Assembly: GCA_030729925.1 (NCBI GenBank)
Contig: JANQWK010000089.1
Span: 1-64,000, forward strand
Length of the DNA stretch: 64,000 bases
Reading direction: 5' to 3'
DNA from: Saprospiraceae bacterium
GTDB taxonomy: Bacteria; Bacteroidota; Bacteroidia; Chitinophagales; Saprospiraceae
The translations under genes and the position numbers were made by a program. Position 1 is the stretch's first letter, and the number at the start of each line of letters is the position of its first letter. The notes beneath the pieces are model-generated. The model searched no databases. It saw nothing but the letters and a program-made list of their open reading frames with translations, and was not told the origin of the DNA. Below are positions 1 to 64,000 of the stretch, in pieces.

Positions 1-71
1 GGTGCAAGGCACCTTAAAGTGCCTTGCACCTGATTACCCTTATTAATACCTCGACATCCAGAAAGGTAACC
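1..71 (-). repeat. Dispersed palindromic repeat, copy R1 (cut by window edge)
   Basis: Read on the minus strand the unit starts with GGTTAC (66-71), has TATTAATA (41-48) and then the palindrome (1-31; its first base lies outside the window). It begins 45 bp after the amtB stop and reads in the same direction as amtB. In that sense the single arm difference from the consensus becomes a T/G (U-G) pair, so the RNA stem stays intact. The tail of the unit lies outside the window. Confidence 0.85.
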
Positions 72-115
72 TGATTTTTTTCAGGAAGACCAAAAGCTGT
101 GTCAAAGCTCTTTTT

Positions 116-1330
116 TTAGCGATAATAAGCGCGCATATTGTGTTCGGCGACATCCAGGCCGTATTTTTCCGCTTCAGCGCTAACCCGGATCCCTATGGTC
201 TTTTTCAGGAGCCAAAATACCAGAAAAGCCATCGCGAAGGAAAAGCCGCCTACGGCCAGACTTCCGTACAGTTGGATCCAAAGTTGTTGCCATCCGGCTA
301 AGCTGCCAAAAATGCCCACTGCCAGAGTCCCCCATACACCGCAGACCAGGTGTACAGAAGTAGCACCTACGGGATCATCGAGTTTCCACTTGTCGAAAAG
401 CACCACCGAAAACGGAATCAGGACACCTGCCACTCCACCGATCAGGATAGCCTGCATGGGCAGCATTTGATCGGCGCCGGCAGTAATTGCTACCAGTCCA
501 CCGAGGATACCATTGAGTACCATAGACAAATCGTGTGATTTGTACAAAAACCAGGAGCTGACAAAAGCCGTAAACGCACCTGCTGCGCCGGAAAGCGCAG
601 TGGTCACAAACACCAGCGAAACGGTCAGGGGGTTGGCAGAAAGCACAGATCCGCCGTTGAAACCAAACCAGCCAAACCACAGCAAAAAGACCCCCAGGGC
701 GGCAAAAGGCATGCTGTGTCCGGGTATGGGACGTATCCCTGCCTCGGTATATTTACCATGTCGGGGCCCGAGGAGGATCACCGCTGCCAGGGCTGCCCAT
801 CCGCCCACGGCATGCACCAAGGTAGAACCTGCAAAGTCATAAAATCCCGCCGCATCCAGCCAACCCTTTCCCCACTTCCACATTCCGGTAACCGGATACA
901 CCACGCTCAGAAAGATGAAAGCAAAGATCAGAAAGGCATTCAATTTCATCCGCTCTGCCACTGCTCCCGACACGATGGTAGCAGCCGTAGCGGCAAACAT
1001 CCCCTGGAAAATAAAATCTGTCCAGTAGGTATAGGCTCCTGCAGCATAGGCAATATCACCGGATTCCCCTGCGGGCAAACTCAGCCCGAACCCACCGAAA
1101 CCAAAAACCCCTCCCTCATTCACGCCCGGGTACATTAGGTTGAACCCATACATGTAATAGGTCAGCAGTCCTATCGAAATAATCATCGAGTTTTTAAACA
1201 AAATATTGACTGTATTTTTGCTCTGTACAAACCCTGCCTCTAAGCTGGCAAAGCCCAGGTGCATGATAAAAACCATGGTAGTCGCTACCAGCATCCACAA
1301 GTTGTTGGCGGTAAAAAGTGCCTCATTCAT
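116..1330 (-). CDS. amtB: Ammonium transporter (Amt/AmtB family)
   Basis: 404-residue inner-membrane channel for ammonium/ammonia, close to the usual family length, with about 11 hydrophobic helices. The conserved pore signature DFAGSTLVHAVGG is present with Asp165 and His173, and the second pore histidine is His327 in DDPVGATSVH; these match D160, H168 and H318 of E. coli AmtB. The C-terminal tail GLDVAEHNMRAYY has the typical GLD..EH form that contacts PII proteins. It lies 32 bp downstream of the PII gene on the same strand, so the two form the classic glnK-amtB operon in which the PII protein blocks the channel when nitrogen is plentiful. Repeat R1 follows its stop codon. Assignment is secure. 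Confidence 0.97.
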   Translation of the reverse strand: MNEALFTANNLWMLVATTMVFIMHLGFASLEAGFVQSKNTVNILFKNSMIISIGLLTYYMYGFNLMYPGVNEGGVFGFGGFGLSLPAGESGDIAYAAGAYTYWTDFIFQGMFAATAATIVSGAVAERMKLNAFLIFAFIFLSVVYPVTGMWKWGKGWLDAAGFYDFAGSTLVHAVGGWAALAAVILLGPRHGKYTEAGIRPIPGHSMPFAALGVFLLWFGWFGFNGGSVLSANPLTVSLVFVTTALSGAAGAFTAFVSSWFLYKSHDLSMVLNGILGGLVAITAGADQMLPMQAILIGGVAGVLIPFSVVLFDKWKLDDPVGATSVHLVCGVWGTLAVGIFGSLAGWQQLWIQLYGSLAVGGFSFAMAFLVFWLLKKTIGIRVSAEAEKYGLDVAEHNMRAYYR

Positions 1331-1362
1331 TGGGTTGAATTAATTTTTTGGATGGTAATCAA

Positions 1363-1701
1363 TTAAAGTGCTTCGATACCGGTCTCCCCGGTTCGGATGC
1401 GGGTCATCTGTTCCACATCCACCACCAGGATTTTCCCGTCGCCCACCTCTCCCGTGCGTGCCGCTGCTATCAGCGTTGCCACAATCTCCTCCACCTGTTC
1501 ACCCGGACAAACGATCTCAAGCTGTAACCTCGGAATATAGTCGGCATCGTAGGAACTCCCCCGATAAGTCAGGTGCTCCCCCTTCTGCAAGCCAAATCCC
1601 TTCACCTCCGTCATCGTAAAAAAACGAATATCTATCGCCGCCAACGCATCCCTCACCCGCTCGAATCGGGATAATCTGATGATAGCTTCAATTTTTTTCA
1701 T
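1363..1701 (-). CDS. glnK: PII nitrogen regulatory protein (GlnB/GlnK)
   Basis: 112 residues starting MKKIEAIIRL, the standard PII start; an upstream in-frame codon at 1743 would add 14 residues that do not fit the family. The T-loop is present with KGFGLQKGEHLTYRG and Tyr51, the position uridylylated in E. coli PII. The nucleotide-binding TGEVGDGKI (83-91) and the RIRTGE end segment are intact. It senses 2-oxoglutarate and ATP/ADP and, from its place just upstream of amtB, most likely acts as a GlnK-type regulator of that transporter. No uridylyltransferase gene is in the window, so whether Tyr51 is modified cannot be told. No clear TAnnTTTG promoter was found upstream. Confidence 0.96.
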   Translation of the reverse strand: MKKIEAIIRLSRFERVRDALAAIDIRFFTMTEVKGFGLQKGEHLTYRGSSYDADYIPRLQLEIVCPGEQVEEIVATLIAAARTGEVGDGKILVVDVEQMTRIRTGETGIEAL

Positions 1702-2149
1702 ATAAATTGAATTTTTATTAAAGTTTAGCCAAAATAATTGCAATTAATTTTGATTGGGGCATCTTTTTTTTGAAAAATGTTAATATTCAAATTGGATTTA
1801 ATTTATTGTAATCATCTGATATTCATTGTTTTAAAACGATCATTTTTTTGATTCTCAATGCCAATCGGTGATAGCTGTCGGGGTCTGGCCGAGGGAGGCT
1901 GGTTACTTTTTGGGATGTGGGGGTATTAATAGGGGTAATCAGGTGGAAGGCACCTTAAGGTGCCTTCCACCTGTGTTTTAAAATGTTGGTTATCAATATT
2001 TTGTTGAATAAAAATCACAAATTTTGCCTTAAAATTCCGGTCTGACAGTCGTTACAGGCTGGGCTTTAAAAACAATATGGAGATAGCAACGGGAATAGTT
2101 GTGTTTTTTTCTAATTTAGCTGCTGCTCAAAATCACAAAAGAACAAACC
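1702..2149. other. 448-bp non-coding gap between glnK and the mannose-1-phosphate guanylyltransferase gene
   Basis: The glnK-proximal part (1702-1860) is very AT-rich and must hold the glnK-amtB promoter on the minus strand, but I see only a 7/8 match to the minus-strand promoter box (CAAAATAA, 1730-1737) and no sigma-54 site. The middle (1901-2003) is repeat copy R2. The part next to the plus-strand gene has TAATTTAG at 2112-2119, a 7/8 match to TAnnTTTG without a good upstream TTG. No open frame or RNA gene was recognised. Confidence 0.6.
1901..2003 (+). repeat. Dispersed palindromic repeat, copy R2
   Basis: GGTTAC at 1901-1906, TATTAATA block, then a perfect 32-bp palindrome at 1941-1972 whose left arm is AGGTGGAAGGCACCTT. 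Compared with R7 the sixth base is G instead of C and its partner changes from G to C, so pairing is kept. The tail has TTGGT/ATCAA, paired with one G-T. It sits in the gap between two divergent genes and reads toward the mannose-1-phosphate guanylyltransferase gene, 146 bp upstream of its start. Confidence 0.9.
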
Positions 2150-3238
2150 ATGAAGAACAATACCTACATTGCCATTATGGCGGGCGGCATAGGAAGCCGT
2201 TTTTGGCCTTCCAGCCGTATGGACAAGCCCAAGCAGTTTTTGGATATTTTGGGCGTTGGTCGGTCTTTGTTGCAGTTGACTTGGGATCGCTTTTTGAAAC
2301 TGGCTCCGGCGGAGCAGATTTTTGTGGTGACGAACAAGCAGTACCGCGATTTGGTTTTGGAGCAATTGCCGGATTTGAAGCCCCATCAGGTATTGAGTGA
2401 GCCATCGCGCAACAATACGGCGCCCTGTGTGGCTTATACTGCCTTGAAATTGGAGCAGATCAATCCAGAGGCCAATTTGGTGGTAGCTCCCTCGGATCAT
2501 ATTATTTTGAATGAGGAGGAGTTTTTGCGTACGCTGCGGATGGGGCTTGATTTTTCTGCGAAGCAGGATGTCTTGTTGACTTTGGGAATTCAGCCGGTGA
2601 GTCCGCACACGGGTTATGGTTACATCCAGTTTGACCACGCCAGGCGGGTGAGCTTGGAGCCGATTCACAAGGTGTTGCGTTTTACGGAAAAGCCGCCGGT
2701 GGAGCAGGCGCGGCAGTTTTTGAAAAGTGGGGATTACCTGTGGAATGCGGGTATTTTTGTGTGGCGGGTGAAGTCGGTGTTGGATGCCTTCCGGCAATAC
2801 GCTCCGGAGATTTATCGGATCCTGTCGGCCAATCCGGGCTGTTACAACACGTCGGCAGAGCAGGCTTTCATAGACGAGGCGTATCCCCGCACGCCGAACA
2901 TTTCGATTGACTATGCGATCATGGAGAAGGCGGATAACATTTATACCATTCCTTCGGCATTCGGTTGGTCGGATCTGGGCAGTTGGGCGGCGCTCTATGA
3001 GGAATCTGCCAAAGATGGGCGCGGCAACGTGGTGACTACGCCGTATCGCCTGTTGGAGGATGTGGAGGGTTGTATGATTCATACGGGGTCTGACCGCCTG
3101 GTGGCGGTAAAAGGACTGAAAGATTATATCATTGTGGATGAAGCGGATGTGCTGTTGATTTATCCAAAATCGGACGAACAGGGCATCAAATCAGTCAATC
3201 AGGCTGCCGAACAGCAGTTTGGCAAACTTTTTTTGTAA
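2150..3238 (+). CDS. manC: Mannose-1-phosphate guanylyltransferase
   Basis: 362-residue cytoplasmic enzyme that makes GDP-mannose from mannose-1-phosphate and GTP. The N-terminal nucleotidyltransferase signature is clear: AGGIGSRFWPSSR followed by PKQF (residues about 11-29). Later motifs SDH, FTEKP and WNAGIFVW are also typical of GDP-mannose pyrophosphorylases. The length fits the single-domain form; there is no C-terminal phosphomannose isomerase domain as in AlgA/ManC bifunctional enzymes. It heads a row of glycosyltransferase genes on the same strand, so it most likely supplies GDP-mannose or a derived sugar (GDP-fucose, GDP-rhamnose) to that surface glycan. A 106-bp gap separates it from the next gene. 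The symbol is by family similarity. Confidence 0.93.
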   Translation: MKNNTYIAIMAGGIGSRFWPSSRMDKPKQFLDILGVGRSLLQLTWDRFLKLAPAEQIFVVTNKQYRDLVLEQLPDLKPHQVLSEPSRNNTAPCVAYTALKLEQINPEANLVVAPSDHIILNEEEFLRTLRMGLDFSAKQDVLLTLGIQPVSPHTGYGYIQFDHARRVSLEPIHKVLRFTEKPPVEQARQFLKSGDYLWNAGIFVWRVKSVLDAFRQYAPEIYRILSANPGCYNTSAEQAFIDEAYPRTPNISIDYAIMEKADNIYTIPSAFGWSDLGSWAALYEESAKDGRGNVVTTPYRLLEDVEGCMIHTGSDRLVAVKGLKDYIIVDEADVLLIYPKSDEQGIKSVNQAAEQQFGKLFL

Positions 3239-3344
3239 AAAGTTCAGGATTCTTGCTCACCTTTTCTCCCTGGCGGGTATAAAGTAATAAACAACAGATA
3301 GTTTATCGCTTTGTAAAGTACGGATTGTTTAAAATGCGCTCGCC

Positions 3345-4511
3345 ATGGGGAAAAAAGGTTCGACCGGTATCATTGTTATGGTTTCGAATTCGAGTTGGAG
3401 TCTGTTCAACTTCAGATCGGGACTGATCAGGAAGTTCCTTTCCCATGGCCTTTCCGTATGGGTATTGGCTCCCCGGGATCATTGCACTCCTGCTTTGCAG
3501 GACATGGGGGTATCTTTCGGGCAATTGGATGTGTTGCCGCACGGGAGACATCCCTTGCAGGAGTTGCGTTTGTGTTGGCAGTTGTTGCGCTGGTACCGCC
3601 TGTTGAGGCCTAATCTGATCCTGCATTACACCATCAAACCTAATATTTATGGCAGTGTCGCGGCTTATGGTTGTGGCATTCCTTCCATTGCCTGTGTGAC
3701 AGGTTTGGGTTGGCTCGCAAAACGCGGTCATCGGCTGCGCCGGGGGCTGGCCGTTTTGTATGCACTGGGTCTGACCTACAGCAGGGAGGTTTGGTTTCTG
3801 AATCCAGCTGATAAGGCCTTATTTGTGTCGCGTGGAATGGTGGCAGCTGAAAAGTCGGTAGTGTTTCCGGGGGAGGGCATAGACACGGGTTATTTTTCGC
3901 CGCAGGGGGATGGGGTACCTGTTGGGCGCCAACCTGTGCTGATATTTGCCGGACGGATGCTTCGGGAAAAGGGTTTGGTGGAGCTGGCGCTTGCCGTGCG
4001 GCGCTTGCGGGCAGATTTGCCCGGGTTGCGGGTATTTTTGCTGGGGGCTATACAGCCTGATCATCCGGGTGGACTTTCCATCCGCCAGATCCGGCATTGG
4101 GAAGCCGAGGGGATTTTTGTGTTTCTTGGCGAAACGGATGATGTACGTCCTTATTTGGCTCGGGCCGACGGACTGGTTTTTCCTTCTTATCGGGAGGGGC
4201 TGGCTCGGATTGTGATGGAAGCATCGAGTATGGCACTTCCGGTGGTGGTAGCGGATAGTGTAGGCTGTGCCGAGCTGGTCGTGGAAGGCGTGACGGGTTT
4301 TTTGTGTCGGGCGGGCGATGTGGACAGCATTGAGGGGGCGATACGCCGGCTGCTTGCGCTGTCGGTCGAGGAGAGACGGGCGATGGGGGCAGCCGGGCGG
4401 CGTCACATGCAGACCTTCTTTGGGGCGGAGCAGGTGGAGGAGGGGTATTTTAATCGCATTTGGCGGTACTTTCCGGCATTGCGGTCACCTCAAGCCATTT
4501 CCTGCTCATGA
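3345..4511 (+). CDS. Glycosyltransferase family 4
   Basis: 388 residues with a GT-B fold pattern. The N-terminal half has HYTIKPNIYGSVAA, a block seen in transferases that add N-acetylhexosamine to undecaprenyl-diphosphate-linked sugars (PglA/WbpU group). The C-terminal half has the GT4 donor-site EX7E motif in EGLARIVMEASSMALPVV. It probably acts at the cytoplasmic face of the inner membrane on a lipid-linked glycan. The stop overlaps the start of the next gene by 4 bp (ATGA at 4508-4511), so the two are translationally coupled. Donor and acceptor cannot be read from the sequence; the acetamido-sugar idea is an inference from one motif. Confidence 0.9.
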   Translation: MGKKGSTGIIVMVSNSSWSLFNFRSGLIRKFLSHGLSVWVLAPRDHCTPALQDMGVSFGQLDVLPHGRHPLQELRLCWQLLRWYRLLRPNLILHYTIKPNIYGSVAAYGCGIPSIACVTGLGWLAKRGHRLRRGLAVLYALGLTYSREVWFLNPADKALFVSRGMVAAEKSVVFPGEGIDTGYFSPQGDGVPVGRQPVLIFAGRMLREKGLVELALAVRRLRADLPGLRVFLLGAIQPDHPGGLSIRQIRHWEAEGIFVFLGETDDVRPYLARADGLVFPSYREGLARIVMEASSMALPVVVADSVGCAELVVEGVTGFLCRAGDVDSIEGAIRRLLALSVEERRAMGAAGRRHMQTFFGAEQVEEGYFNRIWRYFPALRSPQAISCS

Positions 4512-5770
4512 AACTAATATCATTGTGTTTTTTCTTTTCCCCGCAGGGCTCTGCGGGGAGCCTGCGCAACTACGCGGTTGTCACGTACCTGCGACCCTTT
4601 TTTGAGGAGGTATGGGTAGGCACTGCTGCTTTTCCGCATGTCCTGGACGCCTCGGCGCCTGTTGCGTCGTCGGAGATCAAGGTGTCTGGGATTCCGCATC
4701 TGGATTATCACTGTTTGTTGCGGGGCAGCTTAGCGCGGGTAAACCGCCGGTACTTTTGGCCGGGCAGGCTCAGGCGCTTGTTGTCGGCTTGTTTTCCGGG
4801 CTTAGGCTTTTCGGAGGGTGGTTGGTGGTATATCCTGCGGGGGTACCAACTCGCTTGTAGGCAAGTCCGGCAGGAGGAGGAATGCTGGGTGTATAGTTCC
4901 TTTCGCCCGATGGCTGATCATTGGATTGCTTTTTTGTTGAAGCTGCGCTATAAAAATGTGCGTTGGATAGCTGATTTCCGGGATTATCCTGTGGGTGTGC
5001 GGGGTGGTCTGTTGCGGCTCTTGTTGCGCAGGGCGGACATTGTGACAACGGTTTCTAATGGTTTGGCGACTGCCTTGCGGCCTTTTTACCCCGGGGTGGA
5101 GGTGTTGACCAATGCGTATTGTCCCCTGGTCGGGGAAAAACGGATGTCGGTAAAGCAGGAACATTTCACGTTGGTTTACACGGGTTCTTTGTATCCGCAA
5201 CAGGAGGTTTCCCCTTTGCGGGAGGCTTTGGCGTCCCTGGTTGCGGAGGGTTTGCTGGATCCTGAGCGGGTGCGGGTGGTCTATGCGGGGAAAGATGGCA
5301 GAATTTGGGACGATTGGTGGAAGGACTTCCCCTATCGGGAGATGATGGTTCAGCATGGTTTGTTGACCCTGGCAGCGGCCAGACAATTGCAGGCGGATGC
5401 GGGGATCAACGTGCTGTTGAGTTGGTGTGGGGAGGGTCAGCGGGGCATTCTGACCTCGAAGTTGTATGAGTACCTGTATGTCGGCAAGCCCTTACTGGGT
5501 TTGGTTCGGGGAGACCCGGATCCGGAACTGGAGGCCATTTTCGGGCCGCTTGGCCATGCTTACCTGGCTTATGCTCATGAGGGCCATATTCGGGGGCTGC
5601 GGTACTTTATCCTGAAGGCTTACCAGGCTTGGCTGTGCGGGAGGGAGGAATGTTACCCCGACTTGAGCAGAACTTGGTCACACAACATTCTTACTCTTGT
5701 GCAGCAGATCAAAAGCAAAAGTCATGAAGCAGGTACTTTGGCTGAGCAGTTGGTACCCCAACCGCTGTAG
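4508..5770 (+). CDS. Probable glycosyltransferase, GT4-like
   Basis: 420 residues from the ATG at 4508, which overlaps the preceding stop as ATGA; an in-frame codon at 4460 would add 16 residues inside the upstream gene and is less likely. The N-terminus has the Rossmann-like start of GT4 enzymes, with the glycine/serine-rich loop SPQGSAGSLRNYA. The middle has RWIADFRDYP and ADIVTTVSNG, and the C-terminal half TSKLYEYLYVGKPLLG resembles the donor-binding end of GT4 proteins. It lacks a clean EX7E motif, so family placement is weaker than for its neighbours. Its 3' end overlaps the next gene by 47 bp. Likely adds one sugar to the same glycan. Confidence 0.82.
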   Translation: MKLISLCFFFSPQGSAGSLRNYAVVTYLRPFFEEVWVGTAAFPHVLDASAPVASSEIKVSGIPHLDYHCLLRGSLARVNRRYFWPGRLRRLLSACFPGLGFSEGGWWYILRGYQLACRQVRQEEECWVYSSFRPMADHWIAFLLKLRYKNVRWIADFRDYPVGVRGGLLRLLLRRADIVTTVSNGLATALRPFYPGVEVLTNAYCPLVGEKRMSVKQEHFTLVYTGSLYPQQEVSPLREALASLVAEGLLDPERVRVVYAGKDGRIWDDWWKDFPYREMMVQHGLLTLAAARQLQADAGINVLLSWCGEGQRGILTSKLYEYLYVGKPLLGLVRGDPDPELEAIFGPLGHAYLAYAHEGHIRGLRYFILKAYQAWLCGREECYPDLSRTWSHNILTLVQQIKSKSHEAGTLAEQLVPQPL

Positions 5771-6854
5771 CGTCCGGAACGGCAATTTTGTGGAACGCCA
5801 GGCACGGATAGCCGCCTCGTTTGTCGGTTTATGGGTGGTACAGGTGCAATATGCCGGGTGGAGTTTTCCGGGTGGCTGGGAGTTAGTGTGTCGGCGGGAA
5901 AAGGGTTTTGGTGAACTGATTGTCTATTTCCGCTGCCCGGACAAGCCGATTTGGAAGTTGTTGTTTCGAGCGTTGGCTTACCTGAAGGGGATTTGGCGGG
6001 TTTACCGGATTCAGGGCAGACCGGATCTGATTCATGCTCATGTTTTGCTGGATGCGGGTTGTGTGGCTTGGCTGTACAGTCGCTTGTTGGGAGTACCTTT
6101 TCTGTTGACCGAGCACGCGACTTTGTTTCAACGGGATCGTTTGCCCCTGCTGGTTCGCCTGTGCAGCCGTTGGGTTATCCGGTCAGCGGCCGCAGTAGTA
6201 CCGGTATCGCATCAGCTCCGGGATCGCCTGGAGCGTTTGTCGGCGGGTCGGTTCGTCGTATTGGGGAATCCGGTCAACACCGAACTATTTTATCCCGTTG
6301 AGCGATCCGGGTCGAAGAAGCGGCTTCGGTTGCTGCACCTGTCCACGCTCCGGCAGGAGACCAAAAACGTAGCGGGTCTGCTCCGGGTCATTGCCTCCCT
6401 GCGGGAAAAAGCAGGCGTCTTACAGTTTACCCTTGGCGGGGATGGCGCTTTGGAACCCTGGATGCGGCAAGCCGCCGAATGGAATTTGCCCGATGGTTTT
6501 TTGCGCTTTTCAGGGGCACTGGATGAAGCTGGGGTAGCGGACTGTATGCGGGAACACGACGTTTTTGTATTGTTCAGTTTTGCTGAAAACCTGCCGTGTG
6601 TGCTCTTGGAAGCCCAGGCATGCGGTCTGCCGGTGATTGCTACCCGTGTAGGTGGGGTACCGGAGCTTGTTCCGAACGAGCGGCTGGGGTTCCTGGTAAA
6701 TTCCGGAGACGAGGCGGGGCTCCGGTTGGCCATCCTGCGAATGGTAGAGACTTACGCTCGGTTTGATCGTCGGGAGATCAGAGCCTGGGCTGAAGCTCGG
6801 TATGGGGCGCCGATTTTTAGGGATCAACTGATGGGCTTGTATGAACAATGCTGA
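5724..6854 (+). CDS. Glycosyltransferase family 4
   Basis: 376 residues from ATG 5724; an in-frame start at 5697 would add nine residues (MCSRSKAKV) without support. The N-terminus VLWLSSWYPNRCSVRNGNFV is a common opening of GT4 enzymes, followed by HAHV and LLTEHA in the acceptor domain. The donor domain has LGNPVNTELF and the EX7E motif ENLPCVLLEAQACGLPVIAT. It overlaps the upstream gene by 47 bp and the downstream one by 14 bp, so it is clearly part of one transcript. It should transfer a nucleotide-activated sugar with retention of configuration to the growing surface glycan. The specific sugar is not known. Confidence 0.9.
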   Translation: MKQVLWLSSWYPNRCSVRNGNFVERQARIAASFVGLWVVQVQYAGWSFPGGWELVCRREKGFGELIVYFRCPDKPIWKLLFRALAYLKGIWRVYRIQGRPDLIHAHVLLDAGCVAWLYSRLLGVPFLLTEHATLFQRDRLPLLVRLCSRWVIRSAAAVVPVSHQLRDRLERLSAGRFVVLGNPVNTELFYPVERSGSKKRLRLLHLSTLRQETKNVAGLLRVIASLREKAGVLQFTLGGDGALEPWMRQAAEWNLPDGFLRFSGALDEAGVADCMREHDVFVLFSFAENLPCVLLEAQACGLPVIATRVGGVPELVPNERLGFLVNSGDEAGLRLAILRMVETYARFDRREIRAWAEARYGAPIFRDQLMGLYEQC

Positions 6855-7848
6855 CGATAAGCCGCTATTTTCGGTCATCCTGCCTACGTACAATCGGTCT
6901 GGTGTACTGGGTCGTGCTATCCGAAGTGTGCAGGACCAGGATTGGCGGGACTGGGAGCTTTTGGTGGTGGACGACGGTTCTACCGACGATACCCCTTTGG
7001 TGGTAGGGAGTTTTGGGGACGATCGTATTTTGTATATCCCAGTGGTTCATGGAGGTTCCAGCGCTGCCCGCAATGTCGGTTTGCAGTGGGCAAGAGGGAA
7101 GTACCTGTGTTTTCTCGATGATGACGACGCCTATTTGCCGCACCATTTGGGAAGTTTCGCGCGGCTTCTCCGGGTACAGGATTTTCCGGATAAGGTATTG
7201 CGCACGGGGCTATTGGGGGTATCGGCCGGAGTTGTTCGGAAATATCCGGTTTTTCGGCGGTATATGGGCAATGAAGATCCCGTTCGCTACTTTTTGTTCC
7301 ATTTGTGTTCGGTTGGCACGTTGTGCATACCGGCTGGGGCGAGGCAGGTCTTAAGGTTTTCTGTGGCTCTGGAGGATTGGGAGGATACTCACTTTATCCT
7401 GCGTTTGCTGCTGGTATATCCGTTTGTGCAATTGGAGGATAGGACTTATTTGTACTACAAAAACGAGGAATGCGGGTCGGTAAAGTGCTATCGGGATGTA
7501 GAGGCGATGTGCCTGCAGTTGGAGCGGGTAGCAGCGGCGATGGAGGCCTTGATTGCCGATCATCCTGCTTTGCGGGAGCGTATCAGTTGGGGGGATCGCA
7601 AGCGATGGCTGTCGCACCAATACCTCCTGTATGCCCACCAGGCCAATGTGGAGCTGGGGGCGGCTGCGTCCTGGCAGCTGGTGGAGGAAGCCTGGAGAAA
7701 GGGCCTGGTATGGTTTCAGTGGCCTTTGTATGGCTGGCTTTGGTTAAAGCTGCACTTGCGGATCAGGGAAGGGTATCGGATCAGCAAGGCTGTCAGCAGG
7801 ATTGCTTTGAAGCTGTATCGGAGGAAAGCAAGGTGCAGGACGGGCTGA
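6841..7848 (+). CDS. Glycosyltransferase family 2
   Basis: 335 residues with a GT-A fold. The N-terminal domain shows FSVILPTYNR (residues about 10-19), the nucleotide-binding VVDDGSTDDTP, the conserved ARNVGLQWARGKYLCFLDDDD with the metal-binding acidic cluster, and a C-terminal helical extension. It overlaps the GT4 gene upstream by 14 bp. Its 3' end overlaps the opposite-strand GT2 gene by 133 bp (7716-7848), which is unusually long for two real converging genes. Predicted inverting transferase on the cytoplasmic face of the inner membrane; the sugar is unknown. Confidence 0.9.
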   Translation: MNNADDKPLFSVILPTYNRSGVLGRAIRSVQDQDWRDWELLVVDDGSTDDTPLVVGSFGDDRILYIPVVHGGSSAARNVGLQWARGKYLCFLDDDDAYLPHHLGSFARLLRVQDFPDKVLRTGLLGVSAGVVRKYPVFRRYMGNEDPVRYFLFHLCSVGTLCIPAGARQVLRFSVALEDWEDTHFILRLLLVYPFVQLEDRTYLYYKNEECGSVKCYRDVEAMCLQLERVAAAMEALIADHPALRERISWGDRKRWLSHQYLLYAHQANVELGAAASWQLVEEAWRKGLVWFQWPLYGWLWLKLHLRIREGYRISKAVSRIALKLYRRKARCRTG

Positions 7849-8669
7849 GCCAGTGGGTGGTGTTGCAGCCAGGACTTGACAAAATAGCGGTTGATGGCTG
7901 CGGGCCAGTCGTGGTGCAGGATCTCCTGTCGCCACTTTTGAAAAAAAGCTGCCCGTTGCTGCTGCCATACGGTTGGATGATCGCGTACGCTGTTGTGGGA
8001 ATGGATGCGTCGGACAATCAGTGCCCGGGAAGCCCCACTGCCGCTGAACCTGCCTTTGAGGACGCAGCGGTAGATAAAATCGGTGTCTTCTGTGTATCGG
8101 AGCGAAGGGTCGAATCGAATCTGGTGCTGGTCGAGAAAGGACTTCCGGACGGTCAATCCCACCATGGGGATCCAGAACCGGGGTTGAAACAGCAGGGCTG
8201 AAAAAAGTTGTTCCGGTGGAATGCTGTGAAATGCCCGGATGTCGGTGGTCGCTTCACCAATATTGAGCAGGTCATCCCGGGTAAGCCCCGGAGCTTCGAC
8301 ATGGTGGACTATAGCATCGTACCCGCCATCGAGATGCGGGTCTTGCCGGAAGGTACGAAACAGCGCCTGGAAGCGGTTGGGAAGAAAGTAGTCATCCGCA
8401 TCCAGGAAGGAGATCCACGGGAAAGCAGCTGCCTCGATCCCCCGGTTGCGAGCAGCTCCGGCTCCGGCATTGGGCCACTGTCGGATCAGTTTGACCCTGT
8501 GATCTTCCGCCGCAAGCGACAGCGCAAGCTCCAAAGAGCCGTCTGTACTGGCATCGTCCACTACAATAACCTCGCCCGTCTCCGACTGTTGCAGTGCGGA
8601 ATGAACGGCTTGGGCGAGAAAGGATTTGTTATTATAAGATGGGATGATAATTGAAATTTTTTCCTTCAT
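7716..8669 (-). CDS. Glycosyltransferase family 2 (opposite strand)
   Basis: 317 residues with KISIIIPSYNNKSFLAQAV at the N-terminus, VVDDASTDGSLE and GAARNRGIEAAAFPWISFLD ending in DADDY, the GT2 metal site. It is the only minus-strand gene inside the glycan cluster. Its 3' end overlaps the plus-strand GT2 gene by 133 bp and its start is only 15 bp from the start of the divergent permease gene, so its promoter must lie inside that coding region. Both features suggest an insertion or inversion of this gene into an existing plus-strand operon. Function should be one sugar-transfer step in the same glycan. Start ATG at 8669 gives the normal GT2 N-terminus. Confidence 0.9.
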   Translation of the reverse strand: MKEKISIIIPSYNNKSFLAQAVHSALQQSETGEVIVVDDASTDGSLELALSLAAEDHRVKLIRQWPNAGAGAARNRGIEAAAFPWISFLDADDYFLPNRFQALFRTFRQDPHLDGGYDAIVHHVEAPGLTRDDLLNIGEATTDIRAFHSIPPEQLFSALLFQPRFWIPMVGLTVRKSFLDQHQIRFDPSLRYTEDTDFIYRCVLKGRFSGSGASRALIVRRIHSHNSVRDHPTVWQQQRAAFFQKWRQEILHHDWPAAINRYFVKSWLQHHPLAQPVLHLAFLRYSFKAILLTALLIRYPSLIRKCSFNQSQPYKGH

Positions 8670-8684
8670 TTTTTAAATAAAAAT

Positions 8685-9503
8685 ATGAAAATATTTACAA
8701 TAATTAAAGCGCCGGAGCGAAATTTCCGCTGGCCTTTTTTGGAAATATTCAGGTATCGGGAGCTCTTGTGGGCGATGGCTTATCGGGACTATCGGGTTAA
8801 GTATGCGCATACCGGGATAGGGATGGTCTGGGCATTGTTGCAGCCTTTGTTGATGATGGGTTTGTTGGGATTGGCGTTTGGGATTGTGGCTCCTGTGGAC
8901 ACGGGGGGCGTGCCGAGGCCTTTGTTTGTTGCTGCGGGTTTGAGTGCCTGGTCGTATTGTGCGGTCATTATTGCCGAATCGGGTCATTCGATTTTGGGAG
9001 CGCAGCAGATGATCAAGAAGGTCTATTTCCCGCGTTTGATCATTCCGGCTTCTAAGGCGATTACGGCCTTGATAGACTTAGCGACCATGCTGACGGTGTG
9101 GGGGGTATTGATGGTGGTATATGGGCATGTACCGGGTTGGCGGATGTTGTGGTTACCGGTTTTTCTGGTATTGACGATGGGGATGGGTTTGACCCTGGGA
9201 ATATGGATGAGTGCCCTGATGGTTCGATTTCGGGACTTTAAGTTTGTCATGCCAATAATTTTGCAGGTGGGAATGTATGTCACCCCGATTGCCTATCCGG
9301 TATCGGTACTACCTGAGTCGTTGCGTTGGCTATTTTACCTGAACCCTATGACGGGGATCGTGGAGGGTATGCGCTGGTGTTTGTTGGGGGAGGGGGTATT
9401 TGACTGGGCGGTATTGTGGTCTTTGCCGCTGGTAGCGATCTTGTTTTGGGGGGCTTTACGCTATTTCAGGGGAGTAGAGGAAGTGATGGCTGATCTGTTG
9501 TGA
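8685..9503 (+). CDS. ABC-2 type polysaccharide export permease (Wzm-like)
   Basis: 272 residues with an amphipathic N-terminus (YRELLWAMAYRDYRVKYAHT) followed by six hydrophobic segments, the layout of Wzm/TagG permeases. The segment HTGIGMVWALLQPLL and the C-terminal YLNPMTGIVEGMRW are typical of this family. With the ATP-binding protein 29 bp downstream it should form an inner-membrane ABC exporter that moves a completed undecaprenyl-diphosphate-linked O-antigen-type glycan to the periplasm. The start ATG is 15 bp from the start of the divergent GT2 gene. The presence of this exporter suggests a Wzm/Wzt (ABC) rather than a Wzx/Wzy route for this glycan. Confidence 0.92.
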   Translation: MKIFTIIKAPERNFRWPFLEIFRYRELLWAMAYRDYRVKYAHTGIGMVWALLQPLLMMGLLGLAFGIVAPVDTGGVPRPLFVAAGLSAWSYCAVIIAESGHSILGAQQMIKKVYFPRLIIPASKAITALIDLATMLTVWGVLMVVYGHVPGWRMLWLPVFLVLTMGMGLTLGIWMSALMVRFRDFKFVMPIILQVGMYVTPIAYPVSVLPESLRWLFYLNPMTGIVEGMRWCLLGEGVFDWAVLWSLPLVAILFWGALRYFRGVEEVMADLL

Positions 9504-9532
9504 ATTGATCCACTCAAAAAACAGCATAGGTT

Positions 9533-10765
9533 ATGTTGGTAGAAGTAAGTAAGCTCTCCAAGCAATACACCTTGGGAGCAGGCATGGAGGACAATCTTCG
9601 GGCTGCTCTGATGCAGGGGATACGGAATGCGTGGCGGGGTGCCGGAGACCGGCAAAAATCGGTTTTTTGGGCACTGGAGGATATTAGTTTTTCTTTAGAC
9701 AGGGGGGAGGTCCTGGGGGTGATTGGCAGCAATGGCGCGGGGAAGAGCACCTTGTTGAAAATCTTATCCCGGGTGACGCTACCCAGTTCCGGACGGGCTT
9801 TGCTGCGGGGTAGGGTGGGTTCGCTGTTGGAGGTGGGGACTGGTTTTCACCCCGACCTGAGCGGCCGGGAAAATATTTTTTTCAACGGAGCTTTGTTGGG
9901 GATGCGGCAGGCCGAGATCAGGGCCAAGCTGGATGAAATTGTCGCTTTTTCAGGAGTTGAGCGATTTATTGACCTGCCCGTGCGCAAATATTCATCGGGA
10001 ATGTATGTGCGCTTGGCTTTTTCGGTAGCGGCGCACCTCGAAACGGAGATTTTGCTGATAGATGAGGTATTGGCGGTGGGGGATATTGCTTTTCAGAAAA
10101 AGTGTATCGGCAAAATGGAGGATGTGTTGCAGGAGGGTAAGGCGATTGTGTTTATCAGTCATAATTTGGGTTTGGTGCGACAGCTTTGTTCGCGCGCGAT
10201 GGTGCTGGAGCAGGGGCGTAATCGCTTTCTGGGGTCGGTGGATGATGCGATTCAGGTATATGCGAAGGCCTGTCTGGTGAAGCCGGAGGAGGTTCGTTTT
10301 CAGGGAAAACTATCGGATCGGGTGCAGGTTAAGGGCATTCGGCTCAATGGGAGGGATCCCTTTGTGCAGGAGGTGCTGGTTTCGCCGGGGGATTCGCTGC
10401 GCTTTGAGTGCTGGCTGGAGTTGGATGCTTTTGAGCGCTTGCGGGTGGACCTGGCACTTTTTGTGGAGGGGATGCGCCTGTGTACGGCACATGACTATCC
10501 GGAGGGAGCCTCCTGCCGGGCGGGTTTGGTGAAGTTATGGTTTGATTTCCCGGGGGGATGGTTGCGTCCGGGGATGTATTTTGTGGGGTTGGGTGGCCAG
10601 GAGGGTTCCAAGTTGGGCGACTGGTTCTGGAAGTCGGATGTGTTTAGTTTCGTGGTAATCGAGGAATGGGTAGCCGGCATTCATGAGGTGAGCACGGGGT
10701 GTGTGAATGTTTCCGTTCGGGGGCGGAGGGAGTATGTGTCCGGGGTGGGTGCTACCGGAGAATGA
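9533..10765 (+). CDS. Polysaccharide ABC exporter ATP-binding protein with C-terminal domain (Wzt-like)
   Basis: 410 residues. The N-terminal ABC domain has Walker A GSNGAGKS (65-72), the signature YSSGMYVRLAFS and Walker B ILLIDEVLAVGD. After residue about 260 comes a roughly 150-residue beta-rich domain, as in Wzt proteins whose C-terminal domain recognises the modified non-reducing end of the glycan before export. The N-terminal part also has the usual family insertion before the first strand of ABC domains. It pairs with the permease 29 bp upstream. Its last 14 bp overlap the 3' end of the opposite-strand sortase gene. The two-domain form suggests that the glycan carries a terminal modification, but no obvious capping enzyme is in the window. 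Confidence 0.92.
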   Translation: MLVEVSKLSKQYTLGAGMEDNLRAALMQGIRNAWRGAGDRQKSVFWALEDISFSLDRGEVLGVIGSNGAGKSTLLKILSRVTLPSSGRALLRGRVGSLLEVGTGFHPDLSGRENIFFNGALLGMRQAEIRAKLDEIVAFSGVERFIDLPVRKYSSGMYVRLAFSVAAHLETEILLIDEVLAVGDIAFQKKCIGKMEDVLQEGKAIVFISHNLGLVRQLCSRAMVLEQGRNRFLGSVDDAIQVYAKACLVKPEEVRFQGKLSDRVQVKGIRLNGRDPFVQEVLVSPGDSLRFECWLELDAFERLRVDLALFVEGMRLCTAHDYPEGASCRAGLVKLWFDFPGGWLRPGMYFVGLGGQEGSKLGDWFWKSDVFSFVVIEEWVAGIHEVSTGCVNVSVRGRREYVSGVGATGE

Positions 10766-13700
10766 CGAGTTTGCCTATCCCTTTGTCGAAATACGGGGAT
10801 TTGTTGAGCAGGATTTGTTTGTTTCCGATAAAAACCCGATAGAAATAAACCCCTGGTGCGAGGGGATCGCCAAAACGGTCTGTTCCGTCCCAGGGGTATG
10901 GGGTGGGGTGCACCCCCGGATGGATGGGGCCGAGATCCAGGGCACTGAGTTCGCGGACAAACCGTCCGGAGACGGTAAAAAGCTGGATGCGATAATTGGT
11001 GACGACCTGGTCGCCACCCAGTGCAAAAACGAAGTGGGTCTGCTGGCTGAAGGGGTTGGGGTAGTTCCAGCATTCGGTAATTGTGGGTTGGGTCATTACT
11101 TCAAAAGTAAAAATATGGCTTTGCAGGTTCGGGTAGCCACTGCTTTTGTCGCGCACGAGCAGTTTTAGCTGATGGGTACCCGACTGGCTGAGGCTAGGCT
11201 GCCAGTGCAGGGATATCGTTTGTGGATCCCGGGGATCGGTTTGGTACCTGAAATCGGGATCAGTGGTCCAGGGAAGCATGTCGAAGTCGCCGTCGGGCTC
11301 TTGGAGCAATACCTGGATGGCGGGAGTGTCGGCGGGTTGGAGCAGGAGGTTGTCGTCGCGGATGACGAAATGGATGTTTGGACTCGATCCCGTCACAGGT
11401 TTTCCCCGCCAGGGGTTTCCATCTATGAAAGCGGCTACTTGCGGGGCTTCCCGATCGGGTTGGATATAGAAATTGCCCTGCCACTGGTTGTTGCGGGTAT
11501 TGCTTTCCGGAAATTGTGGGGTGGGATGTATGGCTAGACTGAGTTCCTGGCGGTAGCGCAATCCGCTTAGGGGGATGTCAATGGAAAGTTGTCGCTGGCT
11601 GTTGCCGGCAAGCGGAGGATAGGTGTGTATGCCGGTTGTTGCTGCTTGGCCGGATCCGCTTAAGCGGTATGCTATCCGGAGGCTGTCACTGGGTTGCGCA
11701 CCCACATTGGCGAGGGTTCCCTGCCAGGTCAGTCGTTCGCCTTCGGAAAGGGTATCGGGGAGGATGCCCGGGTCGGCAAAAAGCACATCGGGCAGTCCGG
11801 TGTAGGTAATTTGGAGGGATTGGATGTGCGGGGGTGTCCGGTGGAGACTGTCTTCCAGCAGCAATTTGATCCTGAGGAAGGGGATGGAGCGGTCATGGAG
11901 AAAACTCAGGTCTATCCGGGTATGGTCAGTTTCCAATGTTTTCCGAAGGAGAGGTTCCTTTTCAGCTTCGCTATGTTCTTCGAGAACGAGGGTAATTCGG
12001 TCGCTGCGGTCGCTGTTGTTCAGGTGTATATCGAGCGTTGACCAAGTGGCAGCCGGGCCTGCGGGTGGACTGATATAGGTTCCTCCCGTTCGGGAAAAAG
12101 GAAAGCGATGGGTACGTACCAGGGGTTGGTCGGTTGCGGGAGCACTTTGTTCATGGATGGGTTCTTTTCCCTTGCGGTAAAAAAACAGATAGGGATGGGC
12201 GGTTGTGTCGCTGAGTTGGAGGACCTGGGAAGCCCCCTGCTGTCGGAGCAATTCCGTGACACCGGCTGCGGCGAGCTGGCTTGGCCGGTAGTTGTCGGAG
12301 GGAGACTGTTGACCTGTATAGAACAATACATGGTAGCCGTCGGGTATGGTATGTTTCAGGAAGTGGGCGAGTGCTTTTGCCCCGATAGGTGTGGTGGTAT
12401 CGAAGGCAAAGGTGGGCAGTGGCCAGCGCTGGAAATGGTTGATGCTTCCGTACAGACCAGGCGAGGTATTGAGTAGAAATTCACCGTCTTTGGGGTTCAT
12501 GGCGAGGACCTGTACCCCGGCGGTATAGGGACTTACCTCCCAGATCCACATGCCAGCCCAGCGCTGGCCGTCGGCCGAAAAGCTATGTTGCTGACCGGGA
12601 TGACTCAGCAATCGGATTTCGCGGTATTGGTCGGTAAAGCGCCAGTCGCTTGCGTTAATTTGGAGGAAAGTACCGCCCTGAATCTGTCCGGGATGTTGGA
12701 GGCGCCAACCTTCCGGATGACCGGGTATCCAGGTAAACGATTGGACTGGGGTGACTTGATTATGGGGTAGGGCTATTCGCCAAAAAAACGAGGTACCCGG
12801 CATGGGGGACAGGTGGGGTTTCCAGGAGCGTTGTCCTGCCTGAATGTTCAGGCGTTGCTGTTGGTACAGGGGGCTATTAAACAAGGGAGTTGTATCAAGT
12901 TGAAACAGAAGATCTGTTGTTTCGGAATCGGAGGGGAGTCCAAAAGCTTGCAGGTGGAGCGTGTCGTGGTTAAAAATGGCAGCATCGGGAGGTGCCAGGG
13001 GCCAGGCGTTTTGCCGATTCACTTCGAAAGCGAAGATATCAGGTAGGTAGTTGTTTTGCAGGGCTGCAGGAAGAGGGCCTTCCTGGACTCGGGGCAGGAT
13101 GTGCAGGGAGAGTGACCTGCGTCCGGGCAGCCAGTTTTGGGTAGCCATGGGAAGACAGATTTTTTCCCGGAAGGGAGGAGCCGGAAAAGGGCCGTAGGGC
13201 AAGCGGATCAGGGAGTTGTTTTCATGGCGAAGCAGGAGCTCGAGTTCCAGAGAATCGCCGGAGATGGCGGCTCCGAGGTTGTACACTTCCAGGCAAATAC
13301 GGATGGTGTCGTCCAGTAAGGTAGGGTAGGCGGGTTCGGTGTGGAACTGTTGTGGATCAATGGTGTAGTCGGGGTCTCTGGAGAGATGCAGTTGCAGGGC
13401 CGGATCCCCGTGCAGCACAAACTGTTCCAACAGACTTTTCAGCAGGATATTGTCTGTGTCGGGACTGCGCTTGCGGATGCTTTCTCGGAGGATATCGCCC
13501 AGTCCTTTTCCGTATTGATCATTTCCCAGTTGCTGATAAATTTCCCGACCCAGCAGGACTAAGGGAGCCAGGAACCCGGTGCCGGTGGTAGCTGCAAACG
13601 CAATGGTACCGGCCTGTTCGAGAAAGCAAAATCGCTCGGCCAGACTCTGTTCCGGGGTAAAAACATTGCCGGAATAACAGCCCAGGGACAGCAGGAAGGG

Positions 13701-15599
13701 GTATCGCCCCTGGTTTTGGTAGCGCTCGGGGTTGTCAATATTGGCATCGAACGAGCCGGGTGCAGCATGTCCCAGGAAAGTGAGCAAGGCTACTCCTTTG
13801 TTGACTTGGTCAAAAAAAGCAGGGCTGTCGAAGGAACTGCCCTGTCCGGCGGGGAAAATTTCGGCTCCTATGGTGCTGTGGGTGAGCAATCGGCCTATGT
13901 CGGAAAGGTAATTCCGCAACAATTGCTGTTCTGTGGCATTTCCGCCCCCACTGAGGTGTAGGATGCTTTTGCGCCAGGATTGTTGGGCAATCGTCTGGAT
14001 GTTGTGGCTGTTGTTTTCAAACGCTCGGAGTTTGTCGAGGTAGCGAAAGACGTGCTGCGGCTCGGTAGCTGCGATGCGGCCGATCGGCACAAGTGGAGCC
14101 AGTCCGCCCGGGTCTGTAGCCAGGAGGTTGTCTGAAGGCGGAGCACCCCAGGTCGGAATCAGGGCTTTTTCGGCGACAGCCGGGAGATGAGAAGCCTGGC
14201 GTAAGAGGGGATATTCGAGTCCTTTGCCCAGGAGCAGGACATATTGGAGTGGGTGGATCTTGTGGAGGTATTCGACAAATCGGCGGATGGCCAGTGGATG
14301 GTGTCGGATGCCGTAGGCAAACTGATCGTACAGCGTTTCTACATTGACGAGCAGGGTTTGAAATCTGTTACTTCGGTATTGGGCGTATGCCTCGGCCGGA
14401 CCATTGGGTTGTAGGAAAATCGGATGGCTGATGAGGAGAAAATCGCTGCGCAGTTGGCTGAAGTCGGAAAACTGTACGGGGCTAAGCGCAGAGACGAGGG
14501 TGATATGTTCGGGAGCGTAGAGCAGGAAAGGAAGTTTGTGGGTGCCCGGTAGCAGGCAAAGCTCCACTTTTCCGGCGGCGATGGTGCCGCTGTATCGCAG
14601 GAGGGCGTTTGGATCCAGGAGTAGCCATTGGCGGGAGGGCGCGTGGAGATCCTGAACGTGGAGTTGTTGTGGTTGGGTAGTTGCCGGAACTCGGAAAGAC
14701 CAAAAAGAACGTTTGCCGGCGTGGGCAGCGGCGGGGTATTGCAGTCGGACAAAACCGATGGCGTAGCGATCCTGGGGCTGCGATCCTTTGATTTCGAGAA
14801 CAGGCTGAGAAGACAAATCGCTGGGGGATACGGATTGGGAAATATGTCGGAGTTGTGCACCGGCAAAAGTTGCGGTATAAAGGCTGGAGGAGTTGAGCCG
14901 GATGTCCAGTTGGTGACCCTCGGGATGGTCGTTGGACAACAGGCGGATATCGAGTTGGGCATCCGGGCCTGTTGAAACCAGTTTTTCCGGCAGCAGCCGG
15001 ATGCGGTGCAGCGATTGCATGGTGCTGGCAAAGCCGTCGTGGTCAAAATGACTGTAGCGCAGCCCCACCTGTCCTACCCGGTAAGTCGCTTTTTGCCAGG
15101 CATCGGTGAAGACCAGCAATTGTTCCTGCCACACCCAGGGGATGGGCTGGGACGCGCAATCGGTCGCGACAGACCCATCGGCATAGGAAAGCAGGGTAGC
15201 GGTCGAGCCCCAGGTCAAAAAATAGGCACTGGTATCGGTAAACAAACTGTAATGAGGGTTGAGCATATCTCCCTCACCCCCTTCAAAAAGCATGCTATCC
15301 AGTTCGCCCCGGTTGGGACGGCCGTAAAACTCCAGAAAATCACCCGGAGAAAACGTCTCCGAGGTACTGCGATATAGCGGGACTTCCTCGCCCAGGTGAA
15401 ACAACCGAAACCGATCGCCGGGAATATCAGCGGTTGGGATGCCATACTGCCGGAGAAGGTCGTAAGTAATCCGGTAAACCCCCTCTTCCGCAATCCCTAT
15501 CCGGTAATATTTTTGCTCCGGATGAATCCACGTATGGGTGGATTGCGCACTTACCAGGGTGCAACACAACAGGAGGAAGAATTGGAATATTCGTTTCAT
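10752..15599 (-). CDS. PorU2-like type IX secretion sortase, C25 gingipain-type peptidase
   Basis: 1615-residue exported protein with signal peptide MKRIFQFFLLLCCTLVSAQS. An N-terminal beta-rich region leads to a peptidase C25 domain at about 390-740, with the catalytic pair His611 (TFLGHAAPG) and Cys641 (LSLGCYSGN). A long region of beta domains follows and the last ~110 residues form a type IX sorting domain (WNYPNPFSQQTHFVF ... GVYFYRVFI). PorU is the outer-membrane sortase that cuts CTD signals and attaches cargo to A-LPS. This protein is longer than classical PorU (about 1160 residues in P. gingivalis) and has no porV gene beside it, so the PorU2 branch fits better. The 5' side carries repeat R3 ending 11 bp before the start codon. 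Its real activity is inferred. Confidence 0.85.
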   Translation of the reverse strand: MKRIFQFFLLLCCTLVSAQSTHTWIHPEQKYYRIGIAEEGVYRITYDLLRQYGIPTADIPGDRFRLFHLGEEVPLYRSTSETFSPGDFLEFYGRPNRGELDSMLFEGGEGDMLNPHYSLFTDTSAYFLTWGSTATLLSYADGSVATDCASQPIPWVWQEQLLVFTDAWQKATYRVGQVGLRYSHFDHDGFASTMQSLHRIRLLPEKLVSTGPDAQLDIRLLSNDHPEGHQLDIRLNSSSLYTATFAGAQLRHISQSVSPSDLSSQPVLEIKGSQPQDRYAIGFVRLQYPAAAHAGKRSFWSFRVPATTQPQQLHVQDLHAPSRQWLLLDPNALLRYSGTIAAGKVELCLLPGTHKLPFLLYAPEHITLVSALSPVQFSDFSQLRSDFLLISHPIFLQPNGPAEAYAQYRSNRFQTLLVNVETLYDQFAYGIRHHPLAIRRFVEYLHKIHPLQYVLLLGKGLEYPLLRQASHLPAVAEKALIPTWGAPPSDNLLATDPGGLAPLVPIGRIAATEPQHVFRYLDKLRAFENNSHNIQTIAQQSWRKSILHLSGGGNATEQQLLRNYLSDIGRLLTHSTIGAEIFPAGQGSSFDSPAFFDQVNKGVALLTFLGHAAPGSFDANIDNPERYQNQGRYPFLLSLGCYSGNVFTPEQSLAERFCFLEQAGTIAFAATTGTGFLAPLVLLGREIYQQLGNDQYGKGLGDILRESIRKRSPDTDNILLKSLLEQFVLHGDPALQLHLSRDPDYTIDPQQFHTEPAYPTLLDDTIRICLEVYNLGAAISGDSLELELLLRHENNSLIRLPYGPFPAPPFREKICLPMATQNWLPGRRSLSLHILPRVQEGPLPAALQNNYLPDIFAFEVNRQNAWPLAPPDAAIFNHDTLHLQAFGLPSDSETTDLLFQLDTTPLFNSPLYQQQRLNIQAGQRSWKPHLSPMPGTSFFWRIALPHNQVTPVQSFTWIPGHPEGWRLQHPGQIQGGTFLQINASDWRFTDQYREIRLLSHPGQQHSFSADGQRWAGMWIWEVSPYTAGVQVLAMNPKDGEFLLNTSPGLYGSINHFQRWPLPTFAFDTTTPIGAKALAHFLKHTIPDGYHVLFYTGQQSPSDNYRPSQLAAAGVTELLRQQGASQVLQLSDTTAHPYLFFYRKGKEPIHEQSAPATDQPLVRTHRFPFSRTGGTYISPPAGPAATWSTLDIHLNNSDRSDRITLVLEEHSEAEKEPLLRKTLETDHTRIDLSFLHDRSIPFLRIKLLLEDSLHRTPPHIQSLQITYTGLPDVLFADPGILPDTLSEGERLTWQGTLANVGAQPSDSLRIAYRLSGSGQAATTGIHTYPPLAGNSQRQLSIDIPLSGLRYRQELSLAIHPTPQFPESNTRNNQWQGNFYIQPDREAPQVAAFIDGNPWRGKPVTGSSPNIHFVIRDDNLLLQPADTPAIQVLLQEPDGDFDMLPWTTDPDFRYQTDPRDPQTISLHWQPSLSQSGTHQLKLLVRDKSSGYPNLQSHIFTFEVMTQPTITECWNYPNPFSQQTHFVFALGGDQVVTNYRIQLFTVSGRFVRELSALDLGPIHPGVHPTPYPWDGTDRFGDPLAPGVYFYRVFIGNKQILLNKSPYFDKGIGKLVILR

Positions 15600-15610
15600 T
15601 TTTATATCTT

Positions 15611-15712
15611 AAAATATTGAAAATCAATTGCTTAAAACTCAGGTGCAAGCCACCTTAAGGTGCCTTGCACCTGATTACCCTTATTAATCCCCCGACCCTT
15701 CAAAAAGTAACC
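15611..15712 (-). repeat. Dispersed palindromic repeat, copy R3
   Basis: On the minus strand: GGTTAC (15707-15712), an ATTAATAAGGGTAATC block, palindrome 15641-15672, then TTGA-TTT-TCAA and CAATATTTTAAG. One pair of the palindrome (positions 10/23) is a G-G mismatch in the element sense, the only unpaired change among the full copies. The copy lies in the divergent gap and reads straight into the sortase gene, ending 11 bp before its ATG, so it would form the 5' leader of that message. Confidence 0.88.
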
Positions 15713-15848
15713 ACCATCCTGGGGGCATTTTGAGAAAATTTTCCTTTTTTCGGGGAGCATTTTGGGGGATTTCAAAAACAAGTCCGGGAGTGGGGGCTGA
15801 ATTGCCATTTTTTTTGCACTTTTATGGCAAAATCTGAAAGCGACAGAT

Positions 15849-16148
15849 ATGATGAAAAAACCTTACATGGTAGAATTCGAGCTACCTGCCGTCTTTGATG
15901 AAGATTTTATTGCCCTGGTGCCCGAACAACGGAAGGTGGTCAATGAAATGCTAATTGCCGGACAGTTGCAGTCGTATGCGCTGGCGCTGGACAGGAGCAA
16001 GCTATGGGCGGTAATGATGGCGGATTCGGAGCTGGAGGTGTTGGAACTGATTGCGGGGATGCCCCTTTGCGAATATATGAAGCCCTACATATCCGAATTG
16101 TTTTTCTACAATGCCTCGGATATGGTCATGCAGTTCTCGGTCAATTGA
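15849..16148 (+). CDS. YciI / muconolactone isomerase-like small protein
   Basis: 99 residues with the pattern of a ferredoxin-like dimeric alpha-beta barrel: MVEFELPAVFDEDFIALVPEQR, then a helix, then QSYALALDRSKLWAVMMADSE and a C-terminal strand. Similar small proteins are annotated as muconolactone delta-isomerase-like or YciI-related; an enzymatic role cannot be shown, and the residues that would define catalysis are not obvious. A second ATG directly follows the first. It stands alone between the divergent sortase gene and marR, with 91 bp to marR. It may or may not be read through into the efflux operon. Confidence 0.7.
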   Translation: MMKKPYMVEFELPAVFDEDFIALVPEQRKVVNEMLIAGQLQSYALALDRSKLWAVMMADSELEVLELIAGMPLCEYMKPYISELFFYNASDMVMQFSVN

Positions 16149-16222
16149 GCCTCCCCTGTAAAGCAAGATTTAAATTTTGTATTTTTTCTTTTTCCATTCA
16201 ACCTTATTCCTTTGAACGGGTT

Positions 16223-16240
16223 TAGTTGCAAATGCAACTA
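16223..16240 (+). promoter_or_regulatory. MarR-type operator overlapping the marR start
   Basis: Perfect inverted repeat TAGTTGCA-AA-TGCAACTA. Its last base is the A of the marR ATG. Half-sites with TTGCA and 18-bp total length are typical of MarR-family operators, and the position directly before the regulator gene points to autorepression of the whole efflux operon. No other copy this complete was found in the window. Confidence 0.75.
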
Positions 16241-16716
16241 TGCGCATGCAGGAATCTTTCGATCCTTTAGACAATCTGGTATTTCTGAGTAATCGGGTCG
16301 CCCGCTTATTGGTCAATGCGATTCAAAAAGAGCTCGACTTTGATGCTTGGGGGGTGAAGGCGCCGCATGTGGGGCTGCTGGTAGATCTGTGGAGGAAAGA
16401 CGGGTTGCGGCAGCAGGATCTGGCGATTTCGGTGATCAAGGACAAGGCTACGATTACCCGCTTGCTGGATCATTTGGAATCGGCTGCATTGATTGTGCGT
16501 TTGCCGGACGAGCAGGATAAGCGATCCAAGCGCATTTTTTTGACGGATCAGGGCAAGCTGATGCAGGCTCGTTTTTGGCCGAAGGCCGAAGAGGTCGTCA
16601 GACAAGCAGTGGGGGGGATTGACCCGGCTGCGTTTGAAGGTTGTAAAGAAGTACTTCGCACCATTTATAATCAATTGGTACAGGAACAGGAATCTGGTTT
16701 TATTGAAAAAAAATGA
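16240..16716 (+). CDS. MarR family transcriptional regulator
   Basis: 158 residues with the MarR winged helix-turn-helix. The recognition-helix region LRQQDLAISVIKDKATITRLLDHLES (residues about 65-90) is followed by the wing with DEQDKRSKRIFLTDQG, the most conserved MarR block. It should bind as a dimer to the palindrome 16223-16240 and be released by a small ligand or oxidant; there is no cysteine-based sensor that I can identify. A second start at 16246 (MQESFDP) would leave the operator fully in the leader. The stop overlaps the next ATG by 4 bp (ATGA), so it is the first gene of the efflux operon and its likely local repressor. Confidence 0.93.
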   Translation: MRMQESFDPLDNLVFLSNRVARLLVNAIQKELDFDAWGVKAPHVGLLVDLWRKDGLRQQDLAISVIKDKATITRLLDHLESAALIVRLPDEQDKRSKRIFLTDQGKLMQARFWPKAEEVVRQAVGGIDPAAFEGCKEVLRTIYNQLVQEQESGFIEKK

Positions 16717-17843
16717 ATATGAACTTGTTGATCAGACGTTTGGGAGTTGTTTTGGCAGTTTTGCTGCTCGTTGGTGGCATAGTGGGTTTTAATGCACTGC
16801 AAAGCCGGAAGGAGGCACCTCCGGTAAAAACGGAAACGCCGCGCATTTTTTACGTGGATACCTTTATTGCCTACAACGCTACCTTGCCGGGGAGTCTGGA
16901 TATAGACGGGCAATTGGTGGCGTACAATAAGATAGATATTTTCGCGGAGGTATCCGGCACCCTGCGGGCTACTTCTCGTCCATTCAAGGTGGGCACTGCT
17001 TTTGAGAAAGGGACTGTGATGATAGACATAGACGATGCGGAGGCGCGCCTGAATCTGCTGTCGCAAAAAAGTAACCTGCTGAATGCGATTACGCGCATGA
17101 TGCCGGACTTGAAGATTGATTACCCGGAGAGTTTCGGGCAGTGGGAAGCCTACCTGAACAGTTTTGATCCCGAGGCTCCCCTCCGGCCGTTTCCCGCACC
17201 TGTGAGCCAACAGGAGAAGTACTTTGTGGCATCCAATAATATTCAGGGAACGTATTATACGATCAAAAGCGCAGAGGAACGTCTGGGCAAATACCGCATT
17301 TATGCACCGTTTACGGGGGTACTCACCCAGGTGAATATCAATCCCGGGGCGCTGGTCAGAACGGGTCAGTTGCTGGGAGTGCTGATGAACCCGGCCGATT
17401 ATGAATTGGAAGCGACGATCGCTTTATCGGATCTGCCTTTTCTGAAAACGGGCAACCGCGTCAGCTTGCAGTCGGAGGATATTCCCGGCGACTGGCAAGG
17501 GCGGATCAAACGCATCAATGATCAGGTGGATGCCAATACCCAGACGGTGAAGGTGTTTGTTGAGGTTGAAGGAAAAGACCTTCGGGAAGGGATGTACCTA
17601 AAAGGACAGGCAGTTGCAGCTCCCATCGAGGATGCACTGGCCGTACCGAGGGACCTGCTGGTTAACCAAAATGCGGTTTATACCGTCGAAAATGAACAGG
17701 TTAAACTAAAAATGGTCGAGGTGCTGCGCCTTACCCCGAAGGAAGCCATTGTCAGAGGCATTCCGGATGGAACTGTCCTGCTGGCGAAAATTCTTCCCGG
17801 AACCTTCGATGGATTGAATGTCAAAATTAACAGCAGGGATTAG
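16713..17843 (+). CDS. RND efflux periplasmic adaptor (membrane fusion protein)
   Basis: 376 residues with an N-terminal membrane anchor (LGVVLAVLLLVGGIVGFNAL) and no lipobox. The lipoyl half-motifs are visible: IDIFAEVSGTLRA near residue 70 and KYRIYAPFTGVLTQVNINPGALV near 195-217, joined by a short helical hairpin. A beta-barrel domain with LPFLKTGNRVSLQ and a membrane-proximal domain follow. It links the inner-membrane RND pump to the outer-membrane TolC-like channel encoded three genes on. It overlaps marR by 4 bp and is 24 bp from the pump gene, so it belongs to one transcript under the MarR protein. Confidence 0.93.
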   Translation: MNMNLLIRRLGVVLAVLLLVGGIVGFNALQSRKEAPPVKTETPRIFYVDTFIAYNATLPGSLDIDGQLVAYNKIDIFAEVSGTLRATSRPFKVGTAFEKGTVMIDIDDAEARLNLLSQKSNLLNAITRMMPDLKIDYPESFGQWEAYLNSFDPEAPLRPFPAPVSQQEKYFVASNNIQGTYYTIKSAEERLGKYRIYAPFTGVLTQVNINPGALVRTGQLLGVLMNPADYELEATIALSDLPFLKTGNRVSLQSEDIPGDWQGRIKRINDQVDANTQTVKVFVEVEGKDLREGMYLKGQAVAAPIEDALAVPRDLLVNQNAVYTVENEQVKLKMVEVLRLTPKEAIVRGIPDGTVLLAKILPGTFDGLNVKINSRD

Positions 17844-17867
17844 TGCCTGGCTAAAGCTTTATCCAAT

Positions 17868-20800
17868 ATGAGATCATTTATCAACTACTTTATAAAATAT
17901 CCGATAGCGGCCAACCTGATCATGTTCGGTATCCTGATCATGGGTCTGGTAGGACTTTCGGGTATGAAATCTACTTTTTTCCCGGAGGTTGAGGTTCGGC
18001 TGGTCAATATTCAGGTGATATACCCTGGAGCTTCCCCGGAGGAGATCGAAGAGGGGATTATCAACAAAATAGAAGAAAACCTCAAGGGGGTTTCGGGGGT
18101 GGAGCGAACGACCTCCAGCTCGCGCGAAAATTCCGGAAATATAGCGGTGGAAGTGCTGCAGGGCTACGACACGGATCTGGTGCTGCAGGATGTGAAAAAC
18201 GCGGTGGATCAGATCAATTCTTTTCCCGTAGGGATGGAACCTCCGGTGATTTTTAAGTTGGAGACCCTGGGTGAGGCGATTAGTTTTGCTTTGAGCGGCG
18301 ATGTGGACCTGCCTACCCTGAAGCGTTATGGCCGACAAGTGGAGGAGGATCTGCTGGCTATCGAGGGGATTTCTAAGGTAAAATTGAGTGGTTTTCCCGA
18401 GGAGGAGATTGAGATTGCCCTTCGGGAAAAAGATTTGCGGGCCTACAACCTGACTTTCACCCAAGTGGCTCAGGCTGTGCAGGGGGCTAACCTGGAATTG
18501 ACCGGGGGTACGGTGAAAGGGGAAAAGGAGGAGTTTCTGCTGCGCGCCCGCAACAAATCGTATTATGCGGAAGGACTGCGCGATATTGTGGTGAAACGGG
18601 GAGCCAATGGCTCGACCGTGACGCTGGCACAGGTGGCAGATATTCGAGATCAATGGGTGGACAATCCGGAGCGGAATTATATCAATGGCAAACCTTCCGT
18701 GGTGGTCAATGTGCAAAATACCCTGGATGAGGATATGTTGACGATCGTGGAGTCGGTTAAGGCGTACATGGATCGCTTCAATCAGTCGAACAAAGAGGTA
18801 CAGGTTACGCTGGTCAATGACCAGTCTGAGATCCTGCGCGACAGGATTTCTCTGCTGACCGAAAATGGTATCCTGGGCTTTTTCATTGTCATCTTGCTGT
18901 TGTCTATCTTTTTGAATTACCGGGTAGCTTTCTGGGTTGCGATTGCGATTCCGATTTCCTTTGCGGGGATGTTTGTGATAGCCAATGCCCTGGGGGTGAG
19001 TATCAATGTCCTATCGCTGTTTGGGATGATCCTGGTGATTGGTATCCTGGTGGACGATGGTATTGTGATTGCAGAGAACATCTATCAGAAATACGAGGAG
19101 GGCATGCCGCGGCTCCAGGCGGCCATAGAAGGCACCATGGAAGTACTTCCGGCTGTCTTTTCTTCGATCCTGACGACGGTAGTGGCTTTTGCGGCATTCT
19201 TTTTTATTGATGGACGACTGGGTGATTTTTTCACCGAAATGTCCATTGTGGTGATTTTTTCGCTGGTGTTTTCGCTGGTGGAGGGTATGATCATCCTGCC
19301 TACGCACATTGCCCATTCGAAAGCACTGAATCCGGCACACAAGAAATATGCTATTCAGGAATGGTTTGAGCGCGTGTTGGCCTTTTTGCGGGACCGACTG
19401 TATGGTCCGAGTTTGCGCTTTGCCATGCACAACAAGCTCCTGACCATATCTTTTATGGTGGCCTTGCTGATGATTACTTTTGGTGCGATCAGCGGGGGGG
19501 TGATTAAGACGACGTTTTTCCCCATTATCGAGCGCGACGATTTGAATATCGTGTTGAAAATGCCGGCAGGTACCCGGGAGGAGGTGACGGAGCAGTGGCT
19601 GGATCATATCGAATCGGCTGCCTGGCGGTCCAACGAAAAGTTGAGTCAACAGTATTTCAACGGGGAGAAGCAGGCTGTGTTGTACGTGCAGAAAGCAGTG
19701 GGCCCCTCGACTTATGAAGGCAGGGTTTCGATTAAATTATTGACCGGGGAACTCCGGGATTCCCTGCGGGTTCGGGAGGTCATTAATACGATACGGGAGG
19801 AAGCCGGCCCGATTTACGAGGCGGAGGTGGTGTCTTTTGGAAGTGAGTCTGCCTTCGGAAAACCTTTTGATATCAATGTAATTGGCGACGATAAAGCAGT
19901 GGTTTCGGCTGCTGCAGGTGAGTTGAAGGGGGCGATGCAGCGCCTGGAGGAGTTGAGCGATGTGGTGGACGACAACCAGGAGGGGCTGCGCGAATTTGAG
20001 ATCAAGCTCAAGGAAAAGGCTGCTTTTTTGGGATTGGACGTCCAGGATGTCGTGGCTCAGGTTCGACAGGGCTTTTTCGGAACAGAGGTACAGCGTTTGC
20101 AGCGGGGCAGGGATGAGGTTCGGGTTTGGGTGCGTTACGACGAGGAAGATCGTTCGGATGTAACCCAGTTGAGTGCGATGCGGATTCGTTTTCCCGACGG
20201 GAGATCCTTCCCGCTGTCTGAGATTGCAGATGTAGAAATGAAGCGTGGGGTGATCAGCATCAACCACGTGGATGGCAAGCGTAGGGTTAAGGTGGAGGGC
20301 GATGTAGCCAACGATCAGGTGTCGGTGAGCGATGTGACGGCTGCTTTACAGACGACGGTAGTGCCGGAGATATTGAACAAGTATCCGGGGGTAAGGATAG
20401 AATTTGACGGGCAGTTTAGGGAGCAGCAGAAATCTTCAGGATCTATTGGTACAGTGGGAATTGTGTTGTTATCGGTCATGTTTTTGATCATTGCGCTGAC
20501 CTTCCGGTCGGTGAGTCAGACTTTGGTGGTCTTTTCTCTGATTCCGTTTGCGTTGATCGGGGTAGGCTGGGGACATTATTTGTTGGATCTTCCGATCAGT
20601 TTGTTTTCGAATCTGGGAATTATTGCGCTCGTGGGCGTATTGGTCAACGACACGCTGGTGTTGATTTCGAATTACAACCAGCGTCTGGAGTCGGGAATGC
20701 CCCAGATGGAGGCCTTGTATGAGGCTGGGGTATCGCGTTTCAGGCCGATATTGCTGACTTCGCTGACAACCTTTGCCGGCTTGGCGCCGCTGTTGTTGGA

Positions 20801-21071
20801 AAAAAGTCTGCAAGCGCAGTTTTTGATCCCCATGGCGGCCTCGGTTTCATTTGGGTTGTTGGTCATCACGGTGGTCATTTTGGTCTTACTGCCGGTCTTG
20901 CTGATTATTGTCAACCGTTTCAAGGTATATGCTTCCTGGGCGTGGAATGGGGTGAAGCCGAGTTATGAATCGGTCGAACCCGCTACCGGTTCGGAAGGGG
21001 GGTATCAGTACATTTGGGCGCTGCTTTTTGCAGTCATTGCGCTGGTGATTGCCTTGAATAATTTAATATAG
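17868..21071 (+). CDS. RND efflux pump permease (AcrB/HAE1-like)
   Basis: 1067 residues, close to the 1020-1060 usual for AcrB-type pumps. The layout is one N-terminal helix, a large periplasmic loop, helices 2-6, a second loop and helices 8-12. Recognisable blocks are FFPEVEVRLVNIQVIYPGASPEEIE near the start, ILVDDGIVIAENIYQKYEEG with the adjacent Asp pair of the proton relay in the fourth helix, and GVLVNDTLVLISNYNQR in the second half. The asymmetric N versus D in the second relay block is normal. It exports drugs, bile-like compounds or other amphiphiles with proton influx; the substrate is unknown. It is preceded by its adaptor and followed 7 bp later by a GtrA-like gene. Confidence 0.95.
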   Translation: MRSFINYFIKYPIAANLIMFGILIMGLVGLSGMKSTFFPEVEVRLVNIQVIYPGASPEEIEEGIINKIEENLKGVSGVERTTSSSRENSGNIAVEVLQGYDTDLVLQDVKNAVDQINSFPVGMEPPVIFKLETLGEAISFALSGDVDLPTLKRYGRQVEEDLLAIEGISKVKLSGFPEEEIEIALREKDLRAYNLTFTQVAQAVQGANLELTGGTVKGEKEEFLLRARNKSYYAEGLRDIVVKRGANGSTVTLAQVADIRDQWVDNPERNYINGKPSVVVNVQNTLDEDMLTIVESVKAYMDRFNQSNKEVQVTLVNDQSEILRDRISLLTENGILGFFIVILLLSIFLNYRVAFWVAIAIPISFAGMFVIANALGVSINVLSLFGMILVIGILVDDGIVIAENIYQKYEEGMPRLQAAIEGTMEVLPAVFSSILTTVVAFAAFFFIDGRLGDFFTEMSIVVIFSLVFSLVEGMIILPTHIAHSKALNPAHKKYAIQEWFERVLAFLRDRLYGPSLRFAMHNKLLTISFMVALLMITFGAISGGVIKTTFFPIIERDDLNIVLKMPAGTREEVTEQWLDHIESAAWRSNEKLSQQYFNGEKQAVLYVQKAVGPSTYEGRVSIKLLTGELRDSLRVREVINTIREEAGPIYEAEVVSFGSESAFGKPFDINVIGDDKAVVSAAAGELKGAMQRLEELSDVVDDNQEGLREFEIKLKEKAAFLGLDVQDVVAQVRQGFFGTEVQRLQRGRDEVRVWVRYDEEDRSDVTQLSAMRIRFPDGRSFPLSEIADVEMKRGVISINHVDGKRRVKVEGDVANDQVSVSDVTAALQTTVVPEILNKYPGVRIEFDGQFREQQKSSGSIGTVGIVLLSVMFLIIALTFRSVSQTLVVFSLIPFALIGVGWGHYLLDLPISLFSNLGIIALVGVLVNDTLVLISNYNQRLESGMPQMEALYEAGVSRFRPILLTSLTTFAGLAPLLLEKSLQAQFLIPMAASVSFGLLVITVVILVLLPVLLIIVNRFKVYASWAWNGVKPSYESVEPATGSEGGYQYIWALLFAVIALVIALNNLI

Positions 21072-21078
21072 GTATCAG

Positions 21079-21501
21079 ATGCAGCGCGGAGAAGAATCTT
21101 TGTGGCAAAAGCTGCGCAACCTGTTTTTGCTGAAGGTAAAATTTGCCGGAGCGGGTGCTTTGGCCACGGGGGTGGACTATGTGTTGTACCTGGTATTGGT
21201 CAACCGCTTTTTACCGCCGGTGACGGCCAACATCGTGTCTTACGGGACGGCGGTGCTGATCAATTTTGGCATGCACAGGCGGTTTATCTTTCAGCAAAAG
21301 GGTGCCACCTGGGCTATTTTTTTGGCCTCCTTTTCGGCTTCCATGATAGGGCTTTCGCTGAGTACGGGCTTGATCTATGGCCTGAACCGCTGGCCTTTTT
21401 TTGCGCAGCACCAGTACCTCACCAAGCTGTTGAGCACGGGCATTTTATTTTTCTATAACTTTTACACCAAGCGCTTTGTGTTTGAGCGGCGCTTTTTTTA
21501 A
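21079..21501 (+). CDS. GtrA-like membrane protein inside the efflux operon
   Basis: 140 residues with four hydrophobic helices. The N-terminus LLKVKFAGAGALATGVDYVLYLVL and the middle NIVSYGTAVLINFGMHRRFIF match GtrA/DPMS-type flippase-like proteins, where the NF..HRRF block is conserved. Family members are thought to move polyprenyl-phosphate-linked sugars across the inner membrane. Here the gene lies 7 bp after the RND pump and 23 bp before the tolC-like gene, so it is almost certainly co-transcribed with the efflux system. No glycosyltransferase partner is next to it. The role in the pump operon is unknown to me. Confidence 0.87.
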   Translation: MQRGEESLWQKLRNLFLLKVKFAGAGALATGVDYVLYLVLVNRFLPPVTANIVSYGTAVLINFGMHRRFIFQQKGATWAIFLASFSASMIGLSLSTGLIYGLNRWPFFAQHQYLTKLLSTGILFFYNFYTKRFVFERRFF

Positions 21502-21524
21502 ATGGTCAAAAAGAGAATCAGGAT

Positions 21525-22859
21525 ATGAGAAAGTTAGGGCTGTTTTTGTTGTTTGCCGGATTTTTGGGTCGCTTAGGCTGGGCACAAGAGGCTTTGGGTT
21601 TGGCAGACGCGATTGCCGTGGCGCTGGAGCAAAACTACCAGATCAGGATAGCGGATAAAAATATTGAAATTGCGGATCGCAACAACGATTGGGCGGTTGC
21701 GGGGCGTTTCCCTTCTTTGGATGCCTTGTTGGGCTTCAATAATGGCTATACCAATATCAATAACCCGGCCTCGTTTTTGCCCGAACTGACTTCGGTTTCT
21801 ACGGCTGCCATTCCGGGGGTTGAGGCGAGTATGATCTTGTTCGATGGTTTTAGGGTGCAGTTGAGCAAGCAGCAGCTCGAGCAGGCGGCGCGACTGAGCA
21901 GGGGCAATGCCAATTTGGCGGTGGAGCAGGTGATTCAGGGGGTCATTGCGGCTTATTACGCAGTTCTGATTCAGCAGGAACAGATGCGGGTATTGGAGGA
22001 GGTGCTGACTTTGTCAAAAGATCGCATTGCGTATCAGGAAACCCGACAGGAGTTTGGCCAGGCAGGTTCGTTCGAGCTGTTGCAAAGTCGGGATGCTTAT
22101 TTGAGTGATTCGACCAATTGGCTCTTGCAGCGCAATAACCTGGATGCTGCCCTGCGCAATCTCAACCTGAGCATGGGGTTGAGGGATACGGAAAAAGCGT
22201 ATGTACTGACAGATCGCCTCGATTTTAGTCCGGCGGATTATATGCTGGAGGATCTGGAGGCACGCATGCTGGCCGCTAATCTTACCCTGCAGAACCTTGC
22301 GATCAGCCAGGAGCTGGCAGGTATCAATACCCGGCTTCAGGAGAGCAGTAAGTCGGCAACGATCAGTGCGCGTGCCGGACTTACGTACAATTGGAGTTTG
22401 TCTGCCGGAACGGGAACCCTCCGTACGGGGGAAACCCTGTCGCTGGATGCCCTTACGGCCAATACCCTGAATGGGTTTATCAATGTGGGCGCGAGCATCA
22501 ACTTATTTGACGGTGGCGTGCGCAACCGCCGCATTGAGAACGCCCGGGTAGAAGAACAGATTGCGCAGTTCAACCTGGAGGATACCCGTTTGCGGCTGCA
22601 TACCCGTCTGCGCAATACCCATGCGGCCTACAACAACCAAAAGGCCTTATTGGAGTTGAGCAACCGCTTGCTGGAAAATGCCCGGGAAAACCTACGCATT
22701 GCAGAGGAGCGGCTGAAGGGGGGGCAGATCAATTCGTTTGACTACCGCACCATACAGCTGGGGTACATCAGTGCAGCTCAAAGCCGCCTGAATGCTTTGT
22801 ACAACCTGAAAAACACAGAAACCGAACTCTTGGGGCTGGTAGGAGCACTGGTTCGGTAA
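21525..22859 (+). CDS. TolC family outer-membrane efflux channel
   Basis: 444 residues after a signal peptide (LGLFLLFAGFLGRLGWAQ). Two homologous halves of long helices and short beta segments follow, as in TolC/OprM: LADAIAVALEQNYQIRIADKNIEIA in the first half and a related AEERLKGGQINSFDYRTIQLGYISAAQSRL in the second. It should form the outer-membrane exit duct for the RND pump upstream. It is the last gene of the marR operon. Its stop is 12 bp from the converging stop of the pseudouridine synthase gene, and no hairpin terminator is seen there. Confidence 0.93.
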   Translation: MRKLGLFLLFAGFLGRLGWAQEALGLADAIAVALEQNYQIRIADKNIEIADRNNDWAVAGRFPSLDALLGFNNGYTNINNPASFLPELTSVSTAAIPGVEASMILFDGFRVQLSKQQLEQAARLSRGNANLAVEQVIQGVIAAYYAVLIQQEQMRVLEEVLTLSKDRIAYQETRQEFGQAGSFELLQSRDAYLSDSTNWLLQRNNLDAALRNLNLSMGLRDTEKAYVLTDRLDFSPADYMLEDLEARMLAANLTLQNLAISQELAGINTRLQESSKSATISARAGLTYNWSLSAGTGTLRTGETLSLDALTANTLNGFINVGASINLFDGGVRNRRIENARVEEQIAQFNLEDTRLRLHTRLRNTHAAYNNQKALLELSNRLLENARENLRIAEERLKGGQINSFDYRTIQLGYISAAQSRLNALYNLKNTETELLGLVGALVR

Positions 22860-22871
22860 GCCTGTGGGGAC

Positions 22872-23624
22872 TTACTGAAAATGCTTGAGCATTACGATTT
22901 CTTTTTCGGAGAGTTCGCGGTGGTACCCCCGAGGAAGATCCTTTTTGGTAAGTCCCCCGTAATACACCCTGTCCAGTTTGCGCACTTTATAGCCAAGCTG
23001 TTCAAAAATTCGTCGCACGATGCGGTTGCGGCCGATCACAATCTCGATAGCCACCTCTGACTTGGGTTTGTCTTTGATAAACTCCACCCAGTTCACCGGA
23101 GCCGGTCCATCGTCCAGGGTAAGACCGGCGCGGATCTTAGCCAGATCCCGGGCATCCACAGGGCGATCCAGTGCCACCTCGTAAATTTTCTTCACTTTGT
23201 GGCTGGGGTGAGAAAGCCGCTTGGCCAGTTCGCCGTCGTTGGTCAGCAGCAGCAAGCCTGTAGTCGCCCTGTCCAAGCGGCCCACCGGAAACAAGCGCAG
23301 CCCTTCCCTGTTTTTTATCAAATCCATGACGGTCTTCCTTCCCCGCTCATCTTTCAGGGTCGTAATCACATCTTTGGGTTTGTTGAGCAGCAAATATACC
23401 TTTTTGCCCTCCGGGCGCACTTCGGCATTTTTGTAGAGCACCTTATCGGACTCCTGCACCTCGAACCCGGGTTCGGTAACCACTTTACCATTCACCTGTA
23501 CCTGACCCTCTTTGATCAGTTCCACGGCTTGTCGGCGGGAACAAATTCCGCTATGCGAAATATACTTATTGAGGCGCATGGGAAAACCCTCGGGTGCCTG
23601 TTGTGGTGCTTTTTTATCTTTCAT
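22872..23624 (-). CDS. 16S/23S rRNA pseudouridine synthase, RluB/RsuA family
   Basis: 250 residues. An S4 RNA-binding domain (MRLNKYISHSGICSRRQAVELI, residues 16-37) is followed by the catalytic domain with GRLDRATTGLLLLTNDG, in which the Asp is the catalytic residue of the RsuA group, and KIYEVAL and GRNRIVRRIFEQLGYKVRKL near the end. It isomerises a uridine in rRNA; the RluB-type 23S site is likely but the exact position cannot be assigned. It lies 11 bp downstream of dnaB on the same strand, so it is probably co-transcribed. The first 15 residues (MKDKKAPQQAPEGFP) are a basic extension that may not be conserved. Confidence 0.93.
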   Translation of the reverse strand: MKDKKAPQQAPEGFPMRLNKYISHSGICSRRQAVELIKEGQVQVNGKVVTEPGFEVQESDKVLYKNAEVRPEGKKVYLLLNKPKDVITTLKDERGRKTVMDLIKNREGLRLFPVGRLDRATTGLLLLTNDGELAKRLSHPSHKVKKIYEVALDRPVDARDLAKIRAGLTLDDGPAPVNWVEFIKDKPKSEVAIEIVIGRNRIVRRIFEQLGYKVRKLDRVYYGGLTKKDLPRGYHRELSEKEIVMLKHFQ

Positions 23625-23635
23625 ACCGGTTTGAA

Positions 23636-25162
23636 TTAAAAAGGAATATCTTCATCATCATTCATGCGGGAAGGCCGGGTGATGATATTGCCAAAAGGAT
23701 CGTCCTGCATGGCATCGGAAGCCAGGGAGGCAAAATTCATATCGTCGAGGTTGGAGAAGGTCGCAAAGCGGTCGGTAAACTTCAGCTGTACGGTTTTGAG
23801 TGCCCCGTTTCGGTGTTTGGCCACGATGATTTCGGCAATGCCCTTCAGCGAGTTGCCATTATCATCGTCGAGAATATCGTAGTACTCGGGGCGGTAGATG
23901 AATGACACGATATCTGCATCCTGTTCGATGGAACCGGATTCCCGAAGGTCGGACAATTGAGGTCGTTTTGTGCCTCCCCGCACCTCCACGGCGCGGCTCA
24001 GCTGAGACAGGGCGATGACCGGCACGTTCAGTTCTTTGGCCAATGCTTTCAAGGCACGCGAAATACCGCTCACCTCTTGTTCGCGGTTGCCCGACTTGTG
24101 GTTTTCCCCGCCTCCGCTCATCAGCTGCAGGTAATCTATAATAATGAGCTGTATATCGTGTTGCATTTTGAGTCGCCGGCACTTGGCGCGGAGTTCAAAC
24201 ACGTTGATGCCGGGAGTATCGTCTATAAAGATGGGCGATTCCCCGATGCGTTCGATGGCAGAATTAAACTGTTGCCATTCGTACTCTTCCATCCCGCCAT
24301 TGCGCAGCTTCTGGCTGGAAATCTCGGCTTCCATGGAGATCAGTCGTTGAGCCAGCTGCAAACTGGACATCTCGAGAGAAAACAGGGCGATCCCCTTACC
24401 AAACTGGGTAGCTGCATTTCGGGCGATGGAAAGGACAAAACTCGTTTTACCCATACCGGGTCTGGCAGCGATGATGATCAGGTCGGAAGGTTGCCACCCG
24501 GAGGTCAGTCTGTCGAGTTCGGTAAACCCGGTAGGCACTCCGGTCAGACCATCGGTGCGGTTTTTGAGCTCGTCGAGTTGTTTGCGCAGCTTAACCGACA
24601 GGGAGGCCATCGTATCGAAGTTCCTTCCCATGTTCTGTTCGGCTATCGCAAAAAGACCCTGTTCGGCATCGTCCAGCAGCTGAAAAACATCTGTGGTATC
24701 CTCATAAGCATCGCGGATGATTTTGGTAGAAACCTGGATCAGCTCGCGCTGGATAAACTTTTGGGCGATAATACGGGCGTGAAATTCCACGTTGGCCGCG
24801 GAGGCCACCTTATTGGTCAGTGCCGCCAGGTAAGCGGGGCCGCCTGCGCGCTCCAGATCGCCGCCCTTTTTAAGCTCCTCCATCACGGTGAGGAGATCCA
24901 CGGGTTGTGATTTTTCAAACAAGCGGAGGGTGGCGCTATAAATGACCTGGTGACTTTCGAGGTAAAAACTTTCGGGTTTGAGAATATCCACTACAATGAC
25001 GAGGGCATCTTTGTCCAGCATCAGGGCACCCAGCACCGCCTCTTCGAGTGGGACAGCCTGGGGTTGTATTTTGCCGCCGGAAGCAGGAGAGCCGTCATCG
25101 GCGCGGTTGCGGTAAGTTTTTCCGGTTCGGGTACTTATAGAAACATTTTTTTGTTCGGCCAT
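23636..25162 (-). CDS. dnaB: Replicative DNA helicase
   Basis: 508 residues from ATG 25162 (MAEQKNVS). A longer reading from a TTG at 25195 would add 11 residues and cover the promoter box, so I reject it. The N-terminal domain (PLEEAVLGALMLD) is followed by a linker helix and the RecA-like domain with Walker A ARPGMGKT (233-240), Walker B IIIDYLQLMSG and the DnaB-specific GVPTGFTELDRLTSGWQ. The C-terminal IEQDADIVSFIYRPEYY and IIVAKHRNG are also typical. It unwinds DNA at the replication fork as a hexamer. No intein is present. It starts a short minus-strand operon with the pseudouridine synthase gene. Confidence 0.97.
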   Translation of the reverse strand: MAEQKNVSISTRTGKTYRNRADDGSPASGGKIQPQAVPLEEAVLGALMLDKDALVIVVDILKPESFYLESHQVIYSATLRLFEKSQPVDLLTVMEELKKGGDLERAGGPAYLAALTNKVASAANVEFHARIIAQKFIQRELIQVSTKIIRDAYEDTTDVFQLLDDAEQGLFAIAEQNMGRNFDTMASLSVKLRKQLDELKNRTDGLTGVPTGFTELDRLTSGWQPSDLIIIAARPGMGKTSFVLSIARNAATQFGKGIALFSLEMSSLQLAQRLISMEAEISSQKLRNGGMEEYEWQQFNSAIERIGESPIFIDDTPGINVFELRAKCRRLKMQHDIQLIIIDYLQLMSGGGENHKSGNREQEVSGISRALKALAKELNVPVIALSQLSRAVEVRGGTKRPQLSDLRESGSIEQDADIVSFIYRPEYYDILDDDNGNSLKGIAEIIVAKHRNGALKTVQLKFTDRFATFSNLDDMNFASLASDAMQDDPFGNIITRPSRMNDDEDIPF

Positions 25163-25192
25163 CTCAAAGGTTTGATCGAAAAGTTGCAACTT

Positions 25193-25200
25193 CAAAATTA
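25193..25200 (-). promoter_or_regulatory. Probable dnaB promoter -7 box
   Basis: Minus-strand TAATTTTG, a full match to the Bacteroidota TAnnTTTG box, 30 bp before the dnaB ATG. No TTG is found 17-23 bp upstream, so only the -7 element is supported. A 12-bp palindrome AAGTTGCAACTT (25181-25192) lies directly downstream, at the expected transcription start. Confidence 0.5.
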
Positions 25201-25282
25201 ACAGGAATTGTCCAGACTTGGGAAGCTGCTTTCCGATTTACTTTTCAACAGGCTGTACACAGGCTGTTGTGGAAAAGCCAAA

Positions 25283-26215
25283 TCAGGGTACGACAATGTT
25301 TAGGGCTGCGGGCAGAATGCCTATGGTTACGGGGGCTTTGCCGAGGAGTTCGCCATCTGCTTCGACCCAGATTTCCTCGTTGGCGGCGGGATCTACCTGT
25401 AGCTGACGGACTTGTCGGGCGATGATTTTGGGGTGTTGGTGGATTGTTCCGCTGTAAAAGCGGGGGGTATTGCGGAGCACTTCGAGTTTTGACAACTCGG
25501 GGGCGATGGTTACGGCGAGTTGACCGTCCGTGGCGATGGCATGGGGGACAATTTGGAGGCCTCCTCCGGAAAAACGACAGATTCCTGCGTTGATGGTGTA
25601 GGTGCGGGTAGTGATGGGGTCTTCGTTGTCGAGTTGGATACGTGCCAGGGGGAGTTGGTAGAGATACAGGCAGCGCAGGATGCCCAGCATATAAATCAGG
25701 GGGTGTTGGATCCAGCGGCGCCAGGGTTGGAGGTATTTGACCACAAAAGCATCATAGGCCATGCCGCATACATTCATAAAAAACTTTCGGGGCATACCAT
25801 CACAATCTATATAGCCTACGTCTTGTCGGATGGTTTTTGCCTGTTGGACCATAGCCACCCAGGGCTCGAGTTGTTTGGGGATGCCGTGATGCCGGATCCA
25901 GTCGTTGCCGGTACCTACGGGCAGCAGCGCGTACACGATGTCGCTGGGAGGAGTAACGGACTGCGAAAAGAGTCCGTTGACGATTTCGAAATTAGTCCCA
26001 TCGCCGCCTACCCCGATGATATACTTTTTGCCTTCAGCAGCAAGTTTTCGGGCAATGGTACTGGCATCTCCCGGTTCCCGGGTAAAAAAAACGTCTTGTA
26101 ATATGAGGTGTTGGTCTAAATATTGCCGGATGATCGGCCATTTTTTTTCAGCTTTACCATTACCTGCGTGAGGGTTAACGATGACAAACCAGCTTGGCCG
26201 GGAGTTGTATTGCAT
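25283..26215 (-). CDS. Diacylglycerol kinase family lipid kinase
   Basis: 310 residues with the DAGK catalytic domain: FVIVNPHAGNGKA at the N-terminus and the glycine-rich nucleotide loop GVGGDGTNFEIVNGL (residues about 72-86), followed by LLPVGTGNDWIRHHG. The C-terminal beta-sandwich of YegS/DgkB-type kinases is present. It should phosphorylate a diacylglycerol or related lipid with ATP at the inner membrane; LCB5-like sphingoid base kinases share this fold, which matters because many Bacteroidota make sphingolipids, so the substrate is open. It is divergent from the ABC exporter operon with 96 bp between starts. Confidence 0.9.
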   Translation of the reverse strand: MQYNSRPSWFVIVNPHAGNGKAEKKWPIIRQYLDQHLILQDVFFTREPGDASTIARKLAAEGKKYIIGVGGDGTNFEIVNGLFSQSVTPPSDIVYALLPVGTGNDWIRHHGIPKQLEPWVAMVQQAKTIRQDVGYIDCDGMPRKFFMNVCGMAYDAFVVKYLQPWRRWIQHPLIYMLGILRCLYLYQLPLARIQLDNEDPITTRTYTINAGICRFSGGGLQIVPHAIATDGQLAVTIAPELSKLEVLRNTPRFYSGTIHQHPKIIARQVRQLQVDPAANEEIWVEADGELLGKAPVTIGILPAALNIVVP

Positions 26216-26263
26216 AGACTTGTGTTAAGGTGGTCAAGATAAAATTTTTGCTGCGGAAAGCTG

Positions 26264-26292
26264 TTTGGGCAGGTTGCATTATTTTAACTTTG
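26264..26292 (+). promoter_or_regulatory. Promoter of the ABC exporter operon
   Basis: TTTG at 26264-26267, a 17-bp spacer, then TAACTTTG at 26285-26292, a full match to TAnnTTTG. The ATG at 26312 follows 19 bp later. Both box and spacing fit the Bacteroidota housekeeping promoter form. Confidence 0.65.
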
Positions 26293-26311
26293 GAAAAAAA
26301 CCGACTGGATT

Positions 26312-27220
26312 ATGGATATCCTTACCTTGGTGGATGTCGTAAAAACCTACGACAAACATACTGCGGTCAACCGCGTGAGTTTTAATGTCCCGGCAGGAGC
26401 TATTTTCGGGCTGCTGGGGCCTAATGGAGCCGGAAAGACTTCGTTGATCCGGATTATTACCACGATTACCCGGGCGGACTCGGGGCAGGTATTTTTGGAT
26501 GGGGAGGCACTCAACAGCCGTCATCCGGAAATGATTGGGTACATGCCTGAGGAGCGGGGTTTGTACAAGAAGATGAAAGTGGGCGAGCAGCTCGTGTACC
26601 TGGCTCAACTCAAGGGTTTGTCGGCCGCGGAGGCGAAAAAAGCGCTGGGCGAGTGGGTAGAGCGCTTTGAGATTTCTTCCTGGTGGAACAAGAAGGTAGA
26701 GGAGTTGTCGAAGGGGATGCAGCAGAAGATACAGTTTATTTCGACGGTGGTACACAAACCGCGCCTGTTGATCCTCGACGAACCTTTTTCCGGGCTGGAT
26801 CCCATCAACAGCAATCTGATCAAATCTGAAATTCACGAACTTAACCGGCAGGGGATCAGTATTATTTTTTCTACCCACCGCATGGAGCAGGTAGAGGAGA
26901 TCTGCGAGGAGATTGTTCTGATCAACAAGGGGCAGAATGTGTTGCAGGGCAAGGTGAAAGATATCAAGCATGCTCACAAGGACAATTTGTTTCACATTGG
27001 TTTTGAGGGCAATCTGCCAGTGGGGCTATTGGATGGACTGGAGCTGGTGCAGCAGTCAGCCGAAAGTGTTACAGTAAAACTACCGGATGCTTCTCATTCC
27101 AATCCGCTTCTGCGCCACTGGATTGACCAGGGGATCCGGATCCATTCTTTCCACGAAATCCTGCCCAGTCTGAACGAAATATTTATCAAGCGGGTGGAAG
27201 ATTCCAATTTGGCGGGCTGA
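26312..27220 (+). CDS. ABC transporter ATP-binding protein (NatA-like)
   Basis: 302 residues. Walker A GPNGAGKT (36-43), signature LSKGMQQKIQ, Walker B LLILDEPFSGLDP and the H-loop STHRM are all intact. After the ATPase domain about 70 extra residues follow, as in NatA/YhaQ-type proteins with a C-terminal domain. It is 26 bp upstream of a six-helix-type ABC-2 permease on the same strand, so together they form an exporter. Substrate could be sodium, as for NatAB, or a peptide or drug; the sequence does not decide. A good promoter lies just upstream. Confidence 0.93.
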   Translation: MDILTLVDVVKTYDKHTAVNRVSFNVPAGAIFGLLGPNGAGKTSLIRIITTITRADSGQVFLDGEALNSRHPEMIGYMPEERGLYKKMKVGEQLVYLAQLKGLSAAEAKKALGEWVERFEISSWWNKKVEELSKGMQQKIQFISTVVHKPRLLILDEPFSGLDPINSNLIKSEIHELNRQGISIIFSTHRMEQVEEICEEIVLINKGQNVLQGKVKDIKHAHKDNLFHIGFEGNLPVGLLDGLELVQQSAESVTVKLPDASHSNPLLRHWIDQGIRIHSFHEILPSLNEIFIKRVEDSNLAG

Positions 27221-27246
27221 TTGTCCGCGATAAAAAACAAAAGACT

Positions 27247-28557
27247 ATGAATAAGCTCGGACTTATCATCAAGAGAGAATATTTGTCCAGGGTAACCCGG
27301 AAATCGTTTATCCTGGCAACCATCCTTACCCCCCTGGCTTTCGCGCTGTTTTTTGTGGTGGTGGGATTTATTTTTGAGTACGAAAGCGACGAAAGTCAGC
27401 AGATCGCCATTATTGATGAGGGCAATATCTTCAAAGGGGTGATCAAGGACGAAGGCAATATGTATTTTGAGTTTGTGGATGTGCCGCTGGAGACCTTGCG
27501 GGCCAATTTTGAGGATTACGAGTACGATGGTATCTTGCGAATCCCAAAGATCGAGGACATGTTGGCTACGCGCCTCACCATTTATTATTATTCGGATAAC
27601 CAGCCCACTCTGGAGGTAGAAACGAGTATCCGGAGCAAGGTGGCCGATAACCTTCGGGAGTACAAAATTGCTTCCTTGCAATTGGATAAGGCCCAGTTGG
27701 ATGCTTTGGATATGCGGGTAGAACTGGATCCCGAGCCGCTAAGCGACGAGGGTTCAGATGCAACGAGTCTGACCAGTGCCATCGCAGCAGGGATTGGCTC
27801 CATTATGGGATTGATCATGTATTTTACGGTGTTCATCTATGGCATGATGGTGATGCGCAGCGTCATGGAAGAAAAAACCAGCCGTATCGTAGAGGTGATG
27901 ATTTCCTCGGTTCGACCTTTCCAGCTGATGCTGGGCAAAATTATTGGCGTGGGTGCCGTGGGGCTGACCCAGGTTGTGATCTGGGCGATTTTGATTCCAT
28001 TGGTGATGATGGTGGTCAACCTCTTTTTTAATTTTGAATCCCCGGCGATGGGCGACCCGGCGCTGCAAAACATGAATCCGGACGACATGCAGGCACAGAT
28101 CGGTCTGGCCATGCAGGAGTTGTCGAAACAAAACTGGTGGCTGATCCTGCCCCTGTTTCTGATTTTCTTCCTGGGAGGCTACTTCCTATACGCTTCGCTG
28201 TTTGCAGCAGTAGGCTCTGCCATGGGCGATGATATTGGCGAGGGACAATCCCTCACCCTGCCAATTACGATTCCCGTAATTCTGGCTTTTTACATCATGA
28301 TGGTATCGGTGCAATCTCCCAACTCCAGTCTGGCCGTATGGTCATCCCTGTTCCCCCTGTTTTCTCCCATTGTAATGCCCGCCCGATTGGCTTTCAATCC
28401 GCCCTTTTGGGAGGTAGCCCTGTCGGTCGTCCTGCTGGTAGGTACTTGTATTTTCTTTGTATGGCTGTCGGGTAGAATTTATCGGGTCGGGATCCTCATG
28501 TACGGCAAAAAAGTAACCCTCAAGGAACTGGGCAAGTGGATGTTTTATAAGGACTAA
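27247..28557 (+). CDS. ABC-2 type permease (NatB/YhaP-like)
   Basis: 436 residues. One N-terminal transmembrane helix (SFILATILTPLAFALFFVVV) is followed by a large extracytoplasmic domain of about 150 residues and then five helices, the NatB/YhaP plan. The block MRSVMEEKTSRIVEVMISSV followed by FQLMLGKIIGVGAVGLTQ is the hallmark of this permease group. It pairs with the ATPase 26 bp upstream. Repeat R4 begins 22 bp after its stop and reads in the same direction, so it may be the 3' end of this message. Confidence 0.93.
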   Translation: MNKLGLIIKREYLSRVTRKSFILATILTPLAFALFFVVVGFIFEYESDESQQIAIIDEGNIFKGVIKDEGNMYFEFVDVPLETLRANFEDYEYDGILRIPKIEDMLATRLTIYYYSDNQPTLEVETSIRSKVADNLREYKIASLQLDKAQLDALDMRVELDPEPLSDEGSDATSLTSAIAAGIGSIMGLIMYFTVFIYGMMVMRSVMEEKTSRIVEVMISSVRPFQLMLGKIIGVGAVGLTQVVIWAILIPLVMMVVNLFFNFESPAMGDPALQNMNPDDMQAQIGLAMQELSKQNWWLILPLFLIFFLGGYFLYASLFAAVGSAMGDDIGEGQSLTLPITIPVILAFYIMMVSVQSPNSSLAVWSSLFPLFSPIVMPARLAFNPPFWEVALSVVLLVGTCIFFVWLSGRIYRVGILMYGKKVTLKELGKWMFYKD

Positions 28558-28578
28558 CACCCGCCACCCTGTTGGAAA

Positions 28579-28682
28579 GGTTACCTTTTAGCAGGTGGAG
28601 GTATTAATAAGTGGTAATCAGGTGGAAGTCACCTTAAGGTGGCTTCCACCTGTGTTTTAAATATTTGATTTTCAGTATTTTG
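28579..28682 (+). repeat. Dispersed palindromic repeat, copy R4
   Basis: GGTTAC 28579-28584, TATTAATA, palindrome 28620-28651 and a TTGATTTTCAGTATTTTG tail. The palindrome has two paired changes relative to R7: C6/G27 becomes G6/C27, and G10/C23 becomes T10/G23, which still pairs as U-G in RNA. It lies between converging genes and reads with the ABC permease gene. Confidence 0.9.
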
Positions 28683-28745
28683 ACATGTTTTTTAGCCCTG
28701 TTTTTCAGCCCTGTTTTTACCTTCCCCAGGGGCTTAATTGGACAA

Positions 28746-29915
28746 TTATTTCGCGCGGGGGAGTTTGATTGTGAAGGTGGTTCCCTTGCCTTCGACGGAT
28801 TTTTTCACGAAAATTTTTCCGTTGTGGTATTGTTCGACAATCCTTTTTGCGAGGGATAGTCCCAGCCCCCAGCCGCGTTTTTTGGTGGTATAGCCGGGTT
28901 GGAAAACGGTTTTGAACTTGTTGCCGGGGATCCCTTTTCCGGTATCGGACAGGTCAATATACACGAATGCGGCATCGGCATCCACGGTTGCCTGGATTTC
29001 ACCTTTCCCTTCCATGGCATCGAGGGCATTGCGCAGGAGATTTTCGATGACCCATTCGAACAGGTGTTGGTTGATGGCAACAAGGAGGGGTGGGGTGTCC
29101 CGTGGATCGGGAAAAACAAAACTCACCTTTCTGGGAGCGCGTCGTTCCATGTAGGTGCGACACTTGTGAAGTTCGGCAAAGATATTGGACACTTCGAGGT
29201 GGGGTGCGGAGCCGATCTTGGAGAAGCGGTCGGCGATGAGTTCGAGTCGGTTGATATCGTTGCTGAGTTCCACGACCACCTCCTGGAGTTCGGGATCTCC
29301 GCCTCGGATTTCGCGGAGGTGTTCGAGCCAGGCTACGATAGCCGATATTGGGGTGCCGAGTTGGTGGGCGGTTTCTTTGGCCATCCCTACCCACACGCGG
29401 TTTTGTTCGGCTTTTCTGGAGTAGTTGAAACCCAGGTAGCCCAAAAATACGAAGGCGGCGATGAGGAGTAACTGGATCAGGGGAAAAAAGCGGAGCTGGG
29501 TCAGGATTTTGGACTCCTTGTAATAAATTTTGTAAGCATATCCTTCGATGGGTTCAAACCCTTCGGCTTCCATGTCGGCCACCACTTGTTTGAGGTACAC
29601 GTAATTGGTATCGAGGTCGGAACCAAAATTGGCGGATGCGATCACCTCTCCGCGCTCGTCCACGAGGATCACGGGGATACTGGTGTTGGACTCGATAATT
29701 TTGGTATGCAGGGTATAATCGCAGTTGTCAATGTTATTTTCGTCAATATCATTGATCAGTTCCTGCGCCATTTCGTAATGTTTGACCTTGCGTGCTTCTT
29801 CCTCTGACAGGCGCTGGTAGAGGTAATTGGTATTGAACATGGACACCGAGATGATCAGCACCCCCGCGATAGCCAGGTATAACTTCCAGTTGGATCTTTG
29901 TCGGTAGATATCCAT
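28746..29915 (-). CDS. Membrane sensor histidine kinase (orphan)
   Basis: 389 residues. Two transmembrane helices (residues about 12-32 and 142-163) enclose a sensor domain of about 110 residues. The dimerisation/phosphoacceptor region has GMAKETAHQLGTPISAIVAW with His184, a variant H-box common in Bacteroidota. The ATPase domain has ENLLRNALDAMEG (N box), DTGKGIP (G1) and GWGLGLSLAKRIVEQ (G2). No response regulator gene is in the window, so its partner is elsewhere. It lies 12 bp downstream of the DUF3089 lipoprotein gene on the same strand, which suggests a shared transcript and perhaps a related envelope role. Confidence 0.93.
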   Translation of the reverse strand: MDIYRQRSNWKLYLAIAGVLIISVSMFNTNYLYQRLSEEEARKVKHYEMAQELINDIDENNIDNCDYTLHTKIIESNTSIPVILVDERGEVIASANFGSDLDTNYVYLKQVVADMEAEGFEPIEGYAYKIYYKESKILTQLRFFPLIQLLLIAAFVFLGYLGFNYSRKAEQNRVWVGMAKETAHQLGTPISAIVAWLEHLREIRGGDPELQEVVVELSNDINRLELIADRFSKIGSAPHLEVSNIFAELHKCRTYMERRAPRKVSFVFPDPRDTPPLLVAINQHLFEWVIENLLRNALDAMEGKGEIQATVDADAAFVYIDLSDTGKGIPGNKFKTVFQPGYTTKKRGWGLGLSLAKRIVEQYHNGKIFVKKSVEGKGTTFTIKLPRAK

Positions 29916-29927
29916 GTATGAACGATG

Positions 29928-30968
29928 TTACTGTTTCAGGAACGTATTGACCCTTAAAATAGCATTATTTCTGACGTTGAGATAGAACAAATTGTAATCT
30001 CCTACGTGGTAGTTGGGGTTCCAGTACAAAAAGCTGCCCGGAAATCGGGGTTTTTTGATCCAAACCAGACCCTCGTGCACCTGTGCATCGCTAAGCTCAG
30101 GCAGGATTTTTTCAAATTTCATCAGGACAGCTCCCTGGTTGATGTTTTTCGGGGCATAGGTGTCGTCCGTGGTCCAGGTCAGGGGGTTGGTGGCGACAAT
30201 CTCTACATCTTTGGGGTTGAATTTGGGATAGCGCCCCGTTTTATAGGTGCGCCAACTGCAAAAACAGCCTGTTTGTTCCGGAGTGGTACAGGGTGGAATG
30301 TTGTCAAAATAGGTACTTTCTACGGGCATGCCTACGAGATAGGCGGCCACGAGTTGCCGGGAAAGGGGTTTGCCGTCAAAAAATTCTTTTATAAGCGTCT
30401 TTGCGTGAGTGGTTCCCTGACTATGCGCGGCAATGATGATGGGCCTTCCCTGGTTGTAGTGCTCCAGGTAATATTGAAAAGCATTTTTTACATCTTCGTA
30501 GGCCAGCTGAAAGGCTTCCATGGCCTTGCTGCGGTTTTTGGTGTAATACGCCTGCAGGTGGGCTTGTCGGTAGCGGGGGGCATAGACTTTACCGGCGCCG
30601 TTGAACAGACTCGCTTGGTACAAAATGCTGCTTTGGTCGGTTTTCTGGTTGATACTTTCGTCCATGAGCGGCGCATTCCAATAAATGGCACCGCGTTTGG
30701 AAGAATGGCTGGTAGGGTGGAGGAAAAAAACATCTGCCTGGGCGGTATCTTGGGCATTGACGAGCTTAGGACTGGGTGTTCGGTCAGCAGGATCTTCTTT
30801 TTGCGGCAGCGCTGCCCAGAAATCAGGGTTGGCGTAGTCGGGTCGGATGTCGGTAAAGTCCGACGCGCTACCGGATTGCGAGGCTACTCCACAGGAAGTA
30901 GTCCAGAGTAACAGGAGCAGTACCAGGGGTTTGAAGAAAAGAAGGGATGGTGTAAGGTTTGTTTTCAT
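29928..30968 (-). CDS. DUF3089 alpha/beta-hydrolase-like lipoprotein
   Basis: 346 residues. The N-terminus is hydrophobic and ends LLLLLWTTSCGVASQ, a plausible lipobox with Cys26, so the protein is probably a lipoprotein. The rest matches the DUF3089 pattern: DVFFLHPTSH, APRYRQAHLQAYY, then the nucleophile elbow AAHSQGT and LVAAYLVGMPV. The Ser in HSQG suggests a serine hydrolase of the lipase/esterase fold; substrate unknown. It is the first gene of a two-gene minus-strand unit with the histidine kinase. The divergent neighbour starts close by. Confidence 0.88.
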   Translation of the reverse strand: MKTNLTPSLLFFKPLVLLLLLWTTSCGVASQSGSASDFTDIRPDYANPDFWAALPQKEDPADRTPSPKLVNAQDTAQADVFFLHPTSHSSKRGAIYWNAPLMDESINQKTDQSSILYQASLFNGAGKVYAPRYRQAHLQAYYTKNRSKAMEAFQLAYEDVKNAFQYYLEHYNQGRPIIIAAHSQGTTHAKTLIKEFFDGKPLSRQLVAAYLVGMPVESTYFDNIPPCTTPEQTGCFCSWRTYKTGRYPKFNPKDVEIVATNPLTWTTDDTYAPKNINQGAVLMKFEKILPELSDAQVHEGLVWIKKPRFPGSFLYWNPNYHVGDYNLFYLNVRNNAILRVNTFLKQ

Positions 30969-31037
30969 TGGATGGGGAAAATTAAAACTGTATTTTGTAT
31001 CATGAGTTTCGATTTTTTAACCGCAATTGTACCGATT

Positions 31038-31601
31038 ATGTTTGACCGCTACCTGTTTGGCAATCGTTTTTTAAACGTTTGTTTTTTAATTTTCTTCTTT
31101 GCATCCCCTGTTTTTTATGCATCAGGGCAGCAAACATCTGCTTACCGCGACGACGTGCAAAGCCTTGAAGCGGCTATGGACGCCCTTTTGGAGACGATTT
31201 CCGGCCCGGCAGGCAGGAATATTGATTGGGATAGGTTCCGCAATTTGTTCAGAGGAGACGTGCCGTTTTATATCCGAAGCAAGCGCAATGAGGAGTGGCG
31301 GGTGCTGGAACTTTCCGTCGAGCGCTATATCAGCGATATTGGCCCGAATCTGGAAAAACGCAATTTTTTTGAAGTGGCTTCCAACCTCCATGTGAGTCGC
31401 TACGGCGATATCGCTTCCGTGTTTATGGTCTATGAGTCAAGAGAAAATCCGTCAGATGCCGCTCCTTTCGACCGGGGCATCAATAGCCTCCAACTGATGT
31501 TCGATGGCGAACGCTGGTGGATCGTGAGCCTGATTTGGCAGGCAGAGTCCACCGGAGTGGCTATTCCCAAGGTTTGGTTAAAGAAAAATAAAAATAAATA
31601 A
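31038..31601 (+). CDS. Exported NTF2-like protein
   Basis: 187 residues from ATG 31038, chosen because it gives a clean signal peptide (FLNVCFLIFFFASPVFYASG) before QQTSAYRDDVQ; starts at 30972 or 31002 would hide it. The mature part has the layout of a SnoaL/NTF2-like domain: a helix ending in a long beta sheet, with RYGDIASVFMVYES and FDRGINSLQLMFDGERWWIVSLIWQ at the end. These cone-shaped domains bind small ligands or act as lyases; here no catalytic residues are evident. It sits 4 bp before a second NTF2-like gene. A ligand or enzymatic role is unknown. Confidence 0.82.
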   Translation: MFDRYLFGNRFLNVCFLIFFFASPVFYASGQQTSAYRDDVQSLEAAMDALLETISGPAGRNIDWDRFRNLFRGDVPFYIRSKRNEEWRVLELSVERYISDIGPNLEKRNFFEVASNLHVSRYGDIASVFMVYESRENPSDAAPFDRGINSLQLMFDGERWWIVSLIWQAESTGVAIPKVWLKKNKNK

Positions 31602-31605
31602 TTTT

Positions 31606-32475
31606 ATGAAAATGAATAAGTTATATTTTTTGCTTTTGCTTGCTTTTCCTGGACTAAGTTTGGCTCAGGTAGATCCGGAGAAGGATGCCGTTCAGGCTGT
31701 TGTGATGGCGATGTTCGATGGAATGCGCGCGGGAGACAGCAGCGCGGTGGGTGTGTTGTTTTTGCCGCAGGCGACCATGCAAACGGTGATGGTGACCGAC
31801 AATGGCCCCGAGATCCGGAATGGTTCGGTGGCCGGTTTTTTGAATGCAGTAGGGACACCGAGGGAGGCGGTTCTGGATGAGCGGATCTGGAGCTACGACA
31901 TTCGCATAGACGGACATTTGGCGAATGTGTGGACGGAATATGGGCTGTACTACGGGGATCGGTTTATGCACTGTGGTGTGAATAACTTCCAGTTGTTTAA
32001 GTCAGACAGCGGCTGGAAAATTTTGTCTATCACCGATACCCGTAGAAAGGATGCAGATTGCTGGCAGGTGCAACCCGATCTGGCCGGTGAGCTGGGGACC
32101 TTGATAGACAGCTGGCATGTCGCAGCAGCGCAGGCAGATGAGGAGGTGTTTTTTGGAAGCATGACCCCCGACGGCATTTATCTGGGTACGGATGCCGGCG
32201 AACGCTGGGAGCGCGATGTGTTTCGCGATTGGGCAAAGGCTGCTTTCGAACGGGAAACTGCCTGGGATTTTAAGCCGCATAGCCGACAAGTGTATTTTTC
32301 TGCCAATGGGCAAATTGGCTGGTGGGAAGAATTGCTGGATACCTGGATGGGGCCATGCAGGGGTTCGGGGATCGCTGTGAAAACTCCCCAGGGTTGGCGC
32401 ATCAAACACTACAACCTCGCTTTTACCGTGCCTAACGAGAAGGTAGATGCGGTGAAGGAGCTGCTGAAACCCTGA
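31606..32475 (+). CDS. Exported protein with two NTF2-like domains
   Basis: 289 residues with a signal peptide (LYFLLLLAFPGLSLAQ). Residues about 25-140 form one NTF2-like domain (VQAVVMAMFDGMRAGD ... GVNNFQLFKSDSGWKILSI). Residues about 150-285 form a second, SnoaL_3-like domain with WWEELLDTWMGPCRGSGIAV and GWRIKHYNLAFTVPNEKV, a block conserved in Bacteroidota proteins. It directly follows another NTF2-like gene, so three such domains are encoded in a row. Function unknown; a periplasmic binding role is likely. A 12-bp stem hairpin follows the stop. Confidence 0.85.
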   Translation: MKMNKLYFLLLLAFPGLSLAQVDPEKDAVQAVVMAMFDGMRAGDSSAVGVLFLPQATMQTVMVTDNGPEIRNGSVAGFLNAVGTPREAVLDERIWSYDIRIDGHLANVWTEYGLYYGDRFMHCGVNNFQLFKSDSGWKILSITDTRRKDADCWQVQPDLAGELGTLIDSWHVAAAQADEEVFFGSMTPDGIYLGTDAGERWERDVFRDWAKAAFERETAWDFKPHSRQVYFSANGQIGWWEELLDTWMGPCRGSGIAVKTPQGWRIKHYNLAFTVPNEKVDAVKELLKP

Positions 32476-32490
32476 TACCATGAAAATAAA

Positions 32491-32525
32491 AAAGGTTTAC
32501 GGTAGGTAAATTGCCGTAAACCTTT
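32491..32525. terminator. Hairpin after the NTF2-like operon
   Basis: Perfect 12-bp stem AAAGGTTTACGG / CCGTAAACCTTT with an 11-base loop, 15 bp after the stop at 32475. The plus strand has only TTT in the stem end and no long T run after it, while the minus strand gives a seven-T run, so termination is clearer for minus-strand reading. It is best seen as a bidirectional or mRNA-end hairpin. Confidence 0.55.
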
Positions 32526-32586
32526 CAGGTTGAGAAACTGTCCTTTTGTTCGATTTAGCGATTTAAAGGGAGACAGTGTTTGCTGG

Positions 32587-32643
32587 TTATTCGTTTTGCA
32601 CACAAAATAGAATATTTTTTTAATTCTGTTAAGAAACGAATAA
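32587..32643 (+). promoter_or_regulatory. Promoter framed by a 10-bp inverted repeat, upstream of the repair operon
   Basis: Arms TTATTCGTTT (32587-32596) and AAACGAATAA (32634-32643) enclose TTTG (32595-32598), a 22-bp spacer and TAATTCTG (32621-32628), a 7/8 match to the promoter box. A smaller AGAAT/ATTCT repeat lies inside. The start codon is at 32680. The layout could be an operator around a promoter; this is an inference. Confidence 0.45.
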
Positions 32644-32679
32644 GAATTTGTTAATTAAAGATTTGTTAAAGCGAAATGC

Positions 32680-33696
32680 ATGGCTTTGCTGGAGTTTGCC
32701 CAAGAGGGTATTTTTTGTCCTTTGGCGGGGGTGTATATTGATCCCTGGAAACCGGTCAAACGGGCATTGATTACCCACGGACATGCCGATCATGCGCGCT
32801 GGGGATCTCAGTCGTATTTGTGTACGCATGCAGCCCGCCCGGTGATCCGACTCAGGCTGGGACCGGTCAATTTGTCGTCCGTGGATTATGGCGAACCGGT
32901 GTACATCAATGGGGTGCGTTTTAGTTTTTGGCCGGCCGGCCACGTGGTGGGTTCTGCACAGATCGAGGTGTCCTACAAGGGGGAGACCTGGGTGGTTTCC
33001 GGGGATTACAAGACGGAATACGATGGCTTGTCAGAGGCGTTTGAACCCCGCCGCTGCGAGTACTTTGTTACGGAGTCCACTTTTGGTTTGCCGGTGTACA
33101 ACTGGTCGCCACAGTCGGAAGTGTTTGAGGCGATCAACAATTGGTGGGCCGAGAACCGGGAGGCCGGAAGGGTGACCTTGCTCACAGGTTACGCGCTGGG
33201 TAAGGCACAGCGCATTATCCGACACCTGGATACGGCTATCGGACCGATTTATACGCATGGGGCTATAGAGAATGTGAACGAGGTGCTGCGCGCTCAAGGG
33301 GTGGCACTTCCAGATACTATTCGATTAAGTTCCGGTATGCAGGCTAAAGATGTGGCAGGGGGAATTATTGTGGCGCCTCCTTCGGCGGCAAGCGGCCCCT
33401 GGTTGAAAAAGTTCAAGGACTTGTCCGTAGGTGTGGCATCGGGGTGGATGTCTATCCGCGGGGCACGCCGCCGAAGAGCGGTGGAGCGGGGGTTTGTGCT
33501 CTCCGACCATGCTGATTGGCGCGGGCTGAATGCCGTGATCGAGGCTACCGGGGCTTCTACGGTGTATGTGACCCACGGCTACACAGAAATCTTTTCCCGT
33601 TGGCTGCGCGAAAAAGGATTGCAGGCTTTTGAGCTGAAAACGGAATTTCAGGGGGAATTGCACGAGATGAATGAGGCTGATACTACTGAAGATTAA
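32680..33696 (+). CDS. Ligase-associated DNA exonuclease, metallo-beta-lactamase fold
   Basis: 338 residues. The metal-binding motif THGHADH (32-38; His33, His35, Asp37, His38) marks the beta-lactamase/CPSF nuclease fold, and later histidines in SFWPAGHVVGSA, LSDHADW and YVTHG complete the two-metal site. The order and sequence match the exonuclease of the four-gene ligase-associated repair cluster. It likely trims DNA ends during repair in the cytoplasm. The stop is 12 bp before the ligase gene. A possible operator-like inverted repeat lies 37 bp upstream of the start. Confidence 0.92.
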   Translation: MALLEFAQEGIFCPLAGVYIDPWKPVKRALITHGHADHARWGSQSYLCTHAARPVIRLRLGPVNLSSVDYGEPVYINGVRFSFWPAGHVVGSAQIEVSYKGETWVVSGDYKTEYDGLSEAFEPRRCEYFVTESTFGLPVYNWSPQSEVFEAINNWWAENREAGRVTLLTGYALGKAQRIIRHLDTAIGPIYTHGAIENVNEVLRAQGVALPDTIRLSSGMQAKDVAGGIIVAPPSAASGPWLKKFKDLSVGVASGWMSIRGARRRRAVERGFVLSDHADWRGLNAVIEATGASTVYVTHGYTEIFSRWLREKGLQAFELKTEFQGELHEMNEADTTED

Positions 33697-33708
33697 GCGA
33701 CTACAATC

Positions 33709-35304
33709 ATGAAAGACTTTGCATCGCTGGTGATTGCACTGGATCAGACGACCAAAACGAATGAAAGGGTACGCGCACTGGCGGAGTACCTGGGTAAGGT
33801 GAGCGATCGGGATAAGCTTTGGACAATTGCCATTTTGTCGCACCGCCGACCGAAACGGACGGTAACGACGACCCTGCTGCGCAATTGGGCAGCAGAAAAG
33901 GCAGATTTGCCGCAGTGGTTGTTTGAGGATTCCTATCATGTGGTGGGCGATCTGGCTGAGACGATCGCATTGCTCCTGCCTCCGCCTTCCCAACATTCAG
34001 ATCGGACGCTTTCGGATTGGATTGCGTTTATCCGAGAGCTGGAAGTCTTGTCTGAAGCAGACAAAAAGGCTCGCATCCTGGAGGCCTGGGATAGTTTGGG
34101 ACACGAGGAGCGCTTTATTTTCAACAAACTGATTACGGGCGGTTTTCGCATTGGGATTTCCCAAAAGCTGATGGTGCGGGCACTGGCGCTGTTTACGGGC
34201 CTGGAGGAAAATCTCCTTGCCCATCGGCTCATGGGAGCTTGGTCGCCGGATACCGATCGTTTTGATCAGTTGCTGATCGAGGATAATCCTTCCGATCAGC
34301 TTTCCCGCCCCTATCCCTTTTATCTTTGTTATGCGCTGGAGGGTTCGGTAGAGGAGTTGGGCGATCCGGCCAACTGGATGGCGGAGCGCAAATGGGATGG
34401 GATTAGGGCACAACTGATTGTGCGAGCGGGTAATTTGTTTGTCTGGTCCCGAGGTGAGGAACTGATGACGGATAAGTTTCCGGAATTTGAGCCCCTGGCT
34501 GGGGTGTTGCCGGACTACACGGTACTCGACGGCGAAATCCTGCCCTTCCGCGAGGGCATTCCCCTGGATTTTCAGGCCCTGCAAACCCGCATCGGGAGAA
34601 AACAGGTCACCCGCAAAGTGTTGCAGGAGGTTCCCGTGATCCTGATGGGGTACGATCTGCTGGAACTGGGGGGGAAGGACCTGCGGCAGCATAGTTTTGC
34701 CGACAGGCGGAAGGCTTTGTGTCACCTGCTGGAACAGCCCGATATGCCTGAAGTGCTGAAAATTTCTCCCGAACTGCCTTTCACAGATTGGGCAGCCGTA
34801 GCCCGCGAAAGGGCCGATTCCAGAAAATATCATTGTGAGGGCCTGATGCTCAAACACAAAGACTCGACTTATCAGCAGGGACGGAAAAAAGGGGAGTGGT
34901 GGAAATGGAAGGTAGATCCGATGACCATAGATGCGGTGATGATTTATGCCCAGCAAGGTCATGGCCGACGGGCAAATTTGTTTACCGACTTCACTTTTGC
35001 CGTGCGCGATGGCGAGGCCTGGGTGCCCTTTACAAAGGCGTATTCCGGTCTGACCGACGCAGAATTTCAGGCCATTACCCATTGGGTGCGCAAAAATACC
35101 CTGGAGCGCTTCGGCCCCGTGCGAAGCGTAAGTCCGGTGCAGGTGTTCGAACTGGCTTTCGAAGGCATTAGCGCTTCTCCCCGACACAAATCCGGTATCG
35201 CGCTGCGCTTTCCGCGAATGCTGCGCTGGCGCAAAGACAAACAACCGGAAGCGGCCAATACCCTGCAGGATTTGAAGGATATGCTGGAAAGCTATGGAGA
35301 ATAA
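33709..35304 (+). CDS. ATP-dependent DNA ligase of the ligase-associated repair cluster
   Basis: 531 residues. The adenylation motif I is ERKWDGIRAQ with the nucleophile Lys228 (K-x-D-G). Upstream is an N-terminal helical DNA-binding domain (about 1-200); downstream the motif WWKWKVDPM and the OB-fold end are present, as in archaeal/eukaryotic type I ligases and LigB/LigC relatives. It seals nicks with ATP, unlike the NAD-dependent housekeeping LigA. It follows the exonuclease by 12 bp. The stop at 35304 precedes the protease ATG by 58 bp, and the next repair gene comes only after that protease. Confidence 0.94.
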   Translation: MKDFASLVIALDQTTKTNERVRALAEYLGKVSDRDKLWTIAILSHRRPKRTVTTTLLRNWAAEKADLPQWLFEDSYHVVGDLAETIALLLPPPSQHSDRTLSDWIAFIRELEVLSEADKKARILEAWDSLGHEERFIFNKLITGGFRIGISQKLMVRALALFTGLEENLLAHRLMGAWSPDTDRFDQLLIEDNPSDQLSRPYPFYLCYALEGSVEELGDPANWMAERKWDGIRAQLIVRAGNLFVWSRGEELMTDKFPEFEPLAGVLPDYTVLDGEILPFREGIPLDFQALQTRIGRKQVTRKVLQEVPVILMGYDLLELGGKDLRQHSFADRRKALCHLLEQPDMPEVLKISPELPFTDWAAVARERADSRKYHCEGLMLKHKDSTYQQGRKKGEWWKWKVDPMTIDAVMIYAQQGHGRRANLFTDFTFAVRDGEAWVPFTKAYSGLTDAEFQAITHWVRKNTLERFGPVRSVSPVQVFELAFEGISASPRHKSGIALRFPRMLRWRKDKQPEAANTLQDLKDMLESYGE

Positions 35305-35310
35305 AAAAAG

Positions 35311-35340
35311 TTTGTCTAATTTAAAGGCTTGTTGTATTTG
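35311..35340 (+). promoter_or_regulatory. Possible internal promoter before the zinc protease
   Basis: TTTG at 35311-35314, an 18-bp spacer and TGTATTTG at 35333-35340 (7/8 match to TAnnTTTG). It lies in the 58-bp gap after the ligase gene and could drive the protease, helicase and nuclease separately from the first two genes. Confidence 0.4.
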
Positions 35341-35362
35341 TCAAAACGTAAATCCATACTTT

Positions 35363-37798
35363 ATGAAAAAATACCTTTTTTGGGTACTGCTTCCCTTCCT
35401 GTTGCAAGCCTCAGGAGCAGCCGCGCAGGGCAATATTGCTTCCAAGGTGAGCAGCATGCAGGCCTTTCCAGGCTATTTCAATTATTATTGGGATGCCCAG
35501 GCGGGCAAAATCTGGTTGGAAATAGATAAGTTCGACCAGGAGTTTTTATATGTCAATTCGCTGACCGCAGGGGTGGGTTCCAATGATATTGGCTTGGATC
35601 GCAATCAGTTGGGCGGCGAACATGTAGTAGTTTTTGAGCGCAGCGGCCCAAAAATACTACTTCGGGTGAAAAACCTGAAGTTCAGAGCGGTGAGCGACAA
35701 TCCGGAAGAGCAACAGTCGGTAGAGGAAGCTTTTGCTTCTTCCATCATCTGGGGCTTTAAGGTGGAAGCGGAAGAGGACAATAAGGTATTGGTGGACTTC
35801 ACTCCTTTCCTCATGCGCGATGCACACGGCGTGGTGCAGCGTCTGCGCAGCTCGCGGCAGGGCACTTACCGACTGGAAGAGTCGCGCTCGGCGATGTTCA
35901 TGGAAAGGACAAAAAATTTCCCGCAAAACTCAGAGTTTGAGGCTACGCTTACGTTTACAGGTACCCCAGAAGGCGGGTGGATCCGTTCGGTGACTCCGGT
36001 GGCCGATGTGGTGAGCGTGCGGATGCACCATTCTTTGGTGCAGTTGCCCGATAATAACTACCAACCCCGGGTTTATGATCCCCGTTCGGGCTACAATGAC
36101 CTGGCCTACTACGATTATGCTACCCCGATCAGCGAACCGCTCGTGAAGCGCTTTATTGTGCGGCATCGCCTGGAGAAGAAGAATCCCAATGCAGCGGTGA
36201 GCGAGGCGGTGGAACCTATCGTCTATTATCTGGATCGGGGCACTCCCGAGCCAATTTTGTCTGCGCTTATCGAAGGGGCTTCCTGGTGGAACCAGGCTTT
36301 CGAGGCAGCCGGCTACAAGGATGCTTTTCAGGTGAAGTTGCTGCCGCCCGATGCGGATCCGATGGATGTGCGTTACAATGTGATCAACTGGGTACACCGC
36401 TCTACCCGGGGATGGTCTTACGGAAGCTCCGTGACCGATCCGCGTACCGGAGAAATCATCAAAGGGCATGTATCCTTGGGTTCTCTCCGCGTCCGGCAGG
36501 ATTTTCTGATCGCTCAGGGACTGATCCGGGCGTATGAGAATGGCGAAAAACCGGATCCGCGTTTGGAACAGCTGGCACTGGCTCGCTTGCGGCAGTTGTC
36601 GGCCCACGAGGTAGGTCATACTATAGGTCTGGCCCACAACTTCGCTTCCAGCGTCAACGACCGCGCCTCTGTGATGGATTATCCCCATCCTTTTATCGCC
36701 CTGGATGCCAATGGCAAGGTGGACTTTTCAAAGGCTTATGATACCGGGATTGCAGCCTGGGATAAGCGCACCATTTTGTATGGGTACCAGGATTTCCCCG
36801 ATAATGTGAATGAGGCAGCTGCCCTGAAAGGGATTTTAACGGAGAATATCAAGATGGGACTGCATTATATTTCCGATGAGGATGCCAGACCTGTGCATGG
36901 TGCCAACCCCTATGGTCACCTATGGGACAATGGTGCTTCTGCAGTAGGAGAATTGGAGCGCATGAAAGCCCTTCGGGCAAAAGGACTGGCGGGTTTTGGC
37001 GAGTGGAATATCCCTGTGGGAACTCCCATGAGCAACCTGGAGAGCGTGCTGGTGCCCCTTTATCTGATGCACCGCTATCAGGTTGAGGCCGTATCGAAAC
37101 TAATCGGAGGGGTACATTATACGTATGCCGCTCGCGGGGACGGTCAGCCCCTGAACGAAATGGTGGCACCCGAACAGCAAAAAGAGGCCCTGGAGGCCCT
37201 GTTGGCAACCCTGGATCCTGCATTTTTGGCTGTGCCGGAGTCTGTTATCGCCCTGATTCCGCCGCAGGCAAAAGGATATTCCCGCAACAGAGAGTTGTTC
37301 AAAATTCATACCGGACTGACCTTCGATCCCATCGGGGCAGCCGAGAGTTCTGCGGCCAATACCTTGAAGTTTTTGCTTAACCCCGAGCGACTGACCCGAT
37401 TGGTAGAGCAGTATGCCCGCGATCCCGAACAGCGTTTGTCGCTGGCCGCTTATCTGGATAAAATTATCCAGTCCGTAGAAGTTCGCCCCGGGGATGCTGT
37501 TTTCCACCAGGAAATTGCTCGGATGACCGAAAAACTAGTCCTGCAACACCTGCTGGAACTGGCTGGGGATAATGGTATTATGCGCCAGGTGAGCGCGGTG
37601 GCCCGACTAAAGGTGGCAGAAATGGAACAGCGCCTGCAGACAGTGGCTGCCAGCCCGAAAGACCCGAACCAGGGGGCACATTATATTTATATGTTGGATG
37701 AAATTGCGCGCTACAAGGCCGATCCTGCTGCATACCAGGTGCCGCCTTCACCCGCCATGCCCGATGGTTCGCCTATCGGCTGCGACGGAATGTTCTAA
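35363..37798 (+). CDS. Secreted zinc-dependent metalloprotease (DUF5117/DUF4953 type)
   Basis: 811 residues from ATG 35363, which gives a signal peptide (YLFWVLLPFLLQASGAAAQG); an in-frame start at 35294 would overlap the ligase gene and hide it. Residues 415-425 are HEVGHTIGLAH, the long HExxHxxGxxH zincin motif, followed by ASVMDYPHP with the Met-turn. N-terminal beta-rich regions match the DUF5117/5118 set seen in large Bacteroidota metalloproteases. It should be a periplasmic or outer-membrane-facing protease. It lies between ligase and helicase genes of a DNA repair cassette, 5 bp before the helicase start. No link to DNA repair is known to me. Confidence 0.9.
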   Translation: MKKYLFWVLLPFLLQASGAAAQGNIASKVSSMQAFPGYFNYYWDAQAGKIWLEIDKFDQEFLYVNSLTAGVGSNDIGLDRNQLGGEHVVVFERSGPKILLRVKNLKFRAVSDNPEEQQSVEEAFASSIIWGFKVEAEEDNKVLVDFTPFLMRDAHGVVQRLRSSRQGTYRLEESRSAMFMERTKNFPQNSEFEATLTFTGTPEGGWIRSVTPVADVVSVRMHHSLVQLPDNNYQPRVYDPRSGYNDLAYYDYATPISEPLVKRFIVRHRLEKKNPNAAVSEAVEPIVYYLDRGTPEPILSALIEGASWWNQAFEAAGYKDAFQVKLLPPDADPMDVRYNVINWVHRSTRGWSYGSSVTDPRTGEIIKGHVSLGSLRVRQDFLIAQGLIRAYENGEKPDPRLEQLALARLRQLSAHEVGHTIGLAHNFASSVNDRASVMDYPHPFIALDANGKVDFSKAYDTGIAAWDKRTILYGYQDFPDNVNEAAALKGILTENIKMGLHYISDEDARPVHGANPYGHLWDNGASAVGELERMKALRAKGLAGFGEWNIPVGTPMSNLESVLVPLYLMHRYQVEAVSKLIGGVHYTYAARGDGQPLNEMVAPEQQKEALEALLATLDPAFLAVPESVIALIPPQAKGYSRNRELFKIHTGLTFDPIGAAESSAANTLKFLLNPERLTRLVEQYARDPEQRLSLAAYLDKIIQSVEVRPGDAVFHQEIARMTEKLVLQHLLELAGDNGIMRQVSAVARLKVAEMEQRLQTVAASPKDPNQGAHYIYMLDEIARYKADPAAYQVPPSPAMPDGSPIGCDGMF

Positions 37799-37803
37799 GC
37801 GGA

Positions 37804-40266
37804 ATGGATCATCAAGCATCAGACATGGATTGGATCCAATACGGTCGGGAATGGTTCTCACGGATGTCGTGGGAACCATTCCCTTTCCAGATAAGCGCAT
37901 GGGAGGCCTATCTTTCAGGGAAAAACGGGGTCGTCAATGCTCCCACGGGGAGTGGTAAGACGTATTCGCTGCTTATCCCCATCCTGCTCGAGTATATGCG
38001 GACTCAGGCCGTATCGCCTTCGGCAAAAAAACCGGGACTACAGGCGATCTGGATCACCCCCATCCGGGCACTTGCGAAGGAAATTAGTCTGGCCGCCGGT
38101 CGCGCGATTAGCGGAATGGGGCTGGACTGGGAGGTAGCGATACGGACGGGCGATACGGATGCCAATACCCGGCAGAAACAAAAGAAAAACCCTCCGCAAC
38201 TGTTGATTACCACTCCGGAAAGCCTGCACCTGATTTTGGCCTCGAAGGGCTACGACCAGTGGCTGGGCGAATTGCAGGTGGTGGTCGCAGACGAATGGCA
38301 CGAACTAATCGGTTCCAAAAGGGGGGTTCAGGTCGAACTAGCGCTTTCCCGAATGCGCGCCCTCTTGCCCCATCTTAAAACCTGGGGGATTTCAGCTACG
38401 ATTGGCAACCTGGAAGAAGCCATGGAGGTCTTGTTTGGCTACGGCGATACCGCCAAAAATGCCTGTCTGATCCGCGCTTCCCGCCAGAAAGCGATTGCGG
38501 TAGAAACCCTTTTGCCGGAGGCGATAGAAACCTTTCCCTGGGCGGGACACTTGGGCATTAAAATGCTGGAGCAGGTTTTGCCGATTATCGAAAACCACAA
38601 AAGCACGCTGATTTTTACGAATACAAGGGCGCAGTGCGAGATCTGGTACCAGCAGTTGCTGGATCTGGCACCCGATCTGGCAGGAGCCATCGCCATGCAC
38701 CACGGGTCTATCAGCAGACCTTTGCGCGACTGGGTGGAAAATGCCCTGCATGAAGGCATTCTGAAAGCTGTTGTGAGTACCTCGAGTCTGGATTTGGGGG
38801 TGGACTTTCGCCCGGTGGAAGCTGTGGTACAGATTGGCAGTCCTAAGGGGATTGCCCGCTTCCTGCAACGGGCAGGCCGCAGTGGCCACAGGCCGGGAGC
38901 AGTTAGTAAGGTTTATTTTGTGCCCACCCACTCGCTCGAATTGCTGGAAGGAGCTGCGCTGCGCAGCGCGGTAGGAGAAGGGATCATCGAGCAGCGCGTG
39001 CCGTACATCCGGTCATTCGATGTGCTGATCCAGTACCTGGTCACCCTGGCCGTTTCGGACGGATTCCGGCCGCAGGTCATTTTTGAGGAGGTCAAACAAA
39101 CCTTCTCCTTTCACAGTCTGACAGAAGCCGAATGGGCTTGGGTACTGCGTTTTATACAGACAGGCGGGGCGAGTCTGGATGCTTACGATGAATACAAAAA
39201 GGTGGTGGTAGAGGATGGGGTGTACAAGGTACTCAACCGGCGTACGGCCATGCGCCACAGGATGTCTATCGGTACCATCGTCAGCGATGCCAGCATCCGG
39301 GTACAGTTTGTCGGGGGAAAATCGCTTGGCACCATTGAAGAGTGGTTTATCGCCCAGTTACAGCCGGGCGACACCTTCTGGTTTGCCGGGCACAGCCTGG
39401 AATTGGTGCGGGTCAGGGAGATGGTCGCACAAGTGCGCAAGTCCAACAAAAAAACCGGTCGCATTCCTGCCTGGATGGGAGGACGCCTGCCCCTTTCATC
39501 GGAACTATCGGTGTTTATCCGCGACAAAATGGACGATATCCGGCAGGGGAAGGCCCTGGATATCGAACTACAGGCACTTCGCCCCCTTACCGACCTGCAA
39601 CAATCGCGATCGGCCATACCGGGTACCGGAGAACTGTTAATCGAATATTTCAAAACCAAAGAAGGTTACCACCTGTTGTTGTACCCCTTTGAAGGCAGAG
39701 CAGTACACGAAGGCATGGGAGCGCTCTTTGCCTGGCGCATCTCCCGCCTGCAACCCCTTTCCTTTTCCATCGCCATGAACGACTACGGTTTTGAACTCCT
39801 CTCCGAAAAACCCATTCCAATCGAGGAGGCTCTGGAACAGGGACTATTTTCCACAGTCAACCTGTACGAGCATATTCAGCAAAGCATCAACAGCGTAGAA
39901 ATGGCCGGGCGGCGATTTCGCGACATCGCAGGAATTTCCGGGCTCATTTTCAAAGGATTGCCGGGCAGCGAAAAAAAGGAGCGCCATATCCAGGCCTCTG
40001 CCCAACTGTTTTTTAAAGTATTTCAGGACTATGAACCGGACAACCTGCTGCTGCTGCAAGCGTATGACGAAGTGATGACCTTTCAGCTCGAAGAAATGCG
40101 ATTGCGGCGCGCGCTTGAAAAAATGACTGCCCAGCAGCTGGTATTTTGTTGCCCCGAAAAACCTACCCCTTTTGCCTTTCCCATCATGGTGGATCGCTTG
40201 CGCGAAAAACTAAGCTCCGAGTCGCTGGCAGAGCGAATCAAAAAGATGCAGTTGCAATTTACCTGA
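37804..40266 (+). CDS. Lhr-type DEXH helicase of the ligase-associated cluster
   Basis: 820 residues. Motif I NAPTGSGKTYS (45-55), Ia WITPIRALAKE, II VADEWHEL (DEWH), III SATIG, and motif VI QRAGRSGHRPG are all intact. The region after the two RecA domains matches the winged-helix and Lhr-core domain. In Pseudomonas Lhr-Core this is a 3'-5' translocating, ATP-dependent helicase that also unwinds RNA-DNA hybrids. It should act with the exonuclease, ligase and PdeM nuclease. Start ATG 37804 is 5 bp after the protease stop, so the pair is surely on one transcript; a second ATG (37825) is possible. Repeat remnant R5 follows 8 bp after the stop. Confidence 0.94.
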   Translation: MDHQASDMDWIQYGREWFSRMSWEPFPFQISAWEAYLSGKNGVVNAPTGSGKTYSLLIPILLEYMRTQAVSPSAKKPGLQAIWITPIRALAKEISLAAGRAISGMGLDWEVAIRTGDTDANTRQKQKKNPPQLLITTPESLHLILASKGYDQWLGELQVVVADEWHELIGSKRGVQVELALSRMRALLPHLKTWGISATIGNLEEAMEVLFGYGDTAKNACLIRASRQKAIAVETLLPEAIETFPWAGHLGIKMLEQVLPIIENHKSTLIFTNTRAQCEIWYQQLLDLAPDLAGAIAMHHGSISRPLRDWVENALHEGILKAVVSTSSLDLGVDFRPVEAVVQIGSPKGIARFLQRAGRSGHRPGAVSKVYFVPTHSLELLEGAALRSAVGEGIIEQRVPYIRSFDVLIQYLVTLAVSDGFRPQVIFEEVKQTFSFHSLTEAEWAWVLRFIQTGGASLDAYDEYKKVVVEDGVYKVLNRRTAMRHRMSIGTIVSDASIRVQFVGGKSLGTIEEWFIAQLQPGDTFWFAGHSLELVRVREMVAQVRKSNKKTGRIPAWMGGRLPLSSELSVFIRDKMDDIRQGKALDIELQALRPLTDLQQSRSAIPGTGELLIEYFKTKEGYHLLLYPFEGRAVHEGMGALFAWRISRLQPLSFSIAMNDYGFELLSEKPIPIEEALEQGLFSTVNLYEHIQQSINSVEMAGRRFRDIAGISGLIFKGLPGSEKKERHIQASAQLFFKVFQDYEPDNLLLLQAYDEVMTFQLEEMRLRRALEKMTAQQLVFCCPEKPTPFAFPIMVDRLREKLSSESLAERIKKMQLQFT

Positions 40267-40273
40267 TAAAAAT

Positions 40274-40312
40274 GGTTACCGATACCCCCCCCTCTAAGGT
40301 GCCTTGCACCTG
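40274..40312 (+). repeat. Degenerate dispersed repeat, copy R5
   Basis: GGTTAC (40274-40279) is followed by a run of C instead of the TATTAATA block and by only the right half of the palindrome (TAAGGTGCCTTGCACCTGT, 40295-40312). The unit seems to have lost the middle and the left arm. It begins 8 bp after the helicase stop and reads in the same direction. Confidence 0.7.
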
Positions 40313-40396
40313 TACAGAAAAATTTTGGCCTTTCCCAGCACTTTTCCCGACAAAAATGGACATCTTGCGACAAATCCGAATTTTAGTCAGACCCGC

Positions 40397-41047
40397 ATGA
40401 CCGGAACAGCTACTCTGGAATTTTTGGGACAAACCCTCCACCTGCATCCTTTGAAGGCTCTTTTTTGGGAGGAAGCCCGCACCTTGATGATCGCCGATCT
40501 GCACGCTGGCAAGACCAGCCATTTTCGGAAGCATGGGATACCGGTGCCGGTAGCGGCAGCCGATGCGGGGACAGACCGGCTGATCAGTGTTTTGCTGGAC
40601 TTCAGGCCGGAAAGGGTATTGTTTCTGGGCGACCTCTTCCACAGCACTTACAACAGGGAATGGATTACCCTTGCCGAACTGATCTTGCAGTTTCGCGAGG
40701 TTACTTTCGAACTGATCCCCGGTAACCACGATATCCTGGATTTGGGCATTTATGCCGATGCGGGACTAAAAATACTACCGGAATCGGTTGCAGAAGGCCC
40801 CTGGTGGATCACCCACCATCCGGTCAATGACCCACCCTCCGGTCTGTATAACCTCGCAGGTCATATCCATCCGGGGGTTCGGCTCAGCGGTGCAGGTAAA
40901 CAAACCCTTCGTTTACCCTGTTTCTATTTTGGACAAAAACAAGGAATCCTACCCGCTTTTGGAACCTTCACCGGAACCGCACAGATCCCGGTAAAAAAGG
41001 GCGATAGGATCTATGTAATTGCTGCCGATCAGGTAATTAAGGTATAA
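40397..41047 (+). CDS. pdeM: Ligase-associated endonuclease, metallophosphoesterase fold (PdeM)
   Basis: 216 residues from ATG 40397; an upstream in-frame codon at 40304 would include part of repeat R5 and is unlikely. The binuclear metal motifs are complete: IADLHAG (Asp34, His36), FLGDLFH (Gly78, Asp79), PGNHD (109-112 block), THHPV and LAGHIHPG. This is the manganese-dependent endonuclease of the ligase-associated cluster (MPE in Pseudomonas). It is the fourth repair gene of the operon and the last. Its stop lies inside the promoter-like element of the thioredoxin gene. Confidence 0.92.
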   Translation: MTGTATLEFLGQTLHLHPLKALFWEEARTLMIADLHAGKTSHFRKHGIPVPVAAADAGTDRLISVLLDFRPERVLFLGDLFHSTYNREWITLAELILQFREVTFELIPGNHDILDLGIYADAGLKILPESVAEGPWWITHHPVNDPPSGLYNLAGHIHPGVRLSGAGKQTLRLPCFYFGQKQGILPAFGTFTGTAQIPVKKGDRIYVIAADQVIKV

Positions 41048-41052
41048 CTTTG
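41019..41052 (+). promoter_or_regulatory. Promoter of the thioredoxin-TPR gene
   Basis: TTG at 41019-41021, 23-bp spacer, TAACTTTG at 41045-41052, a full match to TAnnTTTG. It overlaps the 3' end of the pdeM gene and lies 16 bp before the start at 41069. Confidence 0.6.
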
Positions 41053-41068
41053 AAAAAATAAATGAGGT

Positions 41069-41860
41069 ATGAGCCTGAATTTTGAACAACAAGTCATCCA
41101 GCGAAGCCAGGACATCCCTGTGGTAGTGGACTTCTGGGCACCCTGGTGCGGCCCTTGCCGGGTGTTGGGGCCGGTGATCGAACAACTGGCTGCCGAACAG
41201 GCAGGACGATGGGAGCTGATCAAGTTGAACACAGAGGAAGAACCCGAGCTGGCACAGCAGTATCAGATCAGAGGGATTCCAAATGTCAAGCTGTTCTATA
41301 AAGGCAAAGTGAAAGCCGAGTTTGCAGGAGCCTTACCCAAAAGATCCATTGAACAGTGGCTGGATGAGCATATCCCGGATACCCGGAAAAAAGTACTGGA
41401 CGAGCTGCTGGCCGCGATCGAGGCAGATCCTTCCCCCGCTAAAGTCAAGGAATTGGGCGAGTTTGTGGCGCAACATCCGGATTATACCGAGGCCGCCTTT
41501 GAATTGGCCAAATGGTTGGTGTACAGCGAACCGGAAAAGGCTGTAGCCTTATTGCAACCGATCAGGATGGGCGGCAAGTGGTTCGATCAGGCAGAAGACC
41601 TTAGGGTGCTGGCGACTTTTATGCAGGCAGATTTCGATCCCTCGTCAAAGGTGGGCGAAGCTATGGGGAAAGCACAGGAAGCAGTGCGACAGGGAGCCTT
41701 AGAAACCGGCATTCAGCAGGTGATCGAGGCGATACAGTGCGACAAAAGTTTCATGGGCGACTTGCCCCGAAAACTGGGGATTGCCTTTTTCCGCATCTGG
41801 GGGCCCCAAGATCCGCTGACCAAAAATTACCGCTGGCGTTTTGATATGGCTTTGTATTAA
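41069..41860 (+). CDS. Thioredoxin-TPR protein (CnoX/YbbN-like)
   Basis: 263 residues. The N-terminal thioredoxin domain has FWAPWCGPCRVLGP with active-site Cys27 and Cys30 and the cis-proline block RGIPNVKLF. Residues about 110-200 form short helical repeats of TPR type, then a conserved C-terminal tail. This is the architecture of CnoX/YbbN, a cytoplasmic holdase that hands substrates to GroEL and DnaK under oxidative stress. E. coli CnoX has a SXXC site without redox activity, while here both cysteines are present, so the protein may be redox-active. It has its own promoter and no signal peptide. Confidence 0.88.
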   Translation: MSLNFEQQVIQRSQDIPVVVDFWAPWCGPCRVLGPVIEQLAAEQAGRWELIKLNTEEEPELAQQYQIRGIPNVKLFYKGKVKAEFAGALPKRSIEQWLDEHIPDTRKKVLDELLAAIEADPSPAKVKELGEFVAQHPDYTEAAFELAKWLVYSEPEKAVALLQPIRMGGKWFDQAEDLRVLATFMQADFDPSSKVGEAMGKAQEAVRQGALETGIQQVIEAIQCDKSFMGDLPRKLGIAFFRIWGPQDPLTKNYRWRFDMALY

Positions 41861-41881
41861 ATTTGGCCAATTTTTTTAGTT

Positions 41882-41985
41882 CAAAATATTGATTATCAGA
41901 ACATTAAAGCTCAGGTGCAAGGCACCTTAAAGTGCCTTGCACCTAGATTACCCTTATTAATACCTCGACAACCCAAAAAGTAACC
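41882..41985 (-). repeat. Dispersed palindromic repeat, copy R6
   Basis: Read on the minus strand: GGTTAC (41980-41985), TATTAATA, palindrome 41913-41944 and a TGATAATCAATATTTTG tail. The palindrome is identical to that of R1, with one U-G pair in the element sense. The spacing is 35 because of one extra base before the palindrome. It begins 37 bp after the stop of the small lipoprotein gene and reads in the same direction. Confidence 0.88.
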
Positions 41986-42022
41986 CAATTTTAGGCGGGC
42001 TGGGTTGTGATATGGTATGAAT

Positions 42023-42550
42023 TTATCTGCTTACTTCAAAACCAAATTCGAAGCTACAGTCTATACTCAGTGGTGAGATATTGCGCAGCCTGCGCAACAC
42101 CACCTCGATTTTGAAATTTTCGTCCAGGAGGATGGACTGCCCATCGGCAAGTCCCGGCTGCAGCCGAAGTTCCCTTCCGGCATTGAAAGGCACCGGCTCG
42201 AGGTAAAAAACTTCCAGTCTGCAATTGGCCTCATTGATGCCGCAGATCCTTATGGAAACCTCGTCTATAAAATTCAGGTCTATGTTGTTGTCCAGAGCTG
42301 TTATCCGAGCATAAGCCGGATAGATCCCCCCAATATCAGCAGCGGTAAGGTTAAAGGCATCGAGCTGTGGTTGGATATTCGTGGCCAGCGGAGAAAAAGG
42401 AAAATAATACGACTGAAATGTGTTTAGTCCGGCAGGAATGGTGAATTGCAGGTTGTTGAACCGGAGCTCAAAGAGTTTTTCCCGGGAATCTTTGGCACAA
42501 GTACTAAGCACCAGCATCAAAACGGCCAGTCCGTAGAGCCTTATTTTCAT
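42023..42550 (-). CDS. Small lipoprotein of unknown function
   Basis: 175 residues with a lipoprotein signal peptide: LYGLAVLMLVLSTCAKDS, with Cys18 after the LST lipobox. The mature part is predicted to be mostly beta, with several short Phe/Tyr-rich strands and two cysteines in a CGINEANC pattern near residue 105 and further downstream. I recognise no family. It stands alone between two converging or divergent neighbours, with repeat R6 behind it. A membrane-anchored beta protein is all that can be said. Confidence 0.8.
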   Translation of the reverse strand: MKIRLYGLAVLMLVLSTCAKDSREKLFELRFNNLQFTIPAGLNTFQSYYFPFSPLATNIQPQLDAFNLTAADIGGIYPAYARITALDNNIDLNFIDEVSIRICGINEANCRLEVFYLEPVPFNAGRELRLQPGLADGQSILLDENFKIEVVLRRLRNISPLSIDCSFEFGFEVSR

Positions 42551-42588
42551 ATCTTTTTTTTTACCATTAACGAAGGTTAAAAATTAAA

Positions 42589-42620
42589 TTGCTTAATCCG
42601 TAAAAGAATCCTTAATTTTA
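42589..42620 (+). promoter_or_regulatory. Possible promoter of the GCS2-CBS gene
   Basis: TTG at 42589-42591, 21-bp spacer, TAATTTTA at 42613-42620 (7/8 match). The start codon 42656 follows 35 bp later. Confidence 0.4.
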
Positions 42621-42655
42621 AATGGGATTTCACAAAAACATTGTCAATATATTTT

Positions 42656-44578
42656 ATGGGAGAGCAGCGTGTTTCGCTATTGTCAGATGATACCTCCATG
42701 CACCGTTTCGTTCGCCACCTGCTGGACGATGTGCGATCACTTCGCTACATGCTGGAGAACGATTGGTTTGAGGATGATGTGGTTCGATTGGGAGCCGAGC
42801 AGGAGATGTTCCTGGTGCACAAAAAGAACTTCAAACCGGCTTCTATCGCCATGGAAGCGCTGGAACGGATGCAGGACTTGGATTGGGTAGAAACAGAATT
42901 GGCGCGTTTCAACCTGGAGATCAACCTTCAGCCCCGCGTTTTTGAAGGGAATAGCCTGCGGCTGCTGGAGGAGGAGACCAATTACAAGTTGGCGAAGATC
43001 AGGGAGCGACTGGAGGGCTTGGAAGCCGAAATTATCCTTACGGGTATCCTGCCTACCTTGCGGAAGTACGACCTGGAGATGCACAACCTCACGCCCAAAC
43101 AGCGGTATTTTGCGCTCATGGAGGCCATCAACAAGCAATTGATCGGTTCTGCCTATGAGCTGCGACTGATGGGGATTGATGAGCTGTTGGTCAAACACAA
43201 TTCCCCCCTGCTGGAGGCTTGTAACACGAGTTTCCAGGTGCACCTGCAGGTGCCACCCAAAGCTTTTGTACAGACGTATAATATTGCCCAGACGCTTACC
43301 GGGCCTATCATGGCTATTGCAGCGAACTCTCCCATTGTTTTCGGAAAAAGGTTATGGCATGAGAGCCGAATAGCTTTGTTCCAACAGTCACTGGATACCC
43401 GCACTACCCACGAACACATGCGCGAGCGAAGCCCACGGGTGAGTTTCGGCACAGGCTGGTTGGATCATTCGGTGCTGGATATTCACCGCGAGGATATTGC
43501 CCGCTTCCGAGTACTGTTGGGCGGTGATGTGGCCGAGGCTTCCCTGGAAAAAATTGCAGCAGGAGAGGTGCCCCGACTGCGCGCCCTGCAGGTACATAAT
43601 TCTACGGTGTATCGCTGGAACCGACCCTGCTATGGGATCAGCGAAAATGGCAAACCCCATCTGCGCATAGAAAACCGGGTGCTGCCCGCAGGTCCTACCG
43701 TCGTGGATGAAGTGGCCAATGCCGCGCTGTGGCTGGGAGCCGTTACCGGCTACGTGGATCAGGTCGAGGACGTGCGGCGGAATATTAGTTGGGAGGATGT
43801 TCGGGATAATTTTAGCAAAGGAGCACGGATCGGAATGGATTCGGCATTTACTTGGTTCGATGATCGCAAGATCGGTGCCGGCGAGCTGTTGCTCAAAGAG
43901 ATTATCCCCATGGCCAGACACGGGCTGGAGCTGCGCAAAATTGATGCACAGGATATAGATCGCTACTTGGGTATCGTGGAGGAAAGGGCAAGGTACCACA
44001 TGAACGGCGCCAGGTGGCAATTGCGCTCTTTTACCGCCCTGCGGAAGGAGGTTGGAAAAGATGAAGCCCTGACCTGTCTGACTGCAAGTATCATCAAAAA
44101 CCAAAAACAGGAAATTCCTGTACACAAATGGAGTATGCCCAATATTCAGGATCTCGACGATTATACCCCCTCCAAATTACTCGTGGATGAGTTTATGGAG
44201 ACCGATTTGTTTACCGTGCAAAAAGATGATATCATCGAACTGGTAGCCGAGATGATGGACTGGAGACGGATCCGCTATATGCCCGTAGAGGATGCTAAGG
44301 GTCAGTTGTGCGGCTTGGTCACTTCCAGACTGGTGCTCCGACATTTCTATACCCGCAACAAAGCCTTGATGCCGGAAACTTCCACCGTTCGCGATGTGAT
44401 GATCGCAGATCCCATTACGATTTCTCCGGGCGCTACGATTGCCGAAGCCATGCGCATTATGCGCGAAAAACGCATCGGCTGTCTGCCCGTGGTGAAGGAG
44501 GGAGAACTGGTCGGCATTATCACAGAGATGGACTTCCTTCGGGTAACCGGCCGATTGATCGAACGGATGGGGGACTAA
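42656..44578 (+). CDS. GCS2-type ligase domain fused to a CBS pair
   Basis: 640 residues from ATG 42656; a reading from TTG 42641 would add five. Residues about 40-370 match the glutamate-cysteine ligase GCS2 fold: LGAEQEMFLVHKK, a FNLEINLQP metal/substrate block, and HLRIENRVLPAGPT near 345. After a helical linker, CBS domain 1 (about 512-565; LFTVQKDDIIELVAEMMDWR) and CBS domain 2 (about 578-630; VMIADPITISPGATIAEAMR) follow. GCS2 enzymes join glutamate to an amine with ATP; CBS pairs bind adenine nucleotides. The two together suggest a nucleotide-controlled amide ligase. The true substrate is unknown, so I do not call it GshA. Confidence 0.88.
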   Translation: MGEQRVSLLSDDTSMHRFVRHLLDDVRSLRYMLENDWFEDDVVRLGAEQEMFLVHKKNFKPASIAMEALERMQDLDWVETELARFNLEINLQPRVFEGNSLRLLEEETNYKLAKIRERLEGLEAEIILTGILPTLRKYDLEMHNLTPKQRYFALMEAINKQLIGSAYELRLMGIDELLVKHNSPLLEACNTSFQVHLQVPPKAFVQTYNIAQTLTGPIMAIAANSPIVFGKRLWHESRIALFQQSLDTRTTHEHMRERSPRVSFGTGWLDHSVLDIHREDIARFRVLLGGDVAEASLEKIAAGEVPRLRALQVHNSTVYRWNRPCYGISENGKPHLRIENRVLPAGPTVVDEVANAALWLGAVTGYVDQVEDVRRNISWEDVRDNFSKGARIGMDSAFTWFDDRKIGAGELLLKEIIPMARHGLELRKIDAQDIDRYLGIVEERARYHMNGARWQLRSFTALRKEVGKDEALTCLTASIIKNQKQEIPVHKWSMPNIQDLDDYTPSKLLVDEFMETDLFTVQKDDIIELVAEMMDWRRIRYMPVEDAKGQLCGLVTSRLVLRHFYTRNKALMPETSTVRDVMIADPITISPGATIAEAMRIMREKRIGCLPVVKEGELVGIITEMDFLRVTGRLIERMGD

Positions 44579-44600
44579 TTTTCCGACTTTTTGCGACAAA

Positions 44601-44633
44601 TTTGGTTTTACTGTTTACCCAGGGTTATATTTA
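44601..44633 (+). promoter_or_regulatory. Possible promoter of the SPOR-like gene
   Basis: TTTG at 44601-44604, a 21-bp spacer, TATATTTA at 44626-44633 (7/8 match to TAnnTTTG, last base A). It lies 20 bp before the start 44654. Confidence 0.45.
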
Positions 44634-44653
44634 CATATAACAAAAGTTCCCGT

Positions 44654-46243
44654 ATGCGATTTTTTTTCTTGTTTTTTATACTGATTTTCAGCTTTTTTGC
44701 TGCCATCCACGCACAAAGTTTATTTGCTGTGCGGGTAGGGACGTTCTTCAGCCCGCAACGGGAGGCATTCGGGCAACTGGCTGCTTTAGGTTATGTGCAT
44801 GCCCGTACCCAAACCGACGGATCGGCAGTGGTGTTCGCCGGCAGGTTTGAAAAGTCCACCGATGCAGCAACGGTGGCCGAACGCATTGCGGGGATGGGCG
44901 TTCAGAATGCAGCCGTCGTTGCGATTGATTTGTCGTCCGGTGTCAATGCTTATGTGGTACAGCTGCAGTTTCAGCGGGGTGATCGCCCGGTGGACTGGCT
45001 CCGACTGGATCGTGCAGGAGCATTATTTTTAGAGATCGAAGGACCGAATATCAGGATTGTTACTGGCATATATCCCGATCCGGTCAGCGCAAAGACCGCT
45101 ATGGAGCGCATCCGCTCGCTGGGCTTTTCCGATGCTTTTGTGAAAGCGATCAATACAGCGGCACTGCATCCGGTGGGGGAGTTTGAGCGCGGGCAGGAAC
45201 CCAAAACACAGGTAAAGGCCTATGATGCGGTAGTAGATATTCCTGCGCCGGCTGTTGTGAATAAACAGCCTCCGGGTATTTCCACAGCCAGGCGAAAGAC
45301 AGTACTGGAGCTGCAGGAGCTGCTGCAGCGCGAAAGGTTTTATTCCGGTACTCCAGATGGGATATACGGTTCCGGAACAGCGCAAAGTGTTGAAAATTTT
45401 ATGCAGCGGGATGCCGTCTGGCAGTCTTATCTCCGGGATGCCCGAGCGAGTCTGGCTCAGGAAGGAGCGGCGACAAGCGATCCCGTACAGGCGGCTATGG
45501 ATGCTTTTGTGAGCGATCCGAATGCAGGGGATTTTTTGCAGCGCTCGGGGGAACTTATAGCGCCGGCCTATCAGGCGTATAGTCTCTGGGTACTTTCAGG
45601 GCCGGGGGAGACGGTAGATGGACTGATGAATATGGCGATCAAGGCCGTGTACAGAAATTTTCCCGCAGGGATGATTCCCCCTTTCGATTTTCAGCGACAA
45701 TACCAATATACCGATATCAACCAGCTGGTTCATCACCTGCATTATTTACACCATGCGCCCGGACAAACCCGCAAGGTGCCCTGCTGGTTGTTCGAACGAC
45801 ACCCGGAGGCATCCATGAGCGTCTATACCGGCCTTACGGTGATTTCAATGGACGTCAACAAGGTGATACACTGCAATCCGGTAAATAACTGGGAAAGCAT
45901 CCGGGTGTTATTGCTACTGGCCGACGACCTGTCGGCTACAGGCGAGGCAGCCGGAATGCCACAGTTCAATGCCCTGCGCTTGGCAGTTTCTCCCGGAGGC
46001 TTGTCGCGAGCCGAAATGGATGCGCTGGAGACCTGGCAAACGGCCTTTTGGAGAAAGTTGACGCAGCGGGCAGAAGGTACGGCACAGCTACAGGCCCTGA
46101 TGAAAACCCTTCGTTTCAGCTACCGGCTCAACCTCCTCTACCTGGAAGACCATTTTATGAATCTGGGTTTTGATGCAGGTCAGTCCCGTGCCCTGGCCAT
46201 CCGCTGGTTACAGAATGCCCTTTCGGGAAAACTGGATGCGTAA
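44654..46243 (+). CDS. Exported protein with SPOR-like repeats and a peptidoglycan-binding segment
   Basis: 529 residues from ATG 44654, which gives a signal peptide (FFFLFFILIFSFFAAIHAQ). Residues about 22-90 and 98-168 are two similar SPOR-like repeats (VRVGTFFSPQREAFGQLAAL; later RIVTGIYPDPVSAKTAMERI). Residues about 214-252 (LELQELLQRERFYSGTPDGI) resemble a peptidoglycan-binding domain 1. The C-terminal half is a helical, unrecognised region. It probably lives in the periplasm and binds cell wall; function unknown. It ends 9 bp from the converging TraB gene. Confidence 0.78.
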   Translation: MRFFFLFFILIFSFFAAIHAQSLFAVRVGTFFSPQREAFGQLAALGYVHARTQTDGSAVVFAGRFEKSTDAATVAERIAGMGVQNAAVVAIDLSSGVNAYVVQLQFQRGDRPVDWLRLDRAGALFLEIEGPNIRIVTGIYPDPVSAKTAMERIRSLGFSDAFVKAINTAALHPVGEFERGQEPKTQVKAYDAVVDIPAPAVVNKQPPGISTARRKTVLELQELLQRERFYSGTPDGIYGSGTAQSVENFMQRDAVWQSYLRDARASLAQEGAATSDPVQAAMDAFVSDPNAGDFLQRSGELIAPAYQAYSLWVLSGPGETVDGLMNMAIKAVYRNFPAGMIPPFDFQRQYQYTDINQLVHHLHYLHHAPGQTRKVPCWLFERHPEASMSVYTGLTVISMDVNKVIHCNPVNNWESIRVLLLLADDLSATGEAAGMPQFNALRLAVSPGGLSRAEMDALETWQTAFWRKLTQRAEGTAQLQALMKTLRFSYRLNLLYLEDHFMNLGFDAGQSRALAIRWLQNALSGKLDA

Positions 46244-46252
46244 GCCTGCAGC

Positions 46253-47149
46253 TCAACGCATGCTGGTCACCGTATATCCCGCTTCTCTCAGCAAGGCAAT
46301 GACCCCTTTTGATCCGCCAAGGTGTCCCGCGCCTACGGCAAAAAAAGTGGCTTTTTTCGACATCATGTTGGCCATCACAGGGATCCAGTTGCGGTTGCGG
46401 TTGGTCAGCAACAACTGCTCGTAATTGGCAAGTTCGTCGCCTTCCTCCGTGATGAGCGCGCCCATTGCTGTAATGTCCTGAGCTTTGTACAGGTCAATCA
46501 TTTTGCGGTAATCCTCATCTGCTCCCTGGTCGTTTTGCTGGATAGACGCGACCAACATGCGAGCCTGTACATCGTAGGGGATACTGTCAAACATACTCAT
46601 CTGATAAGCAGCCGTCTCGAGACCGTCAACGGTTTTGTTTTGGCTGCGGGCCATGTCCATGAGCTCAAACTCATACGAAACGACCTCCTCGTTGTCCGTT
46701 TGTGCCTTCATGAGATCCTCTGCACTAAGCGCAGAAAGAAACATGGGCTTGATCCGCTCGAGTAACATCAAGGGCAGACCTATTTTACTGAAGTGGTCTT
46801 CTACGATTTTGTAGGACGCTTCATCCAGCAAATCTTTGAGGGTCGTGTTGTTACTCATAAAGGCTTTCATCATGATCGGCATCATGGCGCTCATGTCCGA
46901 CATCTCCTCCATGTTGATTTCAAAAGTGACCTGCTCTGCCGCTTTAAAGGCCTCCTGCATGGTCTCGGTAAAAAAGTAGTCGTTCTTGCCAATCATGTGA
47001 ATGGTGCCAAACAAATACGACGGAGCGGTGAGGTTTTTGCCGGAAATTTTCCAGAGCAAAGAGGATTCTTCGGCGGTTTGTGATGACTGACCATTAACAA
47101 AATTTGACCAGATCAATACCAGCGAAAACAACCAAATCATTTTTTTCAT
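46253..47149 (-). CDS. TraB/GumN family protein
   Basis: 298 residues after a signal peptide (MIWLFSLVLIWSNFVNGQ). The two hallmark motifs are present: SYLFGTIHM near the N-terminus (GxxH) and FFAVGAGHLGG near the C-terminus. TraB/GumN/Tiki proteins are metal-dependent peptidase-like; the histidines of these motifs would bind metal. Most of the middle is helical and Met-rich. Located on the minus strand next to the DUF3137 gene (59 bp upstream), possibly but not clearly one unit. Substrate unknown. Confidence 0.9.
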   Translation of the reverse strand: MKKMIWLFSLVLIWSNFVNGQSSQTAEESSLLWKISGKNLTAPSYLFGTIHMIGKNDYFFTETMQEAFKAAEQVTFEINMEEMSDMSAMMPIMMKAFMSNNTTLKDLLDEASYKIVEDHFSKIGLPLMLLERIKPMFLSALSAEDLMKAQTDNEEVVSYEFELMDMARSQNKTVDGLETAAYQMSMFDSIPYDVQARMLVASIQQNDQGADEDYRKMIDLYKAQDITAMGALITEEGDELANYEQLLLTNRNRNWIPVMANMMSKKATFFAVGAGHLGGSKGVIALLREAGYTVTSMR

Positions 47150-47208
47150 AAGGGGTAGGATTGAATGTGTTTTAGAAACAAGGAAAAATCTAAAAGGTTA
47201 ACCCAGGC

Positions 47209-48192
47209 TCAAATCATCTGGTCGAAGTCTTCCACAATTTTCAGCATCAGTCGGATTTCTTCGTAATACTCTAACACCAAATCAAAACTGAGGTTGGAAC
47301 GGAAAATGTAGGGCTCCAATAAGTCGTTTTGCTCGGTCAATCCCACAAAAAGATGGTTGGAGAGCATGGAGAGGAAGAGATGTCTGGTCTGAGGCTCCCG
47401 GCGCTGCGTGTAGCGATTGGCAGCCCGCATAGCCTCCCTGCGTTCGATGTAGTGGAGGTACTTTACGAGGGCTTCTTGCAGGGTTATGGGTAATACTCCC
47501 GCAACATGGGTATCGTTGCTGGCATAAGTAATAAAGGCATCTTGGAATGGCTCGTAAAGAATTTCGTCGTCCACATTTTCGGCACCATGCAACACGGCAG
47601 CTTTGATGGCCTGCGCAGCCCGGTGCCTGTATTTTCGTGGCCAGACGATGACGCCCCCCTCGGAGGGAAAATTAAATACGGCGTGGATAAAAATGCCCTT
47701 AAAAACTTGGCGCAAACCGCTGGCAACGGGATGCAGCTCGGCGACACTCAGCTCGCAAAGATCAAATTTAAGTTCTCCCACCTTGCCACTGATAAAGTCT
47801 TCTCCACGGAATACAGGAGCAGTTGTGTCAAACAACCTGCTGGATAGAAAGGTCTCTTTGCTAATGCTTTTTTCAGCATGGTAGGCCAATTCCTCGTAGT
47901 TGACCGAACTTTGAATGAATGCCAGAATGCTGTTCATCACCCGGGGCTTGTAACTGCTCACAAACTTCTTTAGCTGTAGGTACACCCAACTGGTATATAA
48001 AAAAAGCGGAATGGCGAGCAGCAAGGTGATCAGCAGGTTGTTGATCCACAACTCCAGCAACAGCGTGCCCACTACCAATAGACCCGAAACGAAAAAAAGT
48101 AGCAACAGCCTGATCCGCCGCCGCTCCATCCGCCGTAGCTCAGGATATAAAGTATGGTTGTAATACTTTCGAAAGTCACTCAGGCGATCCAT
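47209..48192 (-). CDS. DUF3137 membrane protein
   Basis: 327 residues from ATG 48192 (MDRLSDFRKYYNH); the longer reading from 48306 adds 38 residues (rich in Cys and Lys) that run into the region shared with the divergent bamD promoter, so I prefer the shorter start. Two adjacent transmembrane helices (LLLLFFVSGLLVVGTLLLEL and NNLLITLLLAIPLFLYTSW) follow a short N-terminal cytoplasmic part. The remainder is a soluble domain with FKGIFIHAVFNFPSEGGVIV, typical of DUF3137. Function unknown. It is divergent from bamD across 137 bp. Confidence 0.85.
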   Translation of the reverse strand: MDRLSDFRKYYNHTLYPELRRMERRRIRLLLLFFVSGLLVVGTLLLELWINNLLITLLLAIPLFLYTSWVYLQLKKFVSSYKPRVMNSILAFIQSSVNYEELAYHAEKSISKETFLSSRLFDTTAPVFRGEDFISGKVGELKFDLCELSVAELHPVASGLRQVFKGIFIHAVFNFPSEGGVIVWPRKYRHRAAQAIKAAVLHGAENVDDEILYEPFQDAFITYASNDTHVAGVLPITLQEALVKYLHYIERREAMRAANRYTQRREPQTRHLFLSMLSNHLFVGLTEQNDLLEPYIFRSNLSFDLVLEYYEEIRLMLKIVEDFDQMI

Positions 48193-48291
48193 ACCGCATA
48201 CTTTTATTCTTTTTTCCGAAAGGATAGACCCGCAAACAACCGGATGGCAGATGAAGGACTCTTTGTCGTTGAATAATTTGTCAAATTTACA

Positions 48292-48322
48292 TTGATTGAG
48301 AAACAAAAATGCTGTAATTTTG
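48292..48322 (+). promoter_or_regulatory. Promoter of the bamD operon
   Basis: TTG at 48292-48294, 20-bp spacer, TAATTTTG at 48315-48322, a full match to TAnnTTTG. The bamD ATG follows only 7 bp after the box, so the message would have an extremely short leader or none. Confidence 0.75.
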
Positions 48323-48329
48323 CAGACTT

Positions 48330-49157
48330 ATGAAAAACAAGCTATTCGTACCTACTTTGCTGATTTTCGTCTTGGCGGTTGCACTGAGCTCCTGCCGGAG
48401 TGAATTTGAACAGATCCGCACGAGCGGAGACTCCAAGCGCATTTACGACAGTGCTATGGCTTTTTATGATGCCGGAGAGTATAGCAAGGCTCAGTCTTTG
48501 CTAGAGTTATGTATCAGTAATTTCCGGGGTATGCGGGAAGCAGAAGATATTTACTTCAAATACGCCTACTCGTACTATTTTCTCGAGAATTACCTGATGT
48601 CTTCCTATTATTTTACCAATTTTTCGCAGACCTACGCTACAAGTACCCTGCGGGAAGAGGCAGATTTTATGTCGGCGTATTCTAATTACCTGCTGTCTCC
48701 TACTTTTCGCTTGGATCAGACGTATAGCCAAAAAGCGATTGACGAGTTCCAGTTGTTCGTGAATACTTACCCCTTCAGCGAACGGGTTACGGAATGCAAC
48801 CGATTGATGGATGAGCTGCGCCAAAAACAGGAAAAAAAGGTGTTTGAAGCGGGGAAGTTGTATTACGACCTGCGCCAGTATCAGGCTGCCATCCAGACGT
48901 TCGACAACCTGCTGAAAGATTATCCGGATACTGCTAACCCGGATGAGGTGCGTTATTTTATCGTCAAATCTGCTTATCAGCTTGCTGTTAACAGTATTGT
49001 ACAGCGCAAAGACGAACGGTTCCGCGAAACGATTACCAAAGCAGATCTTTTTCTGAAAAAATATCCGGAGAGTACTTATGTTTCCGAGGTGAACACGATC
49101 GTGGCAGATACGAATCAACAGTTAAAATTATTGCAAGATGTCAGATATCAAAACTAA
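48330..49157 (+). CDS. bamD: Outer-membrane assembly lipoprotein BamD
   Basis: 275 residues with a lipoprotein signal peptide ending LAVALSSCRSEF (Cys22). The mature protein is a row of TPR helices: RIYDSAMAFYDAGEYSKAQSL, YFKYAYSYYFLENYLMSSYY and KLYYDLRQYQAAIQTFDNLL, as in BamD of the BAM complex that inserts beta-barrel proteins into the outer membrane. It is the first gene of a six-gene operon and has a strong promoter-like box at its start. Its last 20 bp overlap rpoZ, so translation is coupled. Confidence 0.93.
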   Translation: MKNKLFVPTLLIFVLAVALSSCRSEFEQIRTSGDSKRIYDSAMAFYDAGEYSKAQSLLELCISNFRGMREAEDIYFKYAYSYYFLENYLMSSYYFTNFSQTYATSTLREEADFMSAYSNYLLSPTFRLDQTYSQKAIDEFQLFVNTYPFSERVTECNRLMDELRQKQEKKVFEAGKLYYDLRQYQAAIQTFDNLLKDYPDTANPDEVRYFIVKSAYQLAVNSIVQRKDERFRETITKADLFLKKYPESTYVSEVNTIVADTNQQLKLLQDVRYQN

Positions 49158-49482
49158 AGTCCAGGGAATCGAGCCGAATATCAAGGCGAGAAACATGGAT
49201 GCCCTGGCTGGGAGAGCCGCCAATGTGTACGAGGCTTTGTGTGTGGTGACCAAGCGGGCAAAGCAGCTTTCCGTGGATTTGAAGCAGGAATTGCACCAAA
49301 AACTCGAGGAGTTTGCGACTTCTTCAGATGCGATTGAGGAGATCAGCGAAAACAAAGAACAAATCGAAATTTCGAAGTTCTACGAGCGCCTGCCCAATTC
49401 TGTGATTATCGCGCTGGACGAGTTCCTGAACGACGATTTGTATTTCCGCTACAACGATAAGCGCAAGAAGCCTATCCAATAA
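49138..49482 (+). CDS. rpoZ: RNA polymerase omega subunit
   Basis: 114 residues. The family is short and divergent in Bacteroidota; the middle block NVYEALCVVTKRAKQLS is the omega core, and DEFLNDDLYFRY near the end is typical of the group. It helps fold and assemble the beta-prime subunit of RNA polymerase. The start ATG at 49138 lies inside the end of bamD (20-bp overlap), and the stop is 15 bp before coaBC. The position between bamD and coaBC is the usual one in this phylum and supports the call. Confidence 0.92.
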   Translation: MSDIKTKVQGIEPNIKARNMDALAGRAANVYEALCVVTKRAKQLSVDLKQELHQKLEEFATSSDAIEEISENKEQIEISKFYERLPNSVIIALDEFLNDDLYFRYNDKRKKPIQ

Positions 49483-49497
49483 ACAGGTTGTTTGTTT

Positions 49498-50718
49498 ATG
49501 AGCAACGCAACCCTGTCCGGTAAAAAGATACTGCTGGGCGTGACTGGCAGTATCGCCGCCTATAAGGTGGCTACCCTGACGCGGTTGCTGATTCGCGAAG
49601 GGGCAAGCGTGCGGGTAATCATGACCCCGGCAGCAGCGCGCTTTATTTCCCCGCTCACTTTATCTACACTTTCCCGCCACGAGGTGCTGATCGAACTGAT
49701 GGATGAGGGCAACTGGAATAACCATGTTGCACTCGGTCTTTGGGCAGATCTTATGGTGATCGCACCCCTGACAGCCAATACGCTTGCAGCTATGGCGACT
49801 GGTGCCTGCGACAACCTGCTGCTGGCAGTGTATCTATCGGCCAGGTGTCCGGTGCTGGTGGCACCGGCAATGGATGAGGATATGTGGAGGCATCCCGCTA
49901 CCCAACGCAACCTGGAACAGCTGCGCTCAGATGGGGTCGAATGGATTCCTGTTGGTCATGGCGAACTGGCCAGCGGATTGGTTGGCCCAGGGCGGATGGC
50001 CGAACCAGAGGCTATACTTGCCGTTGTGCAGGAGCGCCTGCGCAAGCAGGGCAGTCTGACAGGTAAAAAGGTGCTGATTACGGCCGGACCTACCTGGGAA
50101 CCCTTGGATCCGGTGCGCTTCATCGGCAATCGCTCTTCCGGAAAAATGGGTATAGCCCTGGCAAAAGAGGCCCTGGACAGAGGGGCAACGGTTGTTTTGG
50201 TTCTCGGGCCTACCAAAGTAGAGGTTCCCGAAGGCGACATCCAACTGATCCGGGTTCAGACTGCAGAGGAGATGTATGCTGCAGTAGCTGACCTCTTTCC
50301 CGAAACCGATATCGCTGTTTTTGCAGCTGCAGTGGCCGATTACCGACCCGCAGAGAGAGCCGACCGCAAAATTAAGCGGAAAGCAGGGGAACTTACCCTC
50401 CAATTGGTACCCAATCCGGATATTGCGGCACTGATGGGCAAACAAAAAACACCCCGGCAACTGACCATAGGCTTTGCGCTGGAAACCAACGACGAACTTA
50501 CCCACGCACGGGAAAAGATGGAGAAAAAACAACTCGATATGATTGTACTCAATTCTCTAAATGATTCCGGAGCCGGCTTTGAAGCCGATACCAACAAAAT
50601 AACAATCCTTCCCGCAGGCAATAATCCGGAGGAATATCAGTTAAAAAGCAAATCAGCTGTGGCTACCGATATCTGGGATAGTATTTTCCGGTATTTTAGC
50701 GACAGACTGTACACCTAA
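49498..50718 (+). CDS. coaBC: Bifunctional phosphopantothenoylcysteine decarboxylase / phosphopantothenate-cysteine ligase
   Basis: 406 residues from ATG 49498; a TTG at 49492 adds two residues. The N-terminal CoaC flavoprotein domain has LLGVTGSIAAYKVATLTR, the active-site His in NNHVALGLWAD and APAMDEDMW. The C-terminal CoaB domain begins near 190 with VLITAGPTWEPLDPVRFIGN and has RSSGKMG and AAVADYRP. Together they make 4'-phosphopantetheine for coenzyme A. In the loop of the CoaC domain the sequence is GELASGLVGPGRM, with Ser where E. coli has the catalytic Cys158. It is the third gene of the bamD operon. Confidence 0.95.
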   Translation: MSNATLSGKKILLGVTGSIAAYKVATLTRLLIREGASVRVIMTPAAARFISPLTLSTLSRHEVLIELMDEGNWNNHVALGLWADLMVIAPLTANTLAAMATGACDNLLLAVYLSARCPVLVAPAMDEDMWRHPATQRNLEQLRSDGVEWIPVGHGELASGLVGPGRMAEPEAILAVVQERLRKQGSLTGKKVLITAGPTWEPLDPVRFIGNRSSGKMGIALAKEALDRGATVVLVLGPTKVEVPEGDIQLIRVQTAEEMYAAVADLFPETDIAVFAAAVADYRPAERADRKIKRKAGELTLQLVPNPDIAALMGKQKTPRQLTIGFALETNDELTHAREKMEKKQLDMIVLNSLNDSGAGFEADTNKITILPAGNNPEEYQLKSKSAVATDIWDSIFRYFSDRLYT

Positions 50719-50730
50719 ATTTCCGGATGC

Positions 50731-51636
50731 ATGAGAGGGCTTTTTTGGTTTTTTTCTTTGATATGCTTTAGTGTTGTACCCCTGACAGCACAGGAACTGA
50801 ATTTTACGGTTACCGTAAATACACAAAAGCTGCAAACCGCCGATCCACAAGTTTTTGTTACCCTGCAAAGCACGATTCAGGAGTTCCTGAATTCGACCAA
50901 GTGGACCAACGATGTGTTTGAACCCGGCGAACGAATCAATTGTAACCTGGTACTGACGATCCAGGAAGAACTGGAAACGACTTCAGGCGCACCCGGCTAT
51001 AATGCCGAAATCGCTATCCAGTCGTCTCGACCGGTTTTTGGGAGCAATTACGAAACGCCGATGCTCAACCACCTGGACAGAGATCTTTCTTTTGCCTACG
51101 AACAGTTTCAACCCCTGAGGTTCAGCCGCAATGCGTTCAACGATAACTTGTCTTCCGTACTGTCGTTCTATGCCTACATCATCCTTGGCTTGGATTATGA
51201 CAGCTTTAGTCCGTTTGGCGGAGAACCCCACTTTCAGGCCGCTCTGGAAATCCTAAATAGCGTACCCCAGGGAGCCGGCCCCGGCTGGGCATCTCTGGAT
51301 AGCGACCGCAACCGGTATTGGATCATCGAAAATTTATTGTCACCACGGGTCAGACCCCTGCGGCAGGCGCTGTATGACTACCACAGACAGTCTCTGGATG
51401 TGATGCATAAAGATGCCCTCTCCGCTCGGGCAATTATGACCGATGCGCTGGAGTCTGTTGGACAAGTCAACCAAACTTATCCCAACTCCATGATCCTGCA
51501 GATGTTTATGAATGCAAAATCCGACGAAATTGTCGAAATTTATAAAAATGGTACCCAGGCCGAAAAGGATCGCATGATCCGGACGCTGAGCAGGATAGAT
51601 GCTGCCAATGCGTCCAAATACCGGGTACTGCGTTAA
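50731..51636 (+). CDS. DUF4835 exported protein
   Basis: 301 residues with a signal peptide (GLFWFFSLICFSVVPLTAQ). Most of the rest has short beta strands with ELNFTVTVNTQKLQTADPQVF at the start and GAPGYNAEIAIQSSRPVFGSNY, the typical DUF4835 pattern. The family is common in Bacteroidota beside coaBC, but its function is not known to me. It starts 12 bp after coaBC. In relatives a recN gene often follows; here purN does. Confidence 0.9.
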   Translation: MRGLFWFFSLICFSVVPLTAQELNFTVTVNTQKLQTADPQVFVTLQSTIQEFLNSTKWTNDVFEPGERINCNLVLTIQEELETTSGAPGYNAEIAIQSSRPVFGSNYETPMLNHLDRDLSFAYEQFQPLRFSRNAFNDNLSSVLSFYAYIILGLDYDSFSPFGGEPHFQAALEILNSVPQGAGPGWASLDSDRNRYWIIENLLSPRVRPLRQALYDYHRQSLDVMHKDALSARAIMTDALESVGQVNQTYPNSMILQMFMNAKSDEIVEIYKNGTQAEKDRMIRTLSRIDAANASKYRVLR

Positions 51637-51647
51637 GGGCAGTTATA

Positions 51648-52208
51648 GTGAGACATATAGCAATTTTCGTTTCAGGGACAGGCTCTAATGCGCAACAATT
51701 GATGCAGCATTTCAGGGCGTCGCCCGTAGCCAAAGTGGTATTGTTGGTGACCAACAAAGCCAATGCCCCCGCTTTGGAGCGCGCCAGGGAAAATGGGGTG
51801 CCTACCCTGGTGCTGGACAAAAAAGGGTTCTTCGAGTCCGAGCATCTGCTGGAGACATTGAATAAGTATTCGGTTGATTTTGTGGCGCTTGCAGGCTTTT
51901 TATGGCTTATTCCTCCCTACTTGGTTCGGGCGTTCCAGGGCAGGATGGTCAATATCCACCCCGCGCTCCTGCCTAAGTTTGGAGGAAAGAATATGTACGG
52001 TGCACACGTGCACCGGGCAGTGTACGAGGAGGGATGTACGCGAAGTGGGATGACGATACATTGGGTAAACGAAAATTACGACGAGGGAGGCATTATCTTT
52101 CAGGCGAGTACCGCCCTCGATCCCGGGGATAGCCCGGAAGATATTGCACGTAAGGTGTTGCGGCTCGAACATGCATGGTACCCTCGAGTGGTGGCCTGCT
52201 TGTTGTGA
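51648..52208 (+). CDS. purN: Phosphoribosylglycinamide formyltransferase
   Basis: 186 residues; the start is GTG at 51648, 11 bp after the DUF4835 stop. The N-terminal FVSGTGSNAQQLMQHF is the GART nucleotide-binding loop. The catalytic trio is present: Asn102 and His104 in VNIHPALLPKFGG and Asp145 in NENYDEGGIIFQ. The enzyme moves a formyl group from 10-formyltetrahydrofolate to GAR in purine synthesis. The last 5 codons lie within the leader of the next gene but no coding overlap is needed with the start chosen there. Confidence 0.93.
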   Translation: MRHIAIFVSGTGSNAQQLMQHFRASPVAKVVLLVTNKANAPALERARENGVPTLVLDKKGFFESEHLLETLNKYSVDFVALAGFLWLIPPYLVRAFQGRMVNIHPALLPKFGGKNMYGAHVHRAVYEEGCTRSGMTIHWVNENYDEGGIIFQASTALDPGDSPEDIARKVLRLEHAWYPRVVACLL

Positions 52209-52242
52209 GCGGCGCTTTTTTTGGCTGGATAATCTACATACT

Positions 52243-54237
52243 ATGAAAAAATTGGTTTTCTTTTTCTCCCTGGTGATGGTACTGTGGTGTCATGACCTTG
52301 CTGCGCAAAAAAAAGAGTCGTGGAAGCAGCTTGTGCAAAAAGCAGAGCTGCTGGCCGTTAAAAAGGATTATGGTGCGGCTGCAGATCACTATGAACGGGC
52401 CTGGCGCCTGAAAGAGAAGAAAAAGGATTTTGCTTTTGCCGCAGGCGAAAATTACTACCTCGCCCGGAATTACCGAAAGGCGGCAGAGCTGTACCAGGCG
52501 CTGCGCGATGAAACAGATCAGTTTCCGCTGCTGGGGTTAAAGTATGCGAGGAGTTTGAAACAGGACGGACAGTATGATCGTGCCGTGAGTGCTTTCGAGG
52601 ATTTCCTAAATACTTATAATGGAGAGGGTAAGGCGATGCTGCGCGATATTATCAGCAATGAGGTGGCCGGCTGCGAGTTGGGCACCCAGCTGCCTGCTCA
52701 GATGGACCGCACGATAGAGCTGGTTTTCCCGGAAGGGACAGTGAATACCGACGGGATGGAGTTCGGCCCGGTGAGTGCACCCGATGGCTCGTTTTTCTTT
52801 TCTTCGGATCGCGGTGGGATTGCCCGCATTTATAGTCTTACTGCCGAAGACGGAGCCCCGGGAGTGGCTAAAACGCCGGAGAATTTTCCCCTGATCCAGA
52901 ACGGACAGTATAGCCATGGATCTTTTACCCCCGACGGAGAACGGTTTTATTTTACCATTTGCAATGCCGGCGAAAAATGGGATGATATCAATACCCGCTG
53001 TGAGATTTATTTTCTGGATAGGACAGATAACGGCTGGTCTGCTCCCCAGCGCTTGCCGGATTTTGTGAATGCACCCGGCGTGAATGCCACCCACCCCCTG
53101 GCCTTGTTTGTGGGCGGTGAGGAATGGGTGATCTTTTCTGCTAACCTGGAAGGGGGCAGGGGAGGCATGGACCTGTGGTATGTCAAAAGGAGTCGCTATG
53201 ATGCCAATGCGCCTTTTTCACAGCCCGTGAACCTGGGACCCATTGTGAATACGGCGGGACACGAGATTACACCGTTTTTTGATGCAGATCAGGATATGCT
53301 GTATTTTTCTTCTACCGGCCATGTGAGCATAGGCGGGTTTGATGTGTTTCGGACAAAGGGCAGCGGTACCAATTGGAGTGCCGTGGAGAATGCCGGGATG
53401 CCATATAATTCAGCTGCAGATGATTTTGGTTTTGTGTTGGATGTGAACCAGACCGGAGGATACCTGGTGTCAAACCGACCTTTCGGGGCACAAAAACCGA
53501 ATACGACCAATACCGATGTGTTTCGGTTCAACAACCTCAACCGCCGACTGGCCTTGAGAGGTGCCGTATATGAGGCTTCGGGCGACATTATTCCCGATGT
53601 GCAGGTAGATTTGTATCAGATTCGCGATGGGATGGAGCGCCTGGTAGGCAGCGATGTTTTTGGCGATGGCCGATACGAGTTTATTATTGAGCCCAACCAA
53701 AGTTATAAGTTGGAGTGCTACAAATTGGGGTACCTGACCGCTGGTTTTTCAGTGGAGACCAATGATCCTACTCGAGTGGTGTATGGAGAGGCCGTGGTGA
53801 TGGAGGAAGAGCCTACCGTGGTGGTTCCCGCCAAACCGGCCGAGACAAAACCCGCTCCTCCCGTAGTGGATGAAAAGGAAGTGGCTTTTCTGAATGAAGC
53901 GGGTAAGGAATATACGACCGCTGGCAATGGTCCCGATGATAAACTAAGCTATCGCTCAAAAGCCCGTCGTTATCACGGCGATTATTTTAAAATTCAGGTG
54001 AGCGCTACGCCAAAATACAACCTCGCACAGCCCAAGTTTAAGGCGCTGGAGACACACGGAGCACTGGAAACCGAATACCTGACCACCGCAAAGATGACCC
54101 GAATCATGATCGGGGTGTTTTTTACAGCACAAGAGGCGTTCGAGACCCTGGCCAAGGTTCAAACCATGGGCTTTCCACAGGCTTTTGTGGTGAAATATAC
54201 CGAAGGGCTTAGATATGGTAGAGTAAACCCCTATTGA
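52243..54237 (+). CDS. TPR-PD40 protein with C-terminal SPOR-like domain (PorE-like plan)
   Basis: 664 residues from ATG 52243 with a signal peptide (LVFFFSLVMVLWCHDLAAQ); a TTG start at 52144 would lie inside purN. TPR helices span about 24-140. WD40-like PD40 repeats fill about 170-430 (MEFGPVSAPDGSFFFSSDRG; HGSFTPDGERFYF; GYLVSNRP). A carboxypeptidase-regulatory-like beta domain follows (435-520; LRGAVYEASGDIIPDVQVDL), then a Pro/Val-rich linker (525-545) and a SPOR-like domain (about 578-654; DYFKIQVSATPKYNLAQPKF). PorE of the type IX system has the same order but ends in an OmpA-like domain. A peptidoglycan-tethered scaffold is likely. Last gene of the bamD operon; repeat R7 follows. Confidence 0.85.
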   Translation: MKKLVFFFSLVMVLWCHDLAAQKKESWKQLVQKAELLAVKKDYGAAADHYERAWRLKEKKKDFAFAAGENYYLARNYRKAAELYQALRDETDQFPLLGLKYARSLKQDGQYDRAVSAFEDFLNTYNGEGKAMLRDIISNEVAGCELGTQLPAQMDRTIELVFPEGTVNTDGMEFGPVSAPDGSFFFSSDRGGIARIYSLTAEDGAPGVAKTPENFPLIQNGQYSHGSFTPDGERFYFTICNAGEKWDDINTRCEIYFLDRTDNGWSAPQRLPDFVNAPGVNATHPLALFVGGEEWVIFSANLEGGRGGMDLWYVKRSRYDANAPFSQPVNLGPIVNTAGHEITPFFDADQDMLYFSSTGHVSIGGFDVFRTKGSGTNWSAVENAGMPYNSAADDFGFVLDVNQTGGYLVSNRPFGAQKPNTTNTDVFRFNNLNRRLALRGAVYEASGDIIPDVQVDLYQIRDGMERLVGSDVFGDGRYEFIIEPNQSYKLECYKLGYLTAGFSVETNDPTRVVYGEAVVMEEEPTVVVPAKPAETKPAPPVVDEKEVAFLNEAGKEYTTAGNGPDDKLSYRSKARRYHGDYFKIQVSATPKYNLAQPKFKALETHGALETEYLTTAKMTRIMIGVFFTAQEAFETLAKVQTMGFPQAFVVKYTEGLRYGRVNPY

Positions 54238-54268
54238 TCTTCTGATTGTCGAAATAGCAGCAAAGAAA

Positions 54269-54370
54269 GGTTACTTTTTGGGCTGCCGGGGTATTAATAA
54301 GGGTAATCAGGTGCAAGGCACCTTAAGGTGCCTTGCACCTGTCTTTCAAGTAGTTGATTACCAAATTATT
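54269..54370 (+). repeat. Dispersed palindromic repeat, copy R7 (perfect palindrome)
   Basis: GGTTAC 54269-54274, TATTAATA, then a perfect 32-bp palindrome at 54309-54340 with left arm AGGTGCAAGGCACCTT. A TTGATT tail follows with less conserved flank. It starts 31 bp after the stop of the PD40 gene and reads in the same direction, in a gap between converging genes. Confidence 0.92.
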
Positions 54371-54388
54371 ATCAATTTTAATTGATCT

Positions 54389-55339
54389 CTATTCCGGTAG
54401 CAGTGCGCTGCCCAGGCGTTGATTCATCCCGATATTGCCTTGCAGGCCGCCCGTGTGGATGGCGAGGAGGGTGGTGCCGGGTGGAAAGGCTCCTTTTGCA
54501 ATCAGGTCATACACGCCAAATAGCATTTTTCCGGTATATACGGGATCCAGCATGATGCCTTGTTCCTCGTATTGTTGCCGGATAAACTCCAGCAGTTTGG
54601 GTTGGTGTTTGGCGTACCCGCCAAAATGGTAGTCCGGGATGATCTGCCAGTTGCCCGGATCGTTTTCCGACAACAAGGATCCGATGTTTCGGGTCATAAA
54701 GTCGCCTTTGAGCACGGGCAAGCCAAGCATCCGGGTTTTTCCGGAAAAACCGCGGATGAGTCCTGCAAGGGTTCCGCCTGTCCCGCAGGCGCAGGCTACT
54801 GCGTCGGGAAGCTTCGAATCGCATTGGGCGCTGATTTCTTGGGCGAGTTCCACGCAACCTTCGAGGGCATAGGCGTTGGTTCCTCCCTCGGGCAGGATAT
54901 AGACCGACCCGTATTCCCGCTCCAAACCGCGCACAAATTCCGGATCGTCTTTTTGCCGATAGGCAGCACGGGACAAAAAATGCAGGTGCATGCCGTATGC
55001 GCGGGCTTTGCTTAAGGTGGGATTGTCGGCAGCCTCAGGTTCTCCTCTGATAATTCCAATAGTTTCGAAACCAGTGAGCTGTCCTGCAGCTGCTACTGCC
55101 AGAATATGGTTGGAAAACGCTCCGCCGAAAGTCAGCAGCCGTTGGTGGCCGCTTGCGGCTGCCTGGAGGAGATTGAATTTGAGTTTGCGCCATTTGTTGC
55201 CACACCATTCAGGTGCGGCAGGGTGATACAGGAGATCGTCCCGCTTGAGGAGTAGCTGTACCTCCCTGCCGGGCACTGGCTGCAGCGCCTGAATGGGGGA
55301 AGCCCCAACAGCTGCAAGGAGCTGATGGAGGGCTGTCAT
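54389..55339 (-). CDS. PLP enzyme of the ACC deaminase / D-cysteine desulfhydrase family
   Basis: 316 residues from ATG 55339, which overlaps the stop of the M16 gene as TGATG; a longer reading from 55513 would lie inside that gene. The PLP-lysine block is GNKWRKLKFNL near residue 48, followed by LTFGGAFSNHILAVAAAG and the phosphate-binding CGTGGTLAGLI. The C-terminal YTGKMLFGVYDLI and TLLAIHTGGLQG also match. Family members open the ACC ring or remove sulfide from D-cysteine; the sequence does not decide which. It is translated after the M16 protease, so both are on one minus-strand transcript. Confidence 0.88.
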   Translation of the reverse strand: MTALHQLLAAVGASPIQALQPVPGREVQLLLKRDDLLYHPAAPEWCGNKWRKLKFNLLQAAASGHQRLLTFGGAFSNHILAVAAAGQLTGFETIGIIRGEPEAADNPTLSKARAYGMHLHFLSRAAYRQKDDPEFVRGLEREYGSVYILPEGGTNAYALEGCVELAQEISAQCDSKLPDAVACACGTGGTLAGLIRGFSGKTRMLGLPVLKGDFMTRNIGSLLSENDPGNWQIIPDYHFGGYAKHQPKLLEFIRQQYEEQGIMLDPVYTGKMLFGVYDLIAKGAFPPGTTLLAIHTGGLQGNIGMNQRLGSALLPE

Positions 55340-58197
55340 CAGTAGCCAAAAATTTCTTCCAGGGTGACCGTATTGATGGTTCCCAGGGATTCCAGATAGG
55401 CCATATTGGTGGTTTTTCGGTCGCCCATTACCATAAATCGCAGGGGTTTTTCCCGGATGTAGGTTTCGTGAAATTGCCGTAGGGGCGATACAATATCCGG
55501 GGAGGACAGCCATTCGTACATATACCGGCGATAGTCGTGGTCAAATCCCATCGCCTGGGCATCCAGGTATTCTCCAAGTATTTTGTCGGGGGCAATCCGC
55601 TCGCTCTCCACTAATTTGAGCAAGGATTGCCGTGCCTGGTTGATCTGTTCGGGATTGACCGGCATATTGCGCAAGATATGACTTAGGGCTGGAATCGCCG
55701 TGGCAACTTTGTCGGGTTGCGTACCCACGTAGGCCGAAAGGTAGTGGGGGTCTTCCTTCTTGTGCGGGGCACCAAAATAGGCGTAAGACGAGTAGGCGAG
55801 TCCTTTGGATTCGCGAATTTCCTGGAAAACGATGGAAGATAAGCCGCTGCCAAAGTAGGAGTTGTACAGCGGGCGGGCTTTGTAGGCTTCCAGGTCGAAA
55901 GCGTCGGTACTTTTCCCGAGCATCAGAATTTCGTTTTGGACGATCGGGAAATCGAGGAAAAACAGTTCGTTGCGATCCAGGGTATGGGTGGGGAACCGGC
56001 GTGGCTGGGGCAGCGGCCGGGTTCCTGCTTTTGCCGTAAAGGGGCGCAAGAGGCGGCCCAGTTTTTCTGCAGGCTGTTTGCCGTAAAACAAAACCTGGAA
56101 GGGATATTGGAAGAGTCCCCCGATCTTCGCCATCAGTTGTTCCGGCTGGATGGCGTAAAGTTCATCGGTAGAAAGCAGATTCGTAAAGGGGGAGTCGGAG
56201 CCGTATTTGGCATAGCTGGCCAGGGCGTGTTTTAGCACCACGTTGCGGTCCTGCTTGCTGTTTTCCCGACGGGTGAGGATATCCGATACCAGATTTTCGT
56301 AGGCCAACTCATCGGTTTGCAGGGAAAAGAGGTAATGGTGCAACAACTCCAGCCCTTTTTCGAGACTTTCCTCTAATCCGTTGAGGGCGATAGCGGTGCG
56401 TTCGGCATCAACGTGAAATTCATAGCCAAGTCCCAGTTTGTAAAACTCCTGGGCTACCGCTGTCGCGGAAAAACGATCGGTACCGAGGTATTCCAGGTAC
56501 CTGCTGGCGATCCGCAGCTCCGGATCGTGGTTTTTGCCCAGTTCAAACACAAACTCCAGCGTGAACAATTCATTGGTTTGGTTTTTGGTTTGCTTGATGG
56601 AAACTCCATTGTCGAGCGGATGGGTGTTGATCCATTCATCGAAATCAACGAATACGGGCTGGAGCCGGGTTTCCGGCTGTGCGAGAAATTGTTGGGCAAA
56701 ATCGGAGTATTGCTCGTTTTGGATGGGCACGGGGGTGATGGGGGGCTGGCTAACCCGCACGATGCCGGGATCTTCTCCCTGATGTTTATATACGATTGCC
56801 TGGGGTTGCCCCAGGTGCTGTTGGGCATATTGTATGATGGTAGCTTTGTCGAGCTGCATGAGCCACTCGGCTGTATCCAGGTAGTCCTCCCAGGTAAGCC
56901 CCTGGAGGAAGTAGGAAGTGAGGATATTGACCCGATCCCGGTTGGAGGTCAAAATGTGTTGCTGATGGAGCTTGAAGTTCTTGGCCAAGGCCTGTGGAAG
57001 CCAGGACTCGAATTCGCCCCGACAAAGCAGGTTGATCTGTTCTTGTAGTAGTTCGCGAACTTCTTCTAAGGTTTGGTCTTGCTTGGGCATCCCAAACAGC
57101 CCGATGGCGCTGTAATCCTGGAAATTCCAGGTCCAGGCATTGGCTTGCAGGACTTTTTGCTGTCGGTTGAGGTGGATATCCAGCAATCCGGTTTCGTCGT
57201 TCTGGAGGATGTTTTCCAGGAGCAGCAACCAGCGCAGGGTGGTTTTGGCATCGCCGTGGATTTTCCAGGCGAGATATACAAAGGGCGATTCCTGGCCGAG
57301 GACCTCAAGCAATTGGTTGGCAGGCAGCTCAGGTTGGTTGATTTCAGGGCCATGGGGTATTTCGGCAGCCTGGTAAGGGCCAAAGTATTTTTCCGCGAGG
57401 GCGATGACCTCTTTAGGGTCGAAATCACCGGAGAGGATCATACCCATGTTGTTGGGGCGGTAAAACTGACTAAAAAACTCCTGAATTTTTTGCTGGGAAG
57501 GGTTTTTGAGTTGTTCTGCCGGACCGATGACGGTCTGAGTGCCATAGGGGTGATCCGGGAAAAGCAGGGTGCGCAGCGCAGCAGTAGCTTTGCGGTGGTC
57601 GTTGACCTGGGTCATGTTGAATTCTTCGTAAACCGTTTCCAGCTCGGTGTGAAACAGGCGCAGGGCCATATAACTGAAGCGTTCGGATTCGAGCTGCATC
57701 CAGCGTTCGAGTTCGTTGGAAGGAATATCGTTGATGTAAACCGTTTGGTCGTAACCGGTATAGGCATTGGTGCCTCTTGCTCCGATGGCAGACAGCAGTT
57801 TGTCGTATTCGTTAGAGGCTACGAAGCTGGCAGCTTCGAGCGATAGCTGGTCTATTTGGGCATAAATGGCTTTTTTCTGATCCGGATCCTCCGTGTGGCG
57901 GTGCTGCTCGAACAAATCAGAGATTTCAGCCAGTAGCGCCGATTCGCGTTCCCAGTCCAGGGTTCCGATTTTGTCACTCCCTTTGAACAACATGTGTTCC
58001 ATGTAGTGCGCCAGCCCGGCCAGTCCGGGAGGATCGTTTTTGGCGCCAGCCTTGACGACAATATGGGTATAAATTCTGGGTTCCAGCTTGTTGGGGCCCA
58101 TGATCAAAGTCAGGCCGTTGGAAAGGGTGTGTGTTTGGAAAGTATGGATGGGGGTAGGGTTCATGTAAATGCGTTTGTGAACAAATGAATAGCTCAT
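55339..58197 (-). CDS. M16 family zinc peptidase (insulinase-like)
   Basis: 952 residues from ATG 58197; a start at 58164 (MNPTPIHTF) gives 941 and is almost equally good. No signal peptide is seen. The inverted zinc motif is HYMEH (64-68), with the downstream Glu in LETVYEEFN. Two homologous M16 halves follow (a C-terminal half near 520-940 without a zinc motif), as in single-chain insulinase/PqqL-type peptidases. It probably degrades peptides in the cytoplasm or, if exported by another route, outside. The stop overlaps the ACC deaminase-like start. A terminator-like hairpin separates it from the BNR gene. Confidence 0.9.
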   Translation of the reverse strand: MSYSFVHKRIYMNPTPIHTFQTHTLSNGLTLIMGPNKLEPRIYTHIVVKAGAKNDPPGLAGLAHYMEHMLFKGSDKIGTLDWERESALLAEISDLFEQHRHTEDPDQKKAIYAQIDQLSLEAASFVASNEYDKLLSAIGARGTNAYTGYDQTVYINDIPSNELERWMQLESERFSYMALRLFHTELETVYEEFNMTQVNDHRKATAALRTLLFPDHPYGTQTVIGPAEQLKNPSQQKIQEFFSQFYRPNNMGMILSGDFDPKEVIALAEKYFGPYQAAEIPHGPEINQPELPANQLLEVLGQESPFVYLAWKIHGDAKTTLRWLLLLENILQNDETGLLDIHLNRQQKVLQANAWTWNFQDYSAIGLFGMPKQDQTLEEVRELLQEQINLLCRGEFESWLPQALAKNFKLHQQHILTSNRDRVNILTSYFLQGLTWEDYLDTAEWLMQLDKATIIQYAQQHLGQPQAIVYKHQGEDPGIVRVSQPPITPVPIQNEQYSDFAQQFLAQPETRLQPVFVDFDEWINTHPLDNGVSIKQTKNQTNELFTLEFVFELGKNHDPELRIASRYLEYLGTDRFSATAVAQEFYKLGLGYEFHVDAERTAIALNGLEESLEKGLELLHHYLFSLQTDELAYENLVSDILTRRENSKQDRNVVLKHALASYAKYGSDSPFTNLLSTDELYAIQPEQLMAKIGGLFQYPFQVLFYGKQPAEKLGRLLRPFTAKAGTRPLPQPRRFPTHTLDRNELFFLDFPIVQNEILMLGKSTDAFDLEAYKARPLYNSYFGSGLSSIVFQEIRESKGLAYSSYAYFGAPHKKEDPHYLSAYVGTQPDKVATAIPALSHILRNMPVNPEQINQARQSLLKLVESERIAPDKILGEYLDAQAMGFDHDYRRYMYEWLSSPDIVSPLRQFHETYIREKPLRFMVMGDRKTTNMAYLESLGTINTVTLEEIFGY

Positions 58198-58243
58198 TTA
58201 AACAGGTTTGGATGGGGTTTGGTTCCGCAGAAACGGGTAAGGT

Positions 58244-58279
58244 CAAAAAAACCCCTGCATGCGCGCATGCAGGGGTTTT
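58244..58279 (-). terminator. Rho-independent-type terminator after the BNR gene
   Basis: A perfect 32-bp inverted repeat (58248-58279) with AAAACCCCTGCATGCG as one arm, followed on the minus strand by a seven-T run. It lies 22 bp after the stop of the BNR protein gene. Its core TGCATGCGCGCATGCA alternates purine and pyrimidine throughout. Confidence 0.85.
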
Positions 58280-58301
58280 GGGCATGGATGCCGACAACAA
58301 A

Positions 58302-61300
58302 CTAGTTACTGGAAATAGCTGTTGGGGTCTTGGCTAAGGTAAAGCGGGTGGCTTGTACCTTGTCGGTGTAGGTTTTGAATTCGCCGGTCAAGAAGGCGTT
58401 GAGTTGCTCGATGGTGTCTGCGAGCTGCGATTTGGCTTGTTCCATAGCGATCTGGGCGGATTGTCCTGGAGCGCCGGTGGAAGAACGCAGGTAAGAGAAT
58501 GCGGTCATGAGTGAGCCATTCAGCAGACCCGGAGTTCGGTTGATGCCCTTTTGTCCCGGAGGATCCATGTAAAGTTTTTGCAGGGTAGCAATTTTTTCGT
58601 CCATAGATTTGCCCATATCGGTAAGGGCTTTTTTGTCTGCCGCACTGAGGTCGGTCTCTGCCTGTCGGATAGCCTGATTGACCAGGGCGATGGTCTTTTT
58701 AGCTTGTTTGAGTTGGTCAAAACCCTGGGTAGCTGTTTCCACGACCTTTGCAAATGCTTGGTAGGCTGCGAGTTTGGCTTCGAGGTCGGCTTTGGAGACC
58801 TGGATTCTCGGATCGGTGTGTACGGTTACCGTGGTGGAATCCTTGTAGTCGTCAATGCTGAACACCAGGTTGTAGGTACCGGGCAATACCTGTACGCCGC
58901 CGGGCAGGTTGCTGCCTGGTCTGGAATCCTGGAAGCTGGGGAAGCGCACGCCGTCCATTTCCAGTCTCCAGCTTATGCGGTTCAGGCCGGAATCTATGCG
59001 TGCAGTAAAGGTCCTGACGATGTTGCCGGAGGCATCTTTGACCTGTACTTTGGCATTGTACTTGCCACTGCCCGACCCTGCGTTGCCTCTGCCCCATCCC
59101 ATGAAGGATTCTTCCTGGGCCTCTTCGGCTTTTTTGTCTTTATCGGAGGGGTTGTACCACAGGGTGATGTGCGCATCGGCGGATTTGTTGCTTGCGTCGT
59201 AAATGGCATCCCCGATGAAGCGGGTGCCCTCGTAGGAGCGGCTTTCGGCCAGCCAGGCATCCGGAGCGGCAAATACCCGGAAGGGTTCATCGAGCACCTT
59301 GCCTTTGCTGCGGGCCAATTCGCGGATAGGTCGGATATCGTCGAGGACATAGAAGGAGCGACCGAAGGTAGCGATGATCAGGTCGTGGTCTCTGCTGTGG
59401 ATTTTCAGGTCGGCTGTAGGAACAGCCGGGTAGCCGTGTGTCCATTTTGACCAGTTTTTGCCTTTGTCTATGGACAGGTAAAGCCCGCAGTCTGTTCCCA
59501 GCCAGAGGATATCCTCCACCTCCGGATCCTGCACGATAGACAGGGTATAACAATCCACTTGTGCGGGATTGATTATGCTGGTAAACGTGGCTCCGTAATT
59601 ACTGGTATGGAAAGCCATAGGTCTGAAGTCATTGCGGCGGTAATCGTTGACCACAATCAAGGCCTCGCCGGGGTTTTTGGCGGAAGCCACGATTTGAGGG
59701 ATCCAGCTGCCGGCTTTTGCACCGGGAAGTTTGGAAGCCAGGTTGGTCCAGGTTTTGCCACCATCTCTGGTCAGTTGCAGGTTGCCGTCGTCGGTTCCCA
59801 CCCAAATCACATTTTGATCCAGGGGACTGGGTTCGATGGCCAGAATAGTGGTATGGTTTTCCGCCTGGGTATTGTCTATGGTGAGTCCACCGCTTTCGTA
59901 TTGTTTTTGCTTTTCGGGATCGTTGGTAGTCAGGTCAGGAGAGATGATTTCCCAGGACTGTCCGTGATCCATGCTTTTGTGGACAAATTGGCTGCCGTAG
60001 TAAATACCGCTCGCATGGAAAGGGTTCTGCACAAAAGCGGCATTCCAGTTGAAGCGCAATTTGACGCCTTCGGGATGAATGGGTTTGATGTTTTGGGTTT
60101 GACCGGTTTTGGTGTCAACCCGTCCGACGTTTCCGCCCTGGGACATGGCGTAGATGTAGCGGCTGTCATCGGGTTGGAAGCCGACGTCAAAGCCATCGCC
60201 AAAATACACTTCCTGCCAGTCGGCGTTGCGGATACCGCCTGAGCGCCACACGCTGCTGGGGCCTACCCAGGAGCCGTTGTCCTGCATACCGCCGCCTACG
60301 TTGTAGGGGATGCTCATGTCGTAGTTGACGTGGTAAAACTGTCCTACGGGGATATTTTCCGCAAAGGTCCATTTTTCGCCCCCGTCTTTGGTGATGTACA
60401 AGCCCCCGTCGTTACCCTCGATAATGTGCAGGGGATTGTTGGGGTTAATCCAGAACGCATGGTGGTCGGGGTGAATGTCCCTGTTCCCAAAATTCTGGAA
60501 AGATTTACCGCCGTCTTCGGATTTACCCATGCCGGAATGGATGGTATAGACGCGGTTTTCGTTGAGCGGATCTACAAAGATATCGTAGTAGTAAAAGGGG
60601 CGGTTGCCAATTTCGTCCTTGTCGTTCATCATGACCCAAGTGGCTCCGCCGTCGGTCGAACGGTAAAAGGCATTCTTTTTGGCTTCCAGCAGGGCATAGA
60701 CGACGTTGGGTTTGGAGGGTGCGATAGCGAGACCTGCTCTTCCGAGTTCGCCCTCGGGCAGACCGTCTTTGGCAGTTCGCTGAGTCCATGTTTTACCCCC
60801 GTCGTGGGTGATGTAGATCCCGGAGCCCGGTCCGCCGGAGTTGAACGTCCAGGGTTTGCGGCCGTATTCCCACATGGCCGCGATGAGTTTGTTGGGGTTT
60901 TGAGGGTCAATGACGAGATCCGCCACTCCGGTTTGGTCATTGACATAGAGTATTTTTTCCCAAGACTGACCGCCATCGGTGGTTTTGTACACCCCTCTTT
61001 CTGCGTTGGGGCCCCAGATAGAGCCCATGGCTCCCACAAAAACCACATCCGGGTTGTCGGGATGGATGATGATGCGGTGGATGGTTTTTGTTTCTTTCAG
61101 TCCAAGGTGCATCCAGGTTTTACCGCCATCGAGACTTTTAAAAATCCCAATTCCGCTGTTGTGGGAGTTTCTGGGGTTCCCTTCTCCGGTACCCACCCAG
61201 ATTTCGCTGGGATTGTTTTGGTTGATCGCGATCGCGCCGATAGACTGATTGTCCTGGTCGTCGAAGATGGGCGTCCAGGATGTCCCGCCGCTCTCAGATT

Positions 61301-61508
61301 TCCAAAGTCCACCGGAAGCAGCACCGGCATAGATGATGTCCGGATTACTGACCACAGCATCAATAGCCGTGATCCGCCCGCTCATACCCGCGGGACCAAT
61401 ATTTCTGGCTTTCATGCCAGCGAGCTTGCTCATATCTACTTGCTGGGCCTGGCCGGTTACGGCAAACAGGATCGCAAGGAGCAACCCAAAAGTGCGTTGG
61501 ATTTTCAT
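58302..61508 (-). CDS. Exported BNR/sortilin-like repeat protein
   Basis: 1068 residues with a signal peptide (IQRTFGLLLAILFAVTGQAQ). The first ~700 residues contain many BNR-type repeats with the S-x-D-G-G-x-x-W core: SESGGTSWTP, SLDGGKTWMH, TTDGGQSWEK, THDGGKTWTQ, STDGGATWVM, which fold as one or two beta-propellers (VPS10/sortilin or sialidase-like). A beta-sandwich (about 830-910; SGNIVRTFTARIDSGLNRIS) and a helical tail end the protein. Such proteins are often annotated as glycosyl hydrolases, but no catalytic residues of a glycosidase are visible. Probably extracellular or periplasmic. It is followed by a clear terminator. Confidence 0.87.
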   Translation of the reverse strand: MKIQRTFGLLLAILFAVTGQAQQVDMSKLAGMKARNIGPAGMSGRITAIDAVVSNPDIIYAGAASGGLWKSESGGTSWTPIFDDQDNQSIGAIAINQNNPSEIWVGTGEGNPRNSHNSGIGIFKSLDGGKTWMHLGLKETKTIHRIIIHPDNPDVVFVGAMGSIWGPNAERGVYKTTDGGQSWEKILYVNDQTGVADLVIDPQNPNKLIAAMWEYGRKPWTFNSGGPGSGIYITHDGGKTWTQRTAKDGLPEGELGRAGLAIAPSKPNVVYALLEAKKNAFYRSTDGGATWVMMNDKDEIGNRPFYYYDIFVDPLNENRVYTIHSGMGKSEDGGKSFQNFGNRDIHPDHHAFWINPNNPLHIIEGNDGGLYITKDGGEKWTFAENIPVGQFYHVNYDMSIPYNVGGGMQDNGSWVGPSSVWRSGGIRNADWQEVYFGDGFDVGFQPDDSRYIYAMSQGGNVGRVDTKTGQTQNIKPIHPEGVKLRFNWNAAFVQNPFHASGIYYGSQFVHKSMDHGQSWEIISPDLTTNDPEKQKQYESGGLTIDNTQAENHTTILAIEPSPLDQNVIWVGTDDGNLQLTRDGGKTWTNLASKLPGAKAGSWIPQIVASAKNPGEALIVVNDYRRNDFRPMAFHTSNYGATFTSIINPAQVDCYTLSIVQDPEVEDILWLGTDCGLYLSIDKGKNWSKWTHGYPAVPTADLKIHSRDHDLIIATFGRSFYVLDDIRPIRELARSKGKVLDEPFRVFAAPDAWLAESRSYEGTRFIGDAIYDASNKSADAHITLWYNPSDKDKKAEEAQEESFMGWGRGNAGSGSGKYNAKVQVKDASGNIVRTFTARIDSGLNRISWRLEMDGVRFPSFQDSRPGSNLPGGVQVLPGTYNLVFSIDDYKDSTTVTVHTDPRIQVSKADLEAKLAAYQAFAKVVETATQGFDQLKQAKKTIALVNQAIRQAETDLSAADKKALTDMGKSMDEKIATLQKLYMDPPGQKGINRTPGLLNGSLMTAFSYLRSSTGAPGQSAQIAMEQAKSQLADTIEQLNAFLTGEFKTYTDKVQATRFTLAKTPTAISSN

Positions 61509-61607
61509 AAATGTATATTTTGTTGAATAAGGAATTTAAATTTAAAAAACCTTTTTACCAATCAGACGAAATAGAATATTATTTTGTGTGCAGGAAAAAA
61601 TCCGTTT

Positions 61608-63110
61608 ATGATGAGAAACATTACAAGCGCCCTGATGGTCTGTTTGCTGGTGGCTTCCTGTACGGCACCGGCACCAGAGTCTGATACCTACGCAACATTC
61701 ATGCCAGTGGACCACAAAATCCTGGCGGAGGGCTACGATCAATACAAGGAAACGGATATTCGCACCCGGCGCTTCAAGCACGATACCCTGCATGGCGTTT
61801 TTGGCGAAGCCAAGCGCTGGAAAGCAGCAGCAGTCGGACAGTCTATTGAGGGCAGGACGATTTTTGAATACACGATCGGAACAGGACCTGTGGTGGTACT
61901 GCTGTGGTCGCAGATGCACGGCGACGAATCTACGGCTACCATGGCGCTGACCGATATTTTTCATTTTTTCGAGGCTTCGGATGAGTTGGATGCTTTCCGG
62001 GAGGATTTGCTGTCCAAACTGACCATCGTGGCTATCCCCATGCTGAATCCGGACGGAGCCGAGCGTTTCCGCAGGCGCAATTTGCTGGACATTGATATCA
62101 ACCGCGATGCCATGCGCCTGGTGTCACCGGAAGGGGCACTGCTCAAGGCAAGGAGGGACCACTACCAGGCAGCCTGGGGGTTTAACCTGCACGATCAGAA
62201 CAGATACTATGCGGCCGGGAGTCAGCCCCTGCCTGCTACGGTTTCTTTTTTGGCGCCAGCCTACAACGAAGAAAAGGAGGTCAATGCTTCCAGGGGGGAT
62301 GCGATGCGCCTGATTGGGATCATGCACGATGTGCTGGCGCAATATATCCCCGGGCAGCTTGCGAAGTACGACGACACGTTTGAGCCCCGAGCTTTTGGGG
62401 ATAATATTCAGAAATGGGGCACCCGAACCATTCTGATCGAGTCTGGCGGGATGCCCGGTGACCCGGAAAAACAGGAGATCCGCAAACTGAATTACATTGC
62501 CCTGCTGTCGGCCCTGCAGGCGATCGCGTTTGAAGCCTATCCGCACAAATCCCTCCAAACTTATGCAGACCTGCCTTTCAACAACAGCAATCGGTTTTTT
62601 GATGTGTTGGTAAGGGAAGTGCGCGTTCAGCGGGAGGATCAGTGGTTTACGGTGGATTTGGGTTTTCGGCGCAGCGAGATCAACAATGCAGATGCAACAA
62701 ACTATTATTACCGGGGATCCCTGTCGGATATGGGGGATTTGTCCACCTTTTTTGCCTATGAAGAGGTTGCGGGTTCCGGCATGGAGGCCGTGGCGGCAAG
62801 GGTACATCCAAGCGTTTTTTCGGCACCGGCGGAACTACAGGCACTCGACCCGGTAGCCTTGTTGCGGGAAGGCATAGGTTATGTGCGCCTTCGGCAAAAA
62901 ATAGGACCGATGCAACAGAAAGGACTGGCGGTTTTGCCCATCGGGGAAACCCAGGAAGTAGCTGATCAGGTTAATTATGAGAGTCAAAACACCATTTTGC
63001 TTCGTTCGGAGGCGGGGATGGTCAAGGTCATAGTCCATGGAACGGTCTATGACCTTGAGCAGGATGCCGACAAGATACGGCAGCGCTGGGCGGCCTTAAC
63101 GGCGCTTTAA
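61608..63110 (+). CDS. M14 family zinc carboxypeptidase lipoprotein
   Basis: 500 residues from ATG 61608; a TTG at 61584 would add eight. The N-terminus has LMVCLLVASCTAPA, a lipobox with Cys18. Zinc ligands are His104 and Glu107 in MHGDESTA and His195 in NLHDQN; the substrate-binding Arg166 is in INRDAM; and the general base Glu278 is in LIESGG. The C-terminal half is a beta-rich extension. It removes C-terminal residues from peptides, probably at the outer face of the inner or the inner face of the outer membrane. It is divergent from the BNR gene across 99 bp and ends 11 bp from the converging NifU-like gene. Confidence 0.9.
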   Translation: MMRNITSALMVCLLVASCTAPAPESDTYATFMPVDHKILAEGYDQYKETDIRTRRFKHDTLHGVFGEAKRWKAAAVGQSIEGRTIFEYTIGTGPVVVLLWSQMHGDESTATMALTDIFHFFEASDELDAFREDLLSKLTIVAIPMLNPDGAERFRRRNLLDIDINRDAMRLVSPEGALLKARRDHYQAAWGFNLHDQNRYYAAGSQPLPATVSFLAPAYNEEKEVNASRGDAMRLIGIMHDVLAQYIPGQLAKYDDTFEPRAFGDNIQKWGTRTILIESGGMPGDPEKQEIRKLNYIALLSALQAIAFEAYPHKSLQTYADLPFNNSNRFFDVLVREVRVQREDQWFTVDLGFRRSEINNADATNYYYRGSLSDMGDLSTFFAYEEVAGSGMEAVAARVHPSVFSAPAELQALDPVALLREGIGYVRLRQKIGPMQQKGLAVLPIGETQEVADQVNYESQNTILLRSEAGMVKVIVHGTVYDLEQDADKIRQRWAALTAL

Positions 63111-63121
63111 CCCGGTAATGC

Positions 63122-63733
63122 TTATCCCATTTCGGCTACGACCTCCTGGATATCCGGGATCATGCGTTTGAGCATGCCCTCTATGCCCGCCTTCAGGGTG
63201 ACGGTAGAAGAGGGGCAGCCGGAGCAGGATCCCTGCAGGATGACGGTTACGATACCGTTTTCGTAGGACTTAAATTCTATATTGCCCCCATCCATTTCGA
63301 CAGAGGGTTTGACGTAGGTCTCGATCAGCTCCTGGATGCGCTGTACAATTTCGGCATCGTTGTCGGAATAGGAGAAATGCTGTCTTTGCTCGGCCTCAAT
63401 TGCTGCCATGGCCTCTGCAAAACCCTCGTTGATCACGCCTGCACCTTCCTCGATATAGGACTTGATAAACGTTTTGAGTTTGAGCATGATATCGGTCCAG
63501 TCGTAGTTGAGTTCCTTGGTGACGGTCACGAAATTGTTGCAGATATACACGGACTTGACGTAGGGAAACTCATAGAGTGCCGTAGCAAGAGGGGACCATT
63601 CGCGAGCCAGTTCTTCGGTTTTGAAGTCGGCAGTACCCCGGTACAACATCTTGTTCGATACGAATTTGATGGATTCGGGGTTGGGAGTGTGCTCGGTGTA
63701 GAGCATCACCGGACTTTTGGTTTCTGTATTCAT
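63122..63733 (-). CDS. NifU-like iron-sulfur scaffold protein (Nfu)
   Basis: 203 residues with an N-terminal Nfu domain (YTEHTPNPESIKFVSNKMLY, about 12-95) and a C-terminal NifU domain whose CxxC cluster-binding pair is Cys170 and Cys173 in GSCSGCPSSTVTLKAGIE. It carries or delivers Fe-S clusters to target enzymes in the cytoplasm. The N-terminal Nfu domain is typical of bacterial Nfu proteins outside nitrogen fixation, so nifU as a symbol would be misleading. A TACTTTTG box lies 61-68 bp upstream of the start. Confidence 0.92.
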   Translation of the reverse strand: MNTETKSPVMLYTEHTPNPESIKFVSNKMLYRGTADFKTEELAREWSPLATALYEFPYVKSVYICNNFVTVTKELNYDWTDIMLKLKTFIKSYIEEGAGVINEGFAEAMAAIEAEQRQHFSYSDNDAEIVQRIQELIETYVKPSVEMDGGNIEFKSYENGIVTVILQGSCSGCPSSTVTLKAGIEGMLKRMIPDIQEVVAEMG

Positions 63734-63793
63734 GGCGAATGATTTTCGGGTTTAGTATTTCCGGCTGTCTCAAAAATGTCGAGACGACCTTTA

Positions 63794-63801
63794 CAAAAGT
63801 A
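63794..63801 (-). promoter_or_regulatory. Possible Nfu gene promoter -7 box
   Basis: Minus-strand TACTTTTG, a full match to TAnnTTTG, but without a TTG at 17-23 bp upstream. Position is 60 bp before the start codon. Confidence 0.4.
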
Positions 63802-63850
63802 TTTATTTAGATTAAATCTTACACCCTAACACCCCAAATTTGTTTTTGGT

Positions 63851-64000
63851 TTACCGGCAAAGTTGGGCGTAATCCAGGACTATGGGGTATCCCTTACGGG
63901 AAAAATAGTTCCTGGTGGGTTCGGGAGGCAATTGGCTGCTGGCGAGCACAAAATCTCCGCCCCAGGCACCCAGGGATTTGATCGTACCCTTGAAATCGGG
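63851..64000 (-). CDS. GYDIA-type GHMP kinase, C-terminal part (cut by window edge)
   Basis: The frame is open to the right edge and ends with TAA at 63851. The 49 visible residues include IKSLGAWGGDFVLAS, GYPIVLDYAQLC and the stop. The block LGAWGGDF is typical of the GYDIA family of GHMP kinases in Bacteroidota, where it lies near the C-terminus. The family is thought to phosphorylate a small alcohol such as mevalonate or a sugar, but its substrate is not settled. The N-terminus and any partner genes are outside the window. It is on the same strand as the Nfu gene, 117 bp upstream of it. Confidence 0.75.
   Translation of the reverse strand, partial: PDFKGTIKSLGAWGGDFVLASSQLPPEPTRNYFSRKGYPIVLDYAQLCR

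Follow-up and report, generated by a model that had tools for sequence, protein, structure and literature searches.

Why should the gene of a probably exported zinc protease lie within a DNA repair cassette? This question is raised by a 64,000-nucleotide stretch of a Saprospiraceae genome (contig JANQWK010000089.1, positions 1 to 64,000, forward strand; hereafter the window), in which a protease gene, PROT, divides the members of the ligase-associated DNA damage response cassette (EXO/LIG/Lhr-Core/MPE, where MPE is PdeM; TIGR04120-TIGR04123). All four cassette proteins exceed the curated NCBIfam cut-offs (Table 1), and these scores together with the coordinates bear out the first-pass annotation, which had recognised the four partners in order. 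Their usual order, EXO-LIG-HEL-PdeM, is intact and on one strand, but LIG and HEL do not adjoin as in an uninterrupted operon: PROT separates EXO-LIG from HEL-PdeM. An excerpt of one study (PMC10140301) describes a ligase, an Lhr helicase, a phosphodiesterase and a metallo-beta-lactamase-fold protein as encoded in one operon, and according to an excerpt of another (PMC8301817) 276 of 319 genomes have MPE close to blhr. In a PADLOC search, HEL matched 57 defence-helicase families (best DpdJ, 214 bits), while EXO, LIG, PROT and PdeM gave no match at E<=0.001; we read the HEL matches as shared helicase domains and rejected a defence link of the cassette.

Table 1 Features of the repair cassette and of the protease gene dividing it (window positions).
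Feature	Coordinates	Strand	Basis or remark
EXO, ligase-associated exonuclease (TIGR04122)	32680..33696	+	467 bits, cut-off 325
LIG, cisplatin-damage-response ATP-dependent DNA ligase (TIGR04120)	33709..35304	+	625 bits, cut-off 400
LIG-PROT leader, 58 bp, with promoter-like site 35311-35340	35305..35362	+	leader mostly kept in sister species
PROT, DUF5118-DUF5117-DUF4953 metzincin-like protease, 811 aa	35363..37798	+	Pfam scores
Signal-peptide-like PROT N terminus MKKYLFWVLLPFLLQASGAAA, 21 aa	35363..35425	+	cleavage site by eye
Zinc motif HEVGHTIGLAH, residues 415-425	36605..36637	+	alignment
SVMDYP, residues 436-441, putative Met-turn	36668..36685	+	invariant in 32/32 aligned proteins
HEL, ligase-associated Lhr-type DEXH helicase (TIGR04121)	37804..40266	+	1109 bits, cut-off 850
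PdeM, ligase-associated phosphoesterase/endonuclease (TIGR04123)	40397..41047	+	211 bits, cut-off 150

The start of PROT is the ATG at 35363, the mechanical open reading frame beginning at 35294, within the 3' end of LIG. The LIG stop lies 58 bp before this ATG, and the PROT stop 5 bp before the ATG of HEL. The product matches PF16313 (235 bits, cut-off 24.2), PF17148 (150 bits) and PF17162 in the domain order of the PF17162/PF17148/PF16313 ('Met-zincin') proteins, although its PF17162 score, 25.4 bits, is slightly below the cut-off of 27. Residues H415, E416, G418, H419, G422 and H425 are invariant in 32/32 aligned proteins, PROT being 53-68% identical to 31 homologues chosen from the 80 loci of a wider search; we take SVMDYP to be a putative Met-turn. 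PROT is a putative zinc protease of metzincin type, and the earlier description of an 811-residue zincin with HEVGHTIGLAH between ligase and helicase, 5 bp before the latter, was accurate. Its claim of a signal peptide agrees with an N terminus that looks signal-peptide-like by eye and with a crude charge and hydrophobicity test, which 42 of the 44 PROT open reading frames longer than 760 aa pass (window and loci L069-L148); judged from these features, the product is probably exported. The PROT family is a common zinc protease, widespread in Bacteroidota. The window's copy adjoins repair genes, whereas the two other copies of the genome lie on different contigs.

A Foldseek search with an AF2 model of PROT (pLDDT 88) gave no match at E<=0.001, its top rows (E 0.003-0.024) being two M1 aminopeptidases and profragilysin-3. 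With VIA-align the collagenase 2clt reached Z 8.5 (rmsd 3.2 over 150 residues), karilysin 4in9 Z 8.2 and myroilysin Z 7.8, unrelated helical rows reaching up to Z 8.3. The single PROT sequence had no match among solved structures at E<=0.001, and a 32-sequence profile gave nine matches at E 0.24-0.56, eight of which are MMPs. PROT has the HEXXHXXGXXH motif and the Met-turn-like SVMDYP of MMP/karilysin/fragilysin-type metzincins but, unlike them, it also has large strand-rich N-terminal and helical C-terminal parts without a clear match. A pappalysin-type identity (Peptidase_M43, PF05572) was rejected: the profile does not match PROT at E<=0.001, M43 is absent among the Pfam matches of PROT, and the three matches of PF05572 in the genome are on contigs C61, C88 and C93, none of them at PROT on C89. 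Our literature searches found no paper naming DUF5117, DUF4953 or DUF5118 and none on Bacteroidetes zincins.

We then consider whether the protease is kept here in other Saprospiria, as the first-pass annotation had asked, taking its absence from all relatives as the mark of a recent insertion. The sister species (G252) keeps LIG-PROT on one contig, which ends inside PROT, with 68 bp between the two matches as against 61 bp in the window. A second genus, g142, has PROT-HEL-PdeM in 7/7 genomes listed, with a PROT-HEL spacing of 9 bp in the ORF maps of G318 and G233; because its members are 94-98% identical, g142 counts as one lineage. In three further genera PROT is found more loosely upstream of HEL, on the same strand and 2.7-6.5 kb apart. 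Absence from all relatives is therefore not what we observe, since both the sister species and g142 keep PROT linkage.

The linkage is, on the other hand, far from general. The family linkage and C5 searches covered 199 genomes from a larger family group and two further searches 398; for several match lists the counts hold among the matches listed, and linkage counts are lower bounds, many genomes being fragmented. PROT orthologues (120 rows, 114 genomes) were told from paralogues by score and identity, leaving out one G230 row that is the second half of a broken PROT copy. Of the 67 family genomes that have both PROT and HEL, 6 carry the two no more than 10 kb apart, where uniform placement would give about 0.3, and in 6/6 they are in tandem with PROT first; in the remaining 61 of these partly fragmented genomes no such linkage on one contig was seen. 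Among the matches listed for PROT paralogues (29 rows), none is near HEL (0/20) or near LIG (0/19). LIG and HEL are within 10 kb in at least 20 of the 82 family genomes with both, and less than 300 bp apart in at least 10. PROT is found together with LIG in 67 genomes, and likewise with HEL in 67, versus 53 expected in each case (Fisher 5e-5, kinship ignored), which could reflect function or shared ancestry.

Retention of adjacency separates PROT from the established partners: EXO stays beside LIG at 23/23 loci, whereas PROT is directly before HEL at 8/65, all eight belonging to g142 by the maps; the loci (L069-L148 and L250-L289, window excluded) were partly picked for linkage, so that these fractions serve for comparison only. 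Loci L274 and L275 come from a single genome (G451); L151 is apparently the same contig as G409:C160, and L149 and L150 apparently correspond to G252:C186 and G328:C542, respectively. In the wider PROT search (best 80 of 579 loci, with at most 10 kb of flank and less where a contig ends) cassette genes flank three loci, all titled Saprospiraceae or Lewinella. In an order-level set of 30 HEL loci, with at most 1.5 kb of flank, PROT was seen only at the window's own locus. With linkage in 6 of 67 genomes and at 3 of 80 PROT loci, PROT does not behave as a conserved fifth member of the cassette.

A thioredoxin-like gene, C5, is a neighbour common to PROT and HEL loci. It lies by HEL in 13/58 genomes, always divergent, by LIG in 7/56, always convergent, and by PROT in 9/64 (7 divergent, 2 tandem), and on one contig of G309 the genes run EXO> LIG> C5< ... 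PROT>. Every pair of neighbours in the order EXO>LIG>C5<PROT>HEL>PdeM> is seen somewhere among the sampled genomes, the complete order in none of them; a search for C5 at E<=1e-30 matched neither the window's genome nor that of the sister, which is 88% complete. In a quick tree, which takes in only genomes with PROT or HEL, 12/13 C5-HEL genomes fall in one clade and 9/9 C5-PROT genomes in the other (Fisher 2e-5, relatedness ignored), G205 (C5-HEL) being placed in the 'wrong' one; in 45 of the 89 rows fewer than half of the columns are filled, the program flagged G348 and G184 as two long branches that meet, and the 46-row clade (genera g1, g118, g123, g135, g142, g148, g151 and g155) has an SH-aLRT support of 93%, not starred. 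The shared neighbour points to EXO>LIG>C5<PROT>HEL>PdeM> as the ancestral order in one Saprospiraceae subclade.

The leader of PROT was examined for the promoter of its own that had been proposed at 35311-35340. Such a promoter is possible, but the pattern TTTG-N17-21-TNNATTTG occurs three times in the window versus 2.08 expected from shuffles, the stricter TANNTTTG form has no match at the PROT leader, and the sister species reads ATTG...TGTATTCA at the site, keeping the boxes only in part while the rest of the leader is well conserved. A sigma-70-like site sought in the PROT leader was not found. The frequency of the pattern is no better than chance. The PROT leader is also most similar to that of EXO (rank 1 of 820 pairs of 75-base leaders in the window), with a score reached by 51/5000 shuffles and by 38/2701 pairs of AT-rich windows; a pattern built from both, after both sites had been seen, has three sites in the genome, two of them at these leaders. 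Ten further genomes were considered, six without one of the leaders, one without a PROT locus and three readable, and in the latter the two leaders have no similarity, the score being reached by 388 (G328, whose PROT start is doubtful), 1791 (G323) and 328 (G235) of 2000 shuffles. We therefore rejected a shared EXO/PROT leader element, a post hoc pattern seen in the window alone.

These observations bear on how PROT came to lie here. That PROT entered the window's strain recently, or that the arrangement is an artefact of assembly, would agree with the lack of PROT at this exact spot in most sampled relatives, but it is very improbable indeed: the sister carries LIG and PROT together on a single contig, their leader conserved, which refutes a recent insertion unless that contig is misassembled too, and g142 has PROT-HEL-PdeM. 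The chance insertion suggested at first pass thus fits only as an old event, with PROT linkage kept in the sister, g142 and three more genera. It is rather unlikely that PROT was inserted near HEL by chance several times independently, at an insertion-prone site. Other genes do lie between LIG and HEL in the family (C5, an amidohydrolase in G158, a rhamnosidase-like protein in G044 and a 4349-aa ORF in G196), which speaks for it, but the constant orientation of PROT upstream of HEL (6/6) and of C5 divergent from HEL (13/13) argues against it, as do the tie that C5 makes between the PROT and HEL neighbourhoods and the LIG-C5...PROT order of G309.

We consider it unlikely that the repair regulon recruited an exported protease and thereby coupled the response to envelope damage or DNA uptake with DNA repair; in this reading PROT-HEL-PdeM would form one operon, and EXO-LIG would form another, driven by a matching promoter. 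The tight PROT-HEL spacing in two genera, the co-occurrence of PROT with LIG and HEL and the leader similarity in the window would fit such coupling. Against it stand the 61 genomes without PROT-HEL linkage, the scarcity of cassette genes around PROT in the wider search, the leader pattern that is post hoc and without likeness in the three readable relatives, the single lineage that g142 represents, and the lower fidelity of PROT to HEL than of EXO to LIG. Its most specific form, a real PROT-HEL-PdeM operon in at least two genera that co-expresses an exported metzincin with the helicase, while EXO-LIG stands under a look-alike promoter, the repair cassette being under envelope-linked control, is quite improbable. 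Of the link of envelope stress or DNA uptake to repair that had been suggested for this locus, the co-occurrence, with kinship ignored, and the window-only leader similarity speak in favour, and the looser retention and the 3/80 loci against; a link of PROT to repair is possible, if weakly supported.

The explanation that we consider probable is an old relocation of a resident PROT into the repair neighbourhood, persisting as relic synteny without a mechanistic part in repair. From gene content, gene order and linkage in relatives, which are observed, we infer the ancestral order and the direction of change. A resident metzincin-type protease gene, with a product probably exported, would have moved between C5 and HEL in the ancestor of one large Saprospiraceae subclade, giving EXO> LIG> C5< PROT> HEL> PdeM>. 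Each lineage would afterwards have broken up this order in its own way, by inversion, insertion and gene loss, and the loss of C5 in the window's genus would have left PROT directly between LIG and HEL. Their proximity makes co-transcription of PROT, HEL and PdeM probable, and the helicase half may therefore be read from the PROT leader. The protease itself most likely acts outside the cytoplasm, with no mechanistic part in DNA repair, and is probably more an old neighbour than part of the repair machine.

The locus is a worked case of an operon-based guess, joining protease and repair, that grows weaker when retention is measured against that of the established partners; the comparison of relatives also gives the PROT arrangement a relative age. 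Our results suggest that in Saprospiraceae this poorly understood cassette splits into two halves, EXO-LIG being firm and HEL-PdeM looser, a split that bears on which cassette members need each other.

The first-pass annotation had described a ligase-associated repair cassette split by a zinc protease gene (PROT), and this observation is correct: the five genes lie where it placed them, and the exonuclease (EXO), ligase (LIG), helicase (HEL) and phosphoesterase (PdeM) each score above the curated NCBIfam cut-off of their own ligase-associated family. The cassette itself is already known, its role still unsettled (PMC10140301), and one survey found MPE close to blhr in 276 of its 319 genomes (PMC8301817).

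Pfam profiles resolve PROT, which has a signal-peptide-like N terminus, into DUF5118-DUF5117-DUF4953, the short DUF5118 part falling slightly below the cut-off; no mention of these domains by name was found in the literature searched. The protein carries HEVGHTIGLAH, and SVMDYP is invariant in the alignment of PROT proteins. An AlphaFold2 model from 32 sequences is confident (pLDDT 88, pTM 0.87), and its residues ~242-477 can be superposed on collagenases and karilysin with Z scores of 8.2-8.5 and an rmsd of 3.2-3.5 across 145-150 residues. PROT is probably metzincin-like, an assignment resting mainly on the motif because unrelated helical rows reach Z 8.3 and Foldseek with the model gave no match at E<=0.001. 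One relative, G044, has an in-frame TAG in its PROT match.

Table. Coordinates of the genes and sites discussed.
Feature	Position	Strand	Remark
EXO	window 32680-33696	+	
LIG	window 33709-35304	+	
PROT	window 35363-37798	+	
HEL	window 37804-40266	+	
PdeM	window 40397-41047	+	
Histidine kinase	window 28746-29915		upstream of EXO
DUF3089	window 29928-30968		upstream of EXO
SnoaL-like	window 31606-32475		upstream of EXO
EXO leader pattern	window 32647-32660		
PROT leader pattern	window 35311-35326		
C5	L084:7628-8656	+	thioredoxin-like, sub-threshold PMSR
C5	L099:11121-12140	-	thioredoxin-like, sub-threshold PMSR
EXO homologue, G235	L145:4470-5462	-	
PROT match, G044 (L140)	G044:C22:234515-236824		

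Whether PROT stays beside the repair genes in relatives, a question the first-pass annotation had raised, has a divided answer. We sampled 199 genomes of the window's GTDB family (f1), which includes Saprospiraceae records; orthologues of PROT occur in 114, of LIG in 92 and of HEL in 92. LIG and PROT lie within 10 kb in 4 of the 67 genomes carrying both. In the sister species G252 they are 68 bp apart; its contig stops inside PROT, so this linkage says nothing on the helicase side. Genus g142 keeps PROT-HEL in 7/7 genomes with both, among the matches listed (398-genome sample), but counts as one lineage, being 94-98% identical in both proteins. In the 199-genome sample, PROT and HEL lie within 10 kb in 6 of 67 genomes with both, against ~0.3 expected under uniform placement, always in tandem with PROT first (8 bp between matches in the window, 24 bp each in G318 and G233, 2.7 kb in G362, 3.9 kb in G242, 6.5 kb in G328). 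The larger sample adds G409 (genus g118), linked at 2.7 kb. Among the 29 paralogue matches listed, none lies near HEL (0/20) or LIG (0/19). Thirty order-level HEL loci, with flanks up to 1.5 kb, include LIG in 10 and PROT only in the window's own.

The window's histidine kinase, DUF3089 and SnoaL-like genes recur beside PROT in G242 and G323, fitting a local inversion; on the gene maps, G323 has genes that precede EXO in the window, arranged consistently with inversion of the segment flanked by the same neighbours. In G235 an EXO homologue lies close to PROT, but a search of that genome for LIG gave nothing at E<=1e-80. Ligase identity to the window forms two groups in the family sample, at least 50% and 32-45%; 8 of 12 low-identity genomes (G134, G223, G297, G205, G269, G305, G279, G352, G355, G353, G283, G282) retain a 59-63% helicase, and ligase replacement is possible there.

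In many Saprospiraceae a thioredoxin-like gene, C5, either separates LIG from HEL or neighbours PROT. It has a Thioredoxin_7 match, a PMSR match below cut-off and, judged by eye, a signal-peptide-like start. C5 is found near HEL in 13/58 genomes with both (all divergent), LIG in 7/56 (all convergent) and PROT in 9/64 (7 divergent, 2 tandem), orientations compatible with a single order EXO> LIG> C5< PROT> HEL> PdeM> (> forward, < reverse). The complete order was seen in no genome sampled; one G309 contig has LIG> C5< ... PROT> in this order, with ~10 kb of other genes between. A quick-method tree of PROT, HEL and LIG (89 rows) places 12 of 13 C5-HEL genomes in one clade, and all nine C5-PROT genomes with every PROT-HEL genome on the tree in a second (support 93%); G205 is the exception. 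In the simplest history, C5 would first have lain between LIG and HEL, and PROT would have been put between C5 and HEL in the second clade's ancestor. C5 has no match at E<=1e-30 in the window's genome or G252, so LIG-PROT-HEL would remain there.

PROT might instead be a part of the repair function. It co-occurs with LIG and with HEL (67 genomes against 53 expected, Fisher 5e-5, uncorrected for phylogeny), the gap separating it from HEL resembles operon spacing, and of 820 leader pairs in the window that of EXO and PROT is the most alike (~1% by shuffling). This similarity is, however, absent in three relatives whose leaders could be read, one of them doubtfully; the pattern TTTGT(n)TAATT(n)AAAG, chosen after seeing both sites, has 3 copies in the whole genome. 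In a wider search, moreover, cassette genes flank just 3 of the best 80 PROT loci (70 from Bacteroidota), all three in records titled Saprospiraceae or Lewinella. Among fetched loci, partly picked for linkage so that fractions serve comparison only, EXO directly precedes LIG in 23/23, PdeM follows HEL in 24/55, and LIG and PROT directly precede HEL in 10/65 and 8/65 respectively, the latter eight all belonging to g142 on the gene maps; by this measure LIG-HEL, a known pair, is held no better than PROT-HEL.

The evidence thus leans against functional coupling, and towards PROT not being a functional part of the cassette. PROT is old in the repair neighbourhood in part of the Saprospiraceae, where it most likely persists as a relic beside the repair genes.
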